Assembly (NCBI GenBank): GCA_900095875.1
Contig: LT608311.1
Location: forward strand, 1,674,001-1,738,000
Origin: Caecibacter massiliensis
GTDB lineage: Bacteria; Bacillota; Negativicutes; Veillonellales; Megasphaeraceae
Reading direction: 5' to 3'
Length of the DNA stretch: 64,000 nucleotides
The notes beneath the pieces were generated by a model, which was not told where the DNA came from, did not search any database, and saw only the letters and a program-made list of their open reading frames with translations. A program made the translations under genes and the position numbers. Positions 1 through 64,000 of this stretch are shown piece by piece; within the stretch, counting starts at the first letter, position 1, and every line of letters begins with the position of its first letter.

Positions 1-2
1 AT

Positions 3-704
3 ATACAGAATATCAAATTTGATGAAAAAGGCCTCGTGCCGGCTATCGTACAGGAAGGCCGGAGTGGCAAAGTCCTGATGATGGCCTACATGAACGAAGA
101 ATCGCTGAAAAAGACCCTGGAAACGGGGCGGACCTGGTTCTACAGCCGCAGCCGCCAGAAACTCTGGAACAAAGGCGAAGAATCGGGCCATTTCCAGGAC
201 GTGCAGGCTATCGCCGTCGATTGCGATGCCGATACGCTGCTCATCACCGTCAATCAGACGGGAGCCGCCTGCCATACGGGGCACAAATCGTGCTTCTACC
301 GGGGCCTTGCCGGCAAAGACGAAACATCCTATGCGGGCAGCCTGTCTATGATGGCCGACCTGCAGGACGAAATAAAGGAAAAACGGGTTCATCCGACGGA
401 AAAATCCTATACGGCTTATCTCCTGCAGACGGGCATCGATAAAATCGGCAAGAAAATCGGCGAAGAAGGGGCAGAAGTCATCATCGCCGCCAAAAACGCC
501 GATCCTGTGGCAGGAGAACAGAACGAAGAAGCGGACAATCTGCGCCTGGAAGTGTGCAAGGAATCAGCCGATCTCCTGTATCATCTGGCCGTGCTCTGGG
601 AAGATACGGGCGTGACCGTCAACGATGTCATGACCATCCTCGAAGGGCGGAGCCATGTCAAAGGCAATAAAAAAACCGTCGGCCATCAGGACAAGACATT
701 TTGA
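3..704 (+). CDS. hisIE: Bifunctional phosphoribosyl-AMP cyclohydrolase / phosphoribosyl-ATP pyrophosphatase HisIE (5' truncated)
   Basis: This enzyme carries out steps 2 and 3 of histidine synthesis in the cytoplasm. The reading frame is open from the first bases of the window, reading [17 protein letters not shown], the usual HisI N-terminus, so the GTG at 36 is internal and the true start lies before the window. The HisI part shows DCDADT (metal site) and CHTGHKSC (zinc cysteines). The C-terminal third is HisE, with [16 protein letters not shown]. The rest of the his operon would be expected upstream, outside the window. The stop at 702-704 is 17 bases before the next gene. Confidence 0.95.
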
Positions 705-721
705 TTACAAGGTGAAATAAA

Positions 722-1846
722 ATGAAGAAAGTAATTTTTGATGTCGATGGCGTGCTTCTCAGCGAAAAACGCTATTTTGACGTATCGGCCCTGACGCTCT
801 GGGAATGGTACAACAGTCCTTTGTACATGGGGCTGTCCCAGGAACCGGTCCGGGCCAATCTGACAGAAGAGGAAATACGGGACCTGCGGGCCCGTTACTG
901 GAAAGACGATGAAATCCTGCAGTGGCTCAAAGGCCATGGCGTCAACGACAACTGGGATATGGTCCACGCTCATATTTTCGTGACCCTCTGGCTCATGTTG
1001 GAACAGTATGCGGCGACGACAGGACAGATCCGCCGCCTCTCCTTTGACACCCTGCGCGGCGTCCGCCTGGCAGGCATTTTCCTGAAAAATTGTGACATAC
1101 CCACGGCCAGCGACGTACTGGATGTCCTCAGGGATACCGTGCCCGACGGCGCCAGCAAGGACCAGGTCTTTGAATACCTGGGCAAAGCCGCCGGCGAATC
1201 GAAAGGCGGCCAGGCCCTCGTACCCTATGCATCCCTCGACTCCTCTCTGTGGCATCTCCACGTGGACTGCTTCCAGAACTGGTATTTCGGTGACGACCTG
1301 TACCGGGAAACGTACGGCAGGGAACCGGATAACCCTGGCAAGAGCGGTTTTCTCACCAACGAAGACCCCCTGGCCGATCCGGATGATATCCGTCACCTGT
1401 TCCAGGAACTGAAGCGCCGCGGCTATGACATCGCCATCGCCACCGGCCGCAGCCGCCGGGAAATGGAAATTCCCTTCCGCCACTACGGCTGGTACGACGA
1501 ATTCGACCCGCTCTACATCTCGACTTCGACCGACGTCGACGAAGCGGCGGCCCTGCTCCACCGCTCCCTGGACAAACCCAATCCCTTTGCCTATTACCTG
1601 GGAGCTTTCGGCCATTACCCGGACCGCTACGCTGATTACGCAGATCATCCGGATACGTTCAAACAGGGGACCTATTACGTCGTAGGCGACTCCCTGGCTG
1701 ACGTATGGTGTGCCAGATCCATGGGCGCCGTCATGATTGGCACCCTCACCGGCCTCGACGGCCAGAACGCCCGGGCCATGTTCGAAGCAGAAGGAGCCGA
1801 CCATATCGTAAACAACGTCATGGATATACTGGACGTATTGAAGTGA
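722..1846 (+). CDS. HAD-superfamily hydrolase
   Basis: Predicted phosphatase-type hydrolase of 374 residues. It starts MKKVIFDVDGVL, with the HAD motif I nucleophile and acid at D7 and D9. The late segment YVVGDSLADVWCARSMGA fits motif IV, where acidic residues bind magnesium. Between them is a long cap-like region of more than 200 residues, larger than in phosphoglycolate phosphatases, so the substrate cannot be read from sequence. An SD-like AAGGTGA lies at about 709-715. It directly follows hisIE and may be co-transcribed; a role in histidinol-phosphate hydrolysis is possible but only a guess from position. Confidence 0.8.
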   Translation: MKKVIFDVDGVLLSEKRYFDVSALTLWEWYNSPLYMGLSQEPVRANLTEEEIRDLRARYWKDDEILQWLKGHGVNDNWDMVHAHIFVTLWLMLEQYAATTGQIRRLSFDTLRGVRLAGIFLKNCDIPTASDVLDVLRDTVPDGASKDQVFEYLGKAAGESKGGQALVPYASLDSSLWHLHVDCFQNWYFGDDLYRETYGREPDNPGKSGFLTNEDPLADPDDIRHLFQELKRRGYDIAIATGRSRREMEIPFRHYGWYDEFDPLYISTSTDVDEAAALLHRSLDKPNPFAYYLGAFGHYPDRYADYADHPDTFKQGTYYVVGDSLADVWCARSMGAVMIGTLTGLDGQNARAMFEAEGADHIVNNVMDILDVLK

Positions 1847-1847
1847 A

Positions 1848-1882
1848 AAGATAGTTTGAGGTTTGAAGTTTGATGAAAAGGC
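1848..1882 (+). repeat. Dispersed intergenic repeat, copy A (head)
   Basis: Begins AAAAGATAGTTT and ends GTTTGATGAAAAGGCC. The same head recurs at about 5639, 24604 and (shortened) 13541, each time just after a gene end or in an intergenic gap. Here it starts two bases after the HAD stop codon. Confidence 0.7.
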
Positions 1883-1919
1883 CGCGGAAGGGGTGCCGGC
1901 CGGGAAGAGCCGTTGGTCG

Positions 1920-1962
1920 TAGTTCGTTCGTCGAAGCCAGTTCGACGAACCGACTATTTTTA
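1920..1962 (+). terminator. Hairpin terminator built from the GTTCGTCGAA/TTCGACGAAC repeat pair
   Basis: GTTCGTCGAA (1926-1935) pairs perfectly with TTCGACGAAC (1941-1950) around a 5-base loop. The stem extends imperfectly outward and is followed by CTATTTTTAT. It probably ends the hisIE-HAD transcript. The same sequence pair flanks repeat copy B, so the terminator seems to derive from the repeat family. Confidence 0.6.
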
Positions 1963-1979
1963 TACAAAACTTAGCGATT

Positions 1980-2147
1980 AAGCGCCGCGACGACTGGCGT
2001 TTTATGTCAGGCATCGTCGGCGGGTCCGTCAGATGCAAGGAGGATGGAAGGAGGCGAAGCGGGGCTACGCTGACTGACGACGACGTGGCAGATGATGGGC
2101 ACGCTGACGAGGCATAGTAAAAAAGCCAGACGCCGCGGTGCGTAGAA
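1980..2147. repeat. Imperfect long inverted repeat (MITE-like), no gene inside
   Basis: The left arm (about 1981-2036) and the reverse complement of the right arm (about 2085-2147) align well: CCGCGACGACTGGCGTTTT on the left against CCGCGGCGTCTGGCTTTTTT on the right, then ATG...TCGTCGGCGGGTCCGTCAGATGC against ATGCCTCGTCAGCGTGCCCATCATCTGC. Arms are about 55 bases around a GC-rich centre. The element abuts the RBS of the next gene. Confidence 0.5.
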
Positions 2148-2159
2148 AGGGTGGTTATT

Positions 2160-3341
2160 GTGAGTCAGATTCAGGAACTGGCAAAGAAATATCAGGATAC
2201 GGTCGTATCATTGCGGCGGGAGTTCCACCGCCATCCGGAACTGAGTTTCCAGGAAGTGGAAACGACGAAACGGATTGCTGCCGAATTGGACAAACTGGGG
2301 ATTCCCTATGAAATCAACCCGGAAAAGAATACGGGCCTCGTCGCCTGCCTCAAAGGCGGAAAACCTGGCAAGGCCGTAGCACTCCGCGCCGATATCGACG
2401 GGCTGCCGGTCAAAGAACTGACAGGCCTTCCCTTTGCTTCGGAAAACGAAGGTAAAATGCATGCCTGTGGTCATGACAACCACATCGCCATGCTCCTTGG
2501 GGCGGCGTACATCCTCCACGAAGTACAGGACCAGATCTGCGGCACGGTCTATTTCGTTTTCCAGCCGGCAGAAGAACTCTGCGCCGGTGCGGAATACATG
2601 CTGCGCTTCGGCGACTGGTATGATAAAGTCGGCTCCATGTACGCGGCCCATGTCTGGTTCGACATGCCTGCCGGCAAGGTCAATATCCAGGCCGGCCCCC
2701 GCTTTGCCGCCGGCACCCATTTCTACATCGACGTTCACGGCACGGGCTGCCACGGATCGCTGCCTCATCAGGGCATCGATGCCTCGGTCGTAGCGGCGTC
2801 TATCCTGCTCAATATCCAGACCATCGTATCCCGCCGGGTCAGCCCCCTCGATTCGGTTGCCCTGACCATAGGCACCGTCCGGAGTGGCACGGCCTTTAAT
2901 ATCGTCTCCGGCGAAGCCCATATGGAAGGGACATGCCGTTATTTCCTGCCGGAAACGGGCAAACTGCTGGAAACGATGCTGAGCGATATGGTCCGCGATA
3001 CGGCTCATCAGTACGGTGCTACCGCCGATTTCCACATGGATCTCATCGCCCCGCCGACTATCAATGACGCAGCCTGTGCCGGGCTGGGAGCCAAAGCGGC
3101 GGCCAAAGTCGTAGGCGAAGACAACGTCGTCCCCATGGAACACACCATGGCCTGCGAAGATTTTGCCTTCTATACGGAAAAGAAGCCCTGCTGCTACGGC
3201 ATCGTCGGCATCCGCAATCCCGAAAAAAATGCCATGTATCCCCAGCACAGCAACCGCTATACCGTCGATGAGGACGTGTTGGGAAACGGCGCTGCTATCT
3301 TTGCCCAGTATGCCCTCGACTGGCTGGAAGCCAATAAATAA
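2160..3341 (+). CDS. M20 family metallopeptidase / amidohydrolase (N-acyl-amino-acid hydrolase type)
   Basis: Predicted cytoplasmic zinc hydrolase that removes acyl or aminoacyl groups from amino acids or short peptides. About 393 residues, the normal size for the M20D subfamily. The metal-binding segment HACGHDNH and the catalytic PAEELCAGAEYM are present, and a dimerisation (lid) domain follows. Two in-frame GTG codons exist, at 2151 and 2160; the SD-like AAAGGGTGG at 2145-2153 is better spaced for 2160. The gene is a single transcription unit with its own terminator at 3356-3397. The exact substrate is not readable. Confidence 0.85.
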   Translation: MSQIQELAKKYQDTVVSLRREFHRHPELSFQEVETTKRIAAELDKLGIPYEINPEKNTGLVACLKGGKPGKAVALRADIDGLPVKELTGLPFASENEGKMHACGHDNHIAMLLGAAYILHEVQDQICGTVYFVFQPAEELCAGAEYMLRFGDWYDKVGSMYAAHVWFDMPAGKVNIQAGPRFAAGTHFYIDVHGTGCHGSLPHQGIDASVVAASILLNIQTIVSRRVSPLDSVALTIGTVRSGTAFNIVSGEAHMEGTCRYFLPETGKLLETMLSDMVRDTAHQYGATADFHMDLIAPPTINDAACAGLGAKAAAKVVGEDNVVPMEHTMACEDFAFYTEKKPCCYGIVGIRNPEKNAMYPQHSNRYTVDEDVLGNGAAIFAQYALDWLEANK

Positions 3342-3355
3342 TAGAATTACATTCC

Positions 3356-3397
3356 ATCCATCATCTCCTTGTAAATCCGGGGGATGATGGATTTTTT
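3356..3397 (+). terminator. Intrinsic terminator after the M20 gene
   Basis: ATCCATCATC (3356-3365) pairs with GATGATGGAT (3383-3392) and runs into a T6 tract. Confidence 0.85.
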
Positions 3398-3494
3398 ATT
3401 TCCTGCCATAGAAGACAGAATATGACAGAAAATAAGAGACTTCACTCAGATACGGGCAGAAGAAATAAAATTAGAATAAAGTTCTAAAATTGTA

Positions 3495-3523
3495 TTGACA
3501 GAGCCTGGTGCCTATGGTAAACT
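3495..3523 (+). promoter_or_regulatory. Sigma-70 type promoter of the T-box operon
   Basis: TTGACA (3495-3500), 17 bases, then TAAACT (3518-3523). It places the transcript start near 3530, just before the T-box stem I. Confidence 0.8.
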
Positions 3524-3540
3524 TACACCATCAACTGAAC

Positions 3541-3805
3541 AACAGGCAATGAAGAGAAGAGTACAGAAGCAGGAATGGCCCAGAGAGTCTCCACATGGTG
3601 GGAGGAGATGCAAGACAGCTTCTGGAAGATGGCCTCTGAGCCGGCAGGTCGAATAGTGAGACCGCCCGGGTGCACCCGTTACTGTGCTGGAGTATTGAGG
3701 GCCTGTGGCCTGCGTACTCGAGAAGGCCGGCTTTGTGAAGAGCCGGTGAAATTGGGTGGTAACACGGTACTTCCGTCCCTTTGCGGGGATGGAAGTTTTT
3801 TTTTA
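3541..3805 (+). promoter_or_regulatory. T-box leader, AUG (methionine) specifier inferred
   Basis: The T-box sequence GGGTGGTAACACGG is at 3754-3767. It is followed by a terminator hairpin (ACTTCC...GGAAGT, 3769-3796) and a run of nine T. In stem I, CAGAAGC (3564-3570) pairs with GCTTCTG (3618-3624). This leaves an internal loop with AGTA on the 5' side and GAAGATGG on the 3' side, the usual specifier-loop layout. The codon in specifier position reads ATG (3629-3631), so uncharged tRNA-Met should allow read-through. This fits the MetQ-type gene downstream. The class is certain; the specifier is my reading of the fold. Confidence 0.9.
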
Positions 3806-3820
3806 TGATGAGGTGACACG

Positions 3821-4675
3821 ATGGAACAGCAGAAACAGACAGGGCAGCAGCGAAGTGCCCTGAAACAACGGATCAAACGGCAGGCCCTGCGTCTGGGGGC
3901 CAATATTGTGGGATTTGCCAGCGTAGACCGCTGGCCGCAGCAGGGAGAAGTGGCCGAAGCGTACTGGCCCCAGTCCATCTGGCCCTGGAGCCGGACGGTC
4001 ATCGTCCTGGGCGTACAGATTTACCTTCCCATGATTGAAACGACGCCATCGGTCGTCTATTCCGAATGTTACAATACGACGAACCGTCTCCTCGATGACA
4101 CGGCATACCGCCTGGCCAACAAGCTCAACCAGTGGGGTTACCGGGCTCATTGGTTTCCCCGCGACTGCTACGGCGACATTTCCGTCCTGGTCAAAAAACC
4201 GGAAGCAGCCTTTTCCCACGTCTTTGCCGGAAAATACGCCGGCCTGGGGACGCTGGGACTCAATCACACCCTGATCACGCCCGAATACGGCCCGCGGGTG
4301 CGCCTCGTATCGGTCATTACCGACGCTGACGTACCGGCCGACGCCATGCAGGAAAAAGACTTGTGCATCCAGTGCAAGCGCTGCGTCTTCAACTGTCCGA
4401 CCCATGCCTTTACGCCCCGGAACGACCGGCTCATCGCCGATATGGCCAAAGCGCGCTGTGCCGGCTATCATCAGAAACTCAAGACGGAATTCCGCTATCC
4501 CTGCGGCGTCTGTATTGCCGTTTGTCCCGTAGGGGCCGACCGCAAACGCTATGGCATGCATTCCGTCACAGCAGACGGGGTGGCACACTGCCGCGATTTC
4601 GGATCGGCCAACGCCGTAGAAGGCCGGGGCGTGCCGGAAGAAGCACAGAAAATCATCGATACGGCCATCCGCTGA
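3821..4675 (+). CDS. QueG-like 4Fe-4S double-cluster protein (epoxyqueuosine reductase-related)
   Basis: 284 residues. The N-terminal two thirds match the epoxyqueuosine reductase-like fold, including AGLGTLGLNHTLITPEYGPR. The C-terminal part holds two ferredoxin-type clusters: CIQCKRCVFNCP and CGVCIAVCP. Authentic QueG acts on tRNA wobble queuosine with cobalamin; this copy is shorter than typical QueG and sits first in a methionine T-box operon before metQ. A role linked to methionine or corrinoid metabolism is therefore as likely as tRNA modification. Start ATG 3821 has GAGGTGA seven bases upstream. The T-box terminator ends just before it. Confidence 0.75.
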   Translation: MEQQKQTGQQRSALKQRIKRQALRLGANIVGFASVDRWPQQGEVAEAYWPQSIWPWSRTVIVLGVQIYLPMIETTPSVVYSECYNTTNRLLDDTAYRLANKLNQWGYRAHWFPRDCYGDISVLVKKPEAAFSHVFAGKYAGLGTLGLNHTLITPEYGPRVRLVSVITDADVPADAMQEKDLCIQCKRCVFNCPTHAFTPRNDRLIADMAKARCAGYHQKLKTEFRYPCGVCIAVCPVGADRKRYGMHSVTADGVAHCRDFGSANAVEGRGVPEEAQKIIDTAIR

Positions 4676-4762
4676 TTCCCTGCATACGGGGATGCGCACT
4701 GCCGTATCCCTGCAAATATAAAATATACCGATTTTGTATACAAATAAAAGGAGGAATATGAC

Positions 4763-5587
4763 ATGCATATTCAATGGAAAAAAATCATCACCCTGACTCT
4801 CACCGCCCTGGCCCTGACCGCCGTCCTGGCAGGCTGTGGCAGCACTCAGAATGGCAGTGCGGAAAAGAAAGAAATCACCGTAGGCGTCAACCCCGGATCG
4901 GGGGAACAGATCATGGAACAGGTCGCCAAGGCCGCGGCCAAAGACGGCCTGACCGTCAAAGTCAAGGTATTCTCGGACTACATCACACCCGATAAAGCCC
5001 TGGCCGATGGCGATATCGACCTCAACTCCTATCAGCACGTGCCGTTCCTCAATACGTTCAATGAAAAAAATGGTACTGATCTCGTCCCCATCGGCGATAC
5101 CTACCTGGCACCGATTGCCCTCTACTCCCACCGCTATACGGATATCAAAGACGTACCGGACGGCGCCCGCATCGCCATCCCCAACGACCCCAATAATGGC
5201 AGCCGGGCTCTGCTGCTCCTGAGCAAACTGGGCTGGATCACCCTCCGGGATGGTGCCGACCAGACCAAACTGACGACCCAGGACATCACCTCCAATCCCA
5301 GGCACATCGACATCGTAGAACTGGAAGCCGGCCAGCTGCCCCGTTCCATCGATGATGCCGACGGCGCCATCATCAACGCCGGATACGCCATCACCGCCGG
5401 CCTGCGCATCAGCGACCGTATCGCCACCGAAGACGATACCAGCCCCTATGTCAACGTCATCGCCGCCCGGGCCAAAGACAAAGACAACCCGGCATATCAG
5501 AAATTTGTCAAAGCCTTCCAGTCTCCGGAAGTCAGACAATACATCGAAGAAAACTTCAAAGGCGAGCTCCTGCCGGCCTGGAAGTAA
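4763..5587 (+). CDS. metQ: MetQ/NlpA-family substrate-binding lipoprotein
   Basis: Binding lipoprotein for methionine uptake, anchored on the outer face of the inner membrane. It has a signal peptide with lipobox LAGC (lipidated C25), then the NlpA fold: EITVGVNPGSGEQIMEQVA, YQHVPFLNTF and a late INAGYAI. At 274 residues it is of normal length. SD AGGAGG lies 8 bases before ATG 4763. It is second in the T-box operon, so methionine limitation should raise its expression. No MetN ATPase or MetI permease gene is adjacent: the operon closes with a terminator, so the partner subunits must be encoded elsewhere. Confidence 0.88.
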   Translation: MHIQWKKIITLTLTALALTAVLAGCGSTQNGSAEKKEITVGVNPGSGEQIMEQVAKAAAKDGLTVKVKVFSDYITPDKALADGDIDLNSYQHVPFLNTFNEKNGTDLVPIGDTYLAPIALYSHRYTDIKDVPDGARIAIPNDPNNGSRALLLLSKLGWITLRDGADQTKLTTQDITSNPRHIDIVELEAGQLPRSIDDADGAIINAGYAITAGLRISDRIATEDDTSPYVNVIAARAKDKDNPAYQKFVKAFQSPEVRQYIEENFKGELLPAWK

Positions 5588-5590
5588 GAG

Positions 5591-5629
5591 ACAGCCCTTT
5601 CCTGTTCGTACGGGAAAGGGCTGTTGTTT
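5591..5629 (+). terminator. Intrinsic terminator after metQ
   Basis: ACAGCCCTTTCC (5591-5602) pairs with GGAAAGGGCTGT (5613-5624), followed by TGTTTG. Confidence 0.8.
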
Positions 5630-5638
5630 GTAGGTTGG

Positions 5639-5840
5639 AAAAGATAGTTTAACGTTTGATGAAAAGGCCGCAGGCCGTTCGTCGAAGCGGGAAAGGCTGG
5701 CAGCTGGTGGCCAGTGATTAGTGGTTAGCAGGAAGGGCAGCAGTCATCAGTCATCAGCCAGTAGCCGGTTCGACGGACCGGGTATCTTTGCCGTCCCTGA
5801 TAAGGGAAGGAGGGCCACGAAGTGGCGGAAGGGTTCTTAT
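5639..5840 (+). repeat. Dispersed intergenic repeat, copy B (longest copy)
   Basis: The head AAAAGATAGTTTAACGTTTG...GAAAAGGCCGC is followed by CCGTTCGTCGAAGCGG. After about 100 bases comes the matching inverted segment GGTTCGACGGACC, then a tail TCTTTGCCGTCCCTGATAAG and GGGAAGG...CCACGAAGTGGCGGAAGG that recurs in copy C. Short direct repeats CAGTCATCAGTCATCAG lie in the middle. A 91-codon open frame at 5721-5996 crosses it but looks like chance. Confidence 0.65.
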
Positions 5841-5856
5841 TTCAATAAAGAGTTCA

Positions 5857-5904
5857 TTCTGAGTCCGATTGTCCGTTCGACGTGCAGCATCCTCGGACTC
5901 AGAA
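5857..5904. repeat. 12-base perfect inverted repeat in the gap before the orphan gene
   Basis: TTCTGAGTCCGA (5857-5868) and TCGGACTCAGAA (5893-5904) around a 24-base loop. No T-tract follows, so it is not an obvious terminator. Confidence 0.5.
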
Positions 5905-5942
5905 ATTGGGACTCATATGATAAAAAGGCCGGGCCCGATGGA

Positions 5943-5971
5943 TTGACACATATGTTCGATGAAGGTATCAT
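5943..5971 (+). promoter_or_regulatory. Promoter of the orphan gene at 6025
   Basis: TTGACA (5943-5948), 17 bases, TATCAT (5966-5971). It supports expression of the small downstream gene. Confidence 0.65.
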
Positions 5972-6024
5972 ATTATGTAACAATACGAGTGATTGAACGG
6001 TTTACAGGATAGGAGGAGTGGCGT

Positions 6025-6363
6025 ATGGGACGGTACAATGTAGCTGTCATTGGCAATCGTAAAAACATAATAGATAGGATGTGTGCATTAATACCGGATT
6101 ATATTGACTATTTTGAGGAAGAAACTTGCCGTGTCATACGTGTCGTCGGAAGGCATACTATTATTTCCTGGTCTAAGTCAGGGAAAGCGAAGCAGATTGT
6201 ACCCCTAGAAGAGCTGAATCCCCAGAATGAACATGAAAAATTGTACCTCGCGGCTGTGGTGGATCAATACGATAATTTTCTCATGGATGCTGACGATGGT
6301 AAGAGACGGCTGTTAGAAATGAATCACCGTGATTGGCTGTATGTGTTTGAATGTCATATGTAG
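6025..6363 (+). CDS. Hypothetical 112-residue protein
   Basis: I do not recognise this family. It is a short, soluble, acidic-to-neutral protein with no signal peptide, membrane segment or known motif. It starts MGRYNVAVIGNRKNIIDRM and ends with WLYVFECHM. A strong SD (ATAGGAGGAG) stands about 7 bases before ATG 6025, and a good promoter lies at 5943-5971, so it is probably expressed. Codon use is more AT-rich than in its neighbours, which could mean recent acquisition. The nearest genes, metQ and trmB, do not suggest a role. Confidence 0.6.
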   Translation: MGRYNVAVIGNRKNIIDRMCALIPDYIDYFEEETCRVIRVVGRHTIISWSKSGKAKQIVPLEELNPQNEHEKLYLAAVVDQYDNFLMDADDGKRRLLEMNHRDWLYVFECHM

Positions 6364-6589
6364 AAACTTACTGATATATCCCTGATAATCATTTGCATAT
6401 TTGGAAATGAGGTGACAGGTTTGGCGTTATGATGCAGGTCTTGTGGGGCTGCTCTGGAAGTGGTATTATTTATCGTATTGTTTCCCGTCCATGACATTAT
6501 GAGTATTGCCTTTTCCCAGGTACTGGAGTTTATTGTGGGAACAGAGGGGAAAGGTCATGAGTATCTGACGCCTGCCTGCCGTCCCCGTC

Positions 6590-6618
6590 TTGACAGTGCC
6601 TTTTATATTACCTATAAT
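6590..6618 (+). promoter_or_regulatory. Promoter of the trmB operon
   Basis: TTGACA (6590-6595), 17 bases, TATAAT (6613-6618): both boxes match consensus. It lies inside a 65-codon open frame (6460-6657), which argues that frame is not a gene. The rest of 6364-6589 holds nothing I can identify. Confidence 0.8.
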
Positions 6619-6641
6619 AGTACAAGTAAATTTATGTCTAT

Positions 6642-6674
6642 GGCTGATTTCGTGTGATGGAATCAGCCTTTTTT
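6642..6674 (+). promoter_or_regulatory. Attenuator-like hairpin in the trmB leader
   Basis: GGCTGATT (6642-6649) pairs with AATCAGCC (6661-6668), followed by T6. It sits between the promoter and the SD AAAGGAG, so full-length transcripts must read through it. Confidence 0.65.
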
Positions 6675-6688
6675 AAAGGAGTTATGCT

Positions 6689-7363
6689 ATGCGTTTACGA
6701 AGAAAACCCTGGATTGACGATGCCATCCGCGAGTATGATGCGTTTGTCCATCTGTCCGGGGCGGAGGAATATAAGGGCCGCTGGCGGTCTGTGTTTGCCC
6801 GCCCCGATGCGCCGCTCTGGGTCGAGCTGGGTACGGGAAAGGGGAATTTCATTTCCCAGATGGCCGTGCTGCACCCGGAGGTGAATTTTATCGGGATCGA
6901 AATCCAGACGGGGGTCCTGTATTATGCCGGAAAGAAATGCGCTGAAGCGGAAGTTTCCAATGTACATCTGCTAAAGTATGATGTGGCAAAAATCGAGGAT
7001 ATCTTTGCTCCCGGTGAAGTGGACCGGTTTTTCATCAATTTCTGTGATCCCTGGCCCAAGTCGCGCCACGCCAAGCGCCGTCTGACGTACCGTCTGTTTC
7101 TGGACCGCTATGCCCGGCTGCTGGCTCCGGGAGGCATGGTATTGTTCAAATCCGATAATGCCGGTCTGTTCGATTTTACGCTGGAAGAATTCCGCCAGCG
7201 GAACTGGCCGTTGTCAGAGGTGACCTATGATCTGCATCATAGTGATATCGTCAATGAAGCGATGACGGAATACGAAGCGAAATTCAGTGCCAAAGGGCAG
7301 CCGATTTTCCATTGCGCCGCCACCCGCCCGGCGGAGGTGAAGGCTGATGAATCCGCACACTAA
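6689..7363 (+). CDS. trmB: tRNA (guanine-N7)-methyltransferase
   Basis: SAM-dependent enzyme that methylates G46 in the variable loop of tRNAs. At 224 residues it is of typical length. The SAM-binding region is VELGTGKGNFISQMA followed by the acidic EIQTG strand end. The family motif NFCDPWPKSRHAKRRL is intact. ATG 6689 has SD AAAGGAG with normal spacing; an upstream in-frame start is not needed. It is the first gene of an apparent trmB-ftsW-uraA-hydE operon; its 3' end overlaps the next gene by 17 bases. Confidence 0.93.
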   Translation: MRLRRKPWIDDAIREYDAFVHLSGAEEYKGRWRSVFARPDAPLWVELGTGKGNFISQMAVLHPEVNFIGIEIQTGVLYYAGKKCAEAEVSNVHLLKYDVAKIEDIFAPGEVDRFFINFCDPWPKSRHAKRRLTYRLFLDRYARLLAPGGMVLFKSDNAGLFDFTLEEFRQRNWPLSEVTYDLHHSDIVNEAMTEYEAKFSAKGQPIFHCAATRPAEVKADESAH

Positions 7364-8603
7364 GGAGATGCGCCGCAATTTCTGGATGCTCCTCATTGCT
7401 TTTTTTCTGCTGATCATCATCGGCACGTCCAATGTGTTCAGTTCGACTTTTGTCGAGGATATGGCAGAAGGGGGCAGTGCCTACGGCCATCTCATCCGGC
7501 AGGGTGTGTATCTGTCCCTGGGGCTGGTACCGGCCTTGTTTGTCTACAAAAAGGACTATCATATGTGGAAGAAATGGTCGGTCCGCCTGTTCGTCTTTAC
7601 GGTTATCCTGCTTGTTGCCGTGCTGGCGGCGGGAATCGTCGTCAACGGCGCCCGGCGCTGGCTCGGGGCAGGAGGATTTACCTTCCAGCCTTCGGAAATC
7701 GCCAAGCTGGTCGTCATCCTTTTTACGGCTGACAAGCTGGCACCACTGTGGGATAAGAAAGGCCATATCGAATTTTTCTCGCCCCTGTCGGCGTTTTTCC
7801 CGTCCCAAACAGGGAAAGAGCCGCGGTGGAAACGGATCCGCTTTGTGCCCCATCCGCTGCTGCTGCCGCCGCTTCTCCTGGGCATCCTCGTGTTCCGCCA
7901 GCCTGATGCCGGCACGGCTCTGGTTATTTTATTCCTGCCGCTTGTTATGTTCTGGGTGAGCGGAGCCAGTATCCTCAAGGCCAAGGTGCCTCTTCTGGCG
8001 ACTCTTGCCGTAGGCATCGTGTACCTGCTCTCGGCGCCATACCGCATGAACCGCATTATTTCCTGGTATGATCCCTGGTCCTATGAAAAGACGCTGGGGT
8101 ATCAGACCGTGCAGGGGCTCATCGCTATCGGTTCCGGCGGCATTATGGGGCAGGGGCTGGGTGAAGGTATCAGCAAGTTCAGTTATCTGCCCGAAGCCCA
8201 TACGGACTTTGCCTTTGCCGTCCTGGCCCAGGAATGGGGGATGCGCGGTTCTATATTTATGCTGGTCCTGTTCAGTATGATTATTTATTTCGGCTGCAAC
8301 TGTGCCTGGAATACGCGCGATACCTTTGGAAAATTGTTGACCGTAGGGATTACCATGTACTTTGGCGGTCAGGGGATGATCAATCTGGCCATGGTCAGCG
8401 GCATCCTGCCTGTCGTCGGCGTACCGCTGCCGTTTATCAGCTATGGTGGCACGTCGCTTTTGCTCAACATGATTGCCGCGGCGCTGCTCCTCAACATTGC
8501 CCACCGCAATTACCGCGAGGCCGTCATCGACGCCCGCCTGCGGGAGCAGCCGGCCCTGCATTCGATGAAAGAGGAGACGCGCAGCCGTTTTCCTCTGCGA
8601 TGA
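7347..8603 (+). CDS. FtsW/RodA/SpoVE-family peptidoglycan polymerase
   Basis: Polytopic SEDS glycosyltransferase that polymerises lipid II into glycan strands together with a class B PBP. 418 residues with about ten membrane segments. Family signatures are FQPSEIAKL, LGYQTVQGLIAIGSGG, GEGISKFSYLPEAHTDFAFA and PLPFISYGGTSLL. Sequence alone does not cleanly separate FtsW (division) from RodA (elongation); a missing cognate PBP2/3 gene nearby leaves this open. SD GGAGGTGA lies inside the end of trmB, consistent with translational coupling. Confidence 0.9.
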   Translation: MNPHTKEMRRNFWMLLIAFFLLIIIGTSNVFSSTFVEDMAEGGSAYGHLIRQGVYLSLGLVPALFVYKKDYHMWKKWSVRLFVFTVILLVAVLAAGIVVNGARRWLGAGGFTFQPSEIAKLVVILFTADKLAPLWDKKGHIEFFSPLSAFFPSQTGKEPRWKRIRFVPHPLLLPPLLLGILVFRQPDAGTALVILFLPLVMFWVSGASILKAKVPLLATLAVGIVYLLSAPYRMNRIISWYDPWSYEKTLGYQTVQGLIAIGSGGIMGQGLGEGISKFSYLPEAHTDFAFAVLAQEWGMRGSIFMLVLFSMIIYFGCNCAWNTRDTFGKLLTVGITMYFGGQGMINLAMVSGILPVVGVPLPFISYGGTSLLLNMIAAALLLNIAHRNYREAVIDARLREQPALHSMKEETRSRFPLR

Positions 8604-8624
8604 TATTGATTAGGAGGCTTTTTC

Positions 8625-9890
8625 ATGGAACGAAGAATTATACAGGTAGATGAACGATTGCCGATTCTGCCGACAATCCCTCTGAGTCTGCAGCATTTGT
8701 TTGCTATGTTTGGATCGACCGTACTGGTGCCGTTCCTGCTCCACGTCGATCCGGCTACGGCCTTGTTTATGAATGGCATCGGCACGCTCTTGTACCTGAC
8801 CATCTGCAAATGGCGGCTGCCGGCCTATCTCGGCTCCAGTTTTGCCTTTATTTCCCCGGTCCTGGCCGTATGCGCTACGCCGGGCATGACCTACGGTGAT
8901 GCCCAGGGCGGGTTTATCGTTTTCGGCCTGTCGTTCATGATACTGGCGGCGATCGTCGATAAAGTGGGGACGAAGTGGATCGACATCCTCTTCCCGCCGG
9001 CTGCCATGGGTGCTATCGTGGCCATCATCGGGCTGGAACTGGCACCCCTTGCCATGACCATGTCGGGCTACCTCGGCGATGCCCAGGGGATGAGCAATGA
9101 AACGGCCATGATCATTTCTACCTTTACTCTCATCGTCACTATTCTGGCGACGCTCCTCGGCCGGGGCTTCATCGGCATCATCCCTATCCTGATCGGTGTC
9201 GTGTCCGGCTATATCCTGTCGTATTTCATGGGCGTCGTCGATCTGACGGCTGTGGAAGAAACGCCCTGGTTTGCCGTGCCGCCGTTCTACAAGCCGGAAT
9301 TTAATTTCAGTGCCATCATGATGATCATGCCGGCCTTGTTCGTCGTCTTTGCCGAACATCTGGGACACCTCTTTGTCACCAGTGATATCGTCGGGCGGAA
9401 TCTCATCAAGGATCCGGGCCTGCACCGCAGTCTCTTTGCCGACGGCCTGTCCAACGTCATTTCCGGTCTCGTCGGTTCGACGCCGAATACGACTTACGGG
9501 GAAAATATGGGCGTCATGGCCATCACCGGTGTATACAGTACGTGGGTCATCGGCGGTGCCGCCGTCTTTGCCATCCTGTTTTCCTTCATCGGCAAGATTG
9601 CTGCTCTCATCCATGGCATCCCGACGCCGGTCATGGGCGGGGTGTGCATCCTGCTCTTTGGCTTCATTGCCGCATCGGGCATCCGCATGCTCGTCGAAAA
9701 GAAAGTCGATTATACCCGGTCCAAGAATCTGATCCTCACGGCTGTCACCATGATTACGGGCTTGTCAGGGGCAACGATTGCCGTCGGTCCGGTACAGCTG
9801 AAAGGGATGGGTCTGGCTACGGTCGTTGCTATGATTCTCAGTCTGGCGTTCATCGTCTTTGAAAAAACGGGACTGGAAAACCGCAATTAA
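8625..9890 (+). CDS. uraA: Uracil permease, NCS2 (nucleobase:cation symporter-2) family
   Basis: Inner-membrane proton-coupled uracil transporter. 421 residues and about 14 hydrophobic segments. It opens with LPILPTIPLSLQHLFAMFGS, typical of UraA/PyrP rather than xanthine carriers. The NCS2 motif region VFAEHLGHL and the later GLVGSTPNTTYGENMG are present. SD GGAGG stands before ATG 8625. Placed between a cell-wall gene and hydE, it is probably co-transcribed with both; no pyrimidine attenuator is visible in the 21-base gap. Confidence 0.88.
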   Translation: MERRIIQVDERLPILPTIPLSLQHLFAMFGSTVLVPFLLHVDPATALFMNGIGTLLYLTICKWRLPAYLGSSFAFISPVLAVCATPGMTYGDAQGGFIVFGLSFMILAAIVDKVGTKWIDILFPPAAMGAIVAIIGLELAPLAMTMSGYLGDAQGMSNETAMIISTFTLIVTILATLLGRGFIGIIPILIGVVSGYILSYFMGVVDLTAVEETPWFAVPPFYKPEFNFSAIMMIMPALFVVFAEHLGHLFVTSDIVGRNLIKDPGLHRSLFADGLSNVISGLVGSTPNTTYGENMGVMAITGVYSTWVIGGAAVFAILFSFIGKIAALIHGIPTPVMGGVCILLFGFIAASGIRMLVEKKVDYTRSKNLILTAVTMITGLSGATIAVGPVQLKGMGLATVVAMILSLAFIVFEKTGLENRN

Positions 9891-9902
9891 AGGAGGATGT
9901 CT

Positions 9903-11012
9903 ATGGCAGTATCACCGGCGCTGCGTGCGCTGCTGGCCAAAGGGCCGGCTATGGACCGGAAGGATCTGGTGACGCTTCTCGGCCTTACCGATGCCGATGA
10001 CCGGCAGGCCCTGTATGATGCGGCCTATGCCGTAAAAGCGGAAACCGTCGGCCGGGTCGCTTATTACCGGGGGCTCATCGAATTTTCCAACCGCTGCATC
10101 AAGAATTGCCGCTATTGCGGCATCCGCCGCGATAATGCGGAGGTGGAGCGGTTCGATACGGAACGGGACGATATCCTGGCCATGGCCCGCTGGACCTATG
10201 AGGCCGGCTATGGGTCGCTGACTCTTCAGTCGGGCGAACGGCAGGATGAGGAATTTATTTCTTATATAGAAGACCTCGTGCGGGACATCAAGAAGATTGG
10301 AAATGGTGGTCTCGGCCTGACCCTGTGCGTAGGGGAACAGACGGAAGAAACGTACCGCCGCTGGTTTGCCGCCGGCGCCCACCGCTATCTGCTGCGCATC
10401 GAGACCAGCAATCCCGCTCTCTATGCCCGGCTCCATCCCCAGGACGGCCATCACGAATGGACGGTGCGCCGGGATTGTCTCCGCGCACTGGGCCGGATCG
10501 GCTATCAGGTGGGGACGGGGGATATGATCGGCCTGCCGGGGCAGACTCTGGAAGATCTGGCAGACGATATCCTCTTTTACCGGAATATGAATATCGACAT
10601 GATCGGCATGGGGCCTTACGTCGTCCATCATCAGACCCCGATTGGAAAGGAAGTCCTCGCTGCCGGATGCGATTCCCAGGCGGATAAACTGCACCGTCTC
10701 CACCTGGGCCTTGCCATGATTGCTGTGACGCGTCTCTTCCTGAGGGATGTCAACATCGCAGCGACGACGGCCCTGCAGGCTCTCCATCCCCTGGGACGGG
10801 AACTGGGACTCAGGGCCGGCGCCAATATCCTCATGCCCATCGTGACGCTTCCCCAGTTCCGTTCCCAGTACCTTCTCTACGACAACAAACCCTGCGTCGA
10901 TGAACAGGCCGAACAGTGCCGCAACTGCCTGAGCGGCCGCGTGGCATCAGTGGGGGATACGGTAGGTCTGGGGCAATGGGGCGATGCTCCCCATTTCTTT
11001 CATAAAAAATAA
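9903..11012 (+). CDS. hydE: [FeFe]-hydrogenase H-cluster maturase, radical SAM protein HydE
   Basis: Radical SAM enzyme needed, with HydF and HydG, to build the dithiomethylamine-bridged diiron site of [FeFe]-hydrogenase. The radical SAM cluster motif C-x3-C-x2-C is seen as CIKNCRYC at about residues 65-72. The C-terminal CVDEQAEQCRNC could carry the second cluster found in some HydE proteins. ATG 9897 lies against the SD AGGAGG (9891-9896), so ATG 9903 six bases downstream is preferred. hydF and hydG are not in the window. It indicates hydrogen metabolism in a strict anaerobe. Confidence 0.92.
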   Translation: MAVSPALRALLAKGPAMDRKDLVTLLGLTDADDRQALYDAAYAVKAETVGRVAYYRGLIEFSNRCIKNCRYCGIRRDNAEVERFDTERDDILAMARWTYEAGYGSLTLQSGERQDEEFISYIEDLVRDIKKIGNGGLGLTLCVGEQTEETYRRWFAAGAHRYLLRIETSNPALYARLHPQDGHHEWTVRRDCLRALGRIGYQVGTGDMIGLPGQTLEDLADDILFYRNMNIDMIGMGPYVVHHQTPIGKEVLAAGCDSQADKLHRLHLGLAMIAVTRLFLRDVNIAATTALQALHPLGRELGLRAGANILMPIVTLPQFRSQYLLYDNKPCVDEQAEQCRNCLSGRVASVGDTVGLGQWGDAPHFFHKK

Positions 11013-11044
11013 CCTTTCTTTTTTTCCCGTTCTATGGTACAGTG

Positions 11045-11370
11045 AATATGGAATCCCTGGTTATGGTAATCGGGGTTCTTAAAATAGTATCTCCTGTACG
11101 CGCGATTAGTGTAGGCGTACGGGTAGTAGCTGCGTGTGAATCAAATCTTTCACTGCAGGCGCTACTATTTTAGGGTGCCGGTCCTTTACATGGGTGTTCG
11201 CAGCGGAGCAACTCCACCTTTATTGTTGCTCCCTGCCTGCAAGTACACCGTTGGTGGATACGGGGGCGGAGGCTCACTCCCGCCAAAAGGATCTGTACCT
11301 TACCAAAGGCAGTCTTCTACGTGCGGCTTGTTTCGTACAGGCACGGTTAAACAGGAGACTGCCTTTTTTT
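11045..11370 (+). ncRNA. Unassigned multi-stem structured RNA with its own terminator
   Basis: No gene fits this gap, but it folds well by eye. Hairpin 1 is GAATCCC (11051-11057) with GGGGTTC (11072-11078). A closing helix TAAAATAGTA (11080-11089) with TACTATTTTA (11163-11172) encloses two hairpins: CCTGTACGC/GCGTACGGG (11093-11123) and CTGC-GTGAA/TTCAC-GCAG (11130-11158). Then comes GGTGT...ACACC (11193-11249) around GGAGCAAC/GTTGCTCC (11205-11232). A GGCGG/CCGCC hairpin lies at 11265-11284, and the terminator follows. No tmRNA tag, RNase P P4 or SRP domain IV sequence is present. It does not fold as one long rod as 6S RNA does. It could be a raiA-type or other Firmicute RNA; I cannot name it. 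Confidence 0.6.
11305..11370 (+). terminator. Terminator of the structured RNA
   Basis: AAAGGCAGTCT (11305-11315) pairs with AGACTGCCTTT from 11356, with an inner CGTGC/GCACG helix, and runs into T7. Confidence 0.85.
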
Positions 11371-11455
11371 GTTTTTTTGGCCGGCGCAAGGGAGATGGCT
11401 CCTGTCTATTGCTATTTTGGAAAAGTTCTGCTATACTATCTTGGTAGCACTACAT

Positions 11456-11544
11456 GGAAAGGTGTCCGAGTGGTTTAAGGAGCTAGTCTTGAAAACTAGT
11501 GATGCGGCAACGCACCGTGGGTTCGAATCCCACCCTTTCCGCCA
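11456..11544 (+). tRNA. tRNA-Ser (anticodon UGA)
   Basis: Complete class II tRNA. The acceptor GGAAAGG pairs with CCTTTCC, the discriminator is G, and CCA is encoded (11542-11544). The anticodon stem CTAGT/ACTAG holds loop CTTGAAA, so the anticodon is TGA. The long variable arm (TGCGGCAACGCA) is diagnostic of serine, and the T loop is GGGTTCGAATCCC. A TATACT -10-like box lies at 11432-11437. Confidence 0.97.
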
Positions 11545-11555
11545 TTGATTTGTGG

Positions 11556-11653
11556 GAGCAATGAGAAATGTTTCCTAACGTTTATAATCGCTTAATCATG
11601 CGGATTGTGGGCGATTTTGATAACGAAAGAATGTTTCCCATTGCTCTTTTTTT
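11556..11653 (+). terminator. Long imperfect hairpin ending in T7, downstream of tRNA-Ser
   Basis: GAGCAATG (11556-11563) pairs with CATTGCTC (11639-11646) followed by seven T. The inner parts also pair, for example ATAATCGC with GCGATTTT. It terminates the tRNA transcript; the arm length is unusual for a simple terminator. Confidence 0.65.
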
Positions 11654-11679
11654 GTACCCTTTTTGCGCACTTTACGGCA

Positions 11680-11785
11680 GGAAAGGCCAGCCGTCGGCAG
11701 CTGGCGGCCAGCAGCCGGCTCTGCGGACAGAGATTCTTTGCCGTCCCTGTGAAGGGAAGGTGCCCGTCAGGGCGGAAGGTATGAT
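11680..11785 (+). repeat. Dispersed intergenic repeat, copy C (tail part)
   Basis: It shares CAGCTGGCGGCCAG and TCTTTGCCGTCCCTG-GAAGGG with copy B (CAGCTGGTGGCCAG, TCTTTGCCGTCCCTGATAAG) and also ends in GGCGGAAGG. The head segment AAAAGATAGTTT is missing. A 95-codon frame across it (11568-11855) is not convincing. Confidence 0.55.
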
Positions 11786-11874
11786 GAAGAAAGGCCATCG
11801 GCGCTGCCAGAAAGAATGGGATCTCTTGCTGTCAGCTTATAACAAACATGCATAAAATGGTACAATTATACTAC

Positions 11875-11902
11875 TTGATTTTGTCCATACAGGGGGTATA
11901 AT
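11875..11902 (+). promoter_or_regulatory. Promoter of guaB
   Basis: TTGATT (11875-11880), 16 bases, TATAAT (11897-11902). The leader of about 85 bases contains a small ACCGG/CCGGT inverted pair. Confidence 0.65.
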
Positions 11903-11993
11903 GATATAAATATCCCATATGGGGAAAAGAGAATGAGAGACCGGCAGATACAGGGTCCGGTTTAGAGTTGTCGTATTGATAAGGAGGATAAAC

Positions 11994-13499
11994 ATGGCTA
12001 TTTATATCAACGAACCGTCACACACTTTTAATGAATATCTTTTGATTCCCGGGTATTCATCGAGTGAGTGTATGCCGGCGAATGTATCTCTCAAAACGCC
12101 TCTCGTAAAATATAAAAAAGGGGAAAAGCCCGCGATTGAAATGACGATCCCCATGGTTTCCGCTATTATGCAGTCCGTTTCCGGTGAAAAACTGGCCGTT
12201 GCCCTGGCAAAAGCTGGCGGCGTGTCGTTCATTTACGGCTCCCAGACCATCGAACAGGAAGCGGCTATGGTCGCCAAAGTCAAGGCCTATAAATCGGGCT
12301 TCGTACCCAGCGATTCCAATGTCAGCCCGGACATGACCATGGCCGATGTGGTAGCTCTCAAGAAAAAGACCGGCCATTCCACTGTTGCCGTTACCTCCGA
12401 TGGCACCGTCAATGGCAAGCTCGTCGGTATCGTCACCAGCCGTGATTACCGCGTGAGCCGTATGGATCCGGCTACTCCCGTCAGAGATTTCATGACACCT
12501 CTTGAAAAGATGATTTATGCCAAAAATGGCGTTACTCTCGGCGAAGCCAATGACATCATCTGGGATAAGAAACTCAATGCTCTGCCAATCGTCAATGAAG
12601 ACGGAACGCTCAATTCTTTCGTATTCCGCAAGGACTATGCCGATCATAAAGAAAACCCGGGCGAACTCCTCGACGAAAAGAAACGTTATATCGTCGGCGC
12701 CGGGATCAATACCCGCGATTATGCCGAACGGGTACCGGCCCTTCTGGCAGCCGGTGCGGATGCCCTCTGCATCGATTCCTCCGAAGGCTTCTCGGAATGG
12801 CAGAAGCTGACTCTCCAGTGGATCCGCCAGCATTATGGTGATTCGGTCAAAGTCGGGGCCGGCAATGTCGTAGACCGGGATGGCTTCAACTTCCTCGCTG
12901 AATGCGGCGCTGATTTCATCAAAGTCGGTATCGGCGGCGGCTCCATCTGTATTACCCGTGAAACGAAAGGTATCGGCCGCGGTCAGGCTACGGCTCTTAT
13001 CGAAGTCTGCAAAGCCCGTGACGAATACTTTGAAAAGACTGGCGTATACATTCCGGTCTGCTCCGACGGCGGCATCGTATACGACCACCACATCACACTG
13101 GCTCTGGCCATGGGCGCTGATTTCGTCATGCTTGGCCGGTATTTCGCCCGCTTCGACGAAAGCCCGACGGAAAAAGTCATGATCGGCGGTACCTACGTCA
13201 AAGAATACTGGGGCGAAGGTTCCAACCGTGCCCGCAACTGGCAGCGGTATGACCTGGGCGGTGACAAGAAGCTGTCCTTCGAAGAAGGCGTCGATTCCTA
13301 CGTCCCCTATGCCGGTCCGCTCAAGGAAAACGTGGAAAAGACAACCAGCAAGATTAAATCGACCATGTGCAACTGCGGTGCCCTGACCATTCCGGAACTG
13401 CAGCAGAAAGCCAAGATTACCCTCGTTTCGGCAACGTCCATCGTAGAAGGCGGCGCCCACGACGTCATCCGCAAGGAAAAGAATACGACAGATAAATAA
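11994..13499 (+). CDS. guaB: Inosine-5'-monophosphate dehydrogenase
   Basis: Cytoplasmic NAD-dependent enzyme converting IMP to XMP, the committed step to guanine nucleotides. 501 residues from ATG 11994, which has SD AAGGAGG at 11981-11987; the TTG at 11976 is upstream of the SD. The catalytic loop [17 protein letters not shown] carries the nucleophilic cysteine. The flap region and two CBS modules ([19 protein letters not shown]) inserted in the barrel are present. It forms a single transcription unit with its own promoter and terminator. Confidence 0.93.
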
Positions 13500-13512
13500 T
13501 CATGTAAATACC

Positions 13513-13543
13513 AACAGGCCTGTCCCCGCGACAGGCCTGTTTT
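13513..13543 (+). terminator. Intrinsic terminator after guaB
   Basis: AACAGGCCTGTC (13513-13524) pairs with GACAGGCCTGTT (13530-13541). Confidence 0.8.
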
Positions 13544-13570
13544 GATGTTTGATGAAAAGGGGCGCAGTCC
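13541..13570 (+). repeat. Dispersed intergenic repeat, copy D (short head remnant)
   Basis: GATGTTTGATGAAAAGG matches the end of the repeat head and sits directly on the guaB terminator. Confidence 0.4.
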
Positions 13571-13610
13571 GTGGGTCCTTTTACATAGAAGCATAGTACA
13601 GCCCTTATCT

Positions 13611-13624
13611 TATACTCTAGTATA
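13611..13624. promoter_or_regulatory. Palindromic operator-like site upstream of the dehydratase
   Basis: TATACTCTAGTATA is a 6+6 palindrome 17 bases before the -35 box. A second partial dyad (CCATA...TATGG) overlaps the -10 box and leader. It may be a repressor or activator site; no regulator gene is adjacent. Confidence 0.4.
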
Positions 13625-13641
13625 CCAATTATTCATATAAA

Positions 13642-13670
13642 TTGACAAAAACGCAAGTGAGAATTACCAT
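13642..13670 (+). promoter_or_regulatory. Promoter of the IlvD/Edd gene
   Basis: TTGACA (13642-13647), 17 bases, TACCAT (13665-13670). Confidence 0.65.
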
Positions 13671-13723
13671 ATGGGTATACGAAAACGTATGGATTTACAA
13701 ACAAATACAAAGGGGTGTTACAT

Positions 13724-15448
13724 ATGGATGTACAACGGAGTAAAGCGACGCGGAAAATCTGGCCGCAGGTCGATGCATTGAAACTGGCCATGAACTGGTC
13801 GGAACGGGATCTGGACAAGCTGCAGATTCTCGTTGATGATGTCCAGGGAGAAAGCCACCCGGGCAGTTATCATCTCGATGTCCTGGCCGAACAGGTCAGT
13901 CAGGGCGTACTGGAAAGCGGTGGCAAGGCGGCCCGTTTCCATGCGACGGATATCTGCGATGGCTGGGCGGAAGGCCATGACGGCATGAATTACATCCTCC
14001 TCAGCCGGGAAATCATTGCCAATCTCGTAGAAATCCACGGCAACGTCATTCCCTGGGACGGTCTGGTCCTGCTGTCGAGCTGTGACAAATCGGTGCCGGC
14101 CCATCTCATCGCGGCGGCCCGGCTGGATCTGCCGACGGTCCACGTTCCCGGCGGCAGCCAGCACGTCGGTCCCGATATGACAACGGCAGGCCTGTGCGGC
14201 CGGCTCTGTGCGCGGGAAAAACGGGGCGAACCGGTGCAGAAAGAAATGCGCAATTACAAACTTTCCAACTGCCCGACATGCGGCGTCTGTCAGTTTATGG
14301 GGACGGCCAGCACTATGCAGTGCATGTCGGAAGCACTGGGACTGGCCCTGCCCGGAACGGCCCTCATGCCGGCCATGTTTGCCGAAATCAAGCATTATGC
14401 CCGGGCGGCCGGCGATGCCGTCATGAATCTGGCGCGGCAGGGAATTACGGCTTCGAAGATCATGACCGAAGATGCCTTCATGAATGCCATCAAAGTCCAC
14501 GCCGCTCTCGGCGGCAGTACCAATGCCTTCATCCACCTGCCGGCGGCGGCTCACGAACTGGGCATTACCATCGACCCTGAAGTATTTGATGAAGTAAACC
14601 GCAAGATCAAGCATCTGGTCAATGTACAGCCCAACGGTCCCTATGTAGGGGAAATGTTCTGGATGGCCGGCGGCGTGCCCATGGTCGAATGGCTGATCCG
14701 GGATCAGCTGAACCTCGATGTCATGACTTGTACGGGCAAGACTTTGGGCGAAAATCTGGAACAGCTCTGGGAAGACGATTTCTTTGCCCGCTGCCACGGC
14801 CATCTGCGCAATTTCGGCATCAAACCGGAAGACGTCATCACGCCGCCGGAACAGGCAAAAATGTACGGCTCTGTCGCCGTCATGAAGGGCAATATCGCCC
14901 CTGACGGCGGGGTCATCAAATACTCGGCGACCGTACCGGAAATGCACCATCATACGGGAAAGGCACTGGTCTTCAACTCGGAAGAAGCGGCCTATGACGC
15001 TGTCATCAAGCGGCAGATTCCCCAGAACAGCATCATCGTCATCCGCTATGAAGGGCCGAAAGGCTCGGGCATGCCGGAAATGCACATGACGACCGATGCC
15101 ATCGTCTACGACCAGACGCTGAACCACTCGGTTGCCCTCATCACAGACGGCCGCTTCTCCGGCGCAAGCTCGGGACCATGCATCGGCCATATCTCGCCGG
15201 AAGCCGTCGAAGGAGGTCCTATCGCCCTCATTGAAAACGATGACCTTATCGAAATCGATATTCCCAACCGCCGCCTGAACATCGTTGGCGTCAAGGGAGA
15301 AGCCAGGACACCGGAAGAAATCACGGCCATCCTTGCCGAACGGAAAAAGAACTGGAAACTGCCACAGCTCAAACCGAAATCCCCGGTCCAGCGCCTCTAC
15401 TCCAAACTGGCCGTCTCCGCCATGGCCGGCGCCTACCTGGATGTGTGA
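13724..15448 (+). CDS. IlvD/Edd-family dehydratase (sugar-acid or dihydroxy-acid dehydratase)
   Basis: Fe-S dehydratase of 574 residues from ATG 13724 (SD AAAGGGG; the upstream GTG 13715 overlaps the SD). Cluster cysteines are in SSCDKSVPAH and CPTCGVCQFMGTASTMQ. The GTASTM run resembles pentonate and other sugar-acid dehydratases more than biosynthetic IlvD. The C-terminal DGRFSGASSGPCIGHISPEA is the conserved substrate-domain signature. It stands alone: no ilvB, ilvC or sugar catabolic genes are next to it. Substrate is undecided between dihydroxy-acids of the branched-chain pathway and aldonic acids. Confidence 0.8.
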   Translation: MDVQRSKATRKIWPQVDALKLAMNWSERDLDKLQILVDDVQGESHPGSYHLDVLAEQVSQGVLESGGKAARFHATDICDGWAEGHDGMNYILLSREIIANLVEIHGNVIPWDGLVLLSSCDKSVPAHLIAAARLDLPTVHVPGGSQHVGPDMTTAGLCGRLCAREKRGEPVQKEMRNYKLSNCPTCGVCQFMGTASTMQCMSEALGLALPGTALMPAMFAEIKHYARAAGDAVMNLARQGITASKIMTEDAFMNAIKVHAALGGSTNAFIHLPAAAHELGITIDPEVFDEVNRKIKHLVNVQPNGPYVGEMFWMAGGVPMVEWLIRDQLNLDVMTCTGKTLGENLEQLWEDDFFARCHGHLRNFGIKPEDVITPPEQAKMYGSVAVMKGNIAPDGGVIKYSATVPEMHHHTGKALVFNSEEAAYDAVIKRQIPQNSIIVIRYEGPKGSGMPEMHMTTDAIVYDQTLNHSVALITDGRFSGASSGPCIGHISPEAVEGGPIALIENDDLIEIDIPNRRLNIVGVKGEARTPEEITAILAERKKNWKLPQLKPKSPVQRLYSKLAVSAMAGAYLDV

Positions 15449-15493
15449 GGGAAGGGCCGTTGGTAGTAAAAAAACGTAGAAATGAGTAAAAAA

Positions 15494-15537
15494 AAACTAG
15501 TCCATAGGAAATTTGCTCTTCCTGTGGACTAGTTTCT
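15494..15537 (+). terminator. Intrinsic terminator after the dehydratase
   Basis: AAACTAGTCCA-TAGGAA pairs with TTCC-TG-TGGACTAGTTT, followed by CTTTATTT. Confidence 0.8.
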
Positions 15538-15540
15538 TTA

Positions 15541-16220
15541 TTTCCATTCTATAATGAAAGAAAAATTGATTGATTTTCATATTCTGGCGCGAAAGACCTA
15601 AAAACGCAGAATGGCTTACCATGGATAAACTAACTGATTTTTCAAACTGACTATGCATACTGAGACAAGCAGATTACGAAAGCTGTGACAAAATCTATCG
15701 TATAGATGTCCGTCGCCAATTCAAACTGGCTTTTAAATTGGTTTCTAGAAGGCAATGCAGCAAGTCTTAAGAGGGCATGGCGTAACAGAAGCAGAAACAG
15801 ATTTTTCCAAAAAAATCCTGCAGCTGGCTTACAATGTAGGTTTCTGAACGATTCTGTATATGACTGCTCATGCTGAAAAAACGAAACTTTTCTGTACATA
15901 TTTATGATGAAGAAGTAAATAATCTACTAGTCTTCATTCGAGATAATTTTATTCCTGCCTTTTTAAAACTAGAAGAAATTTAAAAAGAAAAGGCTGCTGA
16001 GATAGAAATGTGAAATATAGGGAATGATGGATTATGCTACTCAAGTGCATTAAGTTGTTGTATAATGAGTGACTACTTTTTGTATATAGGTAGAACAGAT
16101 ACTGACAAAAAAATATAAATCAGGTAAAATATAATAAGAAACCATTAGAAAATATAATGTAAATTTTTGTATTATAAAAATGTGATGGATTTATATATTT
16201 GTCATTTGAGGAGAAGAGAG
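15541..16220. other. AT-rich left flank of the defence island, probable decayed coding DNA
   Basis: No intact gene. Base composition drops sharply here and stays low through the Zorya genes. Short open frames read like broken protein, for example DKIYRIDVRRQFKLAFKLV (about 15689-15745), MQQVLRGHGVTEAETDFSKK (from 15755, ending in a stop after 30 codons) and NLLVFIRDNFIPAFLKLEEI (ending at 15983). They are in different frames, as expected of a pseudogene, but I cannot assign a family. The last 150 bases are very AT-rich and should hold the zorA promoter. Confidence 0.5.
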
Positions 16221-18101
16221 ATGTCTGTATTAGCTCAAGCAATAGTTATCATGGTAGTATCTATTTTGGTTGCACTTGGAATTTTCTTCTTTTTTTATCA
16301 ACTATTTGAGAAAAAGATTAAATTACGAAATGCAACAATTGAAAAATTAATTCAAAATATGAAAGAAATTAACTTATTACTGAATTATTATCCGGACTTG
16401 AATGAAACCTTGAATAATAATGAAATCGTTTCTGCATTATGGAATAAATATAAGAGAAATTTTGTTATAATACCGGATGAAGATGGTGTAAATCATGTAT
16501 ATTCTACGGCAGATTCAGATGAATATTTTAACTTTACTAATTTAAGTATCGATTTGTCTGTAGAATTTTGGCAAAATCTTGCTGGTGTTTTTACTGGTTT
16601 AGGTATATTAGGTACTTTTTTGGGTTTAACGATTGGGTTATTGGGATTTGATATGTCATCAAGTGCGACCATTCAAAAAGGTATTAGTAAATTATTAAAT
16701 GGAACAAGTGCTGCGTTTATTACTTCTATTGTTGGTATTTTATCTGCACTTGGTTTTAATTGGTGGTATAATACCTGCTTGATCAAAAAATTTTCTACTA
16801 ATATAAATGAATTTACAGATCAGTTGGACGAATTAATTCCTAGAAAACAAGCTGAAGAATTATTATATATAAATTCTGAAGCTGTGAAAGAACAGACCGA
16901 ACAGTTACAAGAGTTTAATACAACCATCGCATTGTCCATAGGGGATGCAATGCGTACAGCCATGACAACAGATGTTAAACCGGTATTAGAAGAATTAGTA
17001 AAAGCCATTCGGGATTTATCTCAAGGGGGTATGGAAACAATTCGAAATTCTATTAATGATAATACAGGTGAAGAATTACGCAATTTTGCAGGAACCCTGC
17101 AAGAGTTGCAGCAGGGTATGAGAGATATTTTAACACAATCTCAAAAAATAAATGGAGAAAATAATCAGAGATTGCAATCTGCTGTTGAGAGAATGGTAAA
17201 CAGTTTGCAGGTTGCTACTGCTGATTCTATTACTACCCAGCAGAATAATATGAATGAAATGAATGGAAAAATTCAGCGTTCATTTAATGATATTACTAAT
17301 AGATTGAATGCAACCGTTGAGAAATTGAATGATAGTTTAAATAAAGCCAGTCAGAATTTATTAGATGCAGGTTCGCAGACAGGTACACAGCTTCACAATA
17401 GTATTCAAGACGCTGCAGAAACATCGGATACTATTATGAAGCGTTGGGAAACAATTTCAGAACAGCAGCAGAAACAGTTAGCAAATAATATAGAAAAAAT
17501 TTGCAGAATTTTAGAAGAAACATTGCAAAATATTAAGAAAGATAGAGAAAATTATATCCAAACACTACAAACTATAGGTCATACTATTCAAGAAACCATG
17601 AATTCTTCGGATAAGCTTATAAAACAAGCTGGTGAAACGGCTGATCAATTTGCAACCGCAGCTGATCCCATTAAGGATGTAGCGTTAACCATGAATACAG
17701 GTATGACAAACGTACTGGATGCTACAAAATCATTTAATACTCAAGTAGGCATGACTGTATTAGAATTAAAAAATACGTCTTCTAAAAATGTGGAAAGTAT
17801 AAACACTATTAAAGGGGCATTGGAAACAACAGAAAAATCTTGGCGTATATATGAAGAAGTATTTAAAGGATTGGATAACCAGATAAGTCTTACTTTAAAA
17901 GAATTAGAAGAAAATCTTGTTAAATATAATCAACTGACACAAGATGGACTTGCCAATAATTTAGAGGAATTTGATATAAAAATTCGTGGAGTTCTTGGAC
18001 AAATTAATACATTAATAGAAGAATTGAATGAAACTGCTGAAGATTTAAAAGAAGTACAAATTAATAATTTAAAAAATAAAACTTCTTATAGAGGACGGTA
18101 A
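16221..18101 (+). CDS. zorA: Zorya defence protein ZorA (MotA/ExbB-like proton channel subunit with long tail)
   Basis: Membrane subunit of the Zorya anti-phage motor. Start ATG 16221 (MSVLAQAI) is chosen for its SD GAGGAG; an in-frame codon at 16167 lacks one. 626 residues: TM1 at about 4-26, TM2 at about 117-143 (WQNLAGVFTGLGILGTFLGL), TM3 at about 160-185 (AAFITSIVGILSALGFNWWY), which is the MotA/TolQ/ExbB core. After this about 430 residues are almost entirely helical and polar (repeated Q/N/E/L patterns), matching the long cytoplasmic tail seen in ZorA. The gene is AT-rich and first in the operon; zorB follows after 9 bases. Flagellar MotA lacks such a tail. Confidence 0.92.
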   Translation: MSVLAQAIVIMVVSILVALGIFFFFYQLFEKKIKLRNATIEKLIQNMKEINLLLNYYPDLNETLNNNEIVSALWNKYKRNFVIIPDEDGVNHVYSTADSDEYFNFTNLSIDLSVEFWQNLAGVFTGLGILGTFLGLTIGLLGFDMSSSATIQKGISKLLNGTSAAFITSIVGILSALGFNWWYNTCLIKKFSTNINEFTDQLDELIPRKQAEELLYINSEAVKEQTEQLQEFNTTIALSIGDAMRTAMTTDVKPVLEELVKAIRDLSQGGMETIRNSINDNTGEELRNFAGTLQELQQGMRDILTQSQKINGENNQRLQSAVERMVNSLQVATADSITTQQNNMNEMNGKIQRSFNDITNRLNATVEKLNDSLNKASQNLLDAGSQTGTQLHNSIQDAAETSDTIMKRWETISEQQQKQLANNIEKICRILEETLQNIKKDRENYIQTLQTIGHTIQETMNSSDKLIKQAGETADQFATAADPIKDVALTMNTGMTNVLDATKSFNTQVGMTVLELKNTSSKNVESINTIKGALETTEKSWRIYEEVFKGLDNQISLTLKELEENLVKYNQLTQDGLANNLEEFDIKIRGVLGQINTLIEELNETAEDLKEVQINNLKNKTSYRGR

Positions 18102-18110
18102 GAGTAACTT

Positions 18111-18803
18111 ATGGCAAGAAAACGAAGTAAAAAATTGATACCTGCCCCGAATGATGCATTTGCGGTATCTATCAGTGATTTGATGGCGGGATTGTTATCT
18201 ATTTTTATTTTAGCTTTAACCTATTTTATGTTAAATTTAAATCAAGTAACACAGCAGTATACCGGAAATACAGAAAAAAGAAATCAAATATTGCAAAATG
18301 TTCAAACGAAAATGAATGAACAGGGAGTAAAAGTTACTATTGATGTTAAGCAAGGGGTATTGCGCATACCAGAAAGTATTTTATTTGCACAAGGCGACGC
18401 TGATGTAAAAATAGAGGGGCAACAAGCCGTCTCCGTTTTAAGTCAAGTGTTGTATGAGGTTTTACGCGAAGAAGATTATCGAAATTCAGTAGAAACGATA
18501 TTTATAGAAGGACATACTGATAATGTTCCTATTGAAAATGATCGATTCCAATCTAATTGGGAATTATCTACACAACGTGCTATTAATACGTGGAATCTGA
18601 TGCGTACTGATGAACCCAATTTAAATACCTTGATCAATCCTAATGGTGATCCGCTATTTTCTTGCTCTGGCTATGCAGATACACGACCAATTACCGATGA
18701 TGCCTATGATGAGTCGTCGGAAGCTGGTAGACAAGCTAATCGACGCATTGATATTCGTTTTGCTATGATGCCGCCTTCAGATCCATCTAAAGGTGATCAT
18801 TGA
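18111..18803 (+). CDS. zorB: Zorya defence protein ZorB (MotB/OmpA-like)
   Basis: Partner of ZorA: one N-terminal membrane helix (about 22-43, SDLMAGLLSIFILALTYF) with an acidic residue D23 at its start, the equivalent of the proton-carrying aspartate of MotB. A periplasmic OmpA/MotB peptidoglycan-binding domain follows at about 85-225, with EGHTDNVPI, NWELSTQRA and a terminal ANRRIDIRF. 230 residues, normal for ZorB. It would tether the motor to the cell wall, which suits a diderm host. It lies 9 bases after zorA and 16 before zorC. Confidence 0.93.
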   Translation: MARKRSKKLIPAPNDAFAVSISDLMAGLLSIFILALTYFMLNLNQVTQQYTGNTEKRNQILQNVQTKMNEQGVKVTIDVKQGVLRIPESILFAQGDADVKIEGQQAVSVLSQVLYEVLREEDYRNSVETIFIEGHTDNVPIENDRFQSNWELSTQRAINTWNLMRTDEPNLNTLINPNGDPLFSCSGYADTRPITDDAYDESSEAGRQANRRIDIRFAMMPPSDPSKGDH

Positions 18804-18819
18804 CATGAGGTAGAAAAAG

Positions 18820-20151
18820 ATGGGGAAAGCGTTAGAATCATTAAAAAAACTTCAGCTTAGGAATGAACAGATTAAAAGTGCACACCCAGTAGTAGTAAAA
18901 CCTAAACAACTAATTGATTTAGCAACAAAATTGTCACGTGTTGTAAATAATGTCAAAGATATCCCAGCTTCACAAACGATAGAGATGCTTTTTGAAAAAG
19001 CAAAAAATATATATTTGTTCGAAGATGGTACATTTACGGCTCGTGAAAAGCGAAATTTACCATTTATTTTACCATCGTCTCGACCTATTTCAGGAATGGT
19101 TGATTTTGTCTTTGAAAATATAGATTTTCAAAGATTTTCATCTTTCAAACGAATTCTTTTCGTGTATTTTCAAAGTTACAAAGATAAAGATTCTCTTACT
19201 TTGAAACTGCGAAAAAAAATCTTATCTGTTCTACATGGGGATAATAGAAAAAAGAATATTTCTTATTTATATAATGATGCAGAATTAATAAAAGCATCAG
19301 GCATAGTCAAAATGGCAGAACAATTTAAAAATGACCTACGCCGTTATTTTGATGAAATTTCTTTTCCAGTTGCGCTTAGGCATAGTCCTTTTGCTCACCA
19401 AGCAATAATTTACTATTTTGAAAAAATAGATATAGATTTATCCAATAAGATGGATATGTTGCGTATTATACACGAGGATGATGCAGATAAAACTTTGATA
19501 CCTCGTATAGCAGAATCTATGATTTTTGCTGTTCATCATGAGGGAAAGCAATCATACCGGGATGCATTGTTACACCTTCTGCATCAGGAAATGGGAGATC
19601 CGAGATATTCAACAAAAAGAGTAGCATGGTCTCGTGTCAGTGATAAGGCAAAGAAAATTTTTATCTCTTGGCTTAAGCGAGGAGATTTAGATTTATTTTT
19701 TTCTATTATTGATCGGACCATGCATAGTGATGTGAATAGTCAGGTCGATGCAAGAAGAATGTGGCATGATCGGAAAATATTCTGGGAACAATATTTGGAT
19801 CAGATGTATTATACAAAAGTGGTATTAGCACCTGAAGCTGCACGAATTGCGAGAAGAGAATATGGACATAAAGTATTAGATTATGGGAATCTCAATAGTA
19901 ACAATAAAAATCAAAGTTTATTTGTATTTAGTATCGGTAAATACGTTTTCATCGAACCAAGCTATAATGGTACTCTACGGATTTGGAAATTAGATTGTTC
20001 TCCCGTACCTCTTGCTAGTGAATTAAAGAAATACAATCTCATAGATTATTCGGTTGAGATTGTTCATTCATCTAAACAAGTAGATACTTTTGTGCATTCA
20101 AGGTCATGGCAACAACGGGTTCATGAATGGATTATAGAACATTGCTGGTAA
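18820..20151 (+). CDS. zorC: Zorya type I protein ZorC (EH-signature family)
   Basis: 443 residues, soluble, no catalytic motif that I can see. Position between zorB and a SNF2/nuclease gene, length, and the C-terminal pattern RVAWSRVSDKAKKIFISWL, then RKIFWEQYL and FIEPSYNG fit the EH_Signature family that defines type I ZorC. In studied systems ZorC is a cytosolic DNA-binding effector recruited after the ZorAB motor senses phage entry. Start ATG 18820 follows a GAGG-type SD. Identification rests mainly on context, since the family is poorly conserved. Confidence 0.82.
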   Translation: MGKALESLKKLQLRNEQIKSAHPVVVKPKQLIDLATKLSRVVNNVKDIPASQTIEMLFEKAKNIYLFEDGTFTAREKRNLPFILPSSRPISGMVDFVFENIDFQRFSSFKRILFVYFQSYKDKDSLTLKLRKKILSVLHGDNRKKNISYLYNDAELIKASGIVKMAEQFKNDLRRYFDEISFPVALRHSPFAHQAIIYYFEKIDIDLSNKMDMLRIIHEDDADKTLIPRIAESMIFAVHHEGKQSYRDALLHLLHQEMGDPRYSTKRVAWSRVSDKAKKIFISWLKRGDLDLFFSIIDRTMHSDVNSQVDARRMWHDRKIFWEQYLDQMYYTKVVLAPEAARIARREYGHKVLDYGNLNSNNKNQSLFVFSIGKYVFIEPSYNGTLRIWKLDCSPVPLASELKKYNLIDYSVEIVHSSKQVDTFVHSRSWQQRVHEWIIEHCW

Positions 20152-20172
20152 TTTTATATGGGGTGATATAGA

Positions 20173-23100
20173 GTGGAAAATTGCTGGAATGTCTCAAAAA
20201 TTGGTTATATTTATCAGTGGAATAATGATTTATCAGACGAATGCCAGAGTTCTCTGAAATTTGAACTTGAAAATTTATACGTTGAGGGAAAAGCAGACAA
20301 GATTAATACGGACTATGTTATTCATCATGATATAGCTGCGTCTCTGAGTAAAACGGAACGGGAAATTTTACGCTTACCAGAAATTTTTCCGTATATGATT
20401 TCTATTAAACATAAGGGGATTTTAACTACTCAAAAATTTCATTATGTACTCTCTTTTTTTTATGGTAATGGAGAACCATTTGTTAATCCAATAATTATAG
20501 GTTCTTATATAAAATTATCCTCTGAAGTGGATTACATGTTTAATTATTGTCAATTTGATATAGTAAATACAGTTATATACTGTAACGAAAAAGTGAAGAC
20601 TCTTAGCCGAGCTGAGGCAATGGTATTCAATTTTAAAAACTTAGCAAAAATTAAGCAAGTTGCAGAGAAAGTTGATATTAAATTAAATGAATACCTAAAG
20701 TCAAAGAATGTTGTAGTACCAGATAAGTTATCAATTGATATTGAACAAGATCCCAATGGAGATTATATAATTAAGCCTGTTTTGCTGGAAGAAAAAGATA
20801 ATGAGTTGGTTCCGTTGCAAAGTACGGAGTCGTTTCAAGTAGCTTTTTCTCAACAGCAGAATGCTAATTCTACCTATATGGGCACTGATAAAAAAATCTA
20901 TATAATGAAACCAGCAGTGAAAGAAGGTCTTCAAGAAATTAAAAATAAGGGAAAAATTAGAAAAGAAGAGCTTGAACGTGTAAAGAAACAGCCTAAGGAA
21001 ACCTTTACCTCAGAAGCATTTGAATTTAATTTAGGCAATTATAGCGACCGTGTTATTTCTATTGGAGAATTTGTTCGTAAAAGTTTGCCATATCTCAAAC
21101 TTACAGAAGGAAGTTGGTTACCGGAAGAAGGAACGACTTTTTTGCATTATAAAGAGAGTAAAGAACAAAAGGAACTTGAACTACCCTATATGACACAAGA
21201 AAATATTATGGAGATAGTAGAGAAGATTAAGATTGCACAAGAAAATAATAAAGATTGTATTGAATATGATGGTAACCGATATCCCATTACGGATTTATTA
21301 ATGCGAAATGCATTTGAAACTTTTACACATTTTTTTAAAGATAATAATACAGAAGACGCAAGTGGAAGTCAAACTACTAAGGTAGACGGTAGTTCAACAA
21401 AAGCATTCCGGACATTGAATATAAAAGATAATATTGATGAATTAGAATATAAATCTAGAAATAGCATATATAAAACTTTAACTAAAAGAATGTTTGAAGG
21501 ATTAAATCCTGATATAAAATTATATGAGCATCAAAAAAAAGGCGTGCAATGGATGTTTTCCTGTTGGAAAGACGGGCATCATGGTGTTTTGTTAGCCGAT
21601 GATATGGGACTTGGAAAGACAATGCAAGCATATACATTTATTTCTGGATTAAAATTGTCTTCGCCTAATCAAAATATCAAATCTGTATTAGTTGTTGCAC
21701 CGGTTTCCTTACTGAAAAATTGGGAAACTGAATTTAAAAAATTTATTCGTTCAGATTTATTTGTAAATATTGTTAAGTTATATGGCGGTGCTATTAACCA
21801 ATATCGTCAAAATAACCAGATAAGTTTGGAAACTCTGGCTAACAATCAATTAGTTTTAACCACATATGAAACATTGCGTGATTATCAACTTTCCATGGGA
21901 TGTGTTGAGTGGTCGGTTATGGTTATTGATGAAGCACAGAAAATAAAGAATCCAACGACTATGGTAACTACAGCTGTCAAAGCTATGAAATATGATTTTG
22001 GCATAGCTTTAACCGGAACGCCTGTTGAAAATACGTGGAATGATTTATGGAGTATTATGGATTTTGTGGAACCGGGTAAATTAGGTAGCCTTAAAGTATT
22101 CCATCAAAAATATCAAAGTAAAATAAAGGGTATTCAAAAAAATAAAGCCGCTTTAAATGAATTAGGTGAACGACTTCAAAATGAACTTCAGCCTGTCTTT
22201 ATAAGACGCCTAAAGAAAGATATTTTAGATGATTTACCTCAAAAAAACATTATAAAATTAGAAGCTGCGATGCCACCAGTTCAACAAAGAGCTTATGAAA
22301 CGGTTATAAGAAATGCGAAAAGTGTTAAGGGGAAAATTGCTAAAGGGCAAATTTTAAAAGTTATTGCACAGTTAAGGGATATTTCATTGTGTCCTTATTT
22401 AGGTATTTATAAGGATACGGCGTTGATGAATCATAATTTAGATGAGATCGTTTATAGCTCTGCTAGATTAATAAAGACTTTTGATATTTTAGATGAAATA
22501 AAAAAGAAAGATGAAAAGGTTATTATTTTTGTTACCAGTCGTAAAATGCAGCGCGTACTAAAATATATGATAGAAAAGAAATATCAAATTAGTGTACCAC
22601 CGGCTATAAATGGTGAAATGCAAAGCGAAAGAAGACAAGAAGTAGTGTCTAATTTTAGCAATACAGAAGGTTTTAAGGTTTTATTGCTTTCTGTTGAAGC
22701 AGGTGGTGTTGGTTTTAATATTACTGCTGCAAACAATGTTATCCATCTTAGTCGCTGTTGGAATCCAGCGAAAGAAGATCAAGCGACGGATAGGGTATAT
22801 CGAATTGGCCAAAAGAAGAATGTCAATGTTTATTTACCCATTGCTTACAATCCGCATTTTTCAAAAGAATCATCTTTCGATGAAAAATTGGATAGTTTAT
22901 TGGAATATAAACGCAATTTAAGTGATAGTGTGTTATATCCGACAGGAGATAATTCTGATGAAGGTGTAGCCATGTTAAAGTCCATATTAGAGGAAGAGAC
23001 TGATTTGACATTAAATGAGAAAAACACAAATTATGGGAATTTATATTGGAATATTGATGACATGATGAATGTTGAAGGTGCAGTCTTTGAAGAGCTTATT

Positions 23101-23457
23101 GGCAATTTATTTAATTCTATGCCTCATTATGATGCTGAAGTTACTCCATATTCAAATGATAAGGGGGCTGATATTGTTGTGAAATGTGATGACGGGAAAA
23201 GTGGATATTTGATTCAATGCAAACAGACATCAACTGATAAAAACATGACACAGAGTGGGGTCGTTGAAGTATTTGGCGCCCTTTCATATTATAGTCAAAT
23301 CTATAACCGAAAGTTTACTGGAATGGTAGTAACTAATGCTAGAGGATTTACTGACAATGCATATGAGTTAGCCGCGGCAAATCATGTGAAATTAATTGCT
23401 TATAAGGAATTGGACAATCTGTTAAAACAATATCCGGTTAGGAAATTGTTGGTATAG
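20173..23457 (+). CDS. zorD: Zorya type I effector ZorD (SNF2-type helicase with Mrr-like nuclease domain)
   Basis: 1094 residues from GTG 20173 (SD GGGGTGA). An N-terminal region of about 440 residues precedes a complete SNF2 ATPase: Walker A MGLGKT (GLGKT at 479-483), DEAQ box (586-589), LTGTPVENTWNDLW, and the helicase C part VEAGGVGFNIT...ATDRVYRIGQ. The C-terminal domain (about 955-1090) is a restriction-endonuclease fold of the Mrr type: GADIVV with D1000, then QCK (1015-1017) as the active-site Q-x-K. Known ZorD degrades phage DNA after activation. Both catalytic halves look intact. It ends the operon; the next gene is host-like DNA on the other strand 36 bases later. Confidence 0.93.
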   Translation: MENCWNVSKIGYIYQWNNDLSDECQSSLKFELENLYVEGKADKINTDYVIHHDIAASLSKTEREILRLPEIFPYMISIKHKGILTTQKFHYVLSFFYGNGEPFVNPIIIGSYIKLSSEVDYMFNYCQFDIVNTVIYCNEKVKTLSRAEAMVFNFKNLAKIKQVAEKVDIKLNEYLKSKNVVVPDKLSIDIEQDPNGDYIIKPVLLEEKDNELVPLQSTESFQVAFSQQQNANSTYMGTDKKIYIMKPAVKEGLQEIKNKGKIRKEELERVKKQPKETFTSEAFEFNLGNYSDRVISIGEFVRKSLPYLKLTEGSWLPEEGTTFLHYKESKEQKELELPYMTQENIMEIVEKIKIAQENNKDCIEYDGNRYPITDLLMRNAFETFTHFFKDNNTEDASGSQTTKVDGSSTKAFRTLNIKDNIDELEYKSRNSIYKTLTKRMFEGLNPDIKLYEHQKKGVQWMFSCWKDGHHGVLLADDMGLGKTMQAYTFISGLKLSSPNQNIKSVLVVAPVSLLKNWETEFKKFIRSDLFVNIVKLYGGAINQYRQNNQISLETLANNQLVLTTYETLRDYQLSMGCVEWSVMVIDEAQKIKNPTTMVTTAVKAMKYDFGIALTGTPVENTWNDLWSIMDFVEPGKLGSLKVFHQKYQSKIKGIQKNKAALNELGERLQNELQPVFIRRLKKDILDDLPQKNIIKLEAAMPPVQQRAYETVIRNAKSVKGKIAKGQILKVIAQLRDISLCPYLGIYKDTALMNHNLDEIVYSSARLIKTFDILDEIKKKDEKVIIFVTSRKMQRVLKYMIEKKYQISVPPAINGEMQSERRQEVVSNFSNTEGFKVLLLSVEAGGVGFNITAANNVIHLSRCWNPAKEDQATDRVYRIGQKKNVNVYLPIAYNPHFSKESSFDEKLDSLLEYKRNLSDSVLYPTGDNSDEGVAMLKSILEEETDLTLNEKNTNYGNLYWNIDDMMNVEGAVFEELIGNLFNSMPHYDAEVTPYSNDKGADIVVKCDDGKSGYLIQCKQTSTDKNMTQSGVVEVFGALSYYSQIYNRKFTGMVVTNARGFTDNAYELAAANHVKLIAYKELDNLLKQYPVRKLLV

Positions 23458-23492
23458 TTTGTAATAGAGGAGATGAGCGATTAGGTTTATCT

Positions 23493-24578
23493 TTAATTTA
23501 TTTCTATCAATACGATCTCCGGCGACGGGCCTGTCCGGAAGGGGAAGCCCCAGGAGCCGTAGCCGCTGGAGACGATGGCGTCTATGGTCCCGATGCGGCG
23601 GTTGCCGTAGTTGAGCAGGTACATCCTGTCCGTAATCCAGGTGACGGGGAAAAACTGTCCCCCATGGGTATGACCTCCCAGGTAGAGGTCATACCCTTTT
23701 TTTCCGGCTTTTTCTATGCGCAGGGGTTCGTGGTCCATGATGATGTTGAATTGTGACTGGTCGCAGTCCGGCACGGATTCTGATGGGAAATGGATGTAGT
23801 CGTTGAGACCGGTCAGGGTGATACCCGGGGCCAGTTCTGACCGGTCATGGCGCAGGAAGTGACAAAAGGAAAAAGCCGTTTCCTCTTCTTCTATATCGCC
23901 GTCAAAAAAGTCGTGGTTGCCAAAGACGGCCCAGACGCCCAGTGGGGCTTTGAGGTCCTGCAAGAGGCGGTAACTGCCGTCGCGGAGGACAAAGGCAAGA
24001 TGGGCGTCGATGAGGTCGCCGCCGAAGAGGACGGCATCGGGCCGGAGCGCCATGACGCGGCGGACGAGGCGCCGCGTGTACCAGTGGCTCTGCAGGGGTC
24101 CCATGTGGATATCGGTAAGGAAGGCCAGCCGGACCGGCGTGACTGCCTTTTCCGTCTGAATCGCGACGTGACAGATGGCGGGGTGGACGGCTTTATAGAT
24201 GCCCCGGGCCATGATGGCGAGGACCAGAAGCAGCAGCACGAGGGCAAGACTGTCCTGATATGCCTGCCAGAGCGGCTCATATCCCGTGAGGCGGCTTAAA
24301 AGGTACAGTACAGCATAGACGCAGGAGCCCATAGTGGCATAGATGGTAAAAATAAACCAGAAGCCGCCAATCCAGGAGAATCCTTTGGCGATGGGAACGG
24401 GAACGGAGTGGATGGCATTATAGGCTAGAGAGAAACAGAAAGGAAACAGGAGAAAACCCAGCAGAGACCAGCTGGAAACAGCAGGGGGCAGGGCGTTTTT
24501 ATAGACATACCAGTTGGCTAGTCCCAGTACGGCGCCGAGGCAGCCAATTTTCCAGAAAAAGACGATGCGGTTGAACAT
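23493..24578 (-). CDS. Membrane-anchored metallophosphoesterase (YkuE/YaeI-like)
   Basis: Calcineurin-type phosphoesterase of 361 residues. Roughly the first 135 residues carry four hydrophobic segments. The catalytic domain follows with the full metal set: LTDIHMG, FGGDLID, FGNHDFF and GGHTHGG. Related proteins act on UDP-sugar lipids or membrane phospho-substrates; the exact substrate is open. On the minus strand ATG 24578 is preceded by AAAGGAG. It is GC-rich like the core genome and marks the right edge of the foreign island. Confidence 0.88.
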   Translation of the reverse strand: MFNRIVFFWKIGCLGAVLGLANWYVYKNALPPAVSSWSLLGFLLFPFCFSLAYNAIHSVPVPIAKGFSWIGGFWFIFTIYATMGSCVYAVLYLLSRLTGYEPLWQAYQDSLALVLLLLVLAIMARGIYKAVHPAICHVAIQTEKAVTPVRLAFLTDIHMGPLQSHWYTRRLVRRVMALRPDAVLFGGDLIDAHLAFVLRDGSYRLLQDLKAPLGVWAVFGNHDFFDGDIEEEETAFSFCHFLRHDRSELAPGITLTGLNDYIHFPSESVPDCDQSQFNIIMDHEPLRIEKAGKKGYDLYLGGHTHGGQFFPVTWITDRMYLLNYGNRRIGTIDAIVSSGYGSWGFPFRTGPSPEIVLIEIN

Positions 24579-24603
24579 GAGGGTACTCCTTTACAGGTTG
24601 CAG

Positions 24604-24665
24604 AAAAAGATAGTTTTACGTTTGATGAAAAGGCCTTAGGTCGTTCATCGAAAGAGGAAGGGCAG
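24604..24665 (+). repeat. Dispersed intergenic repeat, copy E
   Basis: AAAAGATAGTTTTACGTTTG...GAAAAGGCC, then GGTCGTTCATCGAAAG: head and first inverted segment as in copies A and B. It lies in the gap between two minus-strand genes. Confidence 0.65.
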
Positions 24666-24684
24666 CAGCTTTCCCTTACAGCTA

Positions 24685-24726
24685 ACATAACGGAGGCTGC
24701 CCATGGTGGCAGCCTCCGTTATGTTA
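24685..24726 (-). terminator. 17-base-pair hairpin at the end of the PBP gene
   Basis: ACATAACGGAGGCTGCC pairs with GGCAGCCTCCGTTATGT around a 6-base loop and abuts the PBP stop codon. No T-run follows on the minus strand, so it may act as a 3' stabiliser as much as a terminator. Confidence 0.6.
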
Positions 24727-26739
24727 CTGATTCTTATTGTTGCGGGCCGCCTGCTGTTTTCCCTGCGGCGTATCCTGCTTTGATTTTTCTTTTGTCGTCG
24801 TAGACTTTGTGCTCTTTTTTTCCGATGCCGTGCTCTTTGTCTCGCTGGCGCGGCTGGCTTTCTGCATGCCTGCCGGTACGGAGAAGTCTGACGAATCGCT
24901 GCTGGCAGCCTGTACCATGTAGTCGTGCCAGATACGGGCTGGTACGGTGCCGCCGTAGATTTCGCCCAGACTGTGGGCTCCCGTGTCGTCGCCGACCCAG
25001 ACGGCGGTGACGATGGCCGGGGTGTAGCCGACGAACCAGGCATCTTTGTTGTCATCGGTCGTCCCGGTCTTGCCTGCTGCCGGCTGGCCGATGGCTGCGG
25101 CTGTACCGGTACCGCTTTCGATGACCGCTTCGAGCATGCTGGTCATTTCATAGGCTTCCCGTTCGGAGAGGACCCGCGTTTCTTCTCCTTTGCCGGAGCT
25201 GTTGTCTTCGATGACATTGCCGTTGCGGTCGAGAATCTTGGTGATGGCCACCGGTTTGACGTGGACGCCCTTATTGGCGAATGTACCGTAGGCGCTGGCC
25301 ATTTCCAGAGGGATGACGCCCCGGGTCAGGCCACCGAGGGCCATGGCCAGGTTGTTGTCATTGGTACTGCCTTTTTCGACGAGGGTCGTAATGCCCATTT
25401 TCTTGGCATTGTTGATGATTTTGGATGTGCCTACCTTGTCGGCCAGCTGGACGGCGATGGTATTGACCGAATGGGCCAGGGCCTGACGGAGGGTCATCGT
25501 GCCGGAATAGGATTTTTCGGCGTTTTGTGGACTCCAGCCACCGTAGGTGACTTTTTTGTCTTCCATGGTCGAATCGGGCGTCATGTCATCCTGCAGGGCC
25601 GTCATATAGACGAAAGGCTTAAAGGCCGACCCAGGCTGACGGACGGCCATGCTGGCCCGGTTGAAGCTGTCCTGGCCGCGGCCGCCTACCATAGCCAGGA
25701 TGTGGCCGTTGCGGGGGTCGATGGAGACCAGTGCGCCCTGGGGCTGGGTCAGGCCGTTTTTATCGGTGTAGTTGTCCGGCAGGTTTTTCATGGCCTGTAC
25801 GGCAGCATGCTGTTTTTCCGTATCGAGGGTCGTGTAAATCTTGAGGCCTTCTTTGTACAGGGCATCGTCGCCGTACTTGGCAGCAACCAGCTGGGAGACA
25901 TAGTCGATGAACGATTCCGATTCGGAGTTTTCCGCTGTCTGCTTGTTGTGGGACAGGTGGAGGTCGGCGTTTTTGGCTTCTGCCGCCTGATCGGATGTGA
26001 TGTAGCCGTATTTTGCCATCTGGTCGAGGACGACGTTTTTACGGGATTTGGCTTCTTCCAGATTATTGAAGGGCGAGTAGTAATTCGGACTCTTGGGCAG
26101 GCCTGCCAGCATGGCGCACTGGGCCAGTGTCAGGTCGTTGACATCGCGGTCGAAGTAGGTCTTGGCCGCCGTCTGGATGCCGTAGGCGCCCTGGCCGAAA
26201 TAAATCTGGTTCATGTACATTTCCAGGATTTCTTTCTTCGAGTACTTGTGCTCGATTTCCAGGGCCAGCATGGCTTCCTGTACTTTACGTTTCAGCGTCT
26301 GTTCCTGGGAGAGGAAGGCATTTTTTGCCAGCTGCTGTGTAATCGTACTGCCGCCCTGGGCGATGCCGCGGTTCGTCAGGTTGGTGACGATGGCGCGGAG
26401 AATGCCGATGGGGTCGATGCCGATATGTTCATAGAAACGGTTATCTTCGGCGGCGATGAAGGCGTTCTGCAGGTTGGCCGGCACTTTGTTAATATCGATG
26501 GGAAGGCGGTTCTGGTCGGAATGAAGAGTCGTGATCAGCCGTCCGTGACTGTCGAATACCTGGGATGAAACGGCTGGCCGCATGTTGTTGCTTACGGGCG
26601 GCAGACTCTGGTAAGCGGCAAAAATATAGCCAAAACCGAGTCCGGCTGCGACGACGAAAAGAAAGACAATGAGCACGCGCAGACTGTGCAGTGGTCCTTT
26701 CTTTTTGGCGTGTTTCGCCCGGCGTCTGGGTGTATACAT
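24724..26739 (-). CDS. Class A penicillin-binding protein (PBP1A-type transglycosylase/transpeptidase)
   Basis: Bifunctional cell-wall synthase of 671 residues, inner-membrane anchored by one helix at about 21-43. The GT51 domain shows EDNRFYEHIGIDP, GGSTITQQLAKN and KRKVQEAMLALEIE. The transpeptidase domain shows the SxxK serine in PGSAFKPF, SVN and KTGTTDDNKDAWFVGY. The C-terminal 50 residues are a low-complexity K/S/T/Q tail. SD AGGAG precedes ATG 26739. It is a single minus-strand gene with an AT-rich promoter region upstream. Confidence 0.93.
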   Translation of the reverse strand: MYTPRRRAKHAKKKGPLHSLRVLIVFLFVVAAGLGFGYIFAAYQSLPPVSNNMRPAVSSQVFDSHGRLITTLHSDQNRLPIDINKVPANLQNAFIAAEDNRFYEHIGIDPIGILRAIVTNLTNRGIAQGGSTITQQLAKNAFLSQEQTLKRKVQEAMLALEIEHKYSKKEILEMYMNQIYFGQGAYGIQTAAKTYFDRDVNDLTLAQCAMLAGLPKSPNYYSPFNNLEEAKSRKNVVLDQMAKYGYITSDQAAEAKNADLHLSHNKQTAENSESESFIDYVSQLVAAKYGDDALYKEGLKIYTTLDTEKQHAAVQAMKNLPDNYTDKNGLTQPQGALVSIDPRNGHILAMVGGRGQDSFNRASMAVRQPGSAFKPFVYMTALQDDMTPDSTMEDKKVTYGGWSPQNAEKSYSGTMTLRQALAHSVNTIAVQLADKVGTSKIINNAKKMGITTLVEKGSTNDNNLAMALGGLTRGVIPLEMASAYGTFANKGVHVKPVAITKILDRNGNVIEDNSSGKGEETRVLSEREAYEMTSMLEAVIESGTGTAAAIGQPAAGKTGTTDDNKDAWFVGYTPAIVTAVWVGDDTGAHSLGEIYGGTVPARIWHDYMVQAASSDSSDFSVPAGMQKASRASETKSTASEKKSTKSTTTKEKSKQDTPQGKQQAARNNKNQ

Positions 26740-26898
26740 ATTTCTCCTGTGACTCCTTTTGTGATGAATTTGTTATTATAAACATCTATTATATATAGGA
26801 CTTTACTAATTTCTAATTATAACACACCTCTGTCCGGTATGAATAGAGGAAAGGGGGCATTTTTGGCGGCTCCGGGGGATACGGGGGCGGAAGACGGC

Positions 26899-26921
26899 TT
26901 GTGTACATAGAGTGTACACAA
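26899..26921. promoter_or_regulatory. Operator-like palindrome between the PBP gene and ppsA
   Basis: TTGTGTAC-7 bases-GTACACAA, perfect 8-base half sites. It is 160 bases before the PBP start and 110 before the ppsA promoter, so either gene could be the target. The remainder of 26740-27028 is AT-rich with no gene. Confidence 0.45.
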
Positions 26922-27028
26922 CTGAAGCAGGATAAACGATATACGGTGCATTATTGTATTATTCCAGGAGAACAATGGTAAGTAGAATATCTTATATATC
27001 AAAAAATATACTAAATACCATAAATCTG

Positions 27029-27057
27029 TTGACATTCACAAGTAAATAATGTACTAT
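27029..27057 (+). promoter_or_regulatory. Promoter of ppsA
   Basis: TTGACA (27029-27034), 17 bases, TACTAT (27052-27057). Confidence 0.7.
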
Positions 27058-27115
27058 AAATGAGAAATCACTAAAAATTAGCATATATGATTTGCACGCT
27101 TCAGGAGGTAGGAAC

Positions 27116-29518
27116 ATGGACAGAGATAAAGCATTTGTATTATGGTTTGATGAATTGCGCCGTGCCGATGTGGCACTGGTCGGCGGCAAGTCGTCGTCTT
27201 TGGGCGAACTGACTTCCCAGACCAAGGTCCCCGTACCCTATGGATTTGCGACGACGGCAGAAGGATACCGTCATTTCATGCATGCTACGGGTCTGGACGT
27301 GACGATTAAGGAACTGCTCAAAGGCCTGACGGACGTAGAAGATCCGGTACAGCTCCGCGATGTCACTGCTTCTATCCGCAAAGCCATCTGCGATGCCGAT
27401 ATGCCGCAAGACCTGGCCGATTCCATCCGCAGCAGCTATGAAGAACTGGGCCGCAAAATGGGCGAAACAGATCCCTTCGTAGCTGTCCGTTCCAGCGCTA
27501 CGGCAGAAGATCTGCCCGATGCCAGCTTTGCCGGCCAGCAGGATACCTACCTCAACGTAAAGGGTGCCGATATGGTCATCCAGAAAGTTAAAGAATGCTA
27601 TGCTTCTACCTTTACGGACCGTGCTACTTACTATCGTACGAAACAGGGATTTGACCACCTTTCCGTCGCCCTGAGTGCTGCCGTACAGATGATGGTATTC
27701 TCCAAGGCGGCCGGCGTCATGTTCACAGTCGATCTGGTGACCGGTGATGATTCGACCATCACCATCGAAGGAGCCTGGGGCCTGGGCGAATACGTCGTAC
27801 AGGGTACGGTTACGCCCGATAATTTCCGCGTACGCAAAGACGACCTGGCCATCATTTCCAAGATGATCAATACGAAACCGATCAAACTGGTCCGCAAGGA
27901 TACAGGCGATGTGGAAGAACAGGCCGTACCGGAAGATCAGCAGAAACAGCCGGCTATTACGGACGATCAGGTCAAAGAACTGGCCGGTTATGCCAAAGCC
28001 ATTGAAAAACATTACGGATGCTATATGGATATGGAATGGGGCGTCGATGAACGGACTAACAAGATCTGGCTCCTCCAGGCCCGTCCGGAAACCGTATGGT
28101 CCAAGAAGAATAAAGAAAAGAAACCAGCCAGTGCAGAAAGCGGTGTCAGTGCAGCTATGACGAAAGACAGAGTTACCATTGTAAAAGGCCTTCCGGCCAG
28201 CCCGGGCCATGCCGCAGGCAAAGCCCATGTCATCCTCGATCCGTCCAAAATCGAAGAATTCAAAGATGGAGAAATCCTGGTCACGACCATGACGGCTCCC
28301 GACTGGGTACCGGCCATGAAGAAAGCCAAGGCCATCGTCACTGATGCCGGCGGCATGACCTGCCATGCTTCTATCGTCAGCCGCGAACTGGGCATCCCCT
28401 GCATCGTCGGCACCAAGAGCCGCAGTCAGGAAGCTACGACGACCATTCAGGACGGACAGGATATCACCGTCGATGCGACGAATGGTATCGTCTATGAAGG
28501 CATCGTAGAAGACATCGTCAAACCGGCTGCTGCTGCACCGGCTGCCACGGCTGCTACGGTCGTTGCTGAAACGGCTCCGATCACGGGAACGAAGATTTAT
28601 ATGAATCTGGGTAACCCCGATCTGGCTGAAAAATACGGCGTTCTCCCCTGCGACGGCATCGGTCTCATGCGGGAAGAATTCATCTGGACGACCTTCATCC
28701 ACGAACACCCCTTATACCTCATTGAAATTGGTCATCCCGAACGCGTTGTTGACCAGCTGGCCGACGGCATGCGCAAAGTCTGCCAGGCCCTGGCTTCGCG
28801 GCCGGTTACGCTGCGCTTCAGCGATTTCAAATCGAGCGAATACCGCAATCTTAAAGGCGGCGATAAATACGAACCGCAGGAAAGCAGCGCCCTCCTCGGC
28901 TGGCGCGGTGCGTCCCGCTACTACGACCCGAAATACATTGAAGCCTTCAAGCTGGAAATCAAGGCTGTACGCAAAGTCCGTGAAGAATTCGGCTTCAAGA
29001 ATCTCAATGTCATGATCCCCTTCTGCCGCCGTGTCGATGAAATGGAAAAAATCGTCAACCTCATGGCTCAGGAAGGCCTGCACCGTGGACCGGACTTCAA
29101 GGTATGGCTCATGGCAGAAATCCCGTCCAACATCATCCTCGCCGACCAGTTCAATAAGTTCGTCGATGGCTATTCCATCGGGTCCAACGACCTGACCATG
29201 CTGATCATGGGCTGCGACCGCGACAATGACACCGTTGCGCCTCTCTTCGATGAACGCAATCTGGCTGTCAAACGGGCTATCCGCCATCTCATCAGTGTCG
29301 CTCATAAAGACGGCAAGACCGTTTCTATCTGCGGCCAGGCACCGAGCGTATATCCTGATTTCACGGAATTCCTCGTCAAGAGCGGCATCGATTCTGTATC
29401 GGTCAACCCCGATGCTGTCATTGCGACGAAAAAGAATGTGGCCCAGATCGAACAGCGGATCCTCATGGATTCCCTGACTGGCAAGGGCCGTGCTGATACA
29501 GAAGATTATACATGGTAA
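27116..29518 (+). CDS. ppsA: Phosphoenolpyruvate synthase (pyruvate, water dikinase)
   Basis: Makes PEP, AMP and phosphate from pyruvate, ATP and water for gluconeogenesis. 800 residues from ATG 27116, chosen over 27092 because of SD AGGAGGTAGG. The ATP-grasp domain is N-terminal (ALVGGKSSSLGEL, VRSSATAEDLPDASFAGQQ). The central swivelling domain has the phospho-acceptor histidine H417 in GGMTCHASIVSRELGIPC. The C-terminal PEP/pyruvate barrel follows, with the late segment GYSIGSNDLTMLIMG. A low-complexity Ala/Thr linker (about 470-487) joins the last two. Its neighbours ccpN-like and ppsR form its regulatory set. PPDK is excluded by length and N-terminus. Confidence 0.93.
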   Translation: MDRDKAFVLWFDELRRADVALVGGKSSSLGELTSQTKVPVPYGFATTAEGYRHFMHATGLDVTIKELLKGLTDVEDPVQLRDVTASIRKAICDADMPQDLADSIRSSYEELGRKMGETDPFVAVRSSATAEDLPDASFAGQQDTYLNVKGADMVIQKVKECYASTFTDRATYYRTKQGFDHLSVALSAAVQMMVFSKAAGVMFTVDLVTGDDSTITIEGAWGLGEYVVQGTVTPDNFRVRKDDLAIISKMINTKPIKLVRKDTGDVEEQAVPEDQQKQPAITDDQVKELAGYAKAIEKHYGCYMDMEWGVDERTNKIWLLQARPETVWSKKNKEKKPASAESGVSAAMTKDRVTIVKGLPASPGHAAGKAHVILDPSKIEEFKDGEILVTTMTAPDWVPAMKKAKAIVTDAGGMTCHASIVSRELGIPCIVGTKSRSQEATTTIQDGQDITVDATNGIVYEGIVEDIVKPAAAAPAATAATVVAETAPITGTKIYMNLGNPDLAEKYGVLPCDGIGLMREEFIWTTFIHEHPLYLIEIGHPERVVDQLADGMRKVCQALASRPVTLRFSDFKSSEYRNLKGGDKYEPQESSALLGWRGASRYYDPKYIEAFKLEIKAVRKVREEFGFKNLNVMIPFCRRVDEMEKIVNLMAQEGLHRGPDFKVWLMAEIPSNIILADQFNKFVDGYSIGSNDLTMLIMGCDRDNDTVAPLFDERNLAVKRAIRHLISVAHKDGKTVSICGQAPSVYPDFTEFLVKSGIDSVSVNPDAVIATKKNVAQIEQRILMDSLTGKGRADTEDYTW

Positions 29519-29533
29519 TACGTTCCTGACTGG

Positions 29534-29577
29534 GGCGGCCCTAAAAGTGTAAACTACTCATAAGGGCCGCCTTTTTA
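29534..29577 (+). terminator. Intrinsic terminator after ppsA
   Basis: GGCGGCCCT (29534-29542) pairs with AGGGCCGCC (29563-29571), then T5. It separates ppsA from the two regulators. Confidence 0.85.
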
Positions 29578-29596
29578 TATTTTCTATTTGTTCCTA

Positions 29597-29625
29597 TTGT
29601 ATATCCTATACAGATAGTATATAAT
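29597..29625 (+). promoter_or_regulatory. Promoter of the ccpN-ppsR pair
   Basis: TTGTAT (29597-29602), 17 bases, TATAAT (29620-29625). TATAC/GTATA-type repeats around it could be binding sites for the encoded regulator. Confidence 0.6.
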
Positions 29626-29675
29626 TATTGGTGTATACTTATAGACTGCCATGGAGCAGGAGGTGAAGAGAGGAC

Positions 29676-30317
29676 ATGTTATCGGAACGCCAGGAAACTA
29701 TTTTAAATATCGTAAAAGAACAGAGCCCGATTACGGGCCAGCATATTGCCGCACAGCTCCACGTGACGCGGGCGGCACTGCGATCGGACCTGGCAATACT
29801 TACTATGTTGGGATTGATTGATGCGCGTCCGAAACTGGGTTACTTTTTTACGGGCAATAAGGAAAAGGATCTGCTGGCACGGATTATTACCAATATCCGC
29901 GTCGAGTCCTGTCTGTCCCAGCCAGTGATCGTGGGCGAGCATACGAGCGCCTATGATGCGGTCATTGCCATGTTCACGGAAGACGTGGGGACGGTGTTTG
30001 TAGGGACGGACAATATTCTGGCAGGTGTCGTCTCACGGAAAGACCTTCTGAAAACGGCGCTGGGCAATAATGACCTGAAAGCCCTGCCGGTGCGCATGGT
30101 CATGACGCCGTCGAGCAAGCTCATTTACGTGGAACCGCAGGAGCAGGCTCTGGTAGCGGCACAGCGGCTCATGGAATATGAAGTGGACTGTCTGCCCGTC
30201 GTCCATGTCCTGGACCGCGATGAAGAAGACCGGAAAGAACTCCAGATTGTCGGACGTATTTCGAAAACTAATATTACCCGTCTCTTTGTAGAATGTGGCT
30301 TGGGGAGGAGATCATAA
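29676..30317 (+). CDS. CcpN-like transcriptional regulator (HTH plus CBS pair)
   Basis: 213 residues. The N-terminal winged helix-turn-helix reads ITGQHIAAQLHVTRAALRSD. Two CBS modules follow (about 75-140 and 145-208), which in CcpN-type repressors sense adenine nucleotides. In Bacillus CcpN represses gluconeogenic genes and is encoded next to yqfL, the same arrangement as here. It is therefore likely to repress ppsA or other gluconeogenic genes. ATG 29676 follows AGGAGGTGA. The stop touches the GTG of ppsR, so the two are translationally linked. Confidence 0.85.
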   Translation: MLSERQETILNIVKEQSPITGQHIAAQLHVTRAALRSDLAILTMLGLIDARPKLGYFFTGNKEKDLLARIITNIRVESCLSQPVIVGEHTSAYDAVIAMFTEDVGTVFVGTDNILAGVVSRKDLLKTALGNNDLKALPVRMVMTPSSKLIYVEPQEQALVAAQRLMEYEVDCLPVVHVLDRDEEDRKELQIVGRISKTNITRLFVECGLGRRS

Positions 30318-31139
30318 GTGGCCAGACCGATTGTCTATGCCTGCTCGGATTCACTGGGAGAAACGGCGGAACGCGTAGCCCGTGCCGCTGCCAGCCAGTA
30401 TAATCAGGAAGAATTTAACATCATCCGCGTTCCCTATATCCGTTCGGAACAGCAGATTGAAGATATTGTAAAAAAGGCGGAAGCAGATCACGCCATGATC
30501 TGTTATACGATTATTTCACCGGTCCTGCGGCGCAAGCTCAAGACGCTGACTAAAAATTCGGATGTGACGGTCGTCGATATCATCGGCCCTATGATGGATG
30601 GCATCGGAAATATCGCGACGACCGAACCGACCATGAAGGCCGGCATGATCCACCGCCTCGATGAAGAGTATTTCAAACGGGTCGAAGCCATCGAATTCGC
30701 CGTCAAGTACGATGACGGTAAGAATCCTATTGGCTTTTTGAAGGCCGATATCGTCATCGTCGGCGTGTCCCGCACGTCCAAGACGCCTCTTTCTATGTAC
30801 CTGGCCCACAAGCGCATCAAGGCGGCCAATCTGCCGCTGGTACCGGAAGTGGCCCTGCCGCCGGAATTGTTCCAGATTCCGGCCCGGAAAATCGTAGGTC
30901 TCATCATCGACCCCTTTAAACTGAACTTTATCCGCAGCGAACGGCTCCGCAGTATGGGGCTGGATTCCAATGCTAGTTATGCCAATATCGACCGCATCAA
31001 TGAAGAACTGACTTATGCCCGCGGCGTCATGCGCCGTCTTCATTGCCCGGTCATCGATGTTTCATCCAAAGCTATTGAAGAAACGGCAAACCTCGTGATG
31101 GATATTGTCAAACGCAATCGTGAACTGTACGATGAGTAA
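30318..31139 (+). CDS. ppsR: PEP synthase regulatory protein (kinase/pyrophosphorylase)
   Basis: DUF299-family bifunctional enzyme that switches PpsA (or PPDK) off by ADP-dependent threonine phosphorylation and on by phosphate-dependent dephosphorylation. 273 residues, normal size. P-loop GVSRTSKTPLS and the N-terminal YACSDSLGETAERVARA are the family signatures. GTG start at 30318 with GGAGAT upstream. Since ppsA is the only dikinase gene in the window and lies just upstream, it is the natural target. Confidence 0.9.
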   Translation: MARPIVYACSDSLGETAERVARAAASQYNQEEFNIIRVPYIRSEQQIEDIVKKAEADHAMICYTIISPVLRRKLKTLTKNSDVTVVDIIGPMMDGIGNIATTEPTMKAGMIHRLDEEYFKRVEAIEFAVKYDDGKNPIGFLKADIVIVGVSRTSKTPLSMYLAHKRIKAANLPLVPEVALPPELFQIPARKIVGLIIDPFKLNFIRSERLRSMGLDSNASYANIDRINEELTYARGVMRRLHCPVIDVSSKAIEETANLVMDIVKRNRELYDE

Positions 31140-31147
31140 TGTATAGT

Positions 31148-31173
31148 AAAAGACGCCGTTTCGGCGTCTTTTT
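31148..31173 (+). terminator. Intrinsic terminator after ppsR
   Basis: AGACGCCG, 3-base loop, CGGCGTCT, T5. Confidence 0.85.
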
Positions 31174-31193
31174 GCGTATGAGGAGGAAATCGT

Positions 31194-34100
31194 ATGAATC
31201 GTGGAAACTCCCTTACTATCCAGGATGCACTGCGCCATGCCCTGAATGACCCATCCTTTGCCCGGCAGCCCCTGTTCCAGTCGGAGCTGCTCGGGAACCT
31301 GCGCCGGCCGGCGATGCTGGCACCCCTTGCAGAGGAGCTGGCCCGTACAGCAGATGGGAACGGCCGGTTTTATGCACCGGCCGTCGCGTCCTGCCTGGCA
31401 AAGCATCTGGATGTCTTTGCCGCCGTGCCCGAAGGCGGCTGGCTGTCGTACTGCTATTATTCCATTCTGGCCCGGCTGTTTCCGGAAAATACGGCAGCCT
31501 GGGACGAGCCGGCCATGACCGCCGCACTGGACGATGCGCCGCCCTACCGCATCGGACGGATCCTGCTGCTGCAGATCCTGCGCGGCCTGTACCAGTATGA
31601 ACGGTATACCCTGCCCTTCGACCCGACGAAGGATATGGAGCTCCTGTCGGAGGATGAAATCCGGGCCAACGGATTTATCCCGGAATACCTCCATATGAAA
31701 GAGCTCATATGGGACCATTATATCTATGAATTCATGCGCATCGGCATCGACATTACGCCTTTTAATACGCTGGGCCATATCGGCGGTGTCCACTATGTCG
31801 CCATGTACATGGCCCGCCAGCTGCGCCAGTGCGATGTGCCCGTAGACCTGGGGCTTATTTCCGGGGCCGCTGCCTGCCATGATATCGGGAAATACGGCTG
31901 CCGCAAGCAGGAAGAGCGGCGCGTCCCGTACCTGCATTATTTCTACACGGGACTGTGCTGCAGCCGCTTTGAACTGCCGGCTATCGGCCATATTGCAGCC
32001 AATCATTCCGTATGGGATCTGGAACTGGAAAACCTGTCTGCCGAGTCGCTGCTGCTCATCTATGCCGATTTCCGCGTCAAGAGCAGCCGGGACGGGAAGG
32101 GCCGGGAAATCGTCCATTTCTATACTCTGGCCCAGGCCTTCGACGTCATCCTGGACAAACTCGACAATGTCGATGACAAGAAGAAGCAGCGCTACCAGAA
32201 AGTTTATGCCAAACTGGCAGACTTTGAAGAGTTTATGAAAGAACGGGGCGTCATTACGGACCTGCCGGAGGATTTCTCCCAGGCGCCGCTCTTTCCGCCG
32301 GAACGGATCCACCGCGAACGGGTGCTCATGGAAGGAAATGATGTCGTCTCCGAGCTGAAATACGCCGCCATCGACCACAACCTGCGCCTCATGGCGATAT
32401 TCCGCAGCGAGAGTGATTTTGGCAACCTCATCGAAGCCGCCCGGAGCGAACGGAACTGGAAAAATGTCCGTACGTATATCAGTATTTTCCGGGAATATTC
32501 GACGTATATGACGGAACATCAGAAGATGATGACCCTCAAATACCTCTATGAACTCTTGTCCCACCGGGAAGGGGATATCCGCATGGATGCAGCGGCCCTC
32601 ATGGGCTCTATCGTGGCCGATTTCAACGACCGCTATACGAAAGAGCTGCCTGATGGAGTGTCCCTGCCGCAGAAGGAAATCACCAATCTCGTCCTGTTCC
32701 GCCACTATCTGTCGCTCATCATCAAGCCGGGACTGCGCTTTACGGCCCAGCACCGCATGTGGATTGGCTACTGCCTGGGGACCTTTGTCAGCACGGTCCT
32801 TCAGGACTGCTATGTTACGGACCGGCCGTCCTATATGGACATCCTGTGCTCATATTATGAACGGACGAATTACATGACCGAGCTGTATATCATCCTCCTG
32901 AAAGCACTGGGCGATGTCGGGTCCGCTTATATGGATGAAACGTTCCAGGAGACGGCCCGTTCGTTCATTACGACAGCGGCCGGAGCGGAAGACACGAACC
33001 TGCAGATCGCAGCCCTCTACTGCCGGCACAAACTGCACCTGTGCCCGGAAACGGAATTCTGGCAGGATCTGCTGACCGTCAAGGGACTGCCGTCTGAGCG
33101 GGAAGCTTTTTATCAGAAAGAGGGGAGCCTCTATCTGGATGACCTCAAAATGGGGACCCACTGGGTCGTCAAGGTAGCCAACATCGACCTCATGATCCAT
33201 TATCTCAACGATGCTTGTGACAGCGGCACGGTCATGCACCTGTGCATGCATCTGACCAACCTGCTCAAAGTGAGCGAATCTCTGTTCGTCCGCCAGGCTG
33301 CCGGCCAGGCACTCATGTCTATCGCCGGCCGCATGACCTACGCCCAGCGCAATGAAATGGCGGTGGAACTCTTCAACGGGCTGGAAATCGGCGACCTGCA
33401 GATTTCCAAATATGTGCCGGAGTATCTGGGACGTATGATTCTGAAACTGCCGCCGCAGGAACTGGACGAATTCGTCATCACCCTGGATCAGCAGATCCTG
33501 ACGGCCAGCACTCAGGTGGCGTCGTCCATGGTCAGTACGATCGGCGTCATTCTGGAACATTTCCGGGAATTCATGGCGGCATTTCCCAATTATGAGGAAA
33601 AGAACAGGGAACGGCAGCGCCATCTCCTGTATATCATGATCAAGGCCTATGCCCATTACGACAAGGAACGGAGCCGCGACGCCTTCCGCGATATCGGCCG
33701 TTTCGTCTTTAACAGCCCCTGTATGCCGCAGGAGCAGACGGATTTCCTCTTTGCCCATTCGTACAAGAAATTGCTGATCACCCTCTATGAAAATAGTGAA
33801 GGGACGCTGGATTTTTACAGCAATGCCGCCGTGCTGAACCATATTTACCGCTATATCAGCCGTCACCAGTTCCTCTGCGGCCCCTTCCAGTTCCCACGCC
33901 ATCATAAGGCCTGCTTTTATCCCGGCACCTTTGACCCCTTCAGTCTGGGGCACAAAGCAGTGGCCTGCCGGATCCGCGACCTGGGCTTCGATGTCTATCT
34001 GGCCCTGGATGAGTTTTCCTGGTCCAAGCATACCCAGCCGCGTCTCATGCGCCGCAAGATCATGAATATGTCTGTAGCCGATGAAGAGGATATTTATCCC

Positions 34101-36056
34101 TTCCCGGACGACGTGTCGGTCAATATTGCCAACGAGGCCGACGTGCGCCGCCTGAAGGAAATCTTCACGGGTAAAGAGCTGTACATCGCCGTCGGAACCG
34201 ATGTCATCGAAAACGCCTCGGCCTATAAAGCCGTGCCGACGGCCGATTCCATCCATACGGTGAACCACATCACCTTTGCCCGGGAAACGCGGGAGACGAA
34301 GAATAAGAAGGGGACTGGCGGCTATCCCATTACGGGCAAAGTCATTCCGCTCCTCCTGGATAAATTCTACGAAGACATCAGCTCGACCCGTATCCGGGAA
34401 AATATCGACCTCAACCGGGATATTTCCAATCTCATTGACGCCGTAGCCCAGAATTTCATTTACGATAACAACCTGTACCTGCGCGAACCGGCGTACAAAC
34501 ACGTCCTGGAAGCCCGGGAAATCGGTATCGGCGCCTTCCGGCCCAGAGGAGCGGAAAGTCTCTGGCCGATTTACAGCCGTCTCGGCGCCCTGGGGTATGA
34601 CATCGACGTAGTGGACCGCTACATCGAACGGGACCGCAATATCGACAAGGAACGGGTCTGGACGATTTATATCGATAACGCGGGGAAGCAGAAGCAGATG
34701 ATTGCCTACGCGGCCGTCCACAATGCCCACAGCCGGGACCTGCTGTCCGAATTCGGCGATATGCAGACGGCGGACCACATCCGGCGCCACGCGGCCGGCA
34801 GTATTGCTTCCATCGGTTTTTTGTATATTGCCGGCGATTCGGATATTAGTAATGCCGGCCAGATCATCATCACGGAAGTCCTGACGGAACTCATTGCCCG
34901 GGATTACGCTTATGCCGTGTACCATCCCGTCGATGAGGCTGGTTATAACGACGCCGTCCTCGATGCCCTGGTGAAACAGGGGTTTGTCAATATCGCCCCG
35001 CCGGGATCGGCCCATCCCCTGTATGCGGTCAATATGAAGGATCCCATCGTCATTTTCCGCGACGTGGAAACGATTATCAAGAACCCCTTCAACAAGCATC
35101 CCCGGGTCCTGCAGGCACTGGAACAGGCCCATACCAATCTGTTGGCCGTCATGCGGCGCATTTATCCGGGCAAGCTGCTCCTGTCGTTCAATACGAGTGC
35201 CATGCACCATAAGATCATTACCAAGATGGCCCACATCAACGGCGTTTCTATCGTCGATGATCCGAAGAAGCGGCGCGGCCCCTATATGTCTGTTCCCTTC
35301 GGCAAGGCCCTGAGCGACGTCCTCGTGCCCAATACGGTCACCAAATCGCTCCACATCGAAAAGTATTTTAACCGCGCCGTCAAGGGATTTACCATTGCCG
35401 AAACCCACCACTATTCGTCCGTGGAAAACCAGGTCCGGACCATTAAGTCCTTCAACCGGCCGGTCATCCTCATCGACGACCTGCTCCACAAGGGACACCG
35501 CATGCGCATGCTGACGCCGTATCTCATCAAGAACCAGGTGGAAATCAAAGAGGTCCTCGTCGGCGTCATGACCGGTCAGGCCATGGATATGATGGCGGAA
35601 AAGCACATCAAGGCCGAATGCGCCTATTACCTGCCGACGCTGGAAGTCTGGCTCAACGAACGGGACTGCTATCCCTTCATCGGCGGCGACAGTATCGACA
35701 ATGCCCACGATTACAGCGGGTACGACCGCAATCCGTCGGTCAATCTCATCCTGCCCTATGTCAAGCCGGCTTTCATTAAGCACAGTGACCCTGATGCGGC
35801 CTTCCTCTATTCCCTTACCTGCCTGAAAAACGCCCGGCTGATCATGAAGACCCTGCAGGATGTGTATCAGGAAACGTACGAAAAGCGCCTGACCCTTAAG
35901 CGTCTCGGCGAAGTCGTCACCTATCCCCGCTATCCCGATATCGATGTGGGTGTCACCTTCGACCAGAATATGGATCTGACGCGGTTCATAGAAAACGACA
36001 TAGAACGGCTCATCCGCCTGCGCTGGGGCGAATACTGGAAACTGGATGAAGAATAA
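31194..36056 (+). CDS. Giant multidomain protein: HD phosphohydrolase, helical repeats, NadD-like nucleotidyltransferase, GNAT-like and PRTase-like domains
   Basis: 1620 residues, soluble. An HD-type metal site is at about 195-290 (H200 in VHYVAMYMARQL, H229-D230 in CHDIGKYG). About 390-880 is all-helical and HEAT-like. A cytidylyltransferase-fold domain begins at about 905, with GTFDPFSLGH (911-920) and ISSTRIR (1062-1068), as in NadD/CoaD. About 1110-1240 resembles a GNAT acetyltransferase (GSIASIGFLYIAG, LVKQGFVNI). A phosphoribosyltransferase-like domain carries the PRPP loop VILIDDLLHKGH (1424-1435). HD protein YqeK and NadD are often neighbours in Firmicutes; here related folds are fused. 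Function unknown; a nucleotide or NAD-type cofactor role is inferred. SD GAGGAG precedes ATG 31194. Confidence 0.8.
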   Translation: MNRGNSLTIQDALRHALNDPSFARQPLFQSELLGNLRRPAMLAPLAEELARTADGNGRFYAPAVASCLAKHLDVFAAVPEGGWLSYCYYSILARLFPENTAAWDEPAMTAALDDAPPYRIGRILLLQILRGLYQYERYTLPFDPTKDMELLSEDEIRANGFIPEYLHMKELIWDHYIYEFMRIGIDITPFNTLGHIGGVHYVAMYMARQLRQCDVPVDLGLISGAAACHDIGKYGCRKQEERRVPYLHYFYTGLCCSRFELPAIGHIAANHSVWDLELENLSAESLLLIYADFRVKSSRDGKGREIVHFYTLAQAFDVILDKLDNVDDKKKQRYQKVYAKLADFEEFMKERGVITDLPEDFSQAPLFPPERIHRERVLMEGNDVVSELKYAAIDHNLRLMAIFRSESDFGNLIEAARSERNWKNVRTYISIFREYSTYMTEHQKMMTLKYLYELLSHREGDIRMDAAALMGSIVADFNDRYTKELPDGVSLPQKEITNLVLFRHYLSLIIKPGLRFTAQHRMWIGYCLGTFVSTVLQDCYVTDRPSYMDILCSYYERTNYMTELYIILLKALGDVGSAYMDETFQETARSFITTAAGAEDTNLQIAALYCRHKLHLCPETEFWQDLLTVKGLPSEREAFYQKEGSLYLDDLKMGTHWVVKVANIDLMIHYLNDACDSGTVMHLCMHLTNLLKVSESLFVRQAAGQALMSIAGRMTYAQRNEMAVELFNGLEIGDLQISKYVPEYLGRMILKLPPQELDEFVITLDQQILTASTQVASSMVSTIGVILEHFREFMAAFPNYEEKNRERQRHLLYIMIKAYAHYDKERSRDAFRDIGRFVFNSPCMPQEQTDFLFAHSYKKLLITLYENSEGTLDFYSNAAVLNHIYRYISRHQFLCGPFQFPRHHKACFYPGTFDPFSLGHKAVACRIRDLGFDVYLALDEFSWSKHTQPRLMRRKIMNMSVADEEDIYPFPDDVSVNIANEADVRRLKEIFTGKELYIAVGTDVIENASAYKAVPTADSIHTVNHITFARETRETKNKKGTGGYPITGKVIPLLLDKFYEDISSTRIRENIDLNRDISNLIDAVAQNFIYDNNLYLREPAYKHVLEAREIGIGAFRPRGAESLWPIYSRLGALGYDIDVVDRYIERDRNIDKERVWTIYIDNAGKQKQMIAYAAVHNAHSRDLLSEFGDMQTADHIRRHAAGSIASIGFLYIAGDSDISNAGQIIITEVLTELIARDYAYAVYHPVDEAGYNDAVLDALVKQGFVNIAPPGSAHPLYAVNMKDPIVIFRDVETIIKNPFNKHPRVLQALEQAHTNLLAVMRRIYPGKLLLSFNTSAMHHKIITKMAHINGVSIVDDPKKRRGPYMSVPFGKALSDVLVPNTVTKSLHIEKYFNRAVKGFTIAETHHYSSVENQVRTIKSFNRPVILIDDLLHKGHRMRMLTPYLIKNQVEIKEVLVGVMTGQAMDMMAEKHIKAECAYYLPTLEVWLNERDCYPFIGGDSIDNAHDYSGYDRNPSVNLILPYVKPAFIKHSDPDAAFLYSLTCLKNARLIMKTLQDVYQETYEKRLTLKRLGEVVTYPRYPDIDVGVTFDQNMDLTRFIENDIERLIRLRWGEYWKLDEE

Positions 36057-36069
36057 GGGGGAACTGTGT

Positions 36070-37062
36070 ATGGAACAAGTACATTATATCCATGAATTGC
36101 CGGGACAGGCCGGTATTGCGGCTCCGCTGTCCCTTGCCGGCCGGCCCTTTACGCCGGGGAAGAAGGCGCGCGTCCACATCCTGGCCCTGGGTGACGTGGG
36201 AATGACGATGCTCATCGGCCTGCGCCTCCTCGGCGCGGCGGATATTGCCTGCATCGGCATCTGCGACCTCAATGAAAACAATCTGCGCCGGCTGGAGCTG
36301 GAAATCAACCAGATACGATATCCTTTTGCCGGCCAGGGGGACGGTCCGGTACTGCCTCCCGTCCATATCGTCACGGAAGAGAAGCTCTTTGACTGTGACG
36401 TCTTCATCTTTTGTGCCAGTAAAGGCGTACCGCCCCTTTCGGCAAAGGGAGACGTACGCATGGCCCAGCTGGAAGCCAACAAAGGCCTCATCGGCCATTT
36501 TGCCGGGCTGGCCCGTAAAGCGGCATACGGCGGTCTGGTTTGTATCGTTTCTGATCCCGTAGACCCCCTGTGCGCGGCCTTTTTGGACGAATCGGGCGTC
36601 CAGCCCTGGCAGATACAGGGCTGCGGCCTCGGCGTCATGAATGCCCGGGCCTGTTACTATGCAGAACAGGATGAACGGATGGCCCATTACCTCAAGGAAG
36701 GACGGGCTTTCGGCCCCCACGGAGAAGACCTGGTCATCGCCGACCGCATCGATGGCTATGACGATGCTCTGTCGCGGGAACTGACCAGAAAGGTCGTAGA
36801 AGCCAACTACGTCGTCCGGAATCTGGGGTATAAGCCGTACATCGCGCCGGCCCTGTCATCGGCAGCCCTGTCCATCCTGCTGACGCTTGACGGGCGCTGG
36901 CATTACGGGTCGGTATATCTGGGAGACCGGGACCGGGGCGCCTTCCTGGGCGTACGCTGCCGCTATACGGACGAAGGGCTGGCTTACGAGGACCTGCCTC
37001 TTCCCGGGGCGTTGTACGAACGCATTGCCTATGCCTACCTCAGGTTGTGCGAGTTACGGTAA
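36070..37062 (+). CDS. Lactate/malate dehydrogenase-fold protein
   Basis: 330 residues from ATG 36070 (SD AAGGGGG; an in-frame ATG at 36046 overlaps the previous gene and lacks an SD). The N-terminal Rossmann motif reads HILALGDVGMTMLIGLRLLG, with the acidic strand end CDLNENNL. The middle segment CIVSDPVDPLCAA resembles the LDH/MDH substrate region, but a clear catalytic Arg/His pair typical of LDH is not evident. True lactate dehydrogenase activity is thus doubtful. It is 13 bases after the giant gene and 13 before the flavodoxin-fold gene, so the three are one operon. Confidence 0.7.
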   Translation: MEQVHYIHELPGQAGIAAPLSLAGRPFTPGKKARVHILALGDVGMTMLIGLRLLGAADIACIGICDLNENNLRRLELEINQIRYPFAGQGDGPVLPPVHIVTEEKLFDCDVFIFCASKGVPPLSAKGDVRMAQLEANKGLIGHFAGLARKAAYGGLVCIVSDPVDPLCAAFLDESGVQPWQIQGCGLGVMNARACYYAEQDERMAHYLKEGRAFGPHGEDLVIADRIDGYDDALSRELTRKVVEANYVVRNLGYKPYIAPALSSAALSILLTLDGRWHYGSVYLGDRDRGAFLGVRCRYTDEGLAYEDLPLPGALYERIAYAYLRLCELR

Positions 37063-37075
37063 GAAGGGATGTACT

Positions 37076-38146
37076 ATGTTGTATGTTGTCAAAATGGGAT
37101 GGCAGGAACCGGGCCATCCCGAACGGGTAGACAGCGCTTTGCGCTATGCCCTCCAGGACGTGCCTCATACGGTCATCGACAGTCTGGCCCCCTTTGTGGC
37201 CCTGTGCACGCGGCGCAGCGGCGGCGAAGACCTGCGCTTCCTCTTTGCCATCAATCTGGCCCGGGGCGGCCTCAATATGGCCTACGCCCGCATGATTTCC
37301 TTCCTTTCCCAGCATGTCCACTGTCTTGAAGGCTGCTGCGGTGCTGTCGTCGTCGATGGGGCCGATGAGCTGTTTACCAAGAAAATTGGCAGGGAAATGA
37401 TTTTCATGGCCAACCGTTCCGGCTGCGCCTTTCCGGGAAAGCCGCTGGTCGAGGCGACGGGTTCGCTGTACAATTTCACCATACAGGCCCGGGTGCGGGG
37501 AGTCGATAATCTGGGAGCCTATCAGGAAGGCGTCCGCCAGCTCGTGGAGAAACTCCTATCCTTTGCAACGCCGCCAGAATGCGGGCGCCGCGTTCTGGCG
37601 CTCCACGCCAGCAGCCGCCGTACCAGCAATACCCTGCTGTTGTGGGAAATGGTGCGCCGCTATCTCACGGCGTCGCGGGTAGAGGAAATATCCCTGCGCA
37701 ACGGGGCGGTCGTGGACTGCCGGGGCTGCAGTTATGAGGCCTGCCTGCACTTCGGTGAACGGGGAGACTGCTTCTACGGCGGCATCATGGTGGAACAGGT
37801 CTATCCTGCCGTGCGCCAGTGCGATACGCTGGTCCTCATCTGCCCTAACTATAACGATGCCGTCGGGGCCAACATCATGGCCTTTTTCAACCGCCTCACT
37901 GCCTTGTTCCGGACGGACTGGCAGACTTTTTCGAAAAAACGCGTCTTTGCTCTGATTGTTTCCGGTTACAGCGGCGGCGATATCGTGGCCGAACAGATCA
38001 TCGGGGCGCTGAACTGCAACAAGAATTTCATCCTGCCCGGTCATTTTGCCCTCATGGAAACGGCCAACGAACCGAAGAGTATCCTCCGCTGTCCGGGAAT
38101 TGAGGAACGGGCGGAATTATTGGCCCGTAATATCGATATGAAATAA
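37076..38146 (+). CDS. Flavodoxin-fold NAD(P)H/FMN oxidoreductase-like protein
   Basis: 356 residues from ATG 37076 (SD AGAAGGG). Residues about 175-350 match NADPH-dependent FMN reductases and iron-sulfur flavoproteins: LALHASSRRTSNTLLLWEMV (phosphate loop) and LICPNYNDAVGANIMAFFNR. A Cys-rich stretch VDCRGCSYEACLHFGERGDC could bind a metal cluster. The first 170 residues are a separate domain that I cannot name. As third gene of the operon with the giant protein and the LDH-fold protein it suggests a redox step in the same unknown pathway. Confidence 0.7.
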   Translation: MLYVVKMGWQEPGHPERVDSALRYALQDVPHTVIDSLAPFVALCTRRSGGEDLRFLFAINLARGGLNMAYARMISFLSQHVHCLEGCCGAVVVDGADELFTKKIGREMIFMANRSGCAFPGKPLVEATGSLYNFTIQARVRGVDNLGAYQEGVRQLVEKLLSFATPPECGRRVLALHASSRRTSNTLLLWEMVRRYLTASRVEEISLRNGAVVDCRGCSYEACLHFGERGDCFYGGIMVEQVYPAVRQCDTLVLICPNYNDAVGANIMAFFNRLTALFRTDWQTFSKKRVFALIVSGYSGGDIVAEQIIGALNCNKNFILPGHFALMETANEPKSILRCPGIEERAELLARNIDMK

Positions 38147-38163
38147 TAGAAGCGCAAAAAAAG

Positions 38164-38209
38164 GGTATAAAAAAAGATGATTCAGAGAAGAATCATCTTT
38201 TTTTATACC
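38164..38209. terminator. Bidirectional terminator between convergent genes
   Basis: A 20-base perfect arm (38164-38183, starting GGTATAAAAAAAG) pairs with 38190-38209 across a 6-base loop. A-rich on one side and T-rich on the other, it serves both the 37076 gene and rpmB. Confidence 0.9.
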
Positions 38210-38212
38210 GGA

Positions 38213-38404
38213 TTATACATCACGCTGTACTTTGCCGGAACGGAGGCAGCGGGTGCAGACGTTTACGCGTTTGACTTCGCCGTCTACGATAGCGCGTACT
38301 CTCTGGATGTTCGGCTTCCAGGTTCTTTTGGTTTTTAAATGGGAATGGCTGACATTCATGCCCGTTACGGTACCTTTACCGCAGATTTCGCAATAATTTG
38401 CCAT
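38213..38404 (-). CDS. rpmB: 50S ribosomal protein L28
   Basis: 63-residue ribosomal protein beginning MANYCEICGKGTVTGMNVSH, with a second cysteine pair in NVCTRCLRSGKV. It is thus the zinc-binding (C+) form of L28. SD AGGAGGTG lies before ATG on the minus strand. It is monocistronic, convergent with the upstream operon and divergent from recG. Confidence 0.97.
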   Translation of the reverse strand: MANYCEICGKGTVTGMNVSHSHLKTKRTWKPNIQRVRAIVDGEVKRVNVCTRCLRSGKVQRDV

Positions 38405-38443
38405 GGGTTACACCTCCTAGTACTTTCGCAGTACAACATACAA

Positions 38444-38472
38444 ATCTTATCATAAAATATGGGGCAAATCAA
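38444..38472 (-). promoter_or_regulatory. Promoter of rpmB
   Basis: On the minus strand TTGATT (38472-38467), 17 bases, TAAGAT (38449-38444). Confidence 0.65.
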
Positions 38473-38539
38473 GGATTATTTATTAAAAGCCTACAAAATA
38501 TGATACAATAAATACAACCAAATGACAAGGAGTATTTTC

Positions 38540-40573
38540 ATGGATAGTTCAATTCGCCGGCTGCCCGGTATCGGAGTACGCCGGGAAAAGCTGTTTGCCC
38601 GTCTGGGAGTCACGACGATTCCCGCACTGCTCCAGTATTTCCCCCGCGATTATGAAGACCGGAGCCACGTCGTCCCCATCGGCCGGGCGGACCTGGAACG
38701 GAAGGAACCGGTCCTGGTGTGCGGCCGCGTCGGGACCATACAGGAAATACGGCCCCGGCGGGGCATGACGATTTTAAAGGTCGTGCTCCACGATGAAACG
38801 GGAGCCGTAGAAATGACCTGGTTCAATCAGCCGTTCAAGAAAAAACAATTTCATACGGGCATGACCGTATCGGCCTTCGGGCGCATCGAGTGGAATTATG
38901 GCAGGCGCCAGATGAATACGCCCGATGTGGAAGAAGGAGAACCACAGGGGCAGGGATTCATGCCGCTCTACGGACTGACGGACGGCCTGCGCCAGTCCGA
39001 CGTGAGAAAAGCCGTGCGCCAGGCCCTGACCCTGGCCCGGACAGAACAGGATCTCCTGCCGGCGCCGTGCCGGCCGACAAGTCACTCCCGGTTTCCTCTC
39101 GTCGAAGCTTATGAGATGATGCATTTCCCCAAAAGCCGGGAAGAACAGGAGAAAGCCCGGGAGCAACTGGCCTATGAAGAATTGTTTGACATGCAGGCCG
39201 GCCTCTGCCTGCGCCGGCGGCGGGAAGGACGGCGGCAGGGCATCAAATGCGGCCCCAACGGCCCCTTACTGAAGCAGTTTTTTGACCAGCTGCCCTTTGC
39301 CCTGACCAGAGGCCAGACCTGTGCCTTCCTCGATATCCAGAACGACATGGAAGGCGAAGTGCCCATGCAGCGCCTCGTCCAGGGGGACGTCGGTTCCGGC
39401 AAGACCGTCGTTGCGGCCCTGGCCCTGGCCAAAATCGTGGAAAACGGCTATCAGGGAGCCCTCATGGCGCCGACAGAAATCCTGGCATCCCAGCATTACG
39501 AGGAATTCAGCCGCCTCTTTCAGGGCCTGCCCGTGCGCATTGCCCTGCTTACGGGACGGACCGGGGCCAGGGACCGGGTGCAGCTGCTGGAAGACCTGCA
39601 GAGTGGGGCCGTGCAGATCCTCATCGGTACCCATGCCCTCATCCAGGACGACGTGCAGTTTGCCGCCCTGGGGCTGGTCGTCACCGATGAACAGCACCGC
39701 TTCGGCGTGCGCCAGCGGGAAGCCCTGCAGAAAAAAGGCCGGGCGCCGCACACGCTGTACATGACGGCGACGCCGATTCCCCGTACGCTGACGCTGTCTT
39801 TGTACGGCGATCTCGATGTATCATCCATCCGCGACCTGCCGCCGGGACGACAAGTCGTCAAAACCTATGCTGTCGGCGAGTCCATGCGCCGGCGCATCTA
39901 TGCGTTCATGGAAAAGACGATGAAAGCCGGCCAGCAGTGCTACGTCGTCTGCCCCCTCGTGGAAGAGTCGGAAAACGTAGACCTGCAGGCGGCTACGGCA
40001 TTGTATGACCAGCTGCGGACGTCCGTTTTTCCCCGGTTCCGCTGCGGCCTCGTCCATGGGAAGATGGCAGGGAAAGAAAAGGAAGCCGTCATGGAAGCCT
40101 TCTCCCGCGGAGAGATACAGCTCCTGGTGGCGACCAGCGTCATTGAAGTCGGGGTCAACGTACCCAATGCGACGATTATGCTCATCGATGGTGCCGAACG
40201 GTTCGGACTGGCCCAGCTCCACCAGTTGCGGGGCCGCGTCGGCCGGGGCAGCCTGCAGGCGTACTGCATCCTCCTTGCTAAAAAAGGCAGTGAAGAGACG
40301 AGACAGCGCCTGCACTATATGGAGACCATCCATGACGGGTTCGTCCTTTCGGAAAAAGACCTGCTCCTCCGTGGGGCGGGCCAGCTCTTCGGCTATGCCC
40401 AGCATGGCCTGCCCGATCTGCACGCCGCCGATATCATCCGCGACGTGGCGCTCCTTGCAGAGGCGCGGGAGGAAGCGGCATCCTTTGTGAACGGACATGG
40501 TGCAGAAGAACCGGTCATCCGGGCCCTGAAGCGGCGGTTTGGCGGGTCGTTCCAGAAACTGCTGAATAACTGA
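38540..40573 (+). CDS. recG: ATP-dependent DNA helicase RecG
   Basis: Branch-migration helicase that remodels stalled forks and Holliday junctions. 677 residues from ATG 38540 (SD AAGGAG). The N-terminal wedge/OB domain begins RRLPGIGVRREKLFARLG. Superfamily 2 motifs are GDVGSGKTVVA (Walker A), VTDEQHRFGVRQRE (DEQH box), MTATPIPRTL, and VIEVGVNVPNAT...QLRGRVGRG. The C-terminal wedge-contacting region LLLRGAGQLFGYAQHG is present. Length is normal. Confidence 0.95.
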   Translation: MDSSIRRLPGIGVRREKLFARLGVTTIPALLQYFPRDYEDRSHVVPIGRADLERKEPVLVCGRVGTIQEIRPRRGMTILKVVLHDETGAVEMTWFNQPFKKKQFHTGMTVSAFGRIEWNYGRRQMNTPDVEEGEPQGQGFMPLYGLTDGLRQSDVRKAVRQALTLARTEQDLLPAPCRPTSHSRFPLVEAYEMMHFPKSREEQEKAREQLAYEELFDMQAGLCLRRRREGRRQGIKCGPNGPLLKQFFDQLPFALTRGQTCAFLDIQNDMEGEVPMQRLVQGDVGSGKTVVAALALAKIVENGYQGALMAPTEILASQHYEEFSRLFQGLPVRIALLTGRTGARDRVQLLEDLQSGAVQILIGTHALIQDDVQFAALGLVVTDEQHRFGVRQREALQKKGRAPHTLYMTATPIPRTLTLSLYGDLDVSSIRDLPPGRQVVKTYAVGESMRRRIYAFMEKTMKAGQQCYVVCPLVEESENVDLQAATALYDQLRTSVFPRFRCGLVHGKMAGKEKEAVMEAFSRGEIQLLVATSVIEVGVNVPNATIMLIDGAERFGLAQLHQLRGRVGRGSLQAYCILLAKKGSEETRQRLHYMETIHDGFVLSEKDLLLRGAGQLFGYAQHGLPDLHAADIIRDVALLAEAREEAASFVNGHGAEEPVIRALKRRFGGSFQKLLNN

Positions 40574-40606
40574 ATGGGGGAGGTCAGGGAATTTCTGTAT
40601 AAAATA

Positions 40607-40635
40607 TGTACAGAATCGGGTGAATCAGCTATAAT
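40607..40635 (+). promoter_or_regulatory. Promoter of the wecG-psd-pssA-GT2-surE run
   Basis: TGTACA (40607-40612), 17 bases, TATAAT (40630-40635). The 70-base leader holds a GTTCTGC/GCAGAAC dyad. Confidence 0.55.
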
Positions 40636-40707
40636 AAAGGATAAAGTGCCAATGTGGCATAGTTCTGCTTTTCAGGGCAGAACAGACTATTATAGAATAA
40701 GGCGGAG

Positions 40708-41442
40708 ATGGAGTTGTCTAGTAAAATCGATATATTATCCGTTCCCATTGCCAACATCAGTTTGGCGGAAACGAAAGACTTTGTGTTCCGTTGCATTGCC
40801 GAAGGCCGTGCAGCATCGATTGCGACGGCCAATGCGGAAATGGTGATGCGGGCCCAGAAAGACCGGGAACTGGCACAGGCCCTGCAGGAAGCCGACCTGG
40901 TGATTCCCGACGGCGCCGGCGTCCTCTGGGCGGCAGAGCAGAAAGGACAGAAATTCAAGGAACGGGTTACTGGCTGTGATGTGGCGGAACTGCTGCTCAA
41001 AGAAGCGGCAGCGCGCCAGACCCCGGTCTATTTGTTCGGAGCGGCGGCCGGCGTAGCAGACGAAGCGGCGGCTAATGTTGAAGCGCGCTATGGAAAACTG
41101 AATCTGGCCGGGACCCATTCAGGCTTTTTCAGCGTTGCCGAGGAAAAAGATATCATCGACGAAATCCGCAGCCATGGCACGCGGATTCTTCTGGTGGCGC
41201 TCGGCGTCCCCAAACAGGAAAAATGGATCCGCGACCACTTATATGATCTGGGCCCCTGTGTCTGCATGGGTGTCGGCGGTACCTTTGACGTGCTGGCCGG
41301 CCGCGTAGGCCGGGCCCCCGTATGGATGCAGCAGAACCGGCTGGAATGGCTGTACCGCCTATGCAAAGAACCGAGCCGCTTCCGGCGTATGCTGGCGCTG
41401 CCCCGCTTTATGGCTGCCGTCAAATTCGGCGGCCGTATGTGA
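40708..41442 (+). CDS. WecG/TagA/CpsF-family glycosyltransferase
   Basis: Transfers a ManNAc-type sugar to a lipid-linked acceptor in cell-surface glycan synthesis (GT26). 244 residues. Signatures are TANAEMVMRAQ, VIPDGAGVLWA, GVPKQEKWI and GVGGTFDVLAGRVGRAP. The SD AAGGCGGAG abuts ATG 40708; the in-frame TTG 40714 (MSSKIDIL) has better spacing and may be the true start. It leads an envelope-related run with phospholipid genes and a GT2 enzyme. Confidence 0.88.
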   Translation: MELSSKIDILSVPIANISLAETKDFVFRCIAEGRAASIATANAEMVMRAQKDRELAQALQEADLVIPDGAGVLWAAEQKGQKFKERVTGCDVAELLLKEAAARQTPVYLFGAAAGVADEAAANVEARYGKLNLAGTHSGFFSVAEEKDIIDEIRSHGTRILLVALGVPKQEKWIRDHLYDLGPCVCMGVGGTFDVLAGRVGRAPVWMQQNRLEWLYRLCKEPSRFRRMLALPRFMAAVKFGGRM

Positions 41443-41458
41443 AAGGAGCCGTGGTGAC

Positions 41459-42097
41459 GTGAAAAAACCGCTTATCATAGAAGATGGCTACGTATTCATT
41501 CTGGTACCGGCCCTGCTGGCCGTCCTGGCATGGCGTTTCCTCAATCCCTATGCGGCCGTACTGCCGGGTGTACTTGCCTTGTATTTTGCCTATTTTTTCC
41601 GCAATCCACCACGCCATATCCCCGATGATGAGCTGGCTCTCGTGTCGCCAGCCGACGGGACGGTTGTTTCGGTAGAAGAAACGTTTGAGGATTTGTATCT
41701 CAATCAGAAATGTCGGAAAATCACTATATTCCTGTCTATATTCGATGCCCATATCAACCGCACGCCTCTTTCGGGAATCATCAAATTCCAGCAGTATACG
41801 TGCGGCCGCTTCCGCCCGGCCTATGAAAAGGGCGTAGGCTATGAAAACGAACGATATTCCCTGGGCATTGAAAACAAGCGCACCAATATCCTCGTGACGC
41901 TCATCGCCGGCATACTGGCCCGGCGTGTCGTTTCCTGGGTGACGCTGGGAGATGAGCTGCAGCACGGCCAGCTGTACGGTATGATTAAGTTTGGTTCCTG
42001 CATCGAAGTATTCGTGCAGGATAACGTCGATATATACGTCACGAAAGGCCAGAAGGTCCGTGGCGGAGAAACTATCATAGGGAGGATTCAAGAATGA
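41459..42097 (+). CDS. psd: Phosphatidylserine decarboxylase (short, proenzyme)
   Basis: Converts phosphatidylserine to phosphatidylethanolamine at the inner membrane. 212 residues, the short PSD-like form. Two hydrophobic stretches lie at about 12-47. Conserved are SPADGTVVSVEE and IFDAHINRTP. Autocleavage should occur at G-S180 in MIKFGSCIEVF, which makes the pyruvoyl group. Start GTG 41459 follows AAAGGAG. Its stop overlaps the pssA start by four bases. Confidence 0.92.
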   Translation: MKKPLIIEDGYVFILVPALLAVLAWRFLNPYAAVLPGVLALYFAYFFRNPPRHIPDDELALVSPADGTVVSVEETFEDLYLNQKCRKITIFLSIFDAHINRTPLSGIIKFQQYTCGRFRPAYEKGVGYENERYSLGIENKRTNILVTLIAGILARRVVSWVTLGDELQHGQLYGMIKFGSCIEVFVQDNVDIYVTKGQKVRGGETIIGRIQE

Positions 42098-42768
42098 AAA
42101 AAGTAATTCCCTGCCTGTTTACCTCAGGCAATCTGGGATTTGGCGTCCTGAGCATCATGCTTACGTCCCAGGGTTATCTGACATGGGGCGCTGTATGCAT
42201 CCTGCTGGCTATGGTATGTGATGCCCTCGACGGGCGGACGGCCCGGGCCCTGGGGGTGCAGGGCGAATTCGGTAAGGAACTGGATTCCCTGTCGGACTGC
42301 GTTTCCTTTGGCGCGGCAACGGGATTTCTGATTTATTCCTATTCACTTCATGAACTGGGCTGGATTGGCATGGTCCCGCCTGTCCTCTATGCCTGCTTTG
42401 GTGGCCTGCGCCTGGCCCGTTTCAATCTGAATACGACGGTCATCCACGGCTATTTCCAGGGTATGCCCATCCCGAACGGCGGATGTATCGTGGCGACCTA
42501 TGTCCTGTCGGGCGTCCATCTGCCGGCCTGGATCATCGCCATCCTGACCCTGGCCCTCGGCTATCACCTGGTCAGCAAAGTCCATAATCCCGATTTCAAG
42601 GGCGCCAGCCCCGATGTGCTTCACAAATCGGCCCTGGCGATTGCCGTACTCTGCGGTGCCCTGGTCCTCTGGCTGGTAGACTGGCATCTGGTCCTCATCA
42701 TGCCATTCTTCCTGTACATCATTTTTGGTCTGGTCAATACGGCCATGAATGCCGCTGCTTCTCACTGA
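42094..42768 (+). CDS. pssA: CDP-diacylglycerol-serine O-phosphatidyltransferase
   Basis: Membrane enzyme making phosphatidylserine, the substrate of Psd encoded just upstream. 224 residues, with about six to eight hydrophobic segments. The CDP-alcohol phosphotransferase motif is complete: DALDGRTARALG followed by G-KEL-D-SLSD. ATGA overlap with psd shows translational coupling; together they provide phosphatidylethanolamine. Confidence 0.93.
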   Translation: MKKVIPCLFTSGNLGFGVLSIMLTSQGYLTWGAVCILLAMVCDALDGRTARALGVQGEFGKELDSLSDCVSFGAATGFLIYSYSLHELGWIGMVPPVLYACFGGLRLARFNLNTTVIHGYFQGMPIPNGGCIVATYVLSGVHLPAWIIAILTLALGYHLVSKVHNPDFKGASPDVLHKSALAIAVLCGALVLWLVDWHLVLIMPFFLYIIFGLVNTAMNAAASH

Positions 42769-42789
42769 GTTCGTTAGGGAGAGTCGTGT

Positions 42790-44040
42790 ATGGAACATCT
42801 TTTGGATATCATCATGATACCCATACAAGTAATCATCGTATTTTATTCGCTGTACTATTTTATCCTGGCCTGCTTCGGTCTCATGAAGAAACGGGACCGG
42901 GTGATGATGCCACCCAAACATACCTTTGCGGCAGTCATCTGCGCCCATAATGAAGAACGGGTCGTAGGCAACCTCATCGACAATCTGAAGGAACTGAATT
43001 ACCCCAAAGACATGTACGATGTCTATGTCGTAGCCGACAACTGCACGGACAAGACAGCCGATGTCTGCCGGGCCCACGGGGCCTTTGTCCGCGTGCGCAC
43101 CAATAAGGAGCACGTCGGCAAGGGATATGCCATGGACTGGATGTTCTCCCAGATGCTGGCCCAGGAAAAACAGTATGACGCCTTTGTCGTCTTTGATGCC
43201 GACAATCTGGTCCATCCGGAATTCCTCCGGGAAATGAACAACCATCTTTGCAAGGGCGAACAGGTCATCCAGGGCTATATGGATTCCAAAAATCCGACCG
43301 ATACGTGGATTGCCGGTACCTTTTCCATCGCCTTCTGGCTTATCAACCACATGTGGCATCTGGCCAAGTATAATATCGGCCTTTCAACGGCTCTGGGCGG
43401 CACGGGCATGTGCATCGCCACGGACATCGTACGTAAGTATGGCTGGGGCTGTGACTGCCTGACAGAAGATATGGAGTTTTCCATGAAGGTCCTCCTCGAA
43501 GGAGTGCGTACCTGCTGGGCCCACGACGCTATCATTTATGATGAAAAGGCGCTGGGGTTCATGCAGTCCTGCCGGCAGCGCAAACGCTGGGCCCAGGGGC
43601 AGTGTGACTGCGGCGAACGGTTTATTCCCAAGCTCTTTGCCAGAGGCATAAAGACGGGCAATATCCGTATGCTCGACGGCATCATTACCCTGTCGCAGCC
43701 GTTCTTCATGATGATGTCCACCATCTATGCGGGCATTGCCATGGTCAATTCCTATATTCCGCTGTATACCAATATCCTCAACCAGCTGATCCCCGTCCAG
43801 ATATGGACTGTCCTCGGTATCGGACAATATCTCATACCAGTCATCGTGCTGCTGCAGATTAAAGTGCCGCCTAAATCGTGGCTGTACCTAATCGTCTATC
43901 CTCTCTTTATGTACAGCTGGATTCCCGTCAATTTCCTGGGATTCAAAGACCGTCATAAGATGGAATGGAGCCATACCCTGCATACGAGAGCCGTTTCCTA
44001 TGATAACGCCGCTCTGTTGCGCAAGCAGAATAAAGAATAG
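42790..44040 (+). CDS. Membrane glycosyltransferase, family 2
   Basis: Processive-type GT2 enzyme of 416 residues: one N-terminal membrane helix (about 8-32), then a GT-A domain with AAVICAHNEERVV, VFDADNLVH (DxD), GTGMCIAT, LTEDMEFS (acid base) and RQRKRWAQG (QxxRW-type). Three more membrane helices are C-terminal. It resembles cellulose/poly-GlcNAc or glycolipid synthases. Substrate unknown; linkage to pssA suggests a lipid or surface glycan. Confidence 0.85.
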   Translation: MEHLLDIIMIPIQVIIVFYSLYYFILACFGLMKKRDRVMMPPKHTFAAVICAHNEERVVGNLIDNLKELNYPKDMYDVYVVADNCTDKTADVCRAHGAFVRVRTNKEHVGKGYAMDWMFSQMLAQEKQYDAFVVFDADNLVHPEFLREMNNHLCKGEQVIQGYMDSKNPTDTWIAGTFSIAFWLINHMWHLAKYNIGLSTALGGTGMCIATDIVRKYGWGCDCLTEDMEFSMKVLLEGVRTCWAHDAIIYDEKALGFMQSCRQRKRWAQGQCDCGERFIPKLFARGIKTGNIRMLDGIITLSQPFFMMMSTIYAGIAMVNSYIPLYTNILNQLIPVQIWTVLGIGQYLIPVIVLLQIKVPPKSWLYLIVYPLFMYSWIPVNFLGFKDRHKMEWSHTLHTRAVSYDNAALLRKQNKE

Positions 44041-44048
44041 GAGAATCT

Positions 44049-44804
44049 ATGCATATACTACTTACCAATGATGACGGACTGCAGGCACAGGGTCTGCAGA
44101 TCCTGAAAGAAGAAATGATGGGCTATGCCCGGAAGGTCACCGTCGTGGCTCCGGCAGGGCAGCGCAGCGCCGCTTCCCATTCTATGACCATCAACCGCAC
44201 GCTGTATTGCCATGAACATCCTGGTGCGACGGACCGGGTACGGGAAATATCCGTTTCCGGCACGCCTGTAGACTGTGTCAAAATGGCTATGGAATATTTC
44301 CTCCGCGATGACCGGCCGGACCTCATTATTTCCGGAATCAATGATGGCTATAATCTGGGCAGTGACGTGCTCTATTCGGGGACCGTATCGGCGGCTATGG
44401 AAGGACCGTATTATCAGGTACCGGCGATGGCTGTTTCCATGGGAACGATGACGGAAGACCGCTGCCGGGAAACGGCACGCCTGGTAAAAGCACTGGTGGA
44501 ACAGGTCTTTGTCTGCGGTAAATTTCCGGGCATACTGAACGTCAATATACCACGGGACGGAGAGATATCGCTGAAGAACGCCTGCGTCGTTCCCCAGACG
44601 GTGCAGATTTACCATAACGTCATCGCCGAGAAACGGGATATTGACGGCAGTCTCTGCTACAAGATTGTCGGAGATCTCGACCTTACGACGGCACCGGAAG
44701 ACAGCGACGTAGCCTGCATCCGCAACGGCCATATCGCCCTGACCCCGCTAAAATGGCAGCAGACGGCAGACCGGGCCATGGAACTTGTACGGCAATATAT
44801 TTGA
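44049..44804 (+). CDS. surE: 5'/3'-nucleotidase SurE
   Basis: Metal-dependent nucleoside monophosphate phosphatase for stationary-phase survival. 251 residues. It starts MHILLTNDDGLQAQGL with the DD metal ligands, and has AGQRSAASHSMT and SGINDGYNLGSDVLYSGTVSAAMEG. SD AGGAGA lies just after the GT2 stop; it is the last gene of the run before the hairpin at 44826. Confidence 0.93.
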   Translation: MHILLTNDDGLQAQGLQILKEEMMGYARKVTVVAPAGQRSAASHSMTINRTLYCHEHPGATDRVREISVSGTPVDCVKMAMEYFLRDDRPDLIISGINDGYNLGSDVLYSGTVSAAMEGPYYQVPAMAVSMGTMTEDRCRETARLVKALVEQVFVCGKFPGILNVNIPRDGEISLKNACVVPQTVQIYHNVIAEKRDIDGSLCYKIVGDLDLTTAPEDSDVACIRNGHIALTPLKWQQTADRAMELVRQYI

Positions 44805-44825
44805 TAAAGTCATGTATACATGGTA

Positions 44826-44875
44826 CAAAATGCAAGCCCTGTATGGACAAATTTCCATACAGGGCTTGCATTTTG
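44826..44875. terminator. 22-base-pair perfect hairpin, bidirectional, overlapping the next -35 box
   Basis: The left arm 44826-44847 begins CAAAATGCAAGCCC; the right arm 44854-44875 ends GGGCTTGCATTTTG. It terminates surE and its right arm contributes TTGCAT to the riboswitch promoter. Confidence 0.8.
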
Positions 44876-44894
44876 TAAAAGAAGTGGTTATAAT
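44866..44894 (+). promoter_or_regulatory. Promoter of the glycine riboswitch transcript
   Basis: TTGCAT (44866-44871), 17 bases, TATAAT (44889-44894). Confidence 0.7.
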
Positions 44895-44925
44895 AACAAA
44901 TACATCATACATATTGCGTGGATGA

Positions 44926-45110
44926 AGCATGCGGGAGAAGGCAGAGGCCTACCGAAGGAGTTAAACTCTCAGGTATCCGTATCCGGATGGGACCGTATGC
45001 AGACACGACTCTGGAGAGTCCCTCTTGGGCGCCGAAGGTGCACGGAAGTCATTTCCTTATCTCTCAGGCAAAAGGACAGAGGCTGTAAAAAGCGCAGATA
45101 GCGTATTTGT
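44926..45110 (+). promoter_or_regulatory. Tandem glycine riboswitch
   Basis: Two aptamers in a row. The first has GCGGGAGA, CTACCGAAGGAG and ACTCTCAGG; the second has CTGGAGAG, GCGCCGAAGGTG and CTCTCAGGCAAAAGGAC. These are the gcvT-type conserved blocks. The following hairpin (45123-45160) is the expression platform. Glycine binding should control terminator formation upstream of the AGCS symporter gene. Confidence 0.93.
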
Positions 45111-45122
45111 GCGTTTGTTTTG

Positions 45123-45160
45123 GCCTGTCTCCGGAGACATGATGGAGACAGGCTTTTTTT
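45123..45160 (+). terminator. Riboswitch-controlled terminator
   Basis: GCCTGTCTCC (45123-45132) pairs with GGAGACAGGC (45144-45153), then T7. Confidence 0.88.
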
Positions 45161-45218
45161 GTTATCATTTTTCTTTTTATTCGTTGCCATACCATGGGAT
45201 AGAGAAAGGGAGAGAGTC

Positions 45219-46604
45219 ATGAGTTTAGAAACATTGAATGCGATTGACAGTTTTATCTGGGGGCCGCCGTTACTGATTTTGCTGATCGGCACAGGCATCA
45301 TGCTGACCTTCCGGCTCCGGTTATTACAGGTTTTCCGTCTGCCGCGGGCTTTGAAACTGATATTTACGGCTAAAAATCAGGGGGAAGGAGATATCGATAG
45401 TTTCAAAGCGCTTTGCACGGCTCTGGCTGCGACGGTCGGTACAGGCAACATCGTCGGCGTCGCAACGGCTGTACATGCCGGCGGGCCGGGGGCCATCTTC
45501 TGGATGTGGATGGCTGCCTTCGTCGGCATGGCGACAAAATACGCCGAAGGCTGTCTGGCTGTCCGCTACCGCACGGTTGATAAAAATGGGGAAATAGCCG
45601 GCGGGCCGATGTACTACATCGAAAACGGTCTGGGAAAGAAATATAAGCTGCTGGCTGTCCTGTTCGCCTTCTTTGGTGTTCTCGTCGCCTTCTTTGGCAT
45701 TGGTACCTTTGCACAGGTCAATTCCATTGTAGAAATCACCCGTCTGACGGCGGACATCCCCGTCGAATACACGGCAGTCGTCCTCACCATCGTCGTAGCG
45801 GCTGTTACTATCGGCGGCCTGCAGTCCATCGCCCGGGCCGCTTCAAAAATCGTACCGGCTATGGCTGTCATTTATGTCATTTCTACAGTTGCCTTTCTGG
45901 CTATCTTTTATGAACAGATCCCGGCTGCTGTCTATGAAATCATTCACGATGCCTTTACTCCGACGGCTGCTGCCGGCGGCTTCCTCGGTGCTACCGTCCT
46001 CGTCGCCATGCGCAACGGCGTGGCCCGCGGCGTATTTTCCAATGAATCGGGCCTGGGCAGTGCTCCTATCGTAGCGGCTGCGGCCAAGACGAAATGGCCG
46101 GCCGAACAGGGACTCATTTCCATGACCGGTACCTTTATCGATACAATCATTATCTGTACGCTCACCGGGCTGGTCCTCGTCGTCAGCGGTGCCTGGACGG
46201 GTGATGTCAACGGGGCTGCTCTGACTAATGCGGCTTTCCTGCAGGCTTTCCCGGCCTATGGCAGTGTAATCCTCTGTGTCGGACTGACACTCTTTGCCTT
46301 CACGACTATCCTTGGCTGGAATTACTATGGGGAACGCTGCATGGAATATCTGGTTGGCGTCAAAGGAATCATGCCGTACCGCATCGTATTCATCATCCTC
46401 GTGGCCTGCGGTGCCTTCCTCAAACTGGATGTCATCTGGATTCTGGCAGATATCGTAAACGGCCTCATGGCTATTCCGAACCTCATTGCCCTCATCGGTC
46501 TTTCGGGCGTCGTCGTAGCCGAAACCAAGGCTTATTTTGCTCATGTCAAAGCAGAAGAAATGGCAGTGGCAGAAGAAGAAAAAGAAACGGTCAGCGGCGA
46601 CTAA
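45219..46604 (+). CDS. Amino acid:cation symporter, AGCS family (alanine/glycine)
   Basis: Inner-membrane sodium- or proton-coupled alanine/glycine carrier, 461 residues. Start ATG 45219 (MSLETLNAI) with GAAAGGGAGAGAG before it; an in-frame codon at 45120 lies inside the terminator. Family signatures are GTGNIVGVATAVHAGGPGA, IAGGPMYYIENGLG and NGVARGVFSNESGLGSAPI. Its glycine riboswitch implies it handles glycine, for uptake or for relief of excess. Confidence 0.93.
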   Translation: MSLETLNAIDSFIWGPPLLILLIGTGIMLTFRLRLLQVFRLPRALKLIFTAKNQGEGDIDSFKALCTALAATVGTGNIVGVATAVHAGGPGAIFWMWMAAFVGMATKYAEGCLAVRYRTVDKNGEIAGGPMYYIENGLGKKYKLLAVLFAFFGVLVAFFGIGTFAQVNSIVEITRLTADIPVEYTAVVLTIVVAAVTIGGLQSIARAASKIVPAMAVIYVISTVAFLAIFYEQIPAAVYEIIHDAFTPTAAAGGFLGATVLVAMRNGVARGVFSNESGLGSAPIVAAAAKTKWPAEQGLISMTGTFIDTIIICTLTGLVLVVSGAWTGDVNGAALTNAAFLQAFPAYGSVILCVGLTLFAFTTILGWNYYGERCMEYLVGVKGIMPYRIVFIILVACGAFLKLDVIWILADIVNGLMAIPNLIALIGLSGVVVAETKAYFAHVKAEEMAVAEEEKETVSGD

Positions 46605-46653
46605 CACAGGAATCTGTGTTATACAGACCAGGTTACTGGAAAAATACGTATGG

Positions 46654-46685
46654 ACGGAGCTGTCCTCGTGGGCGGCTCCGTTTCT
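46654..46685 (+). terminator. Intrinsic terminator after the AGCS gene
   Basis: ACGGAGC (46654-46660) pairs with GCTCCGT (46675-46681), then TTCTTC. A modest hairpin. Confidence 0.6.
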
Positions 46686-46711
46686 TCTGGTTGAAATATG
46701 CAGAATACCCC

Positions 46712-46739
46712 TTGACGTATGGATACAGTATGGTATAAT
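46712..46739 (+). promoter_or_regulatory. Promoter of tRNA-Leu
   Basis: TTGACG (46712-46717), 16 bases, TATAAT (46734-46739), 22 bases before the tRNA. Confidence 0.75.
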
Positions 46740-46761
46740 TAATTTTGTTCCAGTATTTTAT

Positions 46762-46845
46762 GCCGGAGTGGCGGAATGGCAGACGCACCTGACTCAAAAT
46801 CAGGCGGGTAACACCGTGTGGGTTCAAGTCCCACCCCCGGCACCA
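46762..46845 (+). tRNA. tRNA-Leu (anticodon CAA)
   Basis: Class II tRNA with encoded CCA (46843-46845). The anticodon stem CCTGA/TCAGG holds loop CTCAAAA, so the anticodon is CAA. A variable arm GCGGGTAACACCGT and T loop GGGTTCAAGTCCC are present. The acceptor GCCGGAG against CCCCGGC has an A-C mismatch at the sixth pair. Confidence 0.95.
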
Positions 46846-46854
46846 TAGAATAGG

Positions 46855-46904
46855 AAAGGCTGTCCCATTAAGCAGATACATGCTTGATGGGACAGCCTTT
46901 TTTA
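46855..46904 (+). terminator. Intrinsic terminator of tRNA-Leu
   Basis: AAAGGCTGTCCCAT...ATGGGACAGCCTTT with an inner AAGCA/TGCTT pair, followed by a T-run. Confidence 0.88.
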
Positions 46905-47398
46905 TGCTTATTATACATAAAAGATACAGAAAGAATTGTTCTATTTTTCTGGAAGTGTGATATGGGCGTCGGTTTTGACAAAATTAAAACGAAAAGTTTA
47001 CATAATAAAAGAATAAATAATTATAGTATATAAATAAATATACTATAAGAAAAAGAAACGGATTTTCGACGCGAGATTGTATATCTATAAATAATGTTTA
47101 TTTTTATGCGTTTTGTTATAATTTGTTTTTTATCGTCATTTATGGTAAAAACATTACGTTACGGCGATAATTACGTAATTTTTGCGATATTTATATATTG
47201 AATAATATAAATATGAATAGAATAAAATATAAAATCATTTTGTATTTATATTTAAACATATTATAAACAGTTTATAATTTTGCAAGAACTCCTATTGATT
47301 TTTCTATGCAAATGAATGTATGATTACAAGTAGTATTAACGCGCATAATTGTAAAATAAGTTAATATTATTATTTGGGTCGTCATGTAAAGGAGATAC
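46905..47398. other. Long AT-rich leader region of the autotransporter gene, no gene
   Basis: About 490 bases, far richer in A/T than surrounding genes, with many TATAAT-like words and a palindrome ATTACGTAAT near 47171-47180. No open frame has coding character. It probably holds promoter and regulatory sites for the surface adhesin, possibly including silencer-type binding. Confidence 0.5.
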
Positions 47399-49870
47399 AT
47401 GGTTATGACAAAAAAACATTCATGGGTCATCGGTGCTATGCTTATCAGCTCGTTCTGGGGAGGGACCGTCGCAGCAGCTCCAGCGGCAAACCCTTCCGGG
47501 GAAGGGCCGGGAGTGGCCATCGGTACGGGCAGCAGCGCGGCAAGAGATACGAGTGTAGCCGTAGGAAAGAATGCAAAAACGATGGATAGTAATGGCGTGG
47601 CAAATGGCGGTGGAGATGTAGCCGTCGGGAGCAATGCCCATATCAATAATTATGTCAATCAGGGCGGTAGTATTGCCATGGGAGAGAATTCCTTCGCCGA
47701 AAATATGGCAGGCAGACAGGAAAAGTTGTTCAATTTTAATCAAACTACCTTTACCGGTTCGGGATTTTTGGGGATGCAGGCTCCCTTTATCCCTGCCGAT
47801 CCGTCCAAAATGACGGGGAGCGTTGCCCTGGGGCAGAATTCCTATGCCCGGTCCGGCGGAACTGTAATCGGGGTCCATAACTATAAGGGCGCGATGGGTG
47901 ATATGACGATCGATACCAGTACGGAGACCAACAGGCGCGGTTATGGCATCAACGTGAATGCGACGACAATCGGGACGAACAGCTTTAATAATGCCGCCTT
48001 TGGTGTCGTGAACGGAGCCTATTCCATTATTTCCGGAGCCTATGACGGCAGCTCCTATTCTTCAAAGGCGGGGCAGAATTTCGGTGCTACCATTACAGGA
48101 TCGCTGAACAGTATCGAATCCAAAACGGCAGATAGCGACTACTCTGGCGTAGCTAACAGCATCGTCGGTACGGCGAACCGGACCTTTAATTCCAACGGGT
48201 CTCTAATCTTCGGCGCTGGTAATGAAATTACTAATTCCGTTACGACGATTTCGGCGCCGACAAGCGGAGGAAGTTCCGCGAAGGCCCTGGCAGAAACGTT
48301 GCGCGGGACTATCCGCAATGCCGACGGCGGCGGGGCTACTCTGGCTATAGGTGGAGGAAACAAGGCGGACTACACGCGGGCATCCCAACTCATCGGCGTC
48401 AATAATACCCTTACGGGGACGGCCGGCTCAGTCAGTGACTACAACATGATCAATGGCTATAAAAACACGGCCTCCCAGGTCAGACACGTATCGGTCATTG
48501 GGTCGGAAAATACGGTGAATAATACAACTGATGCCGTCGTCATGGGAAATAAGCGGGAGCTTTCCGGCGCTTCCGGCAGCATCGTGCTGGGATCGGCTGA
48601 TAGTGCAATGACTACAGGTGTAACCGATGCCGTTTCTATCGGTCACAATGCCAATGTAACAGAAGCCGGCGGTGTCGCCCTGGGATCACAGTCCAAAGCC
48701 TCTACGGCCGCCGGCGCGGCCGGTTATGATCCATCGACCAGGGCTCTGTCACAGGATACGTCTTCTACGTGGAAAGCCACGGCGGCTGCAGTTTCCGTCG
48801 GTGACGGGACGACCGTTACCCGTCAGCTTACCAGCGTGGCAGCCGGTACGAACGATACGGATGCGGTCAACGTGGCCCAATTGAAGCAGGCCGTGTTGTC
48901 TGCCGGCACGGGCACCGATACGAGAAACACCGTAGTGGCAGGCGACCATGTGACTGTTGACGAAGCGCCGAACAGTGATGGCAGTTCGGCCTATACGGTG
49001 AGCGTGAAGGCTGACGGGAAGGTGGAAAATGGCAATACGGGCGTCGTGACAGGCAGTACCGTATATAGTGAAGTACGGCCGGCTGCTGATGGCACCTATG
49101 TAAAGGCAGATAGTACGACCGGCCAGAATCTGACAGCGCTGGACAATCAGGTCAGGTCCAATAGCGATTTCATTTCCCGGATGAACGGATCGATTGACAA
49201 ATTGGGAACCCGTGTCAACCGGGTCGGCGCAGGAGCTGCCGCATTGGCTGCTCTTCATCCGCTGGATTTTGACCCGGACAGCAAGTGGGATTTTGCTGCC
49301 GGATATGGGAACTATAAAGATGCCAGTGCTGTTGCGGCAGGGGTATATTACCGGCCTAATGAAGATACGATGTTCAGTGTTGGTGGCAGTTTTGGCGGTG
49401 GTGAGAATATGGTTAATGCCGGGCTCAGTTTGAAACTGGGACAGGGAAATCACGTCTCTACGTCCCGTGTGGCCATGGCTAAAGAAATCAAAGACCTGCG
49501 TGCCGACGTAGAGAATCTGCTCAGTGCCTTCGCCAGTATGGCCGCTGGTGGCAGTCTCGATGCGGAGAAGACGAAACTGTTCCCGGATATTCCGAAAAAT
49601 CACTGGGCGTACGATGAAATTGCCCAGTTATATGGCAATGGAATCGTCAAAGGGTATCCCGATGGCCGTTTTGATGGAGACCGGATGATGACGCGGTATG
49701 AATTCGCTTCTTTGGTATACGAACAGATGCAAAAAGGGACCAGACTCAGCGACCGCGTGGTGACTGAATTCATGCCGGAACTGGAACGCATCCGCATTGA
49801 TACTATTGCAAAGACAAAAGATGGCAGACCGGTGATTCAGCGTGTCCGGGTTATCAGAGACAGGGGATGA
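47399..49870 (+). CDS. Trimeric autotransporter adhesin (YadA-type) with C-terminal SLH domain
   Basis: Surface adhesin of 823 residues. The signal peptide ends near AAAP (residue 27). The passenger has YadA-like head repeats (VAIGTGSSA, VAVGKNAK, IAMGENSF, VALGQNSY, VSVGDGTTV). A neck TRQLTSVAAGTNDTDAVN lies at about 475, then a short stalk. The YadA anchor beta-barrel spans about 604-685 (RVGAGAAALAALHPLDFD to LKLG). A coiled segment and one SLH domain follow at about 726-785 (LFPDIPKNHWAYDEIAQLYG). After the barrel the SLH domain should lie in the periplasm and hold peptidoglycan. Start ATG 47399 is close to AAAGGAG; ATG 47405 is also possible. Confidence 0.9.
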   Translation: MVMTKKHSWVIGAMLISSFWGGTVAAAPAANPSGEGPGVAIGTGSSAARDTSVAVGKNAKTMDSNGVANGGGDVAVGSNAHINNYVNQGGSIAMGENSFAENMAGRQEKLFNFNQTTFTGSGFLGMQAPFIPADPSKMTGSVALGQNSYARSGGTVIGVHNYKGAMGDMTIDTSTETNRRGYGINVNATTIGTNSFNNAAFGVVNGAYSIISGAYDGSSYSSKAGQNFGATITGSLNSIESKTADSDYSGVANSIVGTANRTFNSNGSLIFGAGNEITNSVTTISAPTSGGSSAKALAETLRGTIRNADGGGATLAIGGGNKADYTRASQLIGVNNTLTGTAGSVSDYNMINGYKNTASQVRHVSVIGSENTVNNTTDAVVMGNKRELSGASGSIVLGSADSAMTTGVTDAVSIGHNANVTEAGGVALGSQSKASTAAGAAGYDPSTRALSQDTSSTWKATAAAVSVGDGTTVTRQLTSVAAGTNDTDAVNVAQLKQAVLSAGTGTDTRNTVVAGDHVTVDEAPNSDGSSAYTVSVKADGKVENGNTGVVTGSTVYSEVRPAADGTYVKADSTTGQNLTALDNQVRSNSDFISRMNGSIDKLGTRVNRVGAGAAALAALHPLDFDPDSKWDFAAGYGNYKDASAVAAGVYYRPNEDTMFSVGGSFGGGENMVNAGLSLKLGQGNHVSTSRVAMAKEIKDLRADVENLLSAFASMAAGGSLDAEKTKLFPDIPKNHWAYDEIAQLYGNGIVKGYPDGRFDGDRMMTRYEFASLVYEQMQKGTRLSDRVVTEFMPELERIRIDTIAKTKDGRPVIQRVRVIRDRG

Positions 49871-50010
49871 TATCGTCATTTTTAGGGTAACAGGCCCGGA
49901 CATCACGAGTACAGGCAGACCGGTTGCCGTACATAATGGACAGGACAGGCCCATGCATTAACAGGGGGACAGCGATGTTCGTCTGTATCTTTGACAGGCA
50001 GGTGAACGGT

Positions 50011-50226
50011 ATGAAATATCAGCGTCGCATGAAAGAGTTACGGCAGGAGAATAATATGTCTCAGGCCGACTTAGGAAAAGTTTTGAAATGTACACAAGTT
50101 GCGTATGGGATGTATGAAAATGGCAAACGACGGCTCCCTATCTGCGGCCTCATTACATTGGCCCGGTTTTACGATGTATCAGCGGACTATATCCTGGGGC
50201 TGACGGATAGCAAGGAAAGAAAATGA
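50011..50226 (+). CDS. Small XRE-family transcriptional regulator
   Basis: 71-residue DNA-binding protein from ATG 50011 (MKYQRRMKELRQENN), SD AGGTGA. The helix-turn-helix is MSQADLGKVLKCTQVAYGMYENGKR, followed by the common end ARFYDVSADYILGLTD. The open frame extends upstream to 49924 without an SD. It lies 140 bases after the autotransporter gene and could control it, but that is only positional. Confidence 0.85.
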   Translation: MKYQRRMKELRQENNMSQADLGKVLKCTQVAYGMYENGKRRLPICGLITLARFYDVSADYILGLTDSKERK

Positions 50227-50280
50227 AGGGGAGTCATCGCGGCGGGAACTTTTTTGTTTCGAAGAACTCTGCTTTTATGA

Positions 50281-50286
50281 TATAAT
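50281..50286 (+). promoter_or_regulatory. -10 box of the nitroreductase gene
   Basis: TATAAT, with a weak TTCGAA 17 bases upstream. Confidence 0.5.
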
Positions 50287-50321
50287 ACAGGTGTGAGCCT
50301 ATATTGGAGGGAGTGGAGTCG

Positions 50322-50825
50322 ATGAATGAAATTTTTACGCGGCGCAGTGTGCGCAAATTTTTGCCCCAGCCGGTAGAAGAAGAAAAAATTGAAAAAATGC
50401 TGCGGGCCGGTATGGCAGCACCGTCTGCCGGCAATCAGCAGCCCTGGGAATTTTACGTAGTCCGCGATAAAAAAATATTGCAGGATTTATCCCATTGCAG
50501 TCTCTATGCCGGATGTGCTGCCAAGGCACCGGCCGCAATTGTCGTCTGCAGCCGCGATGACAACATGCGTTTCCGCGCCTTTGCCAACCTGGACCTCAGT
50601 GCCTGTGTAGAAAATATTCTGCTGGAAGCTGTCTGTCTGGGCCTGGGCGCTGTATGGCTCGGAGTTGCGCCATATGCGTCCCGGGAATTGAATGTGCGCC
50701 GGGCTATCGGCATCCCGAAAGGTCTTACGGCCTTTGCGGTCATTCCTGTTGGCTATGCTGCCGATACGGTGGAAGAACGGGCGAAAGAGGATCGTTTCGA
50801 TCCCGACCGGATTCATTACGTATAA
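50322..50825 (+). CDS. Nitroreductase-family flavoprotein
   Basis: FMN-dependent NAD(P)H oxidoreductase, 167 residues from ATG 50322 (SD GGAGTGGAG). The FMN-binding start FTRRSVRKFLPQPVEEEKIE and AGMAAPSAGNQQPWEFYVV are typical of short anaerobe nitroreductases, and GLGAVWLGV closes the core. Substrate undefined (quinones, nitro compounds). It is a single gene with terminator at 50825. Confidence 0.88.
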   Translation: MNEIFTRRSVRKFLPQPVEEEKIEKMLRAGMAAPSAGNQQPWEFYVVRDKKILQDLSHCSLYAGCAAKAPAAIVVCSRDDNMRFRAFANLDLSACVENILLEAVCLGLGAVWLGVAPYASRELNVRRAIGIPKGLTAFAVIPVGYAADTVEERAKEDRFDPDRIHYV

Positions 50826-50857
50826 AAAAGACTCCTGCTCAGGCAGGAGCTTTTTTA
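50825..50857 (+). terminator. Intrinsic terminator after the nitroreductase gene
   Basis: CTCCTGC (50832-50838) pairs with GCAGGAG (50843-50849), then T6. Confidence 0.85.
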
Positions 50858-50891
50858 TATACATATCTGTAAGGAGAAAGGAAAAAGAAGC

Positions 50892-51083
50892 ATGTTTAAC
50901 GTAGGGTTTAGTGAAGCTCTGGTCATCTGTATCGTAGCCCTGGTCGTATTCGGCCCGAAAAAGCTGCCGGAAATCGGACGGGCCCTGGGACGGGGATTGC
51001 GGGAATTCCGCAAGGCGGCGTCGGATGTGATGGAAGAGACGGAGGGGGATACAAAAGATGGAACCCAGGGAAAAGACCGATGA
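50892..51083 (+). CDS. tatA: Sec-independent protein translocase subunit TatA
   Basis: 63-residue Tat pore subunit: N-terminal membrane helix (VGFSEALVICIVALVVFGP), FGPKKLPEIGRALGRGLREF hinge and amphipathic helix, then a charged tail. The short tail fits TatA rather than TatB, and no separate TatB gene is seen. The 3' end overlaps tatC by 26 bases. Confidence 0.92.
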   Translation: MFNVGFSEALVICIVALVVFGPKKLPEIGRALGRGLREFRKAASDVMEETEGDTKDGTQGKDR

Positions 51084-51801
51084 GGCGGTACTGCCGCTTA
51101 CGGGCCATCTGGCAGAATTCCGGCGTCGCCTTATATACTGCCTGGCAGCCCTGGCACTGGCAAGTGGCGCTTCCTATGCGTATATAGAAGATATCATTGC
51201 CTTTATTTCAGCTCCCGCAGGGAAATTATATTTCATGCAGCCGGCGGAAGTGTTTTTTTCATATCTGCAGGTGGCGGTTTGTACGGGATTCCTGGTTACC
51301 GTGCCCGTGTGGGCGTATCAGCTGTGGCGCTTCGTCCGGCCGGCTCTTACGGGAAAGGAACGACGAGGTGTCTTTCTGTTAGTACCGGCTGCGGTAATCC
51401 TTTTCTACAGTGGGCTGGCCTTTTCGTATGCCCTCGTATTGCCGCCGGCTATGCGCTTTTTTATGGATTTCGCCAGTTCTTCCCTGCAGCCCATGTTTTC
51501 CCTGTCGGCTTACCTCTCGTTTTTTATGTCTTTTACGGTGCCGTTCGGACTGGCTTTCGAACTGCCCCTGGTCCTGCTGGTCCTGTCCCGCCTCGGACTG
51601 GTCACGCCCCAGGGGCTGCGGCGGAAACGCAAAGCTTTCATCGTCCTTGATTTTATCTTTGCTGCGGTTATTTCGCCTACGGGAGATGCCTTTACCCAGA
51701 TGATGATTGCCCTGCCGGTACTGATCCTATACGAAGGCAGTATCCTGGTCATGAAATGGCTGGACAAGGGGCGTCTGGGGAGCCGTAACTACGTGCCATA
51801 A
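51058..51801 (+). CDS. tatC: Sec-independent protein translocase subunit TatC
   Basis: Twin-arginine signal receptor, 247 residues, six membrane helices. The cytoplasmic start LTGHLAEFRRRLIYCL and the loop FVRPALTGKERR are family signatures, as is FGLAFELPLVLL. It forms a minimal TatAC system with the overlapping tatA. The end of the gene is 150 bases before pyc, with that gene's own promoter between. Confidence 0.93.
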   Translation: MEPREKTDEAVLPLTGHLAEFRRRLIYCLAALALASGASYAYIEDIIAFISAPAGKLYFMQPAEVFFSYLQVAVCTGFLVTVPVWAYQLWRFVRPALTGKERRGVFLLVPAAVILFYSGLAFSYALVLPPAMRFFMDFASSSLQPMFSLSAYLSFFMSFTVPFGLAFELPLVLLVLSRLGLVTPQGLRRKRKAFIVLDFIFAAVISPTGDAFTQMMIALPVLILYEGSILVMKWLDKGRLGSRNYVP

Positions 51802-51852
51802 AAGCTGCTGTCTTGTATACAGTATTTATATTGTTTAGCACCGGCCTTTCTC

Positions 51853-51880
51853 TTGTAAAGTTGCGGGCATTTGTTATAAT
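51853..51880 (+). promoter_or_regulatory. Promoter of pyc
   Basis: TTGTAA (51853-51858), 16 bases, TATAAT (51875-51880). Confidence 0.65.
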
Positions 51881-51956
51881 TAAAGTTGCAGTGAATTGCC
51901 TATGGGGAGATAAAAAAGGCAGACGCTGCCATCCAATATAACAGGAGGGACTATTC

Positions 51957-54900
51957 ATGAAAAAAATTCGTTCGGTTTTAGTGGCCAACCGTGGTGAAAT
52001 CGCTATCCGCGTATTCCGGGCCTGCAACGAGCTGGGAATCCGTACCGTGGCGATTTACTCCAAGGAAGATTCGCTTTCCCTGCACCGTTTCCGTGCAGAT
52101 GAATCCTATCTGGTAGGCCAGGGGAAGAAACCGGTTGATGCATATTTAGATATTGAAGATATAATCCGCATTGCCCATGAACACGATGTCGATGCTATCC
52201 ATCCGGGCTACGGCTTCTTGTCGGAAAATGCCGATCTGGCCAAACGCTGCCAGGAAGAAGGCATCATCTTCATCGGACCGAAAGTCGAACACCTCATCAT
52301 GTTCGGCGATAAGATCAACGCCCGTATCCAGGCTAAAAAAGCCGGTATCCAGTACATCCCCGGCAGTGACGGCCCGGTCATGAATTATGCGGAAGTAGAA
52401 AAATTTGCCAAAGACGTAGGCTTCCCAATCATGCTGAAAGCCGTCAATGGCGGCGGTGGCCGCGGCATGCGCATGGTAGACCGCATGGCCGATCTGCGCG
52501 ATGCCTATGATCGTGCCAAATCCGAAGCTAAACTCGCCTTTGGCAGTGATGAAATTTATCTGGAAAAGTGTATTGTCAACCCAAAACACGTGGAAGTACA
52601 GATCATGGGTGACGAACACGGCAATGTCGTCCATCTCTACGAACGGGACTGCTCCATCCAGCGCCGTCACCAGAAAGTCGTTGAAATCGCGCCGGCCTTT
52701 GCTCTGCCGCAGCAGCTGCGTCAGGATATCTGCAATGCCGCTCTCAAACTTATGCGCAATGTCCATTATGTCAACGCCGGGACGGTAGAATTTCTGGTAA
52801 CACCTGATGGCAAGTTCTACTTCATCGAAGTCAATCCCCGTGTCCAGGTTGAACATACGGTCACGGAAATGATTACGGGTATCGATATTGTCCAGACGCA
52901 GATCAAGGTAGCCGAAGGCTATGCCCTCGACAGCGATGAAATCGGCATCAAGTCTCAGGACGACATCGAATGCCGTGGCAATGCCATCCAGTGCCGTATC
53001 ACTACCGAAGATCCGACCAACAATTTCATGCCTGATTCGGGCAAGATCATCGTATACCGCAGCGGCGGCGGTTTCGGCGTCCGCCTCGACAGCGGCAATG
53101 CATTTGCCGGGGCCATCATTACGCCGTACTATGACTCGCTGCTGGTCAAGGCGACGACCTATGGCCTGAACCACGCCCAGGCTGTACAGAAGATGCTCCG
53201 CGTCCTCGGTGAATTCCGTATCCGCGGCGTCAAGACCAATATCGGTTTCCTCATCAACGTCTTGAAACAGCCGTCCTTTGTCAAAGGCGATTACAACGTC
53301 AACTTTATTGACGAACATCCGGAACTGTTCAATCTGCCTGTCGTTCATGACCGTGGCACGAAGCTGTTGAAATACATCGGCGATACGACGATTAATGGTT
53401 ACACCAATGCAGGGCCGCAGGAAAAACCGGAATTTGAACGGCTTGAACTGCCGCAGCCGGCAGAAGGCCCGTATCCCGACGGGACGAAACAGATTTTTGA
53501 TTCCATGGGACCGGAAAAATTCTCCCAGTGGATTCTCGACCAGAAAAAAGTCCTCATTACCGATACGACCATGCGTGATGCCCACCAGTCCCTGATGGCG
53601 ACGCGGGTACGCTCTATCGATATGCTCCGCGTACTGGAAACGGCTTCCAAAAAGCTGCCGGGCTTCTTCTCCTATGAATGCTGGGGCGGCGCTACCTTCG
53701 ACGTGGCCTACCGCTTCCTTTATGAAGATCCCTGGGACCGCCTGCGCCAGATGCGCAAAAAGGCGCCGAATATCCTGTTGCAGATGCTCATCCGCGGCGC
53801 CAATGCCGTAGGTTATACGAGCTATCCTGACAATGTAGTCAAGAATTTCGTACAGCTGTCTGCCAAGAACGGCATCGACGTATTCCGTATTTTCGACAGC
53901 CTGAACAGTCTGGATAATATGTATGAAACGGTACAGGCCGTCCGCGAAACGGGCAAGATTGCCGAAGTCGCCCTCTGCTACACTGGCGATATCCTCGATC
54001 CGTCCCGTCCGAAATATAATCTCGACTACTATGTCCGCATGGCAAAAGAACTGCAGAATGCCGGCGCCAACATCATCGCCATCAAGGATATGGCAGGGCT
54101 GCTGAAACCGGAAGCGGCATACCAGCTCGTTTCGGCCCTCAAAGATGCCGTTGATCTGCCTATCCATCTCCATACCCACGATGGTTCGGGCAATGCAGTG
54201 ACGACCCTCTGCCGGGCTGCCGACGCCGGTGTCGATATCGTCGATGCGGCCTATTCGGCCTTTGCCGGTGGTACGAGCCAGCCGAGCATGAATACCTTCT
54301 ACTATGCCATGAGCGGCAAGGACCGCCAGCCGGACCTCAACATTGATGCCATGGAAGAAATGTCCCGTTACTGGGCAACCGTACGGCCATATTACAAAGG
54401 AGTCGATAAGGCCGAACCGTATCCCAACACGGAAACGTATTATTGTGAAATGCCTGGCGGCCAGTTCTCCAACCTCCGCCAGCAGGCGAAAGCCGTCGGA
54501 CTGGGCGACCGCTGGAACGATATCAAGAAGATGTACCACGATGTCAACCTCATGTTTGGCGATATCGTCAAAGTTACGCCGTCTTCCAAGGTCGTCGGGG
54601 ATATGACGCTGTACATGGTACAGAACGATCTGACGGAAAAAGATATTTATGAAAGGGGCGATACCCTTGATTTCCCCCAGTCTGTCGTAGAATTCTTCGA
54701 AGGCCGTCTGGGCTTCCCGTATCAGGGCTTCCCGGAAAAACTCCAGAAGATTATCCTGAAAGGCAAGAAACCGTTGACACAGCGTCCTGGCAAATTGCTT
54801 GAACCGGCTGATTTTGAAGCTATCCGTAAGAAACTGGAAGACGCCGGCTACAGCCATAGTGACGAAGACATCAACGCCTACTGCCAGTATCCGAAGGTAT

Positions 54901-55394
54901 TTACGGACTACAATGACCGCAACAAGAAATATGGCGATGTCAGCGTCCTCGACACACCGACCTTCTTCTTCGGAATGAAGCAGAATGAAGAAATCACGGT
55001 TGAACTGGAAGAAGGCGTAGACCTGGTCATCAAACTGATCAATATCAGTGATCCCGATGACAGCGGCATGCGCACCATCACGTTCATGTTCAACGGGGCA
55101 GAACGTGAAATCCAGGTGCAGGACAAAAACGTGGACCAGACCAGCGTCACCAGCAAGAAAGCCGATCCGGACAAGATCGGTGACATCGGCGCTACCCTTT
55201 CCGGCTCCGTCGTCAACGTCCTCGTCACCAAGGGCCAGAAAGTTAAGAAGGGCGATCCTCTGGTCGTAACGGAAGCCATGAAGATGGAAACGACCATTAC
55301 GTCACCCATCGATGGCGTCGTCGGTGAAATCTATGCCGTCAAAGGCAAACCAATCATCAGTGGCGACTGCCTCCTGGAAGTACTGGAAGGCTGA
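51957..55394 (+). CDS. pyc: Pyruvate carboxylase
   Basis: Biotin enzyme making oxaloacetate from pyruvate, bicarbonate and ATP. 1145 residues, the full single-chain form. Biotin carboxylase is N-terminal (VLVANRGEIAIRVFRACNE, KAVNGGGGRGMRMV). The carboxyltransferase barrel begins at about 535 (TDTTMRDAHQSLMATRVR), with the biotin-site lysine region ANIIAIKDMAGLL. The C-terminal biotinyl domain has the lysine in TEAMKMETTITSPI. SD GGAGGG before ATG 51957. In this anaerobe it feeds the reductive branch to succinate/propionate or biosynthesis, upstream of the PpsA step. Confidence 0.96.
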   Translation: MKKIRSVLVANRGEIAIRVFRACNELGIRTVAIYSKEDSLSLHRFRADESYLVGQGKKPVDAYLDIEDIIRIAHEHDVDAIHPGYGFLSENADLAKRCQEEGIIFIGPKVEHLIMFGDKINARIQAKKAGIQYIPGSDGPVMNYAEVEKFAKDVGFPIMLKAVNGGGGRGMRMVDRMADLRDAYDRAKSEAKLAFGSDEIYLEKCIVNPKHVEVQIMGDEHGNVVHLYERDCSIQRRHQKVVEIAPAFALPQQLRQDICNAALKLMRNVHYVNAGTVEFLVTPDGKFYFIEVNPRVQVEHTVTEMITGIDIVQTQIKVAEGYALDSDEIGIKSQDDIECRGNAIQCRITTEDPTNNFMPDSGKIIVYRSGGGFGVRLDSGNAFAGAIITPYYDSLLVKATTYGLNHAQAVQKMLRVLGEFRIRGVKTNIGFLINVLKQPSFVKGDYNVNFIDEHPELFNLPVVHDRGTKLLKYIGDTTINGYTNAGPQEKPEFERLELPQPAEGPYPDGTKQIFDSMGPEKFSQWILDQKKVLITDTTMRDAHQSLMATRVRSIDMLRVLETASKKLPGFFSYECWGGATFDVAYRFLYEDPWDRLRQMRKKAPNILLQMLIRGANAVGYTSYPDNVVKNFVQLSAKNGIDVFRIFDSLNSLDNMYETVQAVRETGKIAEVALCYTGDILDPSRPKYNLDYYVRMAKELQNAGANIIAIKDMAGLLKPEAAYQLVSALKDAVDLPIHLHTHDGSGNAVTTLCRAADAGVDIVDAAYSAFAGGTSQPSMNTFYYAMSGKDRQPDLNIDAMEEMSRYWATVRPYYKGVDKAEPYPNTETYYCEMPGGQFSNLRQQAKAVGLGDRWNDIKKMYHDVNLMFGDIVKVTPSSKVVGDMTLYMVQNDLTEKDIYERGDTLDFPQSVVEFFEGRLGFPYQGFPEKLQKIILKGKKPLTQRPGKLLEPADFEAIRKKLEDAGYSHSDEDINAYCQYPKVFTDYNDRNKKYGDVSVLDTPTFFFGMKQNEEITVELEEGVDLVIKLINISDPDDSGMRTITFMFNGAEREIQVQDKNVDQTSVTSKKADPDKIGDIGATLSGSVVNVLVTKGQKVKKGDPLVVTEAMKMETTITSPIDGVVGEIYAVKGKPIISGDCLLEVLEG

Positions 55395-55414
55395 TCCTGA
55401 TAGAAGTATATATG

Positions 55415-55457
55415 AATCCGTGGCATGAATTAGCTGTCATGCCGCGGATTTTTTTTA
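55415..55457 (+). terminator. Intrinsic terminator after pyc
   Basis: AATCCGTGGCATGA pairs with TCATGCCGCGGATT, then T8. Confidence 0.88.
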
Positions 55458-55516
55458 TTCAGCCGTGCCTCCCGCTTATGGCAAAATGACTGTGCAACAT
55501 CACAAACTACAAACAG

Positions 55517-55549
55517 AAAAGAGGTTGTCTTTGTGGGACAACCTCTTTT
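55517..55549 (-). terminator. Terminator of the minus-strand MFS gene
   Basis: AAAAGAGGTTGTC pairs with GACAACCTCTTTT; on the minus strand it ends in TTTTCTGTTTG. Confidence 0.8.
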
Positions 55550-55575
55550 GGGTATATAGGACCAGAATCTGTCTT

Positions 55576-56775
55576 TTAATGGCTGTATTGGGTGCGTTTG
55601 CGGCGCACAGTCCAGCTGATGGCCAATAAGATGAGACCGGCGGCGAAGAAGACATACTTCATGCCGATGAAGGTGGCGATGGCACCTCCCAGGATAGGAC
55701 CGGTCATGGCACCAATCTGCTGGGCAGAGAATAACAGGCCGAAGACGTGACCTTTGGTGCGGGCATCGGTGTGTTCGGCCAGAATGGCATTGATGGAGGG
55801 GAAAATGCCGGAGAAGAACAGGCCTACGGCGAACTGACTGGCAGCAAATCCATAGAGCGTCGTCGGCAGGGCCTGGAGGAAAAAGAAAATGCCAGCCAGG
55901 ACCAGGGCATAGCGCATGGATTTGAAGAATCCGTGGTGCTGTCCGAAGCGTCCCCAGAGGGGGGCCGTGATGGCGCTGGCAAATCCGCCGAGAGAAAAGA
56001 CGAGGCCTGAAACAAAGACGAGATTATCCATATTCTGGGCCATATGAGAGATATACGTAGTCAGGATAGGCTGGACAATGAGGATGACGACCTGCACCAG
56101 GGCAGAGCAGATCAGCATGTGAAAGATGATAGGGACTTTCCACAGGCTCTTTGGTTCGGCCGTGGCCTCTCCTTCGTCAGGCTCTGCCGGCTTGGCCGGT
56201 ACACGGCTGAGATCTGGTTCTTTGATGAAAAAGACGAGGACGAGGAAATTCAGGAAGAGAGCGCCTGAGGCGAGGAAAAAGGACATGCGCATACCGAACA
56301 GTTCTGCCAGGATGCCGCCGAACAACGGGCCGATGATGCCGCCTGCCGTCAGGGCTCCCTGCATGATGCCCAGACAGATGCCCAGTTTCTGGGGCGGCGC
56401 ATAAATGGTCATGATTGCCAGTTCCATAGGCCACAGGCCGGCGGCAAATCCCTGGAACATGCGCATAAATGTCAGCTGCAGTGGTGTGGTGACGATGCCG
56501 CCGAGGAAGTAACTGACAGACAGGAGCAGGCTGGCGCGGATAGCCATGAGACGCTTTCCCTTGCGGTCGGCCATTTTTCCCCAGATAGGAGCCATGATGG
56601 CACTGACAAGGAAGGTAGATGAAAAAACAATCCCCGACCAGATATTGACCGAAGTGGCGGAGACGCCCAGCTCACGGGTCAGGTACATGGGGAGGAAGGG
56701 GATGAGCATCGTATAGCTCGATGACATAAAAACGACATTGCACGTCAGGATAGCAAGACAGACTTTCCAGTTCAC
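55576..56775 (-). CDS. Major facilitator superfamily transporter (drug-efflux type)
   Basis: 399 residues, 12 predicted membrane helices in two halves joined by an acidic loop (PAKPAEPDEGEATAEP). The loop 2-3 motif GKMADRKGKRLM is the DHA1 signature, repeated as APLWGRFGQHHG in the second half. Substrate unknown. Start is GTG at 56775 on the minus strand with AAAGGAG 8 bases upstream. Confidence 0.88.
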   Translation of the reverse strand: MNWKVCLAILTCNVVFMSSSYTMLIPFLPMYLTRELGVSATSVNIWSGIVFSSTFLVSAIMAPIWGKMADRKGKRLMAIRASLLLSVSYFLGGIVTTPLQLTFMRMFQGFAAGLWPMELAIMTIYAPPQKLGICLGIMQGALTAGGIIGPLFGGILAELFGMRMSFFLASGALFLNFLVLVFFIKEPDLSRVPAKPAEPDEGEATAEPKSLWKVPIIFHMLICSALVQVVILIVQPILTTYISHMAQNMDNLVFVSGLVFSLGGFASAITAPLWGRFGQHHGFFKSMRYALVLAGIFFFLQALPTTLYGFAASQFAVGLFFSGIFPSINAILAEHTDARTKGHVFGLLFSAQQIGAMTGPILGGAIATFIGMKYVFFAAGLILLAISWTVRRKRTQYSH

Positions 56776-56814
56776 GTAATCGGCTCCTTTCAGACAGAGG
56801 TAATAGAAGGAACA

Positions 56815-56855
56815 GCCGGAGCCGCGACGCTGAGTAGAAGCGTCGCGGCTCCGGC
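56815..56855. repeat. 16-base-pair GC-rich hairpin between divergent genes
   Basis: GCCGGAGCCGCGACGC and GCGTCGCGGCTCCGGC around a 9-base loop, with a T6 run 6 bases after it on the plus strand. It lies in the 5' leader of the MFS gene. Confidence 0.65.
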
Positions 56856-56914
56856 GGATATTTTTTGTATCATACTATTATAATACGGCAGTTTGACAAT
56901 TTCAACATTATCCG

Positions 56915-56943
56915 TTGAAAATTCATACCTATACTTCTATAAT
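56915..56943 (+). promoter_or_regulatory. Promoter of the dpp-type operon
   Basis: TTGAAA (56915-56920), 17 bases, TATAAT (56938-56943). Confidence 0.7.
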
Positions 56944-56981
56944 AAAAGCAGTGTCATTATAAAAGAAAAGAGGATAGGACC

Positions 56982-57914
56982 ATGTTTTTGTATATTATCA
57001 AGCGGATAGGCGGTGCCATCGTCGTCCTGTGGGCAGTCATTACGATTACCTTCGGGCTCATGCATGCCATTCCCGGTGGCCCGTTTACAGAAGAAAAAAA
57101 GCTGCCTCCGGCCGTACTGGCCAACATAGAGGAACGGTATCATCTCAATGATCCCCTGCTGACGCAGTATGGCGATTACCTGAAACACGCTGCCGTACTC
57201 GACCTGGGGCCGTCTTTCAAATATCCCGGTCAGACGGTCAATGAAATCATAGCGGAAAGTATGCCCGTGTCGGCCCAACTGGGGCTGATCAGCCTGTTGC
57301 TGGCGCTGGGGACGGGCGTAACAGCCGGTCTTCTGGCGGCGTGGCGCAAGAATACGTGGATGGATTACGCCCTGATGCTCGGCGCGACCTTGGGCGTTTC
57401 TGTGCCGAGTTTTATCCTGGCAGCCGTCCTCATACAGCTCTTTGCCTTTACCTGGCCGGTCCTGCCGGCGGCAATGTGGAAGGGGCCGGCCTACGTTATC
57501 CTGCCGGCGCTGGCTCTGGCAGCCCATCCTACGGCCTTTATCATGCGCCTGACCCGGTCCAGCGTCCTCGATGCACTGTCCCAGGATTATATCAAGACAG
57601 CCCGGTCCCGCGGTATCAGTACGCGGCGGCTCCTCTGCCATCACGCCCTTCGCAACGCACTGCTCCCCGTAGTCAGTTATATTGGCCCTCTGGCGGCGGC
57701 ACTGCTGACGGGAAGCTTTATCGTCGAATCGATTTTTGCCATTCCCGGATTGGGGCGCCATTTCGTGACCAGCATCTATAACCGCGATTACACGGTCATA
57801 CTGGGCATTACTATATTTTACAGTTTTCTCATTATTTTTATGAATCTCATCATTGATCTCATATATCCGCTGCTGGATCCCCGGATCCGGCTGCAGAACC
57901 ACAAGGAGGGATGA
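56982..57914 (+). CDS. dppB: Peptide ABC transporter permease (DppB/OppB-type)
   Basis: First permease of a peptide/nickel-type importer, 310 residues, six membrane helices. It starts MFLYIIKRIGGAIVVLWAVI, the usual DppB opening, and has the EAA loop RTARSRG-type segment (KTARSRGISTRRLLCHHALR) and SFIVESIFAIPGLG. SD AGGATAGGACC before ATG 56982. First gene of a five-gene run dppB-C-D-F-A. Confidence 0.92.
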   Translation: MFLYIIKRIGGAIVVLWAVITITFGLMHAIPGGPFTEEKKLPPAVLANIEERYHLNDPLLTQYGDYLKHAAVLDLGPSFKYPGQTVNEIIAESMPVSAQLGLISLLLALGTGVTAGLLAAWRKNTWMDYALMLGATLGVSVPSFILAAVLIQLFAFTWPVLPAAMWKGPAYVILPALALAAHPTAFIMRLTRSSVLDALSQDYIKTARSRGISTRRLLCHHALRNALLPVVSYIGPLAAALLTGSFIVESIFAIPGLGRHFVTSIYNRDYTVILGITIFYSFLIIFMNLIIDLIYPLLDPRIRLQNHKEG

Positions 57915-57916
57915 CC

Positions 57917-58831
57917 ATGACGCCAGACGATTTTGCGCCGCTTCAGGAGGCGGATAAAGAAACGCTGTACGTGCCGCCCCAGAAGCTGCGGGAGCGGGGA
58001 TGGCAGCAGATGAAACACAATAAACTGGCCCTGTGGGGACTGGGCATCGTCATTATCATGACAGTCATAGCTCTGTTCGGCCCTCTCCTGGCACCGTATT
58101 CGTACGCCGATCAGGACCTGACCATGGCCAACGCCTGGCCCGGGCCGGATCACTGGTTCGGCACCGATTCCCTGGGCCGTGATTTGTTTGTCCGCGTCCT
58201 CTACGGGGCTCGCATTTCCCTTTCCATCGGCCTTGTGGCCAGTCTGATTAATGTCTGCATCGGCGTATTGTACGGCGGTTTTGCTGCTCTCTCCGGCGGC
58301 AGGACGGACCGGATCATGATGCACATCGTCGATGTCCTTTATTCCATTCCCATGCTTCTGTACGTCATTCTCCTCATGGTCGTATTCAAACCGGGCCTGA
58401 TCAATATTTATCTGGCTCTGGGCATTGCCTACTGGCTCAATATGGCCCGTATCGTCCGAGGTCAGATCCTGAGCCTCAAACAGCAGGATTACGTCATGGC
58501 CGCCCGGTCCTGCGGGTCATCCACCTGGCAAATCCTGCGCCGCCATATGATCCCCAACTGCGTAGGGCCTATCATCGTGACGTTGACCTTGTCTATTCCC
58601 GATGCAATTTTCACTGAAGCCTTTCTGAGTTTCATCGGCCTCGGCGTCTCGGCTCCCATGGCCAGCTGGGGTGTCCTGGCTTCGGAAGGCATCAACAGTA
58701 TGCGTTCTTTTCCTTTCCAGCTCCTGTTTCCGGCTCTGGCCCTGTGCCTGACCATGCTGGGTTTTATGTTTCTCGGTGACGGCCTGCGCGATGCCCTGGA
58801 TCCACAGAATGATAAGGAGGGCGGACGATGA
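57917..58831 (+). CDS. dppC: Peptide ABC transporter permease (DppC/OppC-type)
   Basis: Second permease, 304 residues from ATG 57917; ATG 57911 touches the SD AAGGAGG and is less likely. It carries HWFGTDSLGRDLFVRVLYG, the DppC hallmark, then the EAA region MAARSCGSSTWQILRRHMIP and EAFLSFIGLGVSAPMASWG. Six helices. Its stop overlaps the ATPase start. Confidence 0.92.
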   Translation: MTPDDFAPLQEADKETLYVPPQKLRERGWQQMKHNKLALWGLGIVIIMTVIALFGPLLAPYSYADQDLTMANAWPGPDHWFGTDSLGRDLFVRVLYGARISLSIGLVASLINVCIGVLYGGFAALSGGRTDRIMMHIVDVLYSIPMLLYVILLMVVFKPGLINIYLALGIAYWLNMARIVRGQILSLKQQDYVMAARSCGSSTWQILRRHMIPNCVGPIIVTLTLSIPDAIFTEAFLSFIGLGVSAPMASWGVLASEGINSMRSFPFQLLFPALALCLTMLGFMFLGDGLRDALDPQNDKEGGR

Positions 58832-59823
58832 ATCACCATCTTCTTTCCATAGACAATCTGTCCATCTCTTTCCGTACTTACCGGGGTGTACTGGAAGCGA
58901 CCCACCAGGTTTCGCTCGTCGTCGATGCCGGTGAAACCGTCGGTATCGTCGGGGAATCGGGATGCGGGAAATCCGTTACGGCCCATGCGGTCATGAAACT
59001 GCTCCCTGGCGACAGCGCGATATACTCATCGGGCCATATCTTCTGGGACGGCAGAGATATCCGTTCATTGGACGAAAGAGCTATGAACCGCCTCCGCGGC
59101 CGCGACATGGCCATGATATTCCAGGACCCCATGACGGCCCTTAACCCGGTCCTGACCATTGGCGATCAGATAGAAGAAGGCCTGCGCCAGCACCATCTGG
59201 ACCGGCAGGAAGCAAGGCAGAAGGCCCTGTCCCTATTGCGCGAAGTGGGCATCACGTCGCCAGAGCGGCGGCTGCACCAATATCCTCATGAACTGTCGGG
59301 AGGGATGCGCCAGCGCTGTCTCATTGCCATGGCATTATCCTGTGAACCCCGCCTGTTGTTTGCTGATGAACCGACGACGGCTCTCGATGTGACGACGGAA
59401 GCCCAGGTCCTCCAGCTCCTGAAAAAAATGCAGGCGGAACATCAGATGGCCGTCGTCCTCATTTCCCACAATCTCGGTGTCATTGCCCAGATGTGCCGGC
59501 GCGTCTATGTCATGTATGCCGGTGCCGTCGTAGAAACGGGCCGGGTAGAAGATATTTTCGATCATCCTGCTCATCCCTATACGAAAGGGCTGCTGGCGTC
59601 GCTGCCAGATCCGGCCCATAAAGATAAAGTCCTCACAGGCATTGCCGGACAGGCTCCGGATTTATTCCACATGCCGTCGGGGTGCCGGTTCTATCCGCGC
59701 TGTCCCCGGGCAATGCGCATCTGTGCCCATATGGCGCCGCCGGTCTATGAACGGGAAATAGGACACACGGCTGCCTGCTGGTTGTTCTGTCCGGAACGGG
59801 AGGTGTGTCATGGCTCTCATTGA
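58828..59823 (+). CDS. dppD: Peptide ABC transporter ATPase (DppD/OppD-type)
   Basis: 331-residue ATP-binding subunit. Walker A GESGCGKS, Q-loop MIFQDPMTALNP, signature LSGGMRQR, Walker B LLFADEPTTALD, switch H in ISHNLG. The C-terminal cysteine-containing extension GCRFYPRCPRAMRIC is typical of DppD/OppD. ATGA overlap with dppC and 14-base overlap with dppF. Confidence 0.93.
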   Translation: MNHHLLSIDNLSISFRTYRGVLEATHQVSLVVDAGETVGIVGESGCGKSVTAHAVMKLLPGDSAIYSSGHIFWDGRDIRSLDERAMNRLRGRDMAMIFQDPMTALNPVLTIGDQIEEGLRQHHLDRQEARQKALSLLREVGITSPERRLHQYPHELSGGMRQRCLIAMALSCEPRLLFADEPTTALDVTTEAQVLQLLKKMQAEHQMAVVLISHNLGVIAQMCRRVYVMYAGAVVETGRVEDIFDHPAHPYTKGLLASLPDPAHKDKVLTGIAGQAPDLFHMPSGCRFYPRCPRAMRICAHMAPPVYEREIGHTAACWLFCPEREVCHGSH

Positions 59824-60778
59824 TGTCCATCATCTGACAAAAAACTTCATCGTCCGCACGGACTGGCTTGGCCGTCCCCGGAATGTACTGACGGCCGTTC
59901 ACGACGTGTCGCTGGCGATTCATTCCGGCGAAACGGTCGGGCTGGTCGGAGAATCGGGATGCGGGAAATCGACCTTTGCCCGCACCGTCCTCGGCCTGTA
60001 TGAGAAAACGGCGGGAACGGTTCTGTTCAAGGGGCAGGATGTGCAGCAGACCGATACGGCAGCGGTATTCCACCGTCAGGTACAGATGATATTCCAGGAT
60101 CCGTACGCTTCGCTGGACCCGCGTATGACCGTCGAAGATATCATTGCCGAACCGCTGCGCAACTATGGCATCTGTTCGTCCCGAATCCAGCTGCAGCAAC
60201 GCGTGGCACAGCTGCTCGACGAAGTAGACCTTTCCCGGGAAGCGGCCCAACGTTATCCCCACGAATTTTCCGGGGGACAGCGGCAGCGCGTCGGCATTGC
60301 CCGGGCCCTGGCGCTGGAACCAGACTGCATTTTCTGTGATGAACCGATTTCAGCCCTCGACGTCTCGGTCCAGGTCCAGATTGTCAATATGCTGCAGCGG
60401 CTGCAGAAAGAACGCAATCTGGCTTACCTGTTCATTGCTCACGACCTGGCCATGGTCCATCACCTCAGCCGGCGCATCGGCGTCATGTATCTGGGGCGCC
60501 TCGTCGAGCTGGGAGACGGTGATGCCGTGTATCATACGCCGCTGCACCCCTATACACAGGCCCTGATTTCGGCCGTTCCCGTGCCGGATCCGCACTATCG
60601 CCGGCAGGTCTGTATATCCGGTGAAGTCCCCAGCCCGCTGGCACCGCCGCCGGGATGTGTGTTCCATCCCCGGTGCCCGCTGGCCGATGAACGCTGTAAG
60701 ATGGAAGCCCCAGTCCTGCAGGAAATCATGCCGGGACGGATGGTGGCCTGCCATCATGCCGGGAAGGAGGTCCGGTGA
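59810..60778 (+). CDS. dppF: Peptide ABC transporter ATPase (DppF/OppF-type)
   Basis: 322-residue second ATPase. Walker A GESGCGKST, Q-loop MIFQDPYASLDPRMT, signature FSGGQRQR, Walker B CIFCDEPISALDVS, and the C-terminal CVFHPRCPLADERC cluster segment. SD GGGAGGTG lies within the end of dppD, so the two subunits are made in step. Confidence 0.93.
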   Translation: MALIDVHHLTKNFIVRTDWLGRPRNVLTAVHDVSLAIHSGETVGLVGESGCGKSTFARTVLGLYEKTAGTVLFKGQDVQQTDTAAVFHRQVQMIFQDPYASLDPRMTVEDIIAEPLRNYGICSSRIQLQQRVAQLLDEVDLSREAAQRYPHEFSGGQRQRVGIARALALEPDCIFCDEPISALDVSVQVQIVNMLQRLQKERNLAYLFIAHDLAMVHHLSRRIGVMYLGRLVELGDGDAVYHTPLHPYTQALISAVPVPDPHYRRQVCISGEVPSPLAPPPGCVFHPRCPLADERCKMEAPVLQEIMPGRMVACHHAGKEVR

Positions 60779-62352
60779 TGAAGAAATTATGGATACTCCT
60801 GCTGTGTCTGCTGATGCTGATTCTGGCGGGATGCGGCACCGATACAAATGACAAGGTCAGTTATGCCCTGGAAGCCGAACCGGCCAGCCTTGACCCGGCT
60901 ATGACGACGGGGCTGGCCGAAGCCAACGTGCAGGCCGAGCTTTTCGAAGGCCTGACCCGGCTGGACAAGGACAATCAGCCCCAGCCAGCACTGGCAGACC
61001 GCTGGGACCTGTCAGCAGATGGAAAAACCTATATCTTTCACTTGCGGCCTGGAATCACCTGGAGCGATGGCACTCCCATCACAGCTCATGATTTCGTCTA
61101 TTCCTGGATGAGGGTCATCGATCCGTCCGTAGCATCTCCCAATGCCTACATGATGTTCATCATCGACGGTGCGGAAGCGTACAATAAGAAAAAAGGAACG
61201 GCAGATGACGTAGGCATAAAGGCACTGGATGACCAGACGCTGCAGATACGGCTGAAGAATCCGACAGCGTATTTTCTCAATCTGACGGCGTTTCACTGTT
61301 ATTATCCCGTCCCTGAAGCCTGTGTCCGGGCCAATCCCGATACGTGGGCGGCCAATGCCAGCGGATTTGTCGGCTGCGGCCCCTTTACCCTGGAAACATG
61401 GGTCCATTCCAGTGAAATCGTGGTGAAGAAGAATCCGGCCTACTGGGACGTGGATCATGTGCGGTCCGATTATCTCGATTTTCCCATCAGTGAATCCCAG
61501 TCTACGCGGCTGACCCTCGTCGAAAGCGGGCAGGCCAATATGATGGTAGAACCGCCGCCGGCAGAACAGCAGCGGCTGGAATCAATGGGACTCTATCAGG
61601 TAGCTCCCTATTTGGGGACTTATTATTATGTCTTTAATACACAAAAAGCCCCCTTTGATGATGTCCGCGTCCGTAAAGCCTTCGCTCTGGCGATGGAACG
61701 GGAAGGCCTGGTGAAGCATATCGTGCGGGGACGCAAAGAAGCGGCTTACGCCTGGGTACCGCCGGGAATGAAAAATCCGGCTACCGGTCAGGACTTCCGC
61801 AAAGAAGGCGGGAATCTTCAGGAAGAAAATGTGGAAAAAGCGAAAGAACTCCTGAAAGAAGCCGGCTATGATGAAGCTCATCAGCCCGACGTGACGATTC
61901 TGTTTAATACGAATGAAATGCACAAGGCCGTTGCCGAAGCCGTGCAAGCCATGTGGCAGGAAAATCTGGGTGTCCATGCGGAACTTACCAATCAGGAAGC
62001 CAAAGTATACCTGGCCTCGCGGACACAGGGAAACTATCAGGTGGCCCGGGCATCGTGGGTAGCCGATTATGCCGATCCCATGACCTTCCTCGACGTATTT
62101 GCCGACGAAGAAAATGACGCCCAGTACCATAACAAGGCCTATGCAGATTTAGTCGGCAAAGCGAAAGAAGAAAAAGACCCGGGGCGGCGTATGGAGTACA
62201 TGCATCAGGCAGAGCAGATACTCTTCGACGATTGTGTGCTCATACCGATTTATTATACGACCCAGCCTTTTGTCGTACAGCCTTATGTCAAAGGCTATCA
62301 CTGGAGTCCCCTGGGACTGATTGATTTAAAGGAAGCCTATATTGAAAAATAG
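60778..62352 (+). CDS. dppA: Peptide-binding lipoprotein (DppA/OppA-type, SBP family 5)
   Basis: Extracytoplasmic solute receptor of 524 residues from ATG 60778 (SD AAGGAGG; GTG 60775 is within the dppF stop). Lipobox LAGC with C19. Family 5 signature LEAEPASLDPAMTTGLAEAN, FHLRPGITWSDGTPITAHDF and ARASWVADYADPMTFLD are present. More like OppA than nickel NikA. It is last in the operon. Ligand probably peptides; murein peptides are an idea prompted by the ldcA gene that follows. Confidence 0.9.
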   Translation: MKKLWILLLCLLMLILAGCGTDTNDKVSYALEAEPASLDPAMTTGLAEANVQAELFEGLTRLDKDNQPQPALADRWDLSADGKTYIFHLRPGITWSDGTPITAHDFVYSWMRVIDPSVASPNAYMMFIIDGAEAYNKKKGTADDVGIKALDDQTLQIRLKNPTAYFLNLTAFHCYYPVPEACVRANPDTWAANASGFVGCGPFTLETWVHSSEIVVKKNPAYWDVDHVRSDYLDFPISESQSTRLTLVESGQANMMVEPPPAEQQRLESMGLYQVAPYLGTYYYVFNTQKAPFDDVRVRKAFALAMEREGLVKHIVRGRKEAAYAWVPPGMKNPATGQDFRKEGGNLQEENVEKAKELLKEAGYDEAHQPDVTILFNTNEMHKAVAEAVQAMWQENLGVHAELTNQEAKVYLASRTQGNYQVARASWVADYADPMTFLDVFADEENDAQYHNKAYADLVGKAKEEKDPGRRMEYMHQAEQILFDDCVLIPIYYTTQPFVVQPYVKGYHWSPLGLIDLKEAYIEK

Positions 62353-62379
62353 AGAAAACGTGAGAAAGGATTGGTCTTC

Positions 62380-63309
62380 TTGCAGCAGTATACATTAGGC
62401 CGGGCCCTGCAGCCCGGTGACGCTCTGGGAATCGTCGCCCCGTCGGCGCCGCTCGATGAAAAGCGCTTTCAGGCGGGACTGGCCTATCTTCATTCCCTGG
62501 GATTTAAGACGAAGTGCGGCCAGTCGGTGCAGGAGCGCTGGGGATATCTGGCCGGGAGCGATGACGTGCGGGCTCGGGATATCAACGGATTTTTTGCCGA
62601 TTCCTCTATAGACGGGATTCTCTGCATGCGCGGCGGCTATGGGGCAGCCCGGCTGCTGCCGCTCCTGGATTATGATGCCATTGCCCGCCATCCCAAACTG
62701 TTCATCGGATTCAGTGATATCACGGCCCTCCACACGGCTCTCCGCCAGCGGTCCGGCCTGGCTACCATCCACGGAGCGATGCTCACGGGTCTCGGTGGAA
62801 AAGCCACGCGCTATACGTATGAACAGTTTGCGGCAGGACTTGCCAATCCGGCCATGACCGGCCCGGTCCGGCTGCCCCGGGGACATCACCTGGAAACACT
62901 CGTCGAAGGCGACGCAGAAGGCAATCTTGCCGGTGGCAATATGATGCTCATTTCGTCGCTCATAGGGACACCTTATGAACTGGATGGGAAGGGACAGATC
63001 CTGTTTCTGGAAGAAATCGGGGAAGAAGCCTATGCTATCGACCGCATGCTCTGCCAGTTTGAACAGTCCGGACTCATCGACCGCATAGCAGGACTTGCCT
63101 TCGGCGAATTTACCCGCTGCCATCCCGTAAAGCCGGCAGCAGGCGAATGGACCGTGCGGGAAGTCATTGAACAGTACGTCCGGCGCTGGGGGAAACCGGC
63201 CATCTGGGGCCTGCCCTACGGCCACGACCGCCATAACGGCTGGCTGCCCCTGGGACGGCCGGCTCATCTCATAGCCGGAAAAGAAAAAGCACGGCTGGTG
63301 CTGGGATGA
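62380..63309 (+). CDS. ldcA: LD-carboxypeptidase (murein tetrapeptide carboxypeptidase, S66 family)
   Basis: Cytoplasmic serine peptidase that removes the terminal D-Ala from murein tetrapeptides in cell-wall recycling. About 309 residues. The nucleophile region LFIGFSDITALHTAL with S, the earlier CMRGGYGAARLLPLLD, and the late segment GNLAGGNMMLISSLIGTPYE match S66. TTG 62380 fits the SD GAAAGGA better than TTG 62371. It is 27 bases after dppA, probably one operon. Confidence 0.9.
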   Translation: MQQYTLGRALQPGDALGIVAPSAPLDEKRFQAGLAYLHSLGFKTKCGQSVQERWGYLAGSDDVRARDINGFFADSSIDGILCMRGGYGAARLLPLLDYDAIARHPKLFIGFSDITALHTALRQRSGLATIHGAMLTGLGGKATRYTYEQFAAGLANPAMTGPVRLPRGHHLETLVEGDAEGNLAGGNMMLISSLIGTPYELDGKGQILFLEEIGEEAYAIDRMLCQFEQSGLIDRIAGLAFGEFTRCHPVKPAAGEWTVREVIEQYVRRWGKPAIWGLPYGHDRHNGWLPLGRPAHLIAGKEKARLVLG

Positions 63310-63351
63310 AACGAATCGGGAAGGACATTTCCAAAGAAAGAAGGACAGGAT

Positions 63352-64000
63352 ATGGATGGAAAGACGATGAAAGATATCAGCGACCGCAAGGTCGATGAGA
63401 TAGAACAGTGTATCTGGGATATAGCAGACTATCTGCACAGTCATCCGGAATTGGGGATGCAGGAGGTCCTGGCTTCGGCCTATTTGCGCCGCGTGCTGAC
63501 AGAGGCGGGATTTACCGTGGGTGATTGCGTGCCCGAAGCGTTCCCGACGGCTTTTGAGGCCGTCTGTGGCAGCGGCCCGGTACATATCGGCTTTCTTGCC
63601 GAATACGACGCACTGCCCGGTATCGGCCATGGCTGCGGCCATAATCTGATTGCCGCCATGAGTGTGGGAGCGGCTATTGCCTTTGCAGCCGCAGCATCGG
63701 ATGAGGCGACGATTCATGTCTATGGCTGTCCGGCAGAAGAAACGGCGGCCAGTAAGGCCTACATGAGTGCCCACCATGTCTTTGATTCTCTTACGGCGGC
63801 GCTCATCATCCATCCCGGGGAAGACAAGACGACTCTGGGAGGGACGTCTTATGCGACCCATCCGCTGGAATTCACCTTTACGGGGAAGCCGGCCCATGTG
63901 GCCGACCCGTCATACCATGGAATCAATGCCCTCGATGCCCTCGTCGATTTTTACGGTCAGTTGAAACAACTGGAACAGACCTTTACGGAACGCCATATCA
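63352..64000 (+). CDS. M20-family amidohydrolase (AbgB-like), 3' truncated by the window
   Basis: Open frame from ATG 63352 to the window end with no stop, 216 codons seen. Motifs are HSHPELGMQE, FLAEYDALPGIGHGCGHN (metal ligands) and VYGCPAEET (catalytic Glu pair), then the lid-domain start FTFTGKPAHVADPSYHGINA. These fit p-aminobenzoyl-glutamate/aminoacyl amidohydrolases. An AAGGACAGGAT SD precedes it. It follows ldcA by 42 bases, adding a second peptide-trimming enzyme to the dpp operon. The C-terminal half is outside the window. Confidence 0.88.
   Translation, partial: MDGKTMKDISDRKVDEIEQCIWDIADYLHSHPELGMQEVLASAYLRRVLTEAGFTVGDCVPEAFPTAFEAVCGSGPVHIGFLAEYDALPGIGHGCGHNLIAAMSVGAAIAFAAAASDEATIHVYGCPAEETAASKAYMSAHHVFDSLTAALIIHPGEDKTTLGGTSYATHPLEFTFTGKPAHVADPSYHGINALDALVDFYGQLKQLEQTFTERHI

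Follow-up and report, generated by a model that had tools for sequence, protein, structure and literature searches.

The 64-kb stretch of Caecibacter massiliensis DNA analysed here (the window) holds an intact open reading frame of 1620 codons, which opens with ATG at position 31194 and runs to 36056 on the + strand. Read from its letters, the encoded protein looked like a fusion of HD, NadD-like, GNAT-like and PRTase-like domains, and it was proposed that one polypeptide might make, adenylylate or acylate, and hydrolyse a nucleotide or cofactor. The locus raises the question of what a single chain built from such parts could do, and which of its active sites are still in place.

The giant gene and its locus

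Profile and fold matches bore out the presence of HD, NadD-like, GNAT-like and PRTase-like regions in one chain, and the motifs from which the sequence-only reading had started (GTFDPFSLGH, ISSTRIR and VILIDDLLHKGH) are all present at their places. The domains follow each other in the order HD (residues ~160-360), HEAT/ARM-like solenoid (385-900), NadD/NMNAT-like (905-1096), GNAT fold (1108-1283) and type-I-PRTase-like (~1320-1500). Domain detection supported the HD, the NadD-like and the GNAT-fold assignments, while for the PRTase region it returned weak sequence matches and a model of low pLDDT. The features of the locus are:

31148..31172, + strand: strong hairpin with a T-run, 11-bp stem and 3-nt loop, between the ppsR-like and giant genes (sequence and folding)
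31194..36056, + strand: giant gene, HD-HEAT-NMNAT-GNAT-PRT, 1620 aa (open reading frame, single-copy search)
31671..32279, + strand: HD domain, residues 160-362 (Pfam, conserved residues)
32346..33893, + strand: HEAT/ARM-type alpha-solenoid, residues 385-900 (AF2 model, structural matches)
33906..34481, + strand: NadD/NMNAT-like nucleotidyltransferase, residues 905-1096 (Pfam, PDB profile, Foldseek, HHalign)
34515..35042, + strand: GNAT-fold domain lacking the acetyl-CoA pyrophosphate loop, residues 1108-1283 (VIA-align, motif scan)
35151..35693, + strand: probable type-I-PRTase-like domain, residues ~1320-1500, with the PRPP-loop variant VILIDDLLHKGHR at 1424-1436 (Pfam, PDB profile, conservation)
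35694..36053, + strand: conserved C-terminal extension, fold unassigned (alignment)
36070..37062, + strand: partner 1, LDH/MDH-superfamily protein, whose frame also opens at 36046 (Pfam, PDB profile)
37076..38146, + strand: partner 2, FMN_red flavodoxin-fold protein (Pfam FMN_red, E 1.2e-14)
38164..38209, no strand assigned: palindromic terminator-like hairpin 3' of the three-gene unit (terminator scan, reported on the - strand; fold z -7.92)

The giant gene is single-copy, with no second match in its own genome at E 0.001, and the sequence GAGGAGG lies 5' of it at 31180-31186. Further upstream are a PEP-synthase-type gene, an HTH-CBS gene and a kinase-PPPase (PpsR-like) gene. The hairpin between this group and the giant gene (RNA fold of 31134-31199: -21.8 kcal/mol, z -4.17) is either the terminator of the upstream unit or a leader attenuator; it is absent from the sites listed by the terminator-like-site scan. 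No Rfam family reached its gathering threshold in 26700-39000.

Active sites along the chain

Conservation was followed in an alignment of 51 sequences, comprising the window protein, 12 loci from the named-genome scan and 38 loci from other genomes, 32 of them picked for family diversity; the sequence from locus L005 is incomplete in this alignment. A 16-row alignment left out the short pieces L024 and L025. The architecture is collinear down to 33% identity, and to 26% for one decayed copy. At 48 key positions, 43 of the 51 homologues are unchanged, a count that shows joint retention and is not an independent test, as we chose the positions among motif and conserved columns. The remaining eight all differ at K1433: six carry 1-3 changes, L057 carries 6 and the decayed copy (L157, from genome G800) carries 22, its HD residues and NMNAT motifs both being lost. 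In the tree, this copy sits on a long branch beside an intact one. The catalytic residues of the HD and NMNAT domains are thus near-invariant among homologues, rather than varying at random.

In the window protein, Pfam HD matches residues 193-274 at E 0.0084, with 20.8 bits against a gathering score of 22 and hence below it. With the decayed copy L157 left out of the set, a domain scan at E up to 0.1 detected the family in 18/22 members, the best match being 2e-6. Seven residues, H195, H229, D230, H248, H266, H271 and D292, are each kept in 50/51 homologues and give the H..HD..D pattern of HD metallohydrolases, together with further histidines for a second metal. The H229-D230 pair had been picked out from the sequence and holds up; H200, taken at the same time for the first metal histidine, is replaced by Ser or Thr in the Acidaminococcus sequences, and the conserved histidine is H195. 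The site has the same multi-histidine kind of residue set as the dinuclear HD enzyme YqeK, for which PMC8177086 gives a metal-ligand scheme, and belongs to a different family. Identity with YqeK was considered and set aside: HHalign of the HD domain against YqeK gave a probability of 1.1 (rank 5/124, with four control ORFs scoring above it), and the YqeK model TIGR00488 matched only the separate yqeK gene in this genome at E 0.001.

The region following the HD domain, described earlier as about 500 residues of helical repeats, was modelled as an alpha-solenoid. The AF2 model of residues 150-900 has a mean pLDDT of 80.9 and is nearly all helix. Its VIA-align matches lie mainly over the solenoid, and the top structural matches there are HEAT/ARM proteins (best Z 13.2, rmsd 4.0, 239 aligned). 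Because the background for helical repeats is at least as high as this Z of ~13, HEAT/ARM designates a fold class and not a relationship.

In the nucleotidyltransferase domain, Pfam CTP_transf_like covers residues 908-1070 at E 3.9e-9, over its gathering score, and the NCBIfam NadD models match 905-1096 at E ~5e-7, far under their cut-off; TIGR00482 (NadD) scores 34 bits and does not reach its curated cut-off of 112.45. The best match of the domain profile in the PDB is the NaMN adenylyltransferase 5llt (2.6e-10), and Foldseek returned the S. aureus NaMN adenylyltransferase 2h29 (7.2e-7). By HHalign, the closest named target is NadD: the NadD of the same genome aligned with a probability of 97.7, compared with 82.4 for CoaD and 4.2 for the best of 120 control ORFs. 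Residues H920, D939, E940, W943, K945, R953 and D1003 are kept in 51/51 homologues, and S1063, S1064 and R1068 in 50/51. The first motif reads (S/T)x(S/G)H, with one SLEH, its last histidine being present in 51/51; the GxD motif has its glycine in 50/51 and its aspartate in 51/51, and SS(T/S)xIR occurs in 49/51. The domain accordingly combines the nucleotidyltransferase fold with (H/T)xGH-type and SxTxIR-type motifs, both with some variation.

With NadD/NMNAT proteins (TIGR00482) it shares this fold, GTFDP..H, GxD and SSTxIR. It differs from them in the first motif, where the histidine of NadD is replaced by Ser or Thr in all 51 motif strings, and, as judged by eye, in the residue after GxD, which is Trp in the NadD of the same genome and Tyr in the giant protein. 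Since this genome also carries separate NadD and YqeK genes, the giant protein is not the housekeeping NadD/YqeK pair, and that assignment was rejected.

Past the nucleotidyltransferase, the GNAT fold was recognised by its match to 3lod (VIA-align Z 13.9, rmsd 3.1, 139 aligned); Pfam Acetyltransf_1 was found in just 1/23 members. Conservation is lowest here among the five domains, and ordinary use of acetyl-CoA is unlikely because the acetyl-CoA loop [QR]xxGx[GA] occurs in 0/51 homologues. A role as an acetyltransferase was rejected on this ground, and the acylation step of the original proposal is not supported.

The identity of the next domain as PRTase-like is probable from its sequence. 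Pfam Pribosyltran matches residues 1366-1450 of the window protein at E 0.18, under the gathering score. In a domain scan at E up to 0.1 it was found in 6/23 members (best 7e-4), and it is the sole Pfam family with more than one matching member in this region among the 23. The three matches of the region profile in the PDB are all PRTases, at weak E values of 0.24-0.8. The acidic pair D1428 and D1429 is kept in 50/51 homologues at each position, R1436 in 49/51 and K1433 in 43/51. The model of residues 888-1620 has a mean pLDDT of 55, largely below 50 in the PRTase domain, probably because its alignment consisted of close relatives only (12 rows, the incomplete L005 having been left out), and the VIA-align matches to it lie mainly over the GNAT domain.

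With type I PRTases (PF00156) the region shares a hydrophobic strand and the DD acidic pair, followed by a helix/strand pattern. Whereas those enzymes carry TGxT, the giant family has a KG[YH]R-type loop, in the form DDLL[HN]KG[YH]R in 38/51 homologues. Of the PRPP-type loop reported earlier, the acidic pair is kept and the classical TG part occurs in 0/51 homologues, so that PRPP chemistry by the domain is uncertain.

Two partner genes and the spread of the family

Downstream of the giant gene lie two further genes, which went unmentioned in the sequence-only reading and alter the likely meaning of the locus. Partner 1 matches Pfam Ldh_1_N at 8e-4, under gathering, and falls under the curated LDH/MDH cut-offs; its family profile finds LDH/MDH in the PDB at a best E of 5.7e-8. 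It shares with the L-lactate/malate dehydrogenase superfamily a Rossmann N-domain, a GDVG motif followed by an acidic residue after strand 2, of the NAD type (20/22 aligned), and the equivalents of Arg109, Arg171 and His195, which are invariant in the 22 aligned sequences, the equivalence being assigned by eye. The catalytic set of LDH consists of the Asp168-His195 pair, Arg109, Arg171 and Asn140. Partner 1 lacks the full set: it has Met in place of Asp168 and Asp in place of Asn140 in 22/22 aligned sequences, and because of these two replacements it may not be a dehydrogenase.

The FMN_red domain of partner 2 was found in 22/22 members and places it with the NADPH-dependent FMN reductase family PF03358. 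Unlike that family, it carries an N-terminal extension of ~170 residues and a C-x2-C-x4-C-x8-C motif, whose four cysteines are invariant in 22 aligned sequences and could be ligands of an Fe-S cluster. The profile of partner 2 found no sequence relative in the PDB at E 0.001. Locus L164 was left out of both partner alignments.

Partner 1 adjoins the giant gene in 48/51 loci and partner 2 in 45/51. Counted on first-start ORFs, the two partners overlap by 4 bases in 25/45 loci; in the window they are separated by a 13-base gap. Both adjoining partners are missing from L053, L157 and L163. Partner 2 is also missing from L002, where its frame is apparently shifted, and, within the local regions, from beside the giant gene in the Acidaminococcus loci L012 and L013.

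The same association appears between genomes. In a set of 150 genomes from a single order, which we guess to be Tissierellales, the giant protein is present in 86 (best E 5.8e-166 or lower), and 83 of these have partner 1 and 80 partner 2. In the remaining 64 neither partner was found at E 1e-40. Related genomes are not independent, and the shared ancestry of the 150 inflates any p-value that could be attached to these counts. Partner 1 is missing from three of the 86 (G800, G736 and G832) and partner 2 from six; several of the genomes lacking a partner have incomplete giant copies and fragmentary assemblies. In G615, G712 and G713, partner 1 is not beside the giant gene and is present on another contig. 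G800, a one-contig assembly with the decayed giant gene, has no partner 1 at E 1e-5. None was found in G736, whose giant protein stops at profile position 1506/1626, or in G711, whose assembly is fragmented. What the co-occurrence shows is that the proteins share a role; it does not show that they share a cofactor.

Full-length or near-full-length giant proteins were found in 11/60 near relatives (own genome included), 18/300 genomes of the class and 8/398 across the phylum, and the protein occurs in 5/35, 8/21 and 86/150 genomes of three orders, some of the 86 being pieces at contig ends; all these counts were read from match tables of overlapping samples within the phylum. The other matches in the samples are short and weak, mostly to the NadD or HD region. 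The giant protein is also encoded in named Megasphaera, Colibacter and Anaeroglobus loci, from a scan for exact 8-residue peptides that reaches close relatives only. Proteins from these loci are identical to ones from genomes of the window's own genus, and the host is therefore probably Megasphaera as GTDB defines that genus. The copy of Eubacterium pyruvativorans, a Clostridia-class organism, is 65% identical to the window protein and groups with Acidaminococcus (support 0.80), which suggests that the gene has been transferred between lineages.

As to mobile elements, we found no phage match for the giant gene. Its one match in the plasmid collection, a 2.63-Mb record of Acetoanaerobium noterae, is presumably a chromosome and carries no annotation in the matching stretch. 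The giant gene was accordingly not taken for a phage or plasmid gene. An anti-phage defence system was likewise rejected, the PADLOC defence models giving 0 families at E 0.01 with all three window proteins.

Possible functions of the three genes

Our preferred though tentative reading, which we hold at somewhat less than an even chance, groups the three genes into a single biochemical module, a synthase-plus-proofreader for a NAD-type dinucleotide with two oxidoreductases as its users. The PRTase-like domain would make or handle a base-ribose-5'-phosphate and feed it to the NMNAT domain, which would move AMP from ATP onto this ribotide to give a dinucleotide. The HD domain would then split the pyrophosphate of wrong or surplus dinucleotide, a task which in mycoplasmas falls to the YqeK domain alongside NadD. 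Keeping the active sites together or docking the partners might be the part played by the HEAT solenoid, the GNAT fold being a structural or ligand-binding part and not an acetyltransferase. The LDH-like partner would bind the dinucleotide, its substrate being a 2-oxo or 2-hydroxy acid or the cofactor itself, and the FMN_red flavoprotein would exchange electrons with it. The product could be NAD for a dedicated use, or a NAD analogue with a different base.

A precedent for the core of this scheme is the mycoplasma fusion JCVISYN3A_0380, which likewise joins an HD hydrolase and a NadD-type adenylyltransferase in one chain; its YqeK domain hydrolyses NaAD as well as analogues with a wrong base, which its NadD domain is able to produce (PMC9426524). 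The mycoplasma protein has those two domains only and its HD domain is YqeK, whereas the giant protein adds the solenoid, GNAT and PRTase-like domains and has an HD domain that is not YqeK-like by HHalign. In the giant protein, moreover, the HD domain lies N-terminal of the transferase with ~500 residues of solenoid between them, and the GNAT and PRTase-like domains come after. With this precedent, the making, adenylylating and hydrolysing of a nucleotide by one chain, as first proposed, stands as the leading inference from the domain content. Each fold is known, as is the HD-NadD fusion. The five-part combination with its two partners appears to be undescribed as far as we found, our search having covered the open-licence literature and few subscription papers.

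If the synthase-plus-proofreader reading is true, the genes encode either a pathway dedicated to a dinucleotide cofactor or a form of NAD quality control that is new. The quality-control alternative can be stated on its own, and we consider it somewhat unlikely: damaged or wrong-base NAD(H) species would be removed and no new cofactor made, the HD domain hydrolysing them, the NMNAT domain rebuilding, and the LDH-like protein and the flavoprotein binding and re-oxidising abnormal reduced forms. The proofreading by NadD-YqeK fusions (PMC9426524) fits such a role, as does the pairing of a flavoprotein with an NAD-binding protein, suited to re-oxidation; the presence of a normal NadD and YqeK also leaves room for a specialised function. 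What it leaves unexplained are the PRTase-like domain and the absence of the module from 64 of the 150 genomes of one order.

A more specific form of the synthase reading, unlikely in our estimation, has the module make, edit and use a NAD-like redox cofactor with a non-nicotinamide base. This base would be joined to ribose phosphate by the PRTase-like domain, adenylylation by the NMNAT domain would follow, and the HD domain would edit errors, with the re-shaped LDH-like enzyme and the putative iron-sulphur flavoprotein as users in fermenting anaerobes.

RelA/SpoT proteins unite a synthetase with an HD hydrolase, and their resemblance to the giant protein raises a further alternative, which we judge quite unlikely. 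The NMNAT and PRTase domains would make a signalling nucleotide linked to pyruvate or redox state and the HD domain would break it down, the oxidoreductase-like proteins acting as redox sensors. Pyruvate-node genes do lie in several different neighbourhoods: PEP synthase and a PPPase-type regulator in the window, and elsewhere a phosphotransacetylase (L004), a POR-family subunit (L145), an OadA-like protein (L141) and a LUD-domain protein (L057). Of ten neighbour proteins looked at in other loci, one (L150, 6781-7000) was a miscut piece of the giant gene and was left out. Clusters resembling L-serine dehydratase subunits, judged by eye on a single member of each, occur in the regions around 13-14/51 loci. 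However, these neighbours are listed simply as observed, such genes are common in fermenters, and no sensor domain is evident. Very unlikely, finally, is a protein that acts mainly as a scaffold or regulator, with NMNAT, PRTase and GNAT folds that bind ligands without catalysis: the HEAT-type solenoid is typical of scaffold proteins, and neither an acetyl-CoA loop in the GNAT domain nor a classical PRPP loop occurs in any of the 51 homologues, but the catalytic positions of the HD and NMNAT domains are near-invariant and were jointly lost in one fast-evolving copy only.

Kept over distances of 33-40% identity, tied to two oxidoreductase-like partners and showing at least two active sites that look intact, the giant protein points to a sizeable part of the metabolism of anaerobes. 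For annotation, this speaks against naming such frames plainly 'nicotinate-nucleotide adenylyltransferase', 'lactate dehydrogenase' or 'FMN reductase'.

Region 5' of the giant gene

A strong terminator-like hairpin (31148-31172) lies directly 5' of the ribosome-binding site of the giant gene, which encodes the HD-HEAT-NMNAT-GNAT-PRT protein. A weak promoter-like match at 31105-31133 precedes it, so the hairpin could be not only the terminus of the unit containing the upstream ppsR-like gene but also a leader attenuator.

Divergent and interrupted relatives

At locus L157 (7150-11940) of genome G800, we found a decayed relative of the giant protein, from which the HD residues and the NMNAT motifs are gone. 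It forms a long branch and adjoins DUF4363 and YetF-like genes; a search of G800 for the operon's LDH-like partner did not find it. This relative is likely a pseudoenzyme derivative.

The giant ORF of Anaeroglobus geminatus (L005, 7836-12690) stops at 1498 aa, with its C-terminal part in a different frame, reflecting either an assembly error or a broken gene. The only plasmid-collection match, a 2.63-Mb Acetoanaerobium noterae record (L173, NZ_CP154629.1) listed in PLSDB as a plasmid, looks like the chromosome.

Associated genes

At L143 (3621-4253) and, according to clustering, at 13 other loci, the operon has near it a short gene of the undecaprenyl-diphosphate-synthase-like type, encoding about 212 aa, often together with genes resembling L-serine dehydratase subunits. 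The host genome also carries a second NadD-family gene (L137, C2:427821-428384), which scores 130 bits, over the TIGR00482 cut-off, and is located apart from the nadD-yqeK pair.
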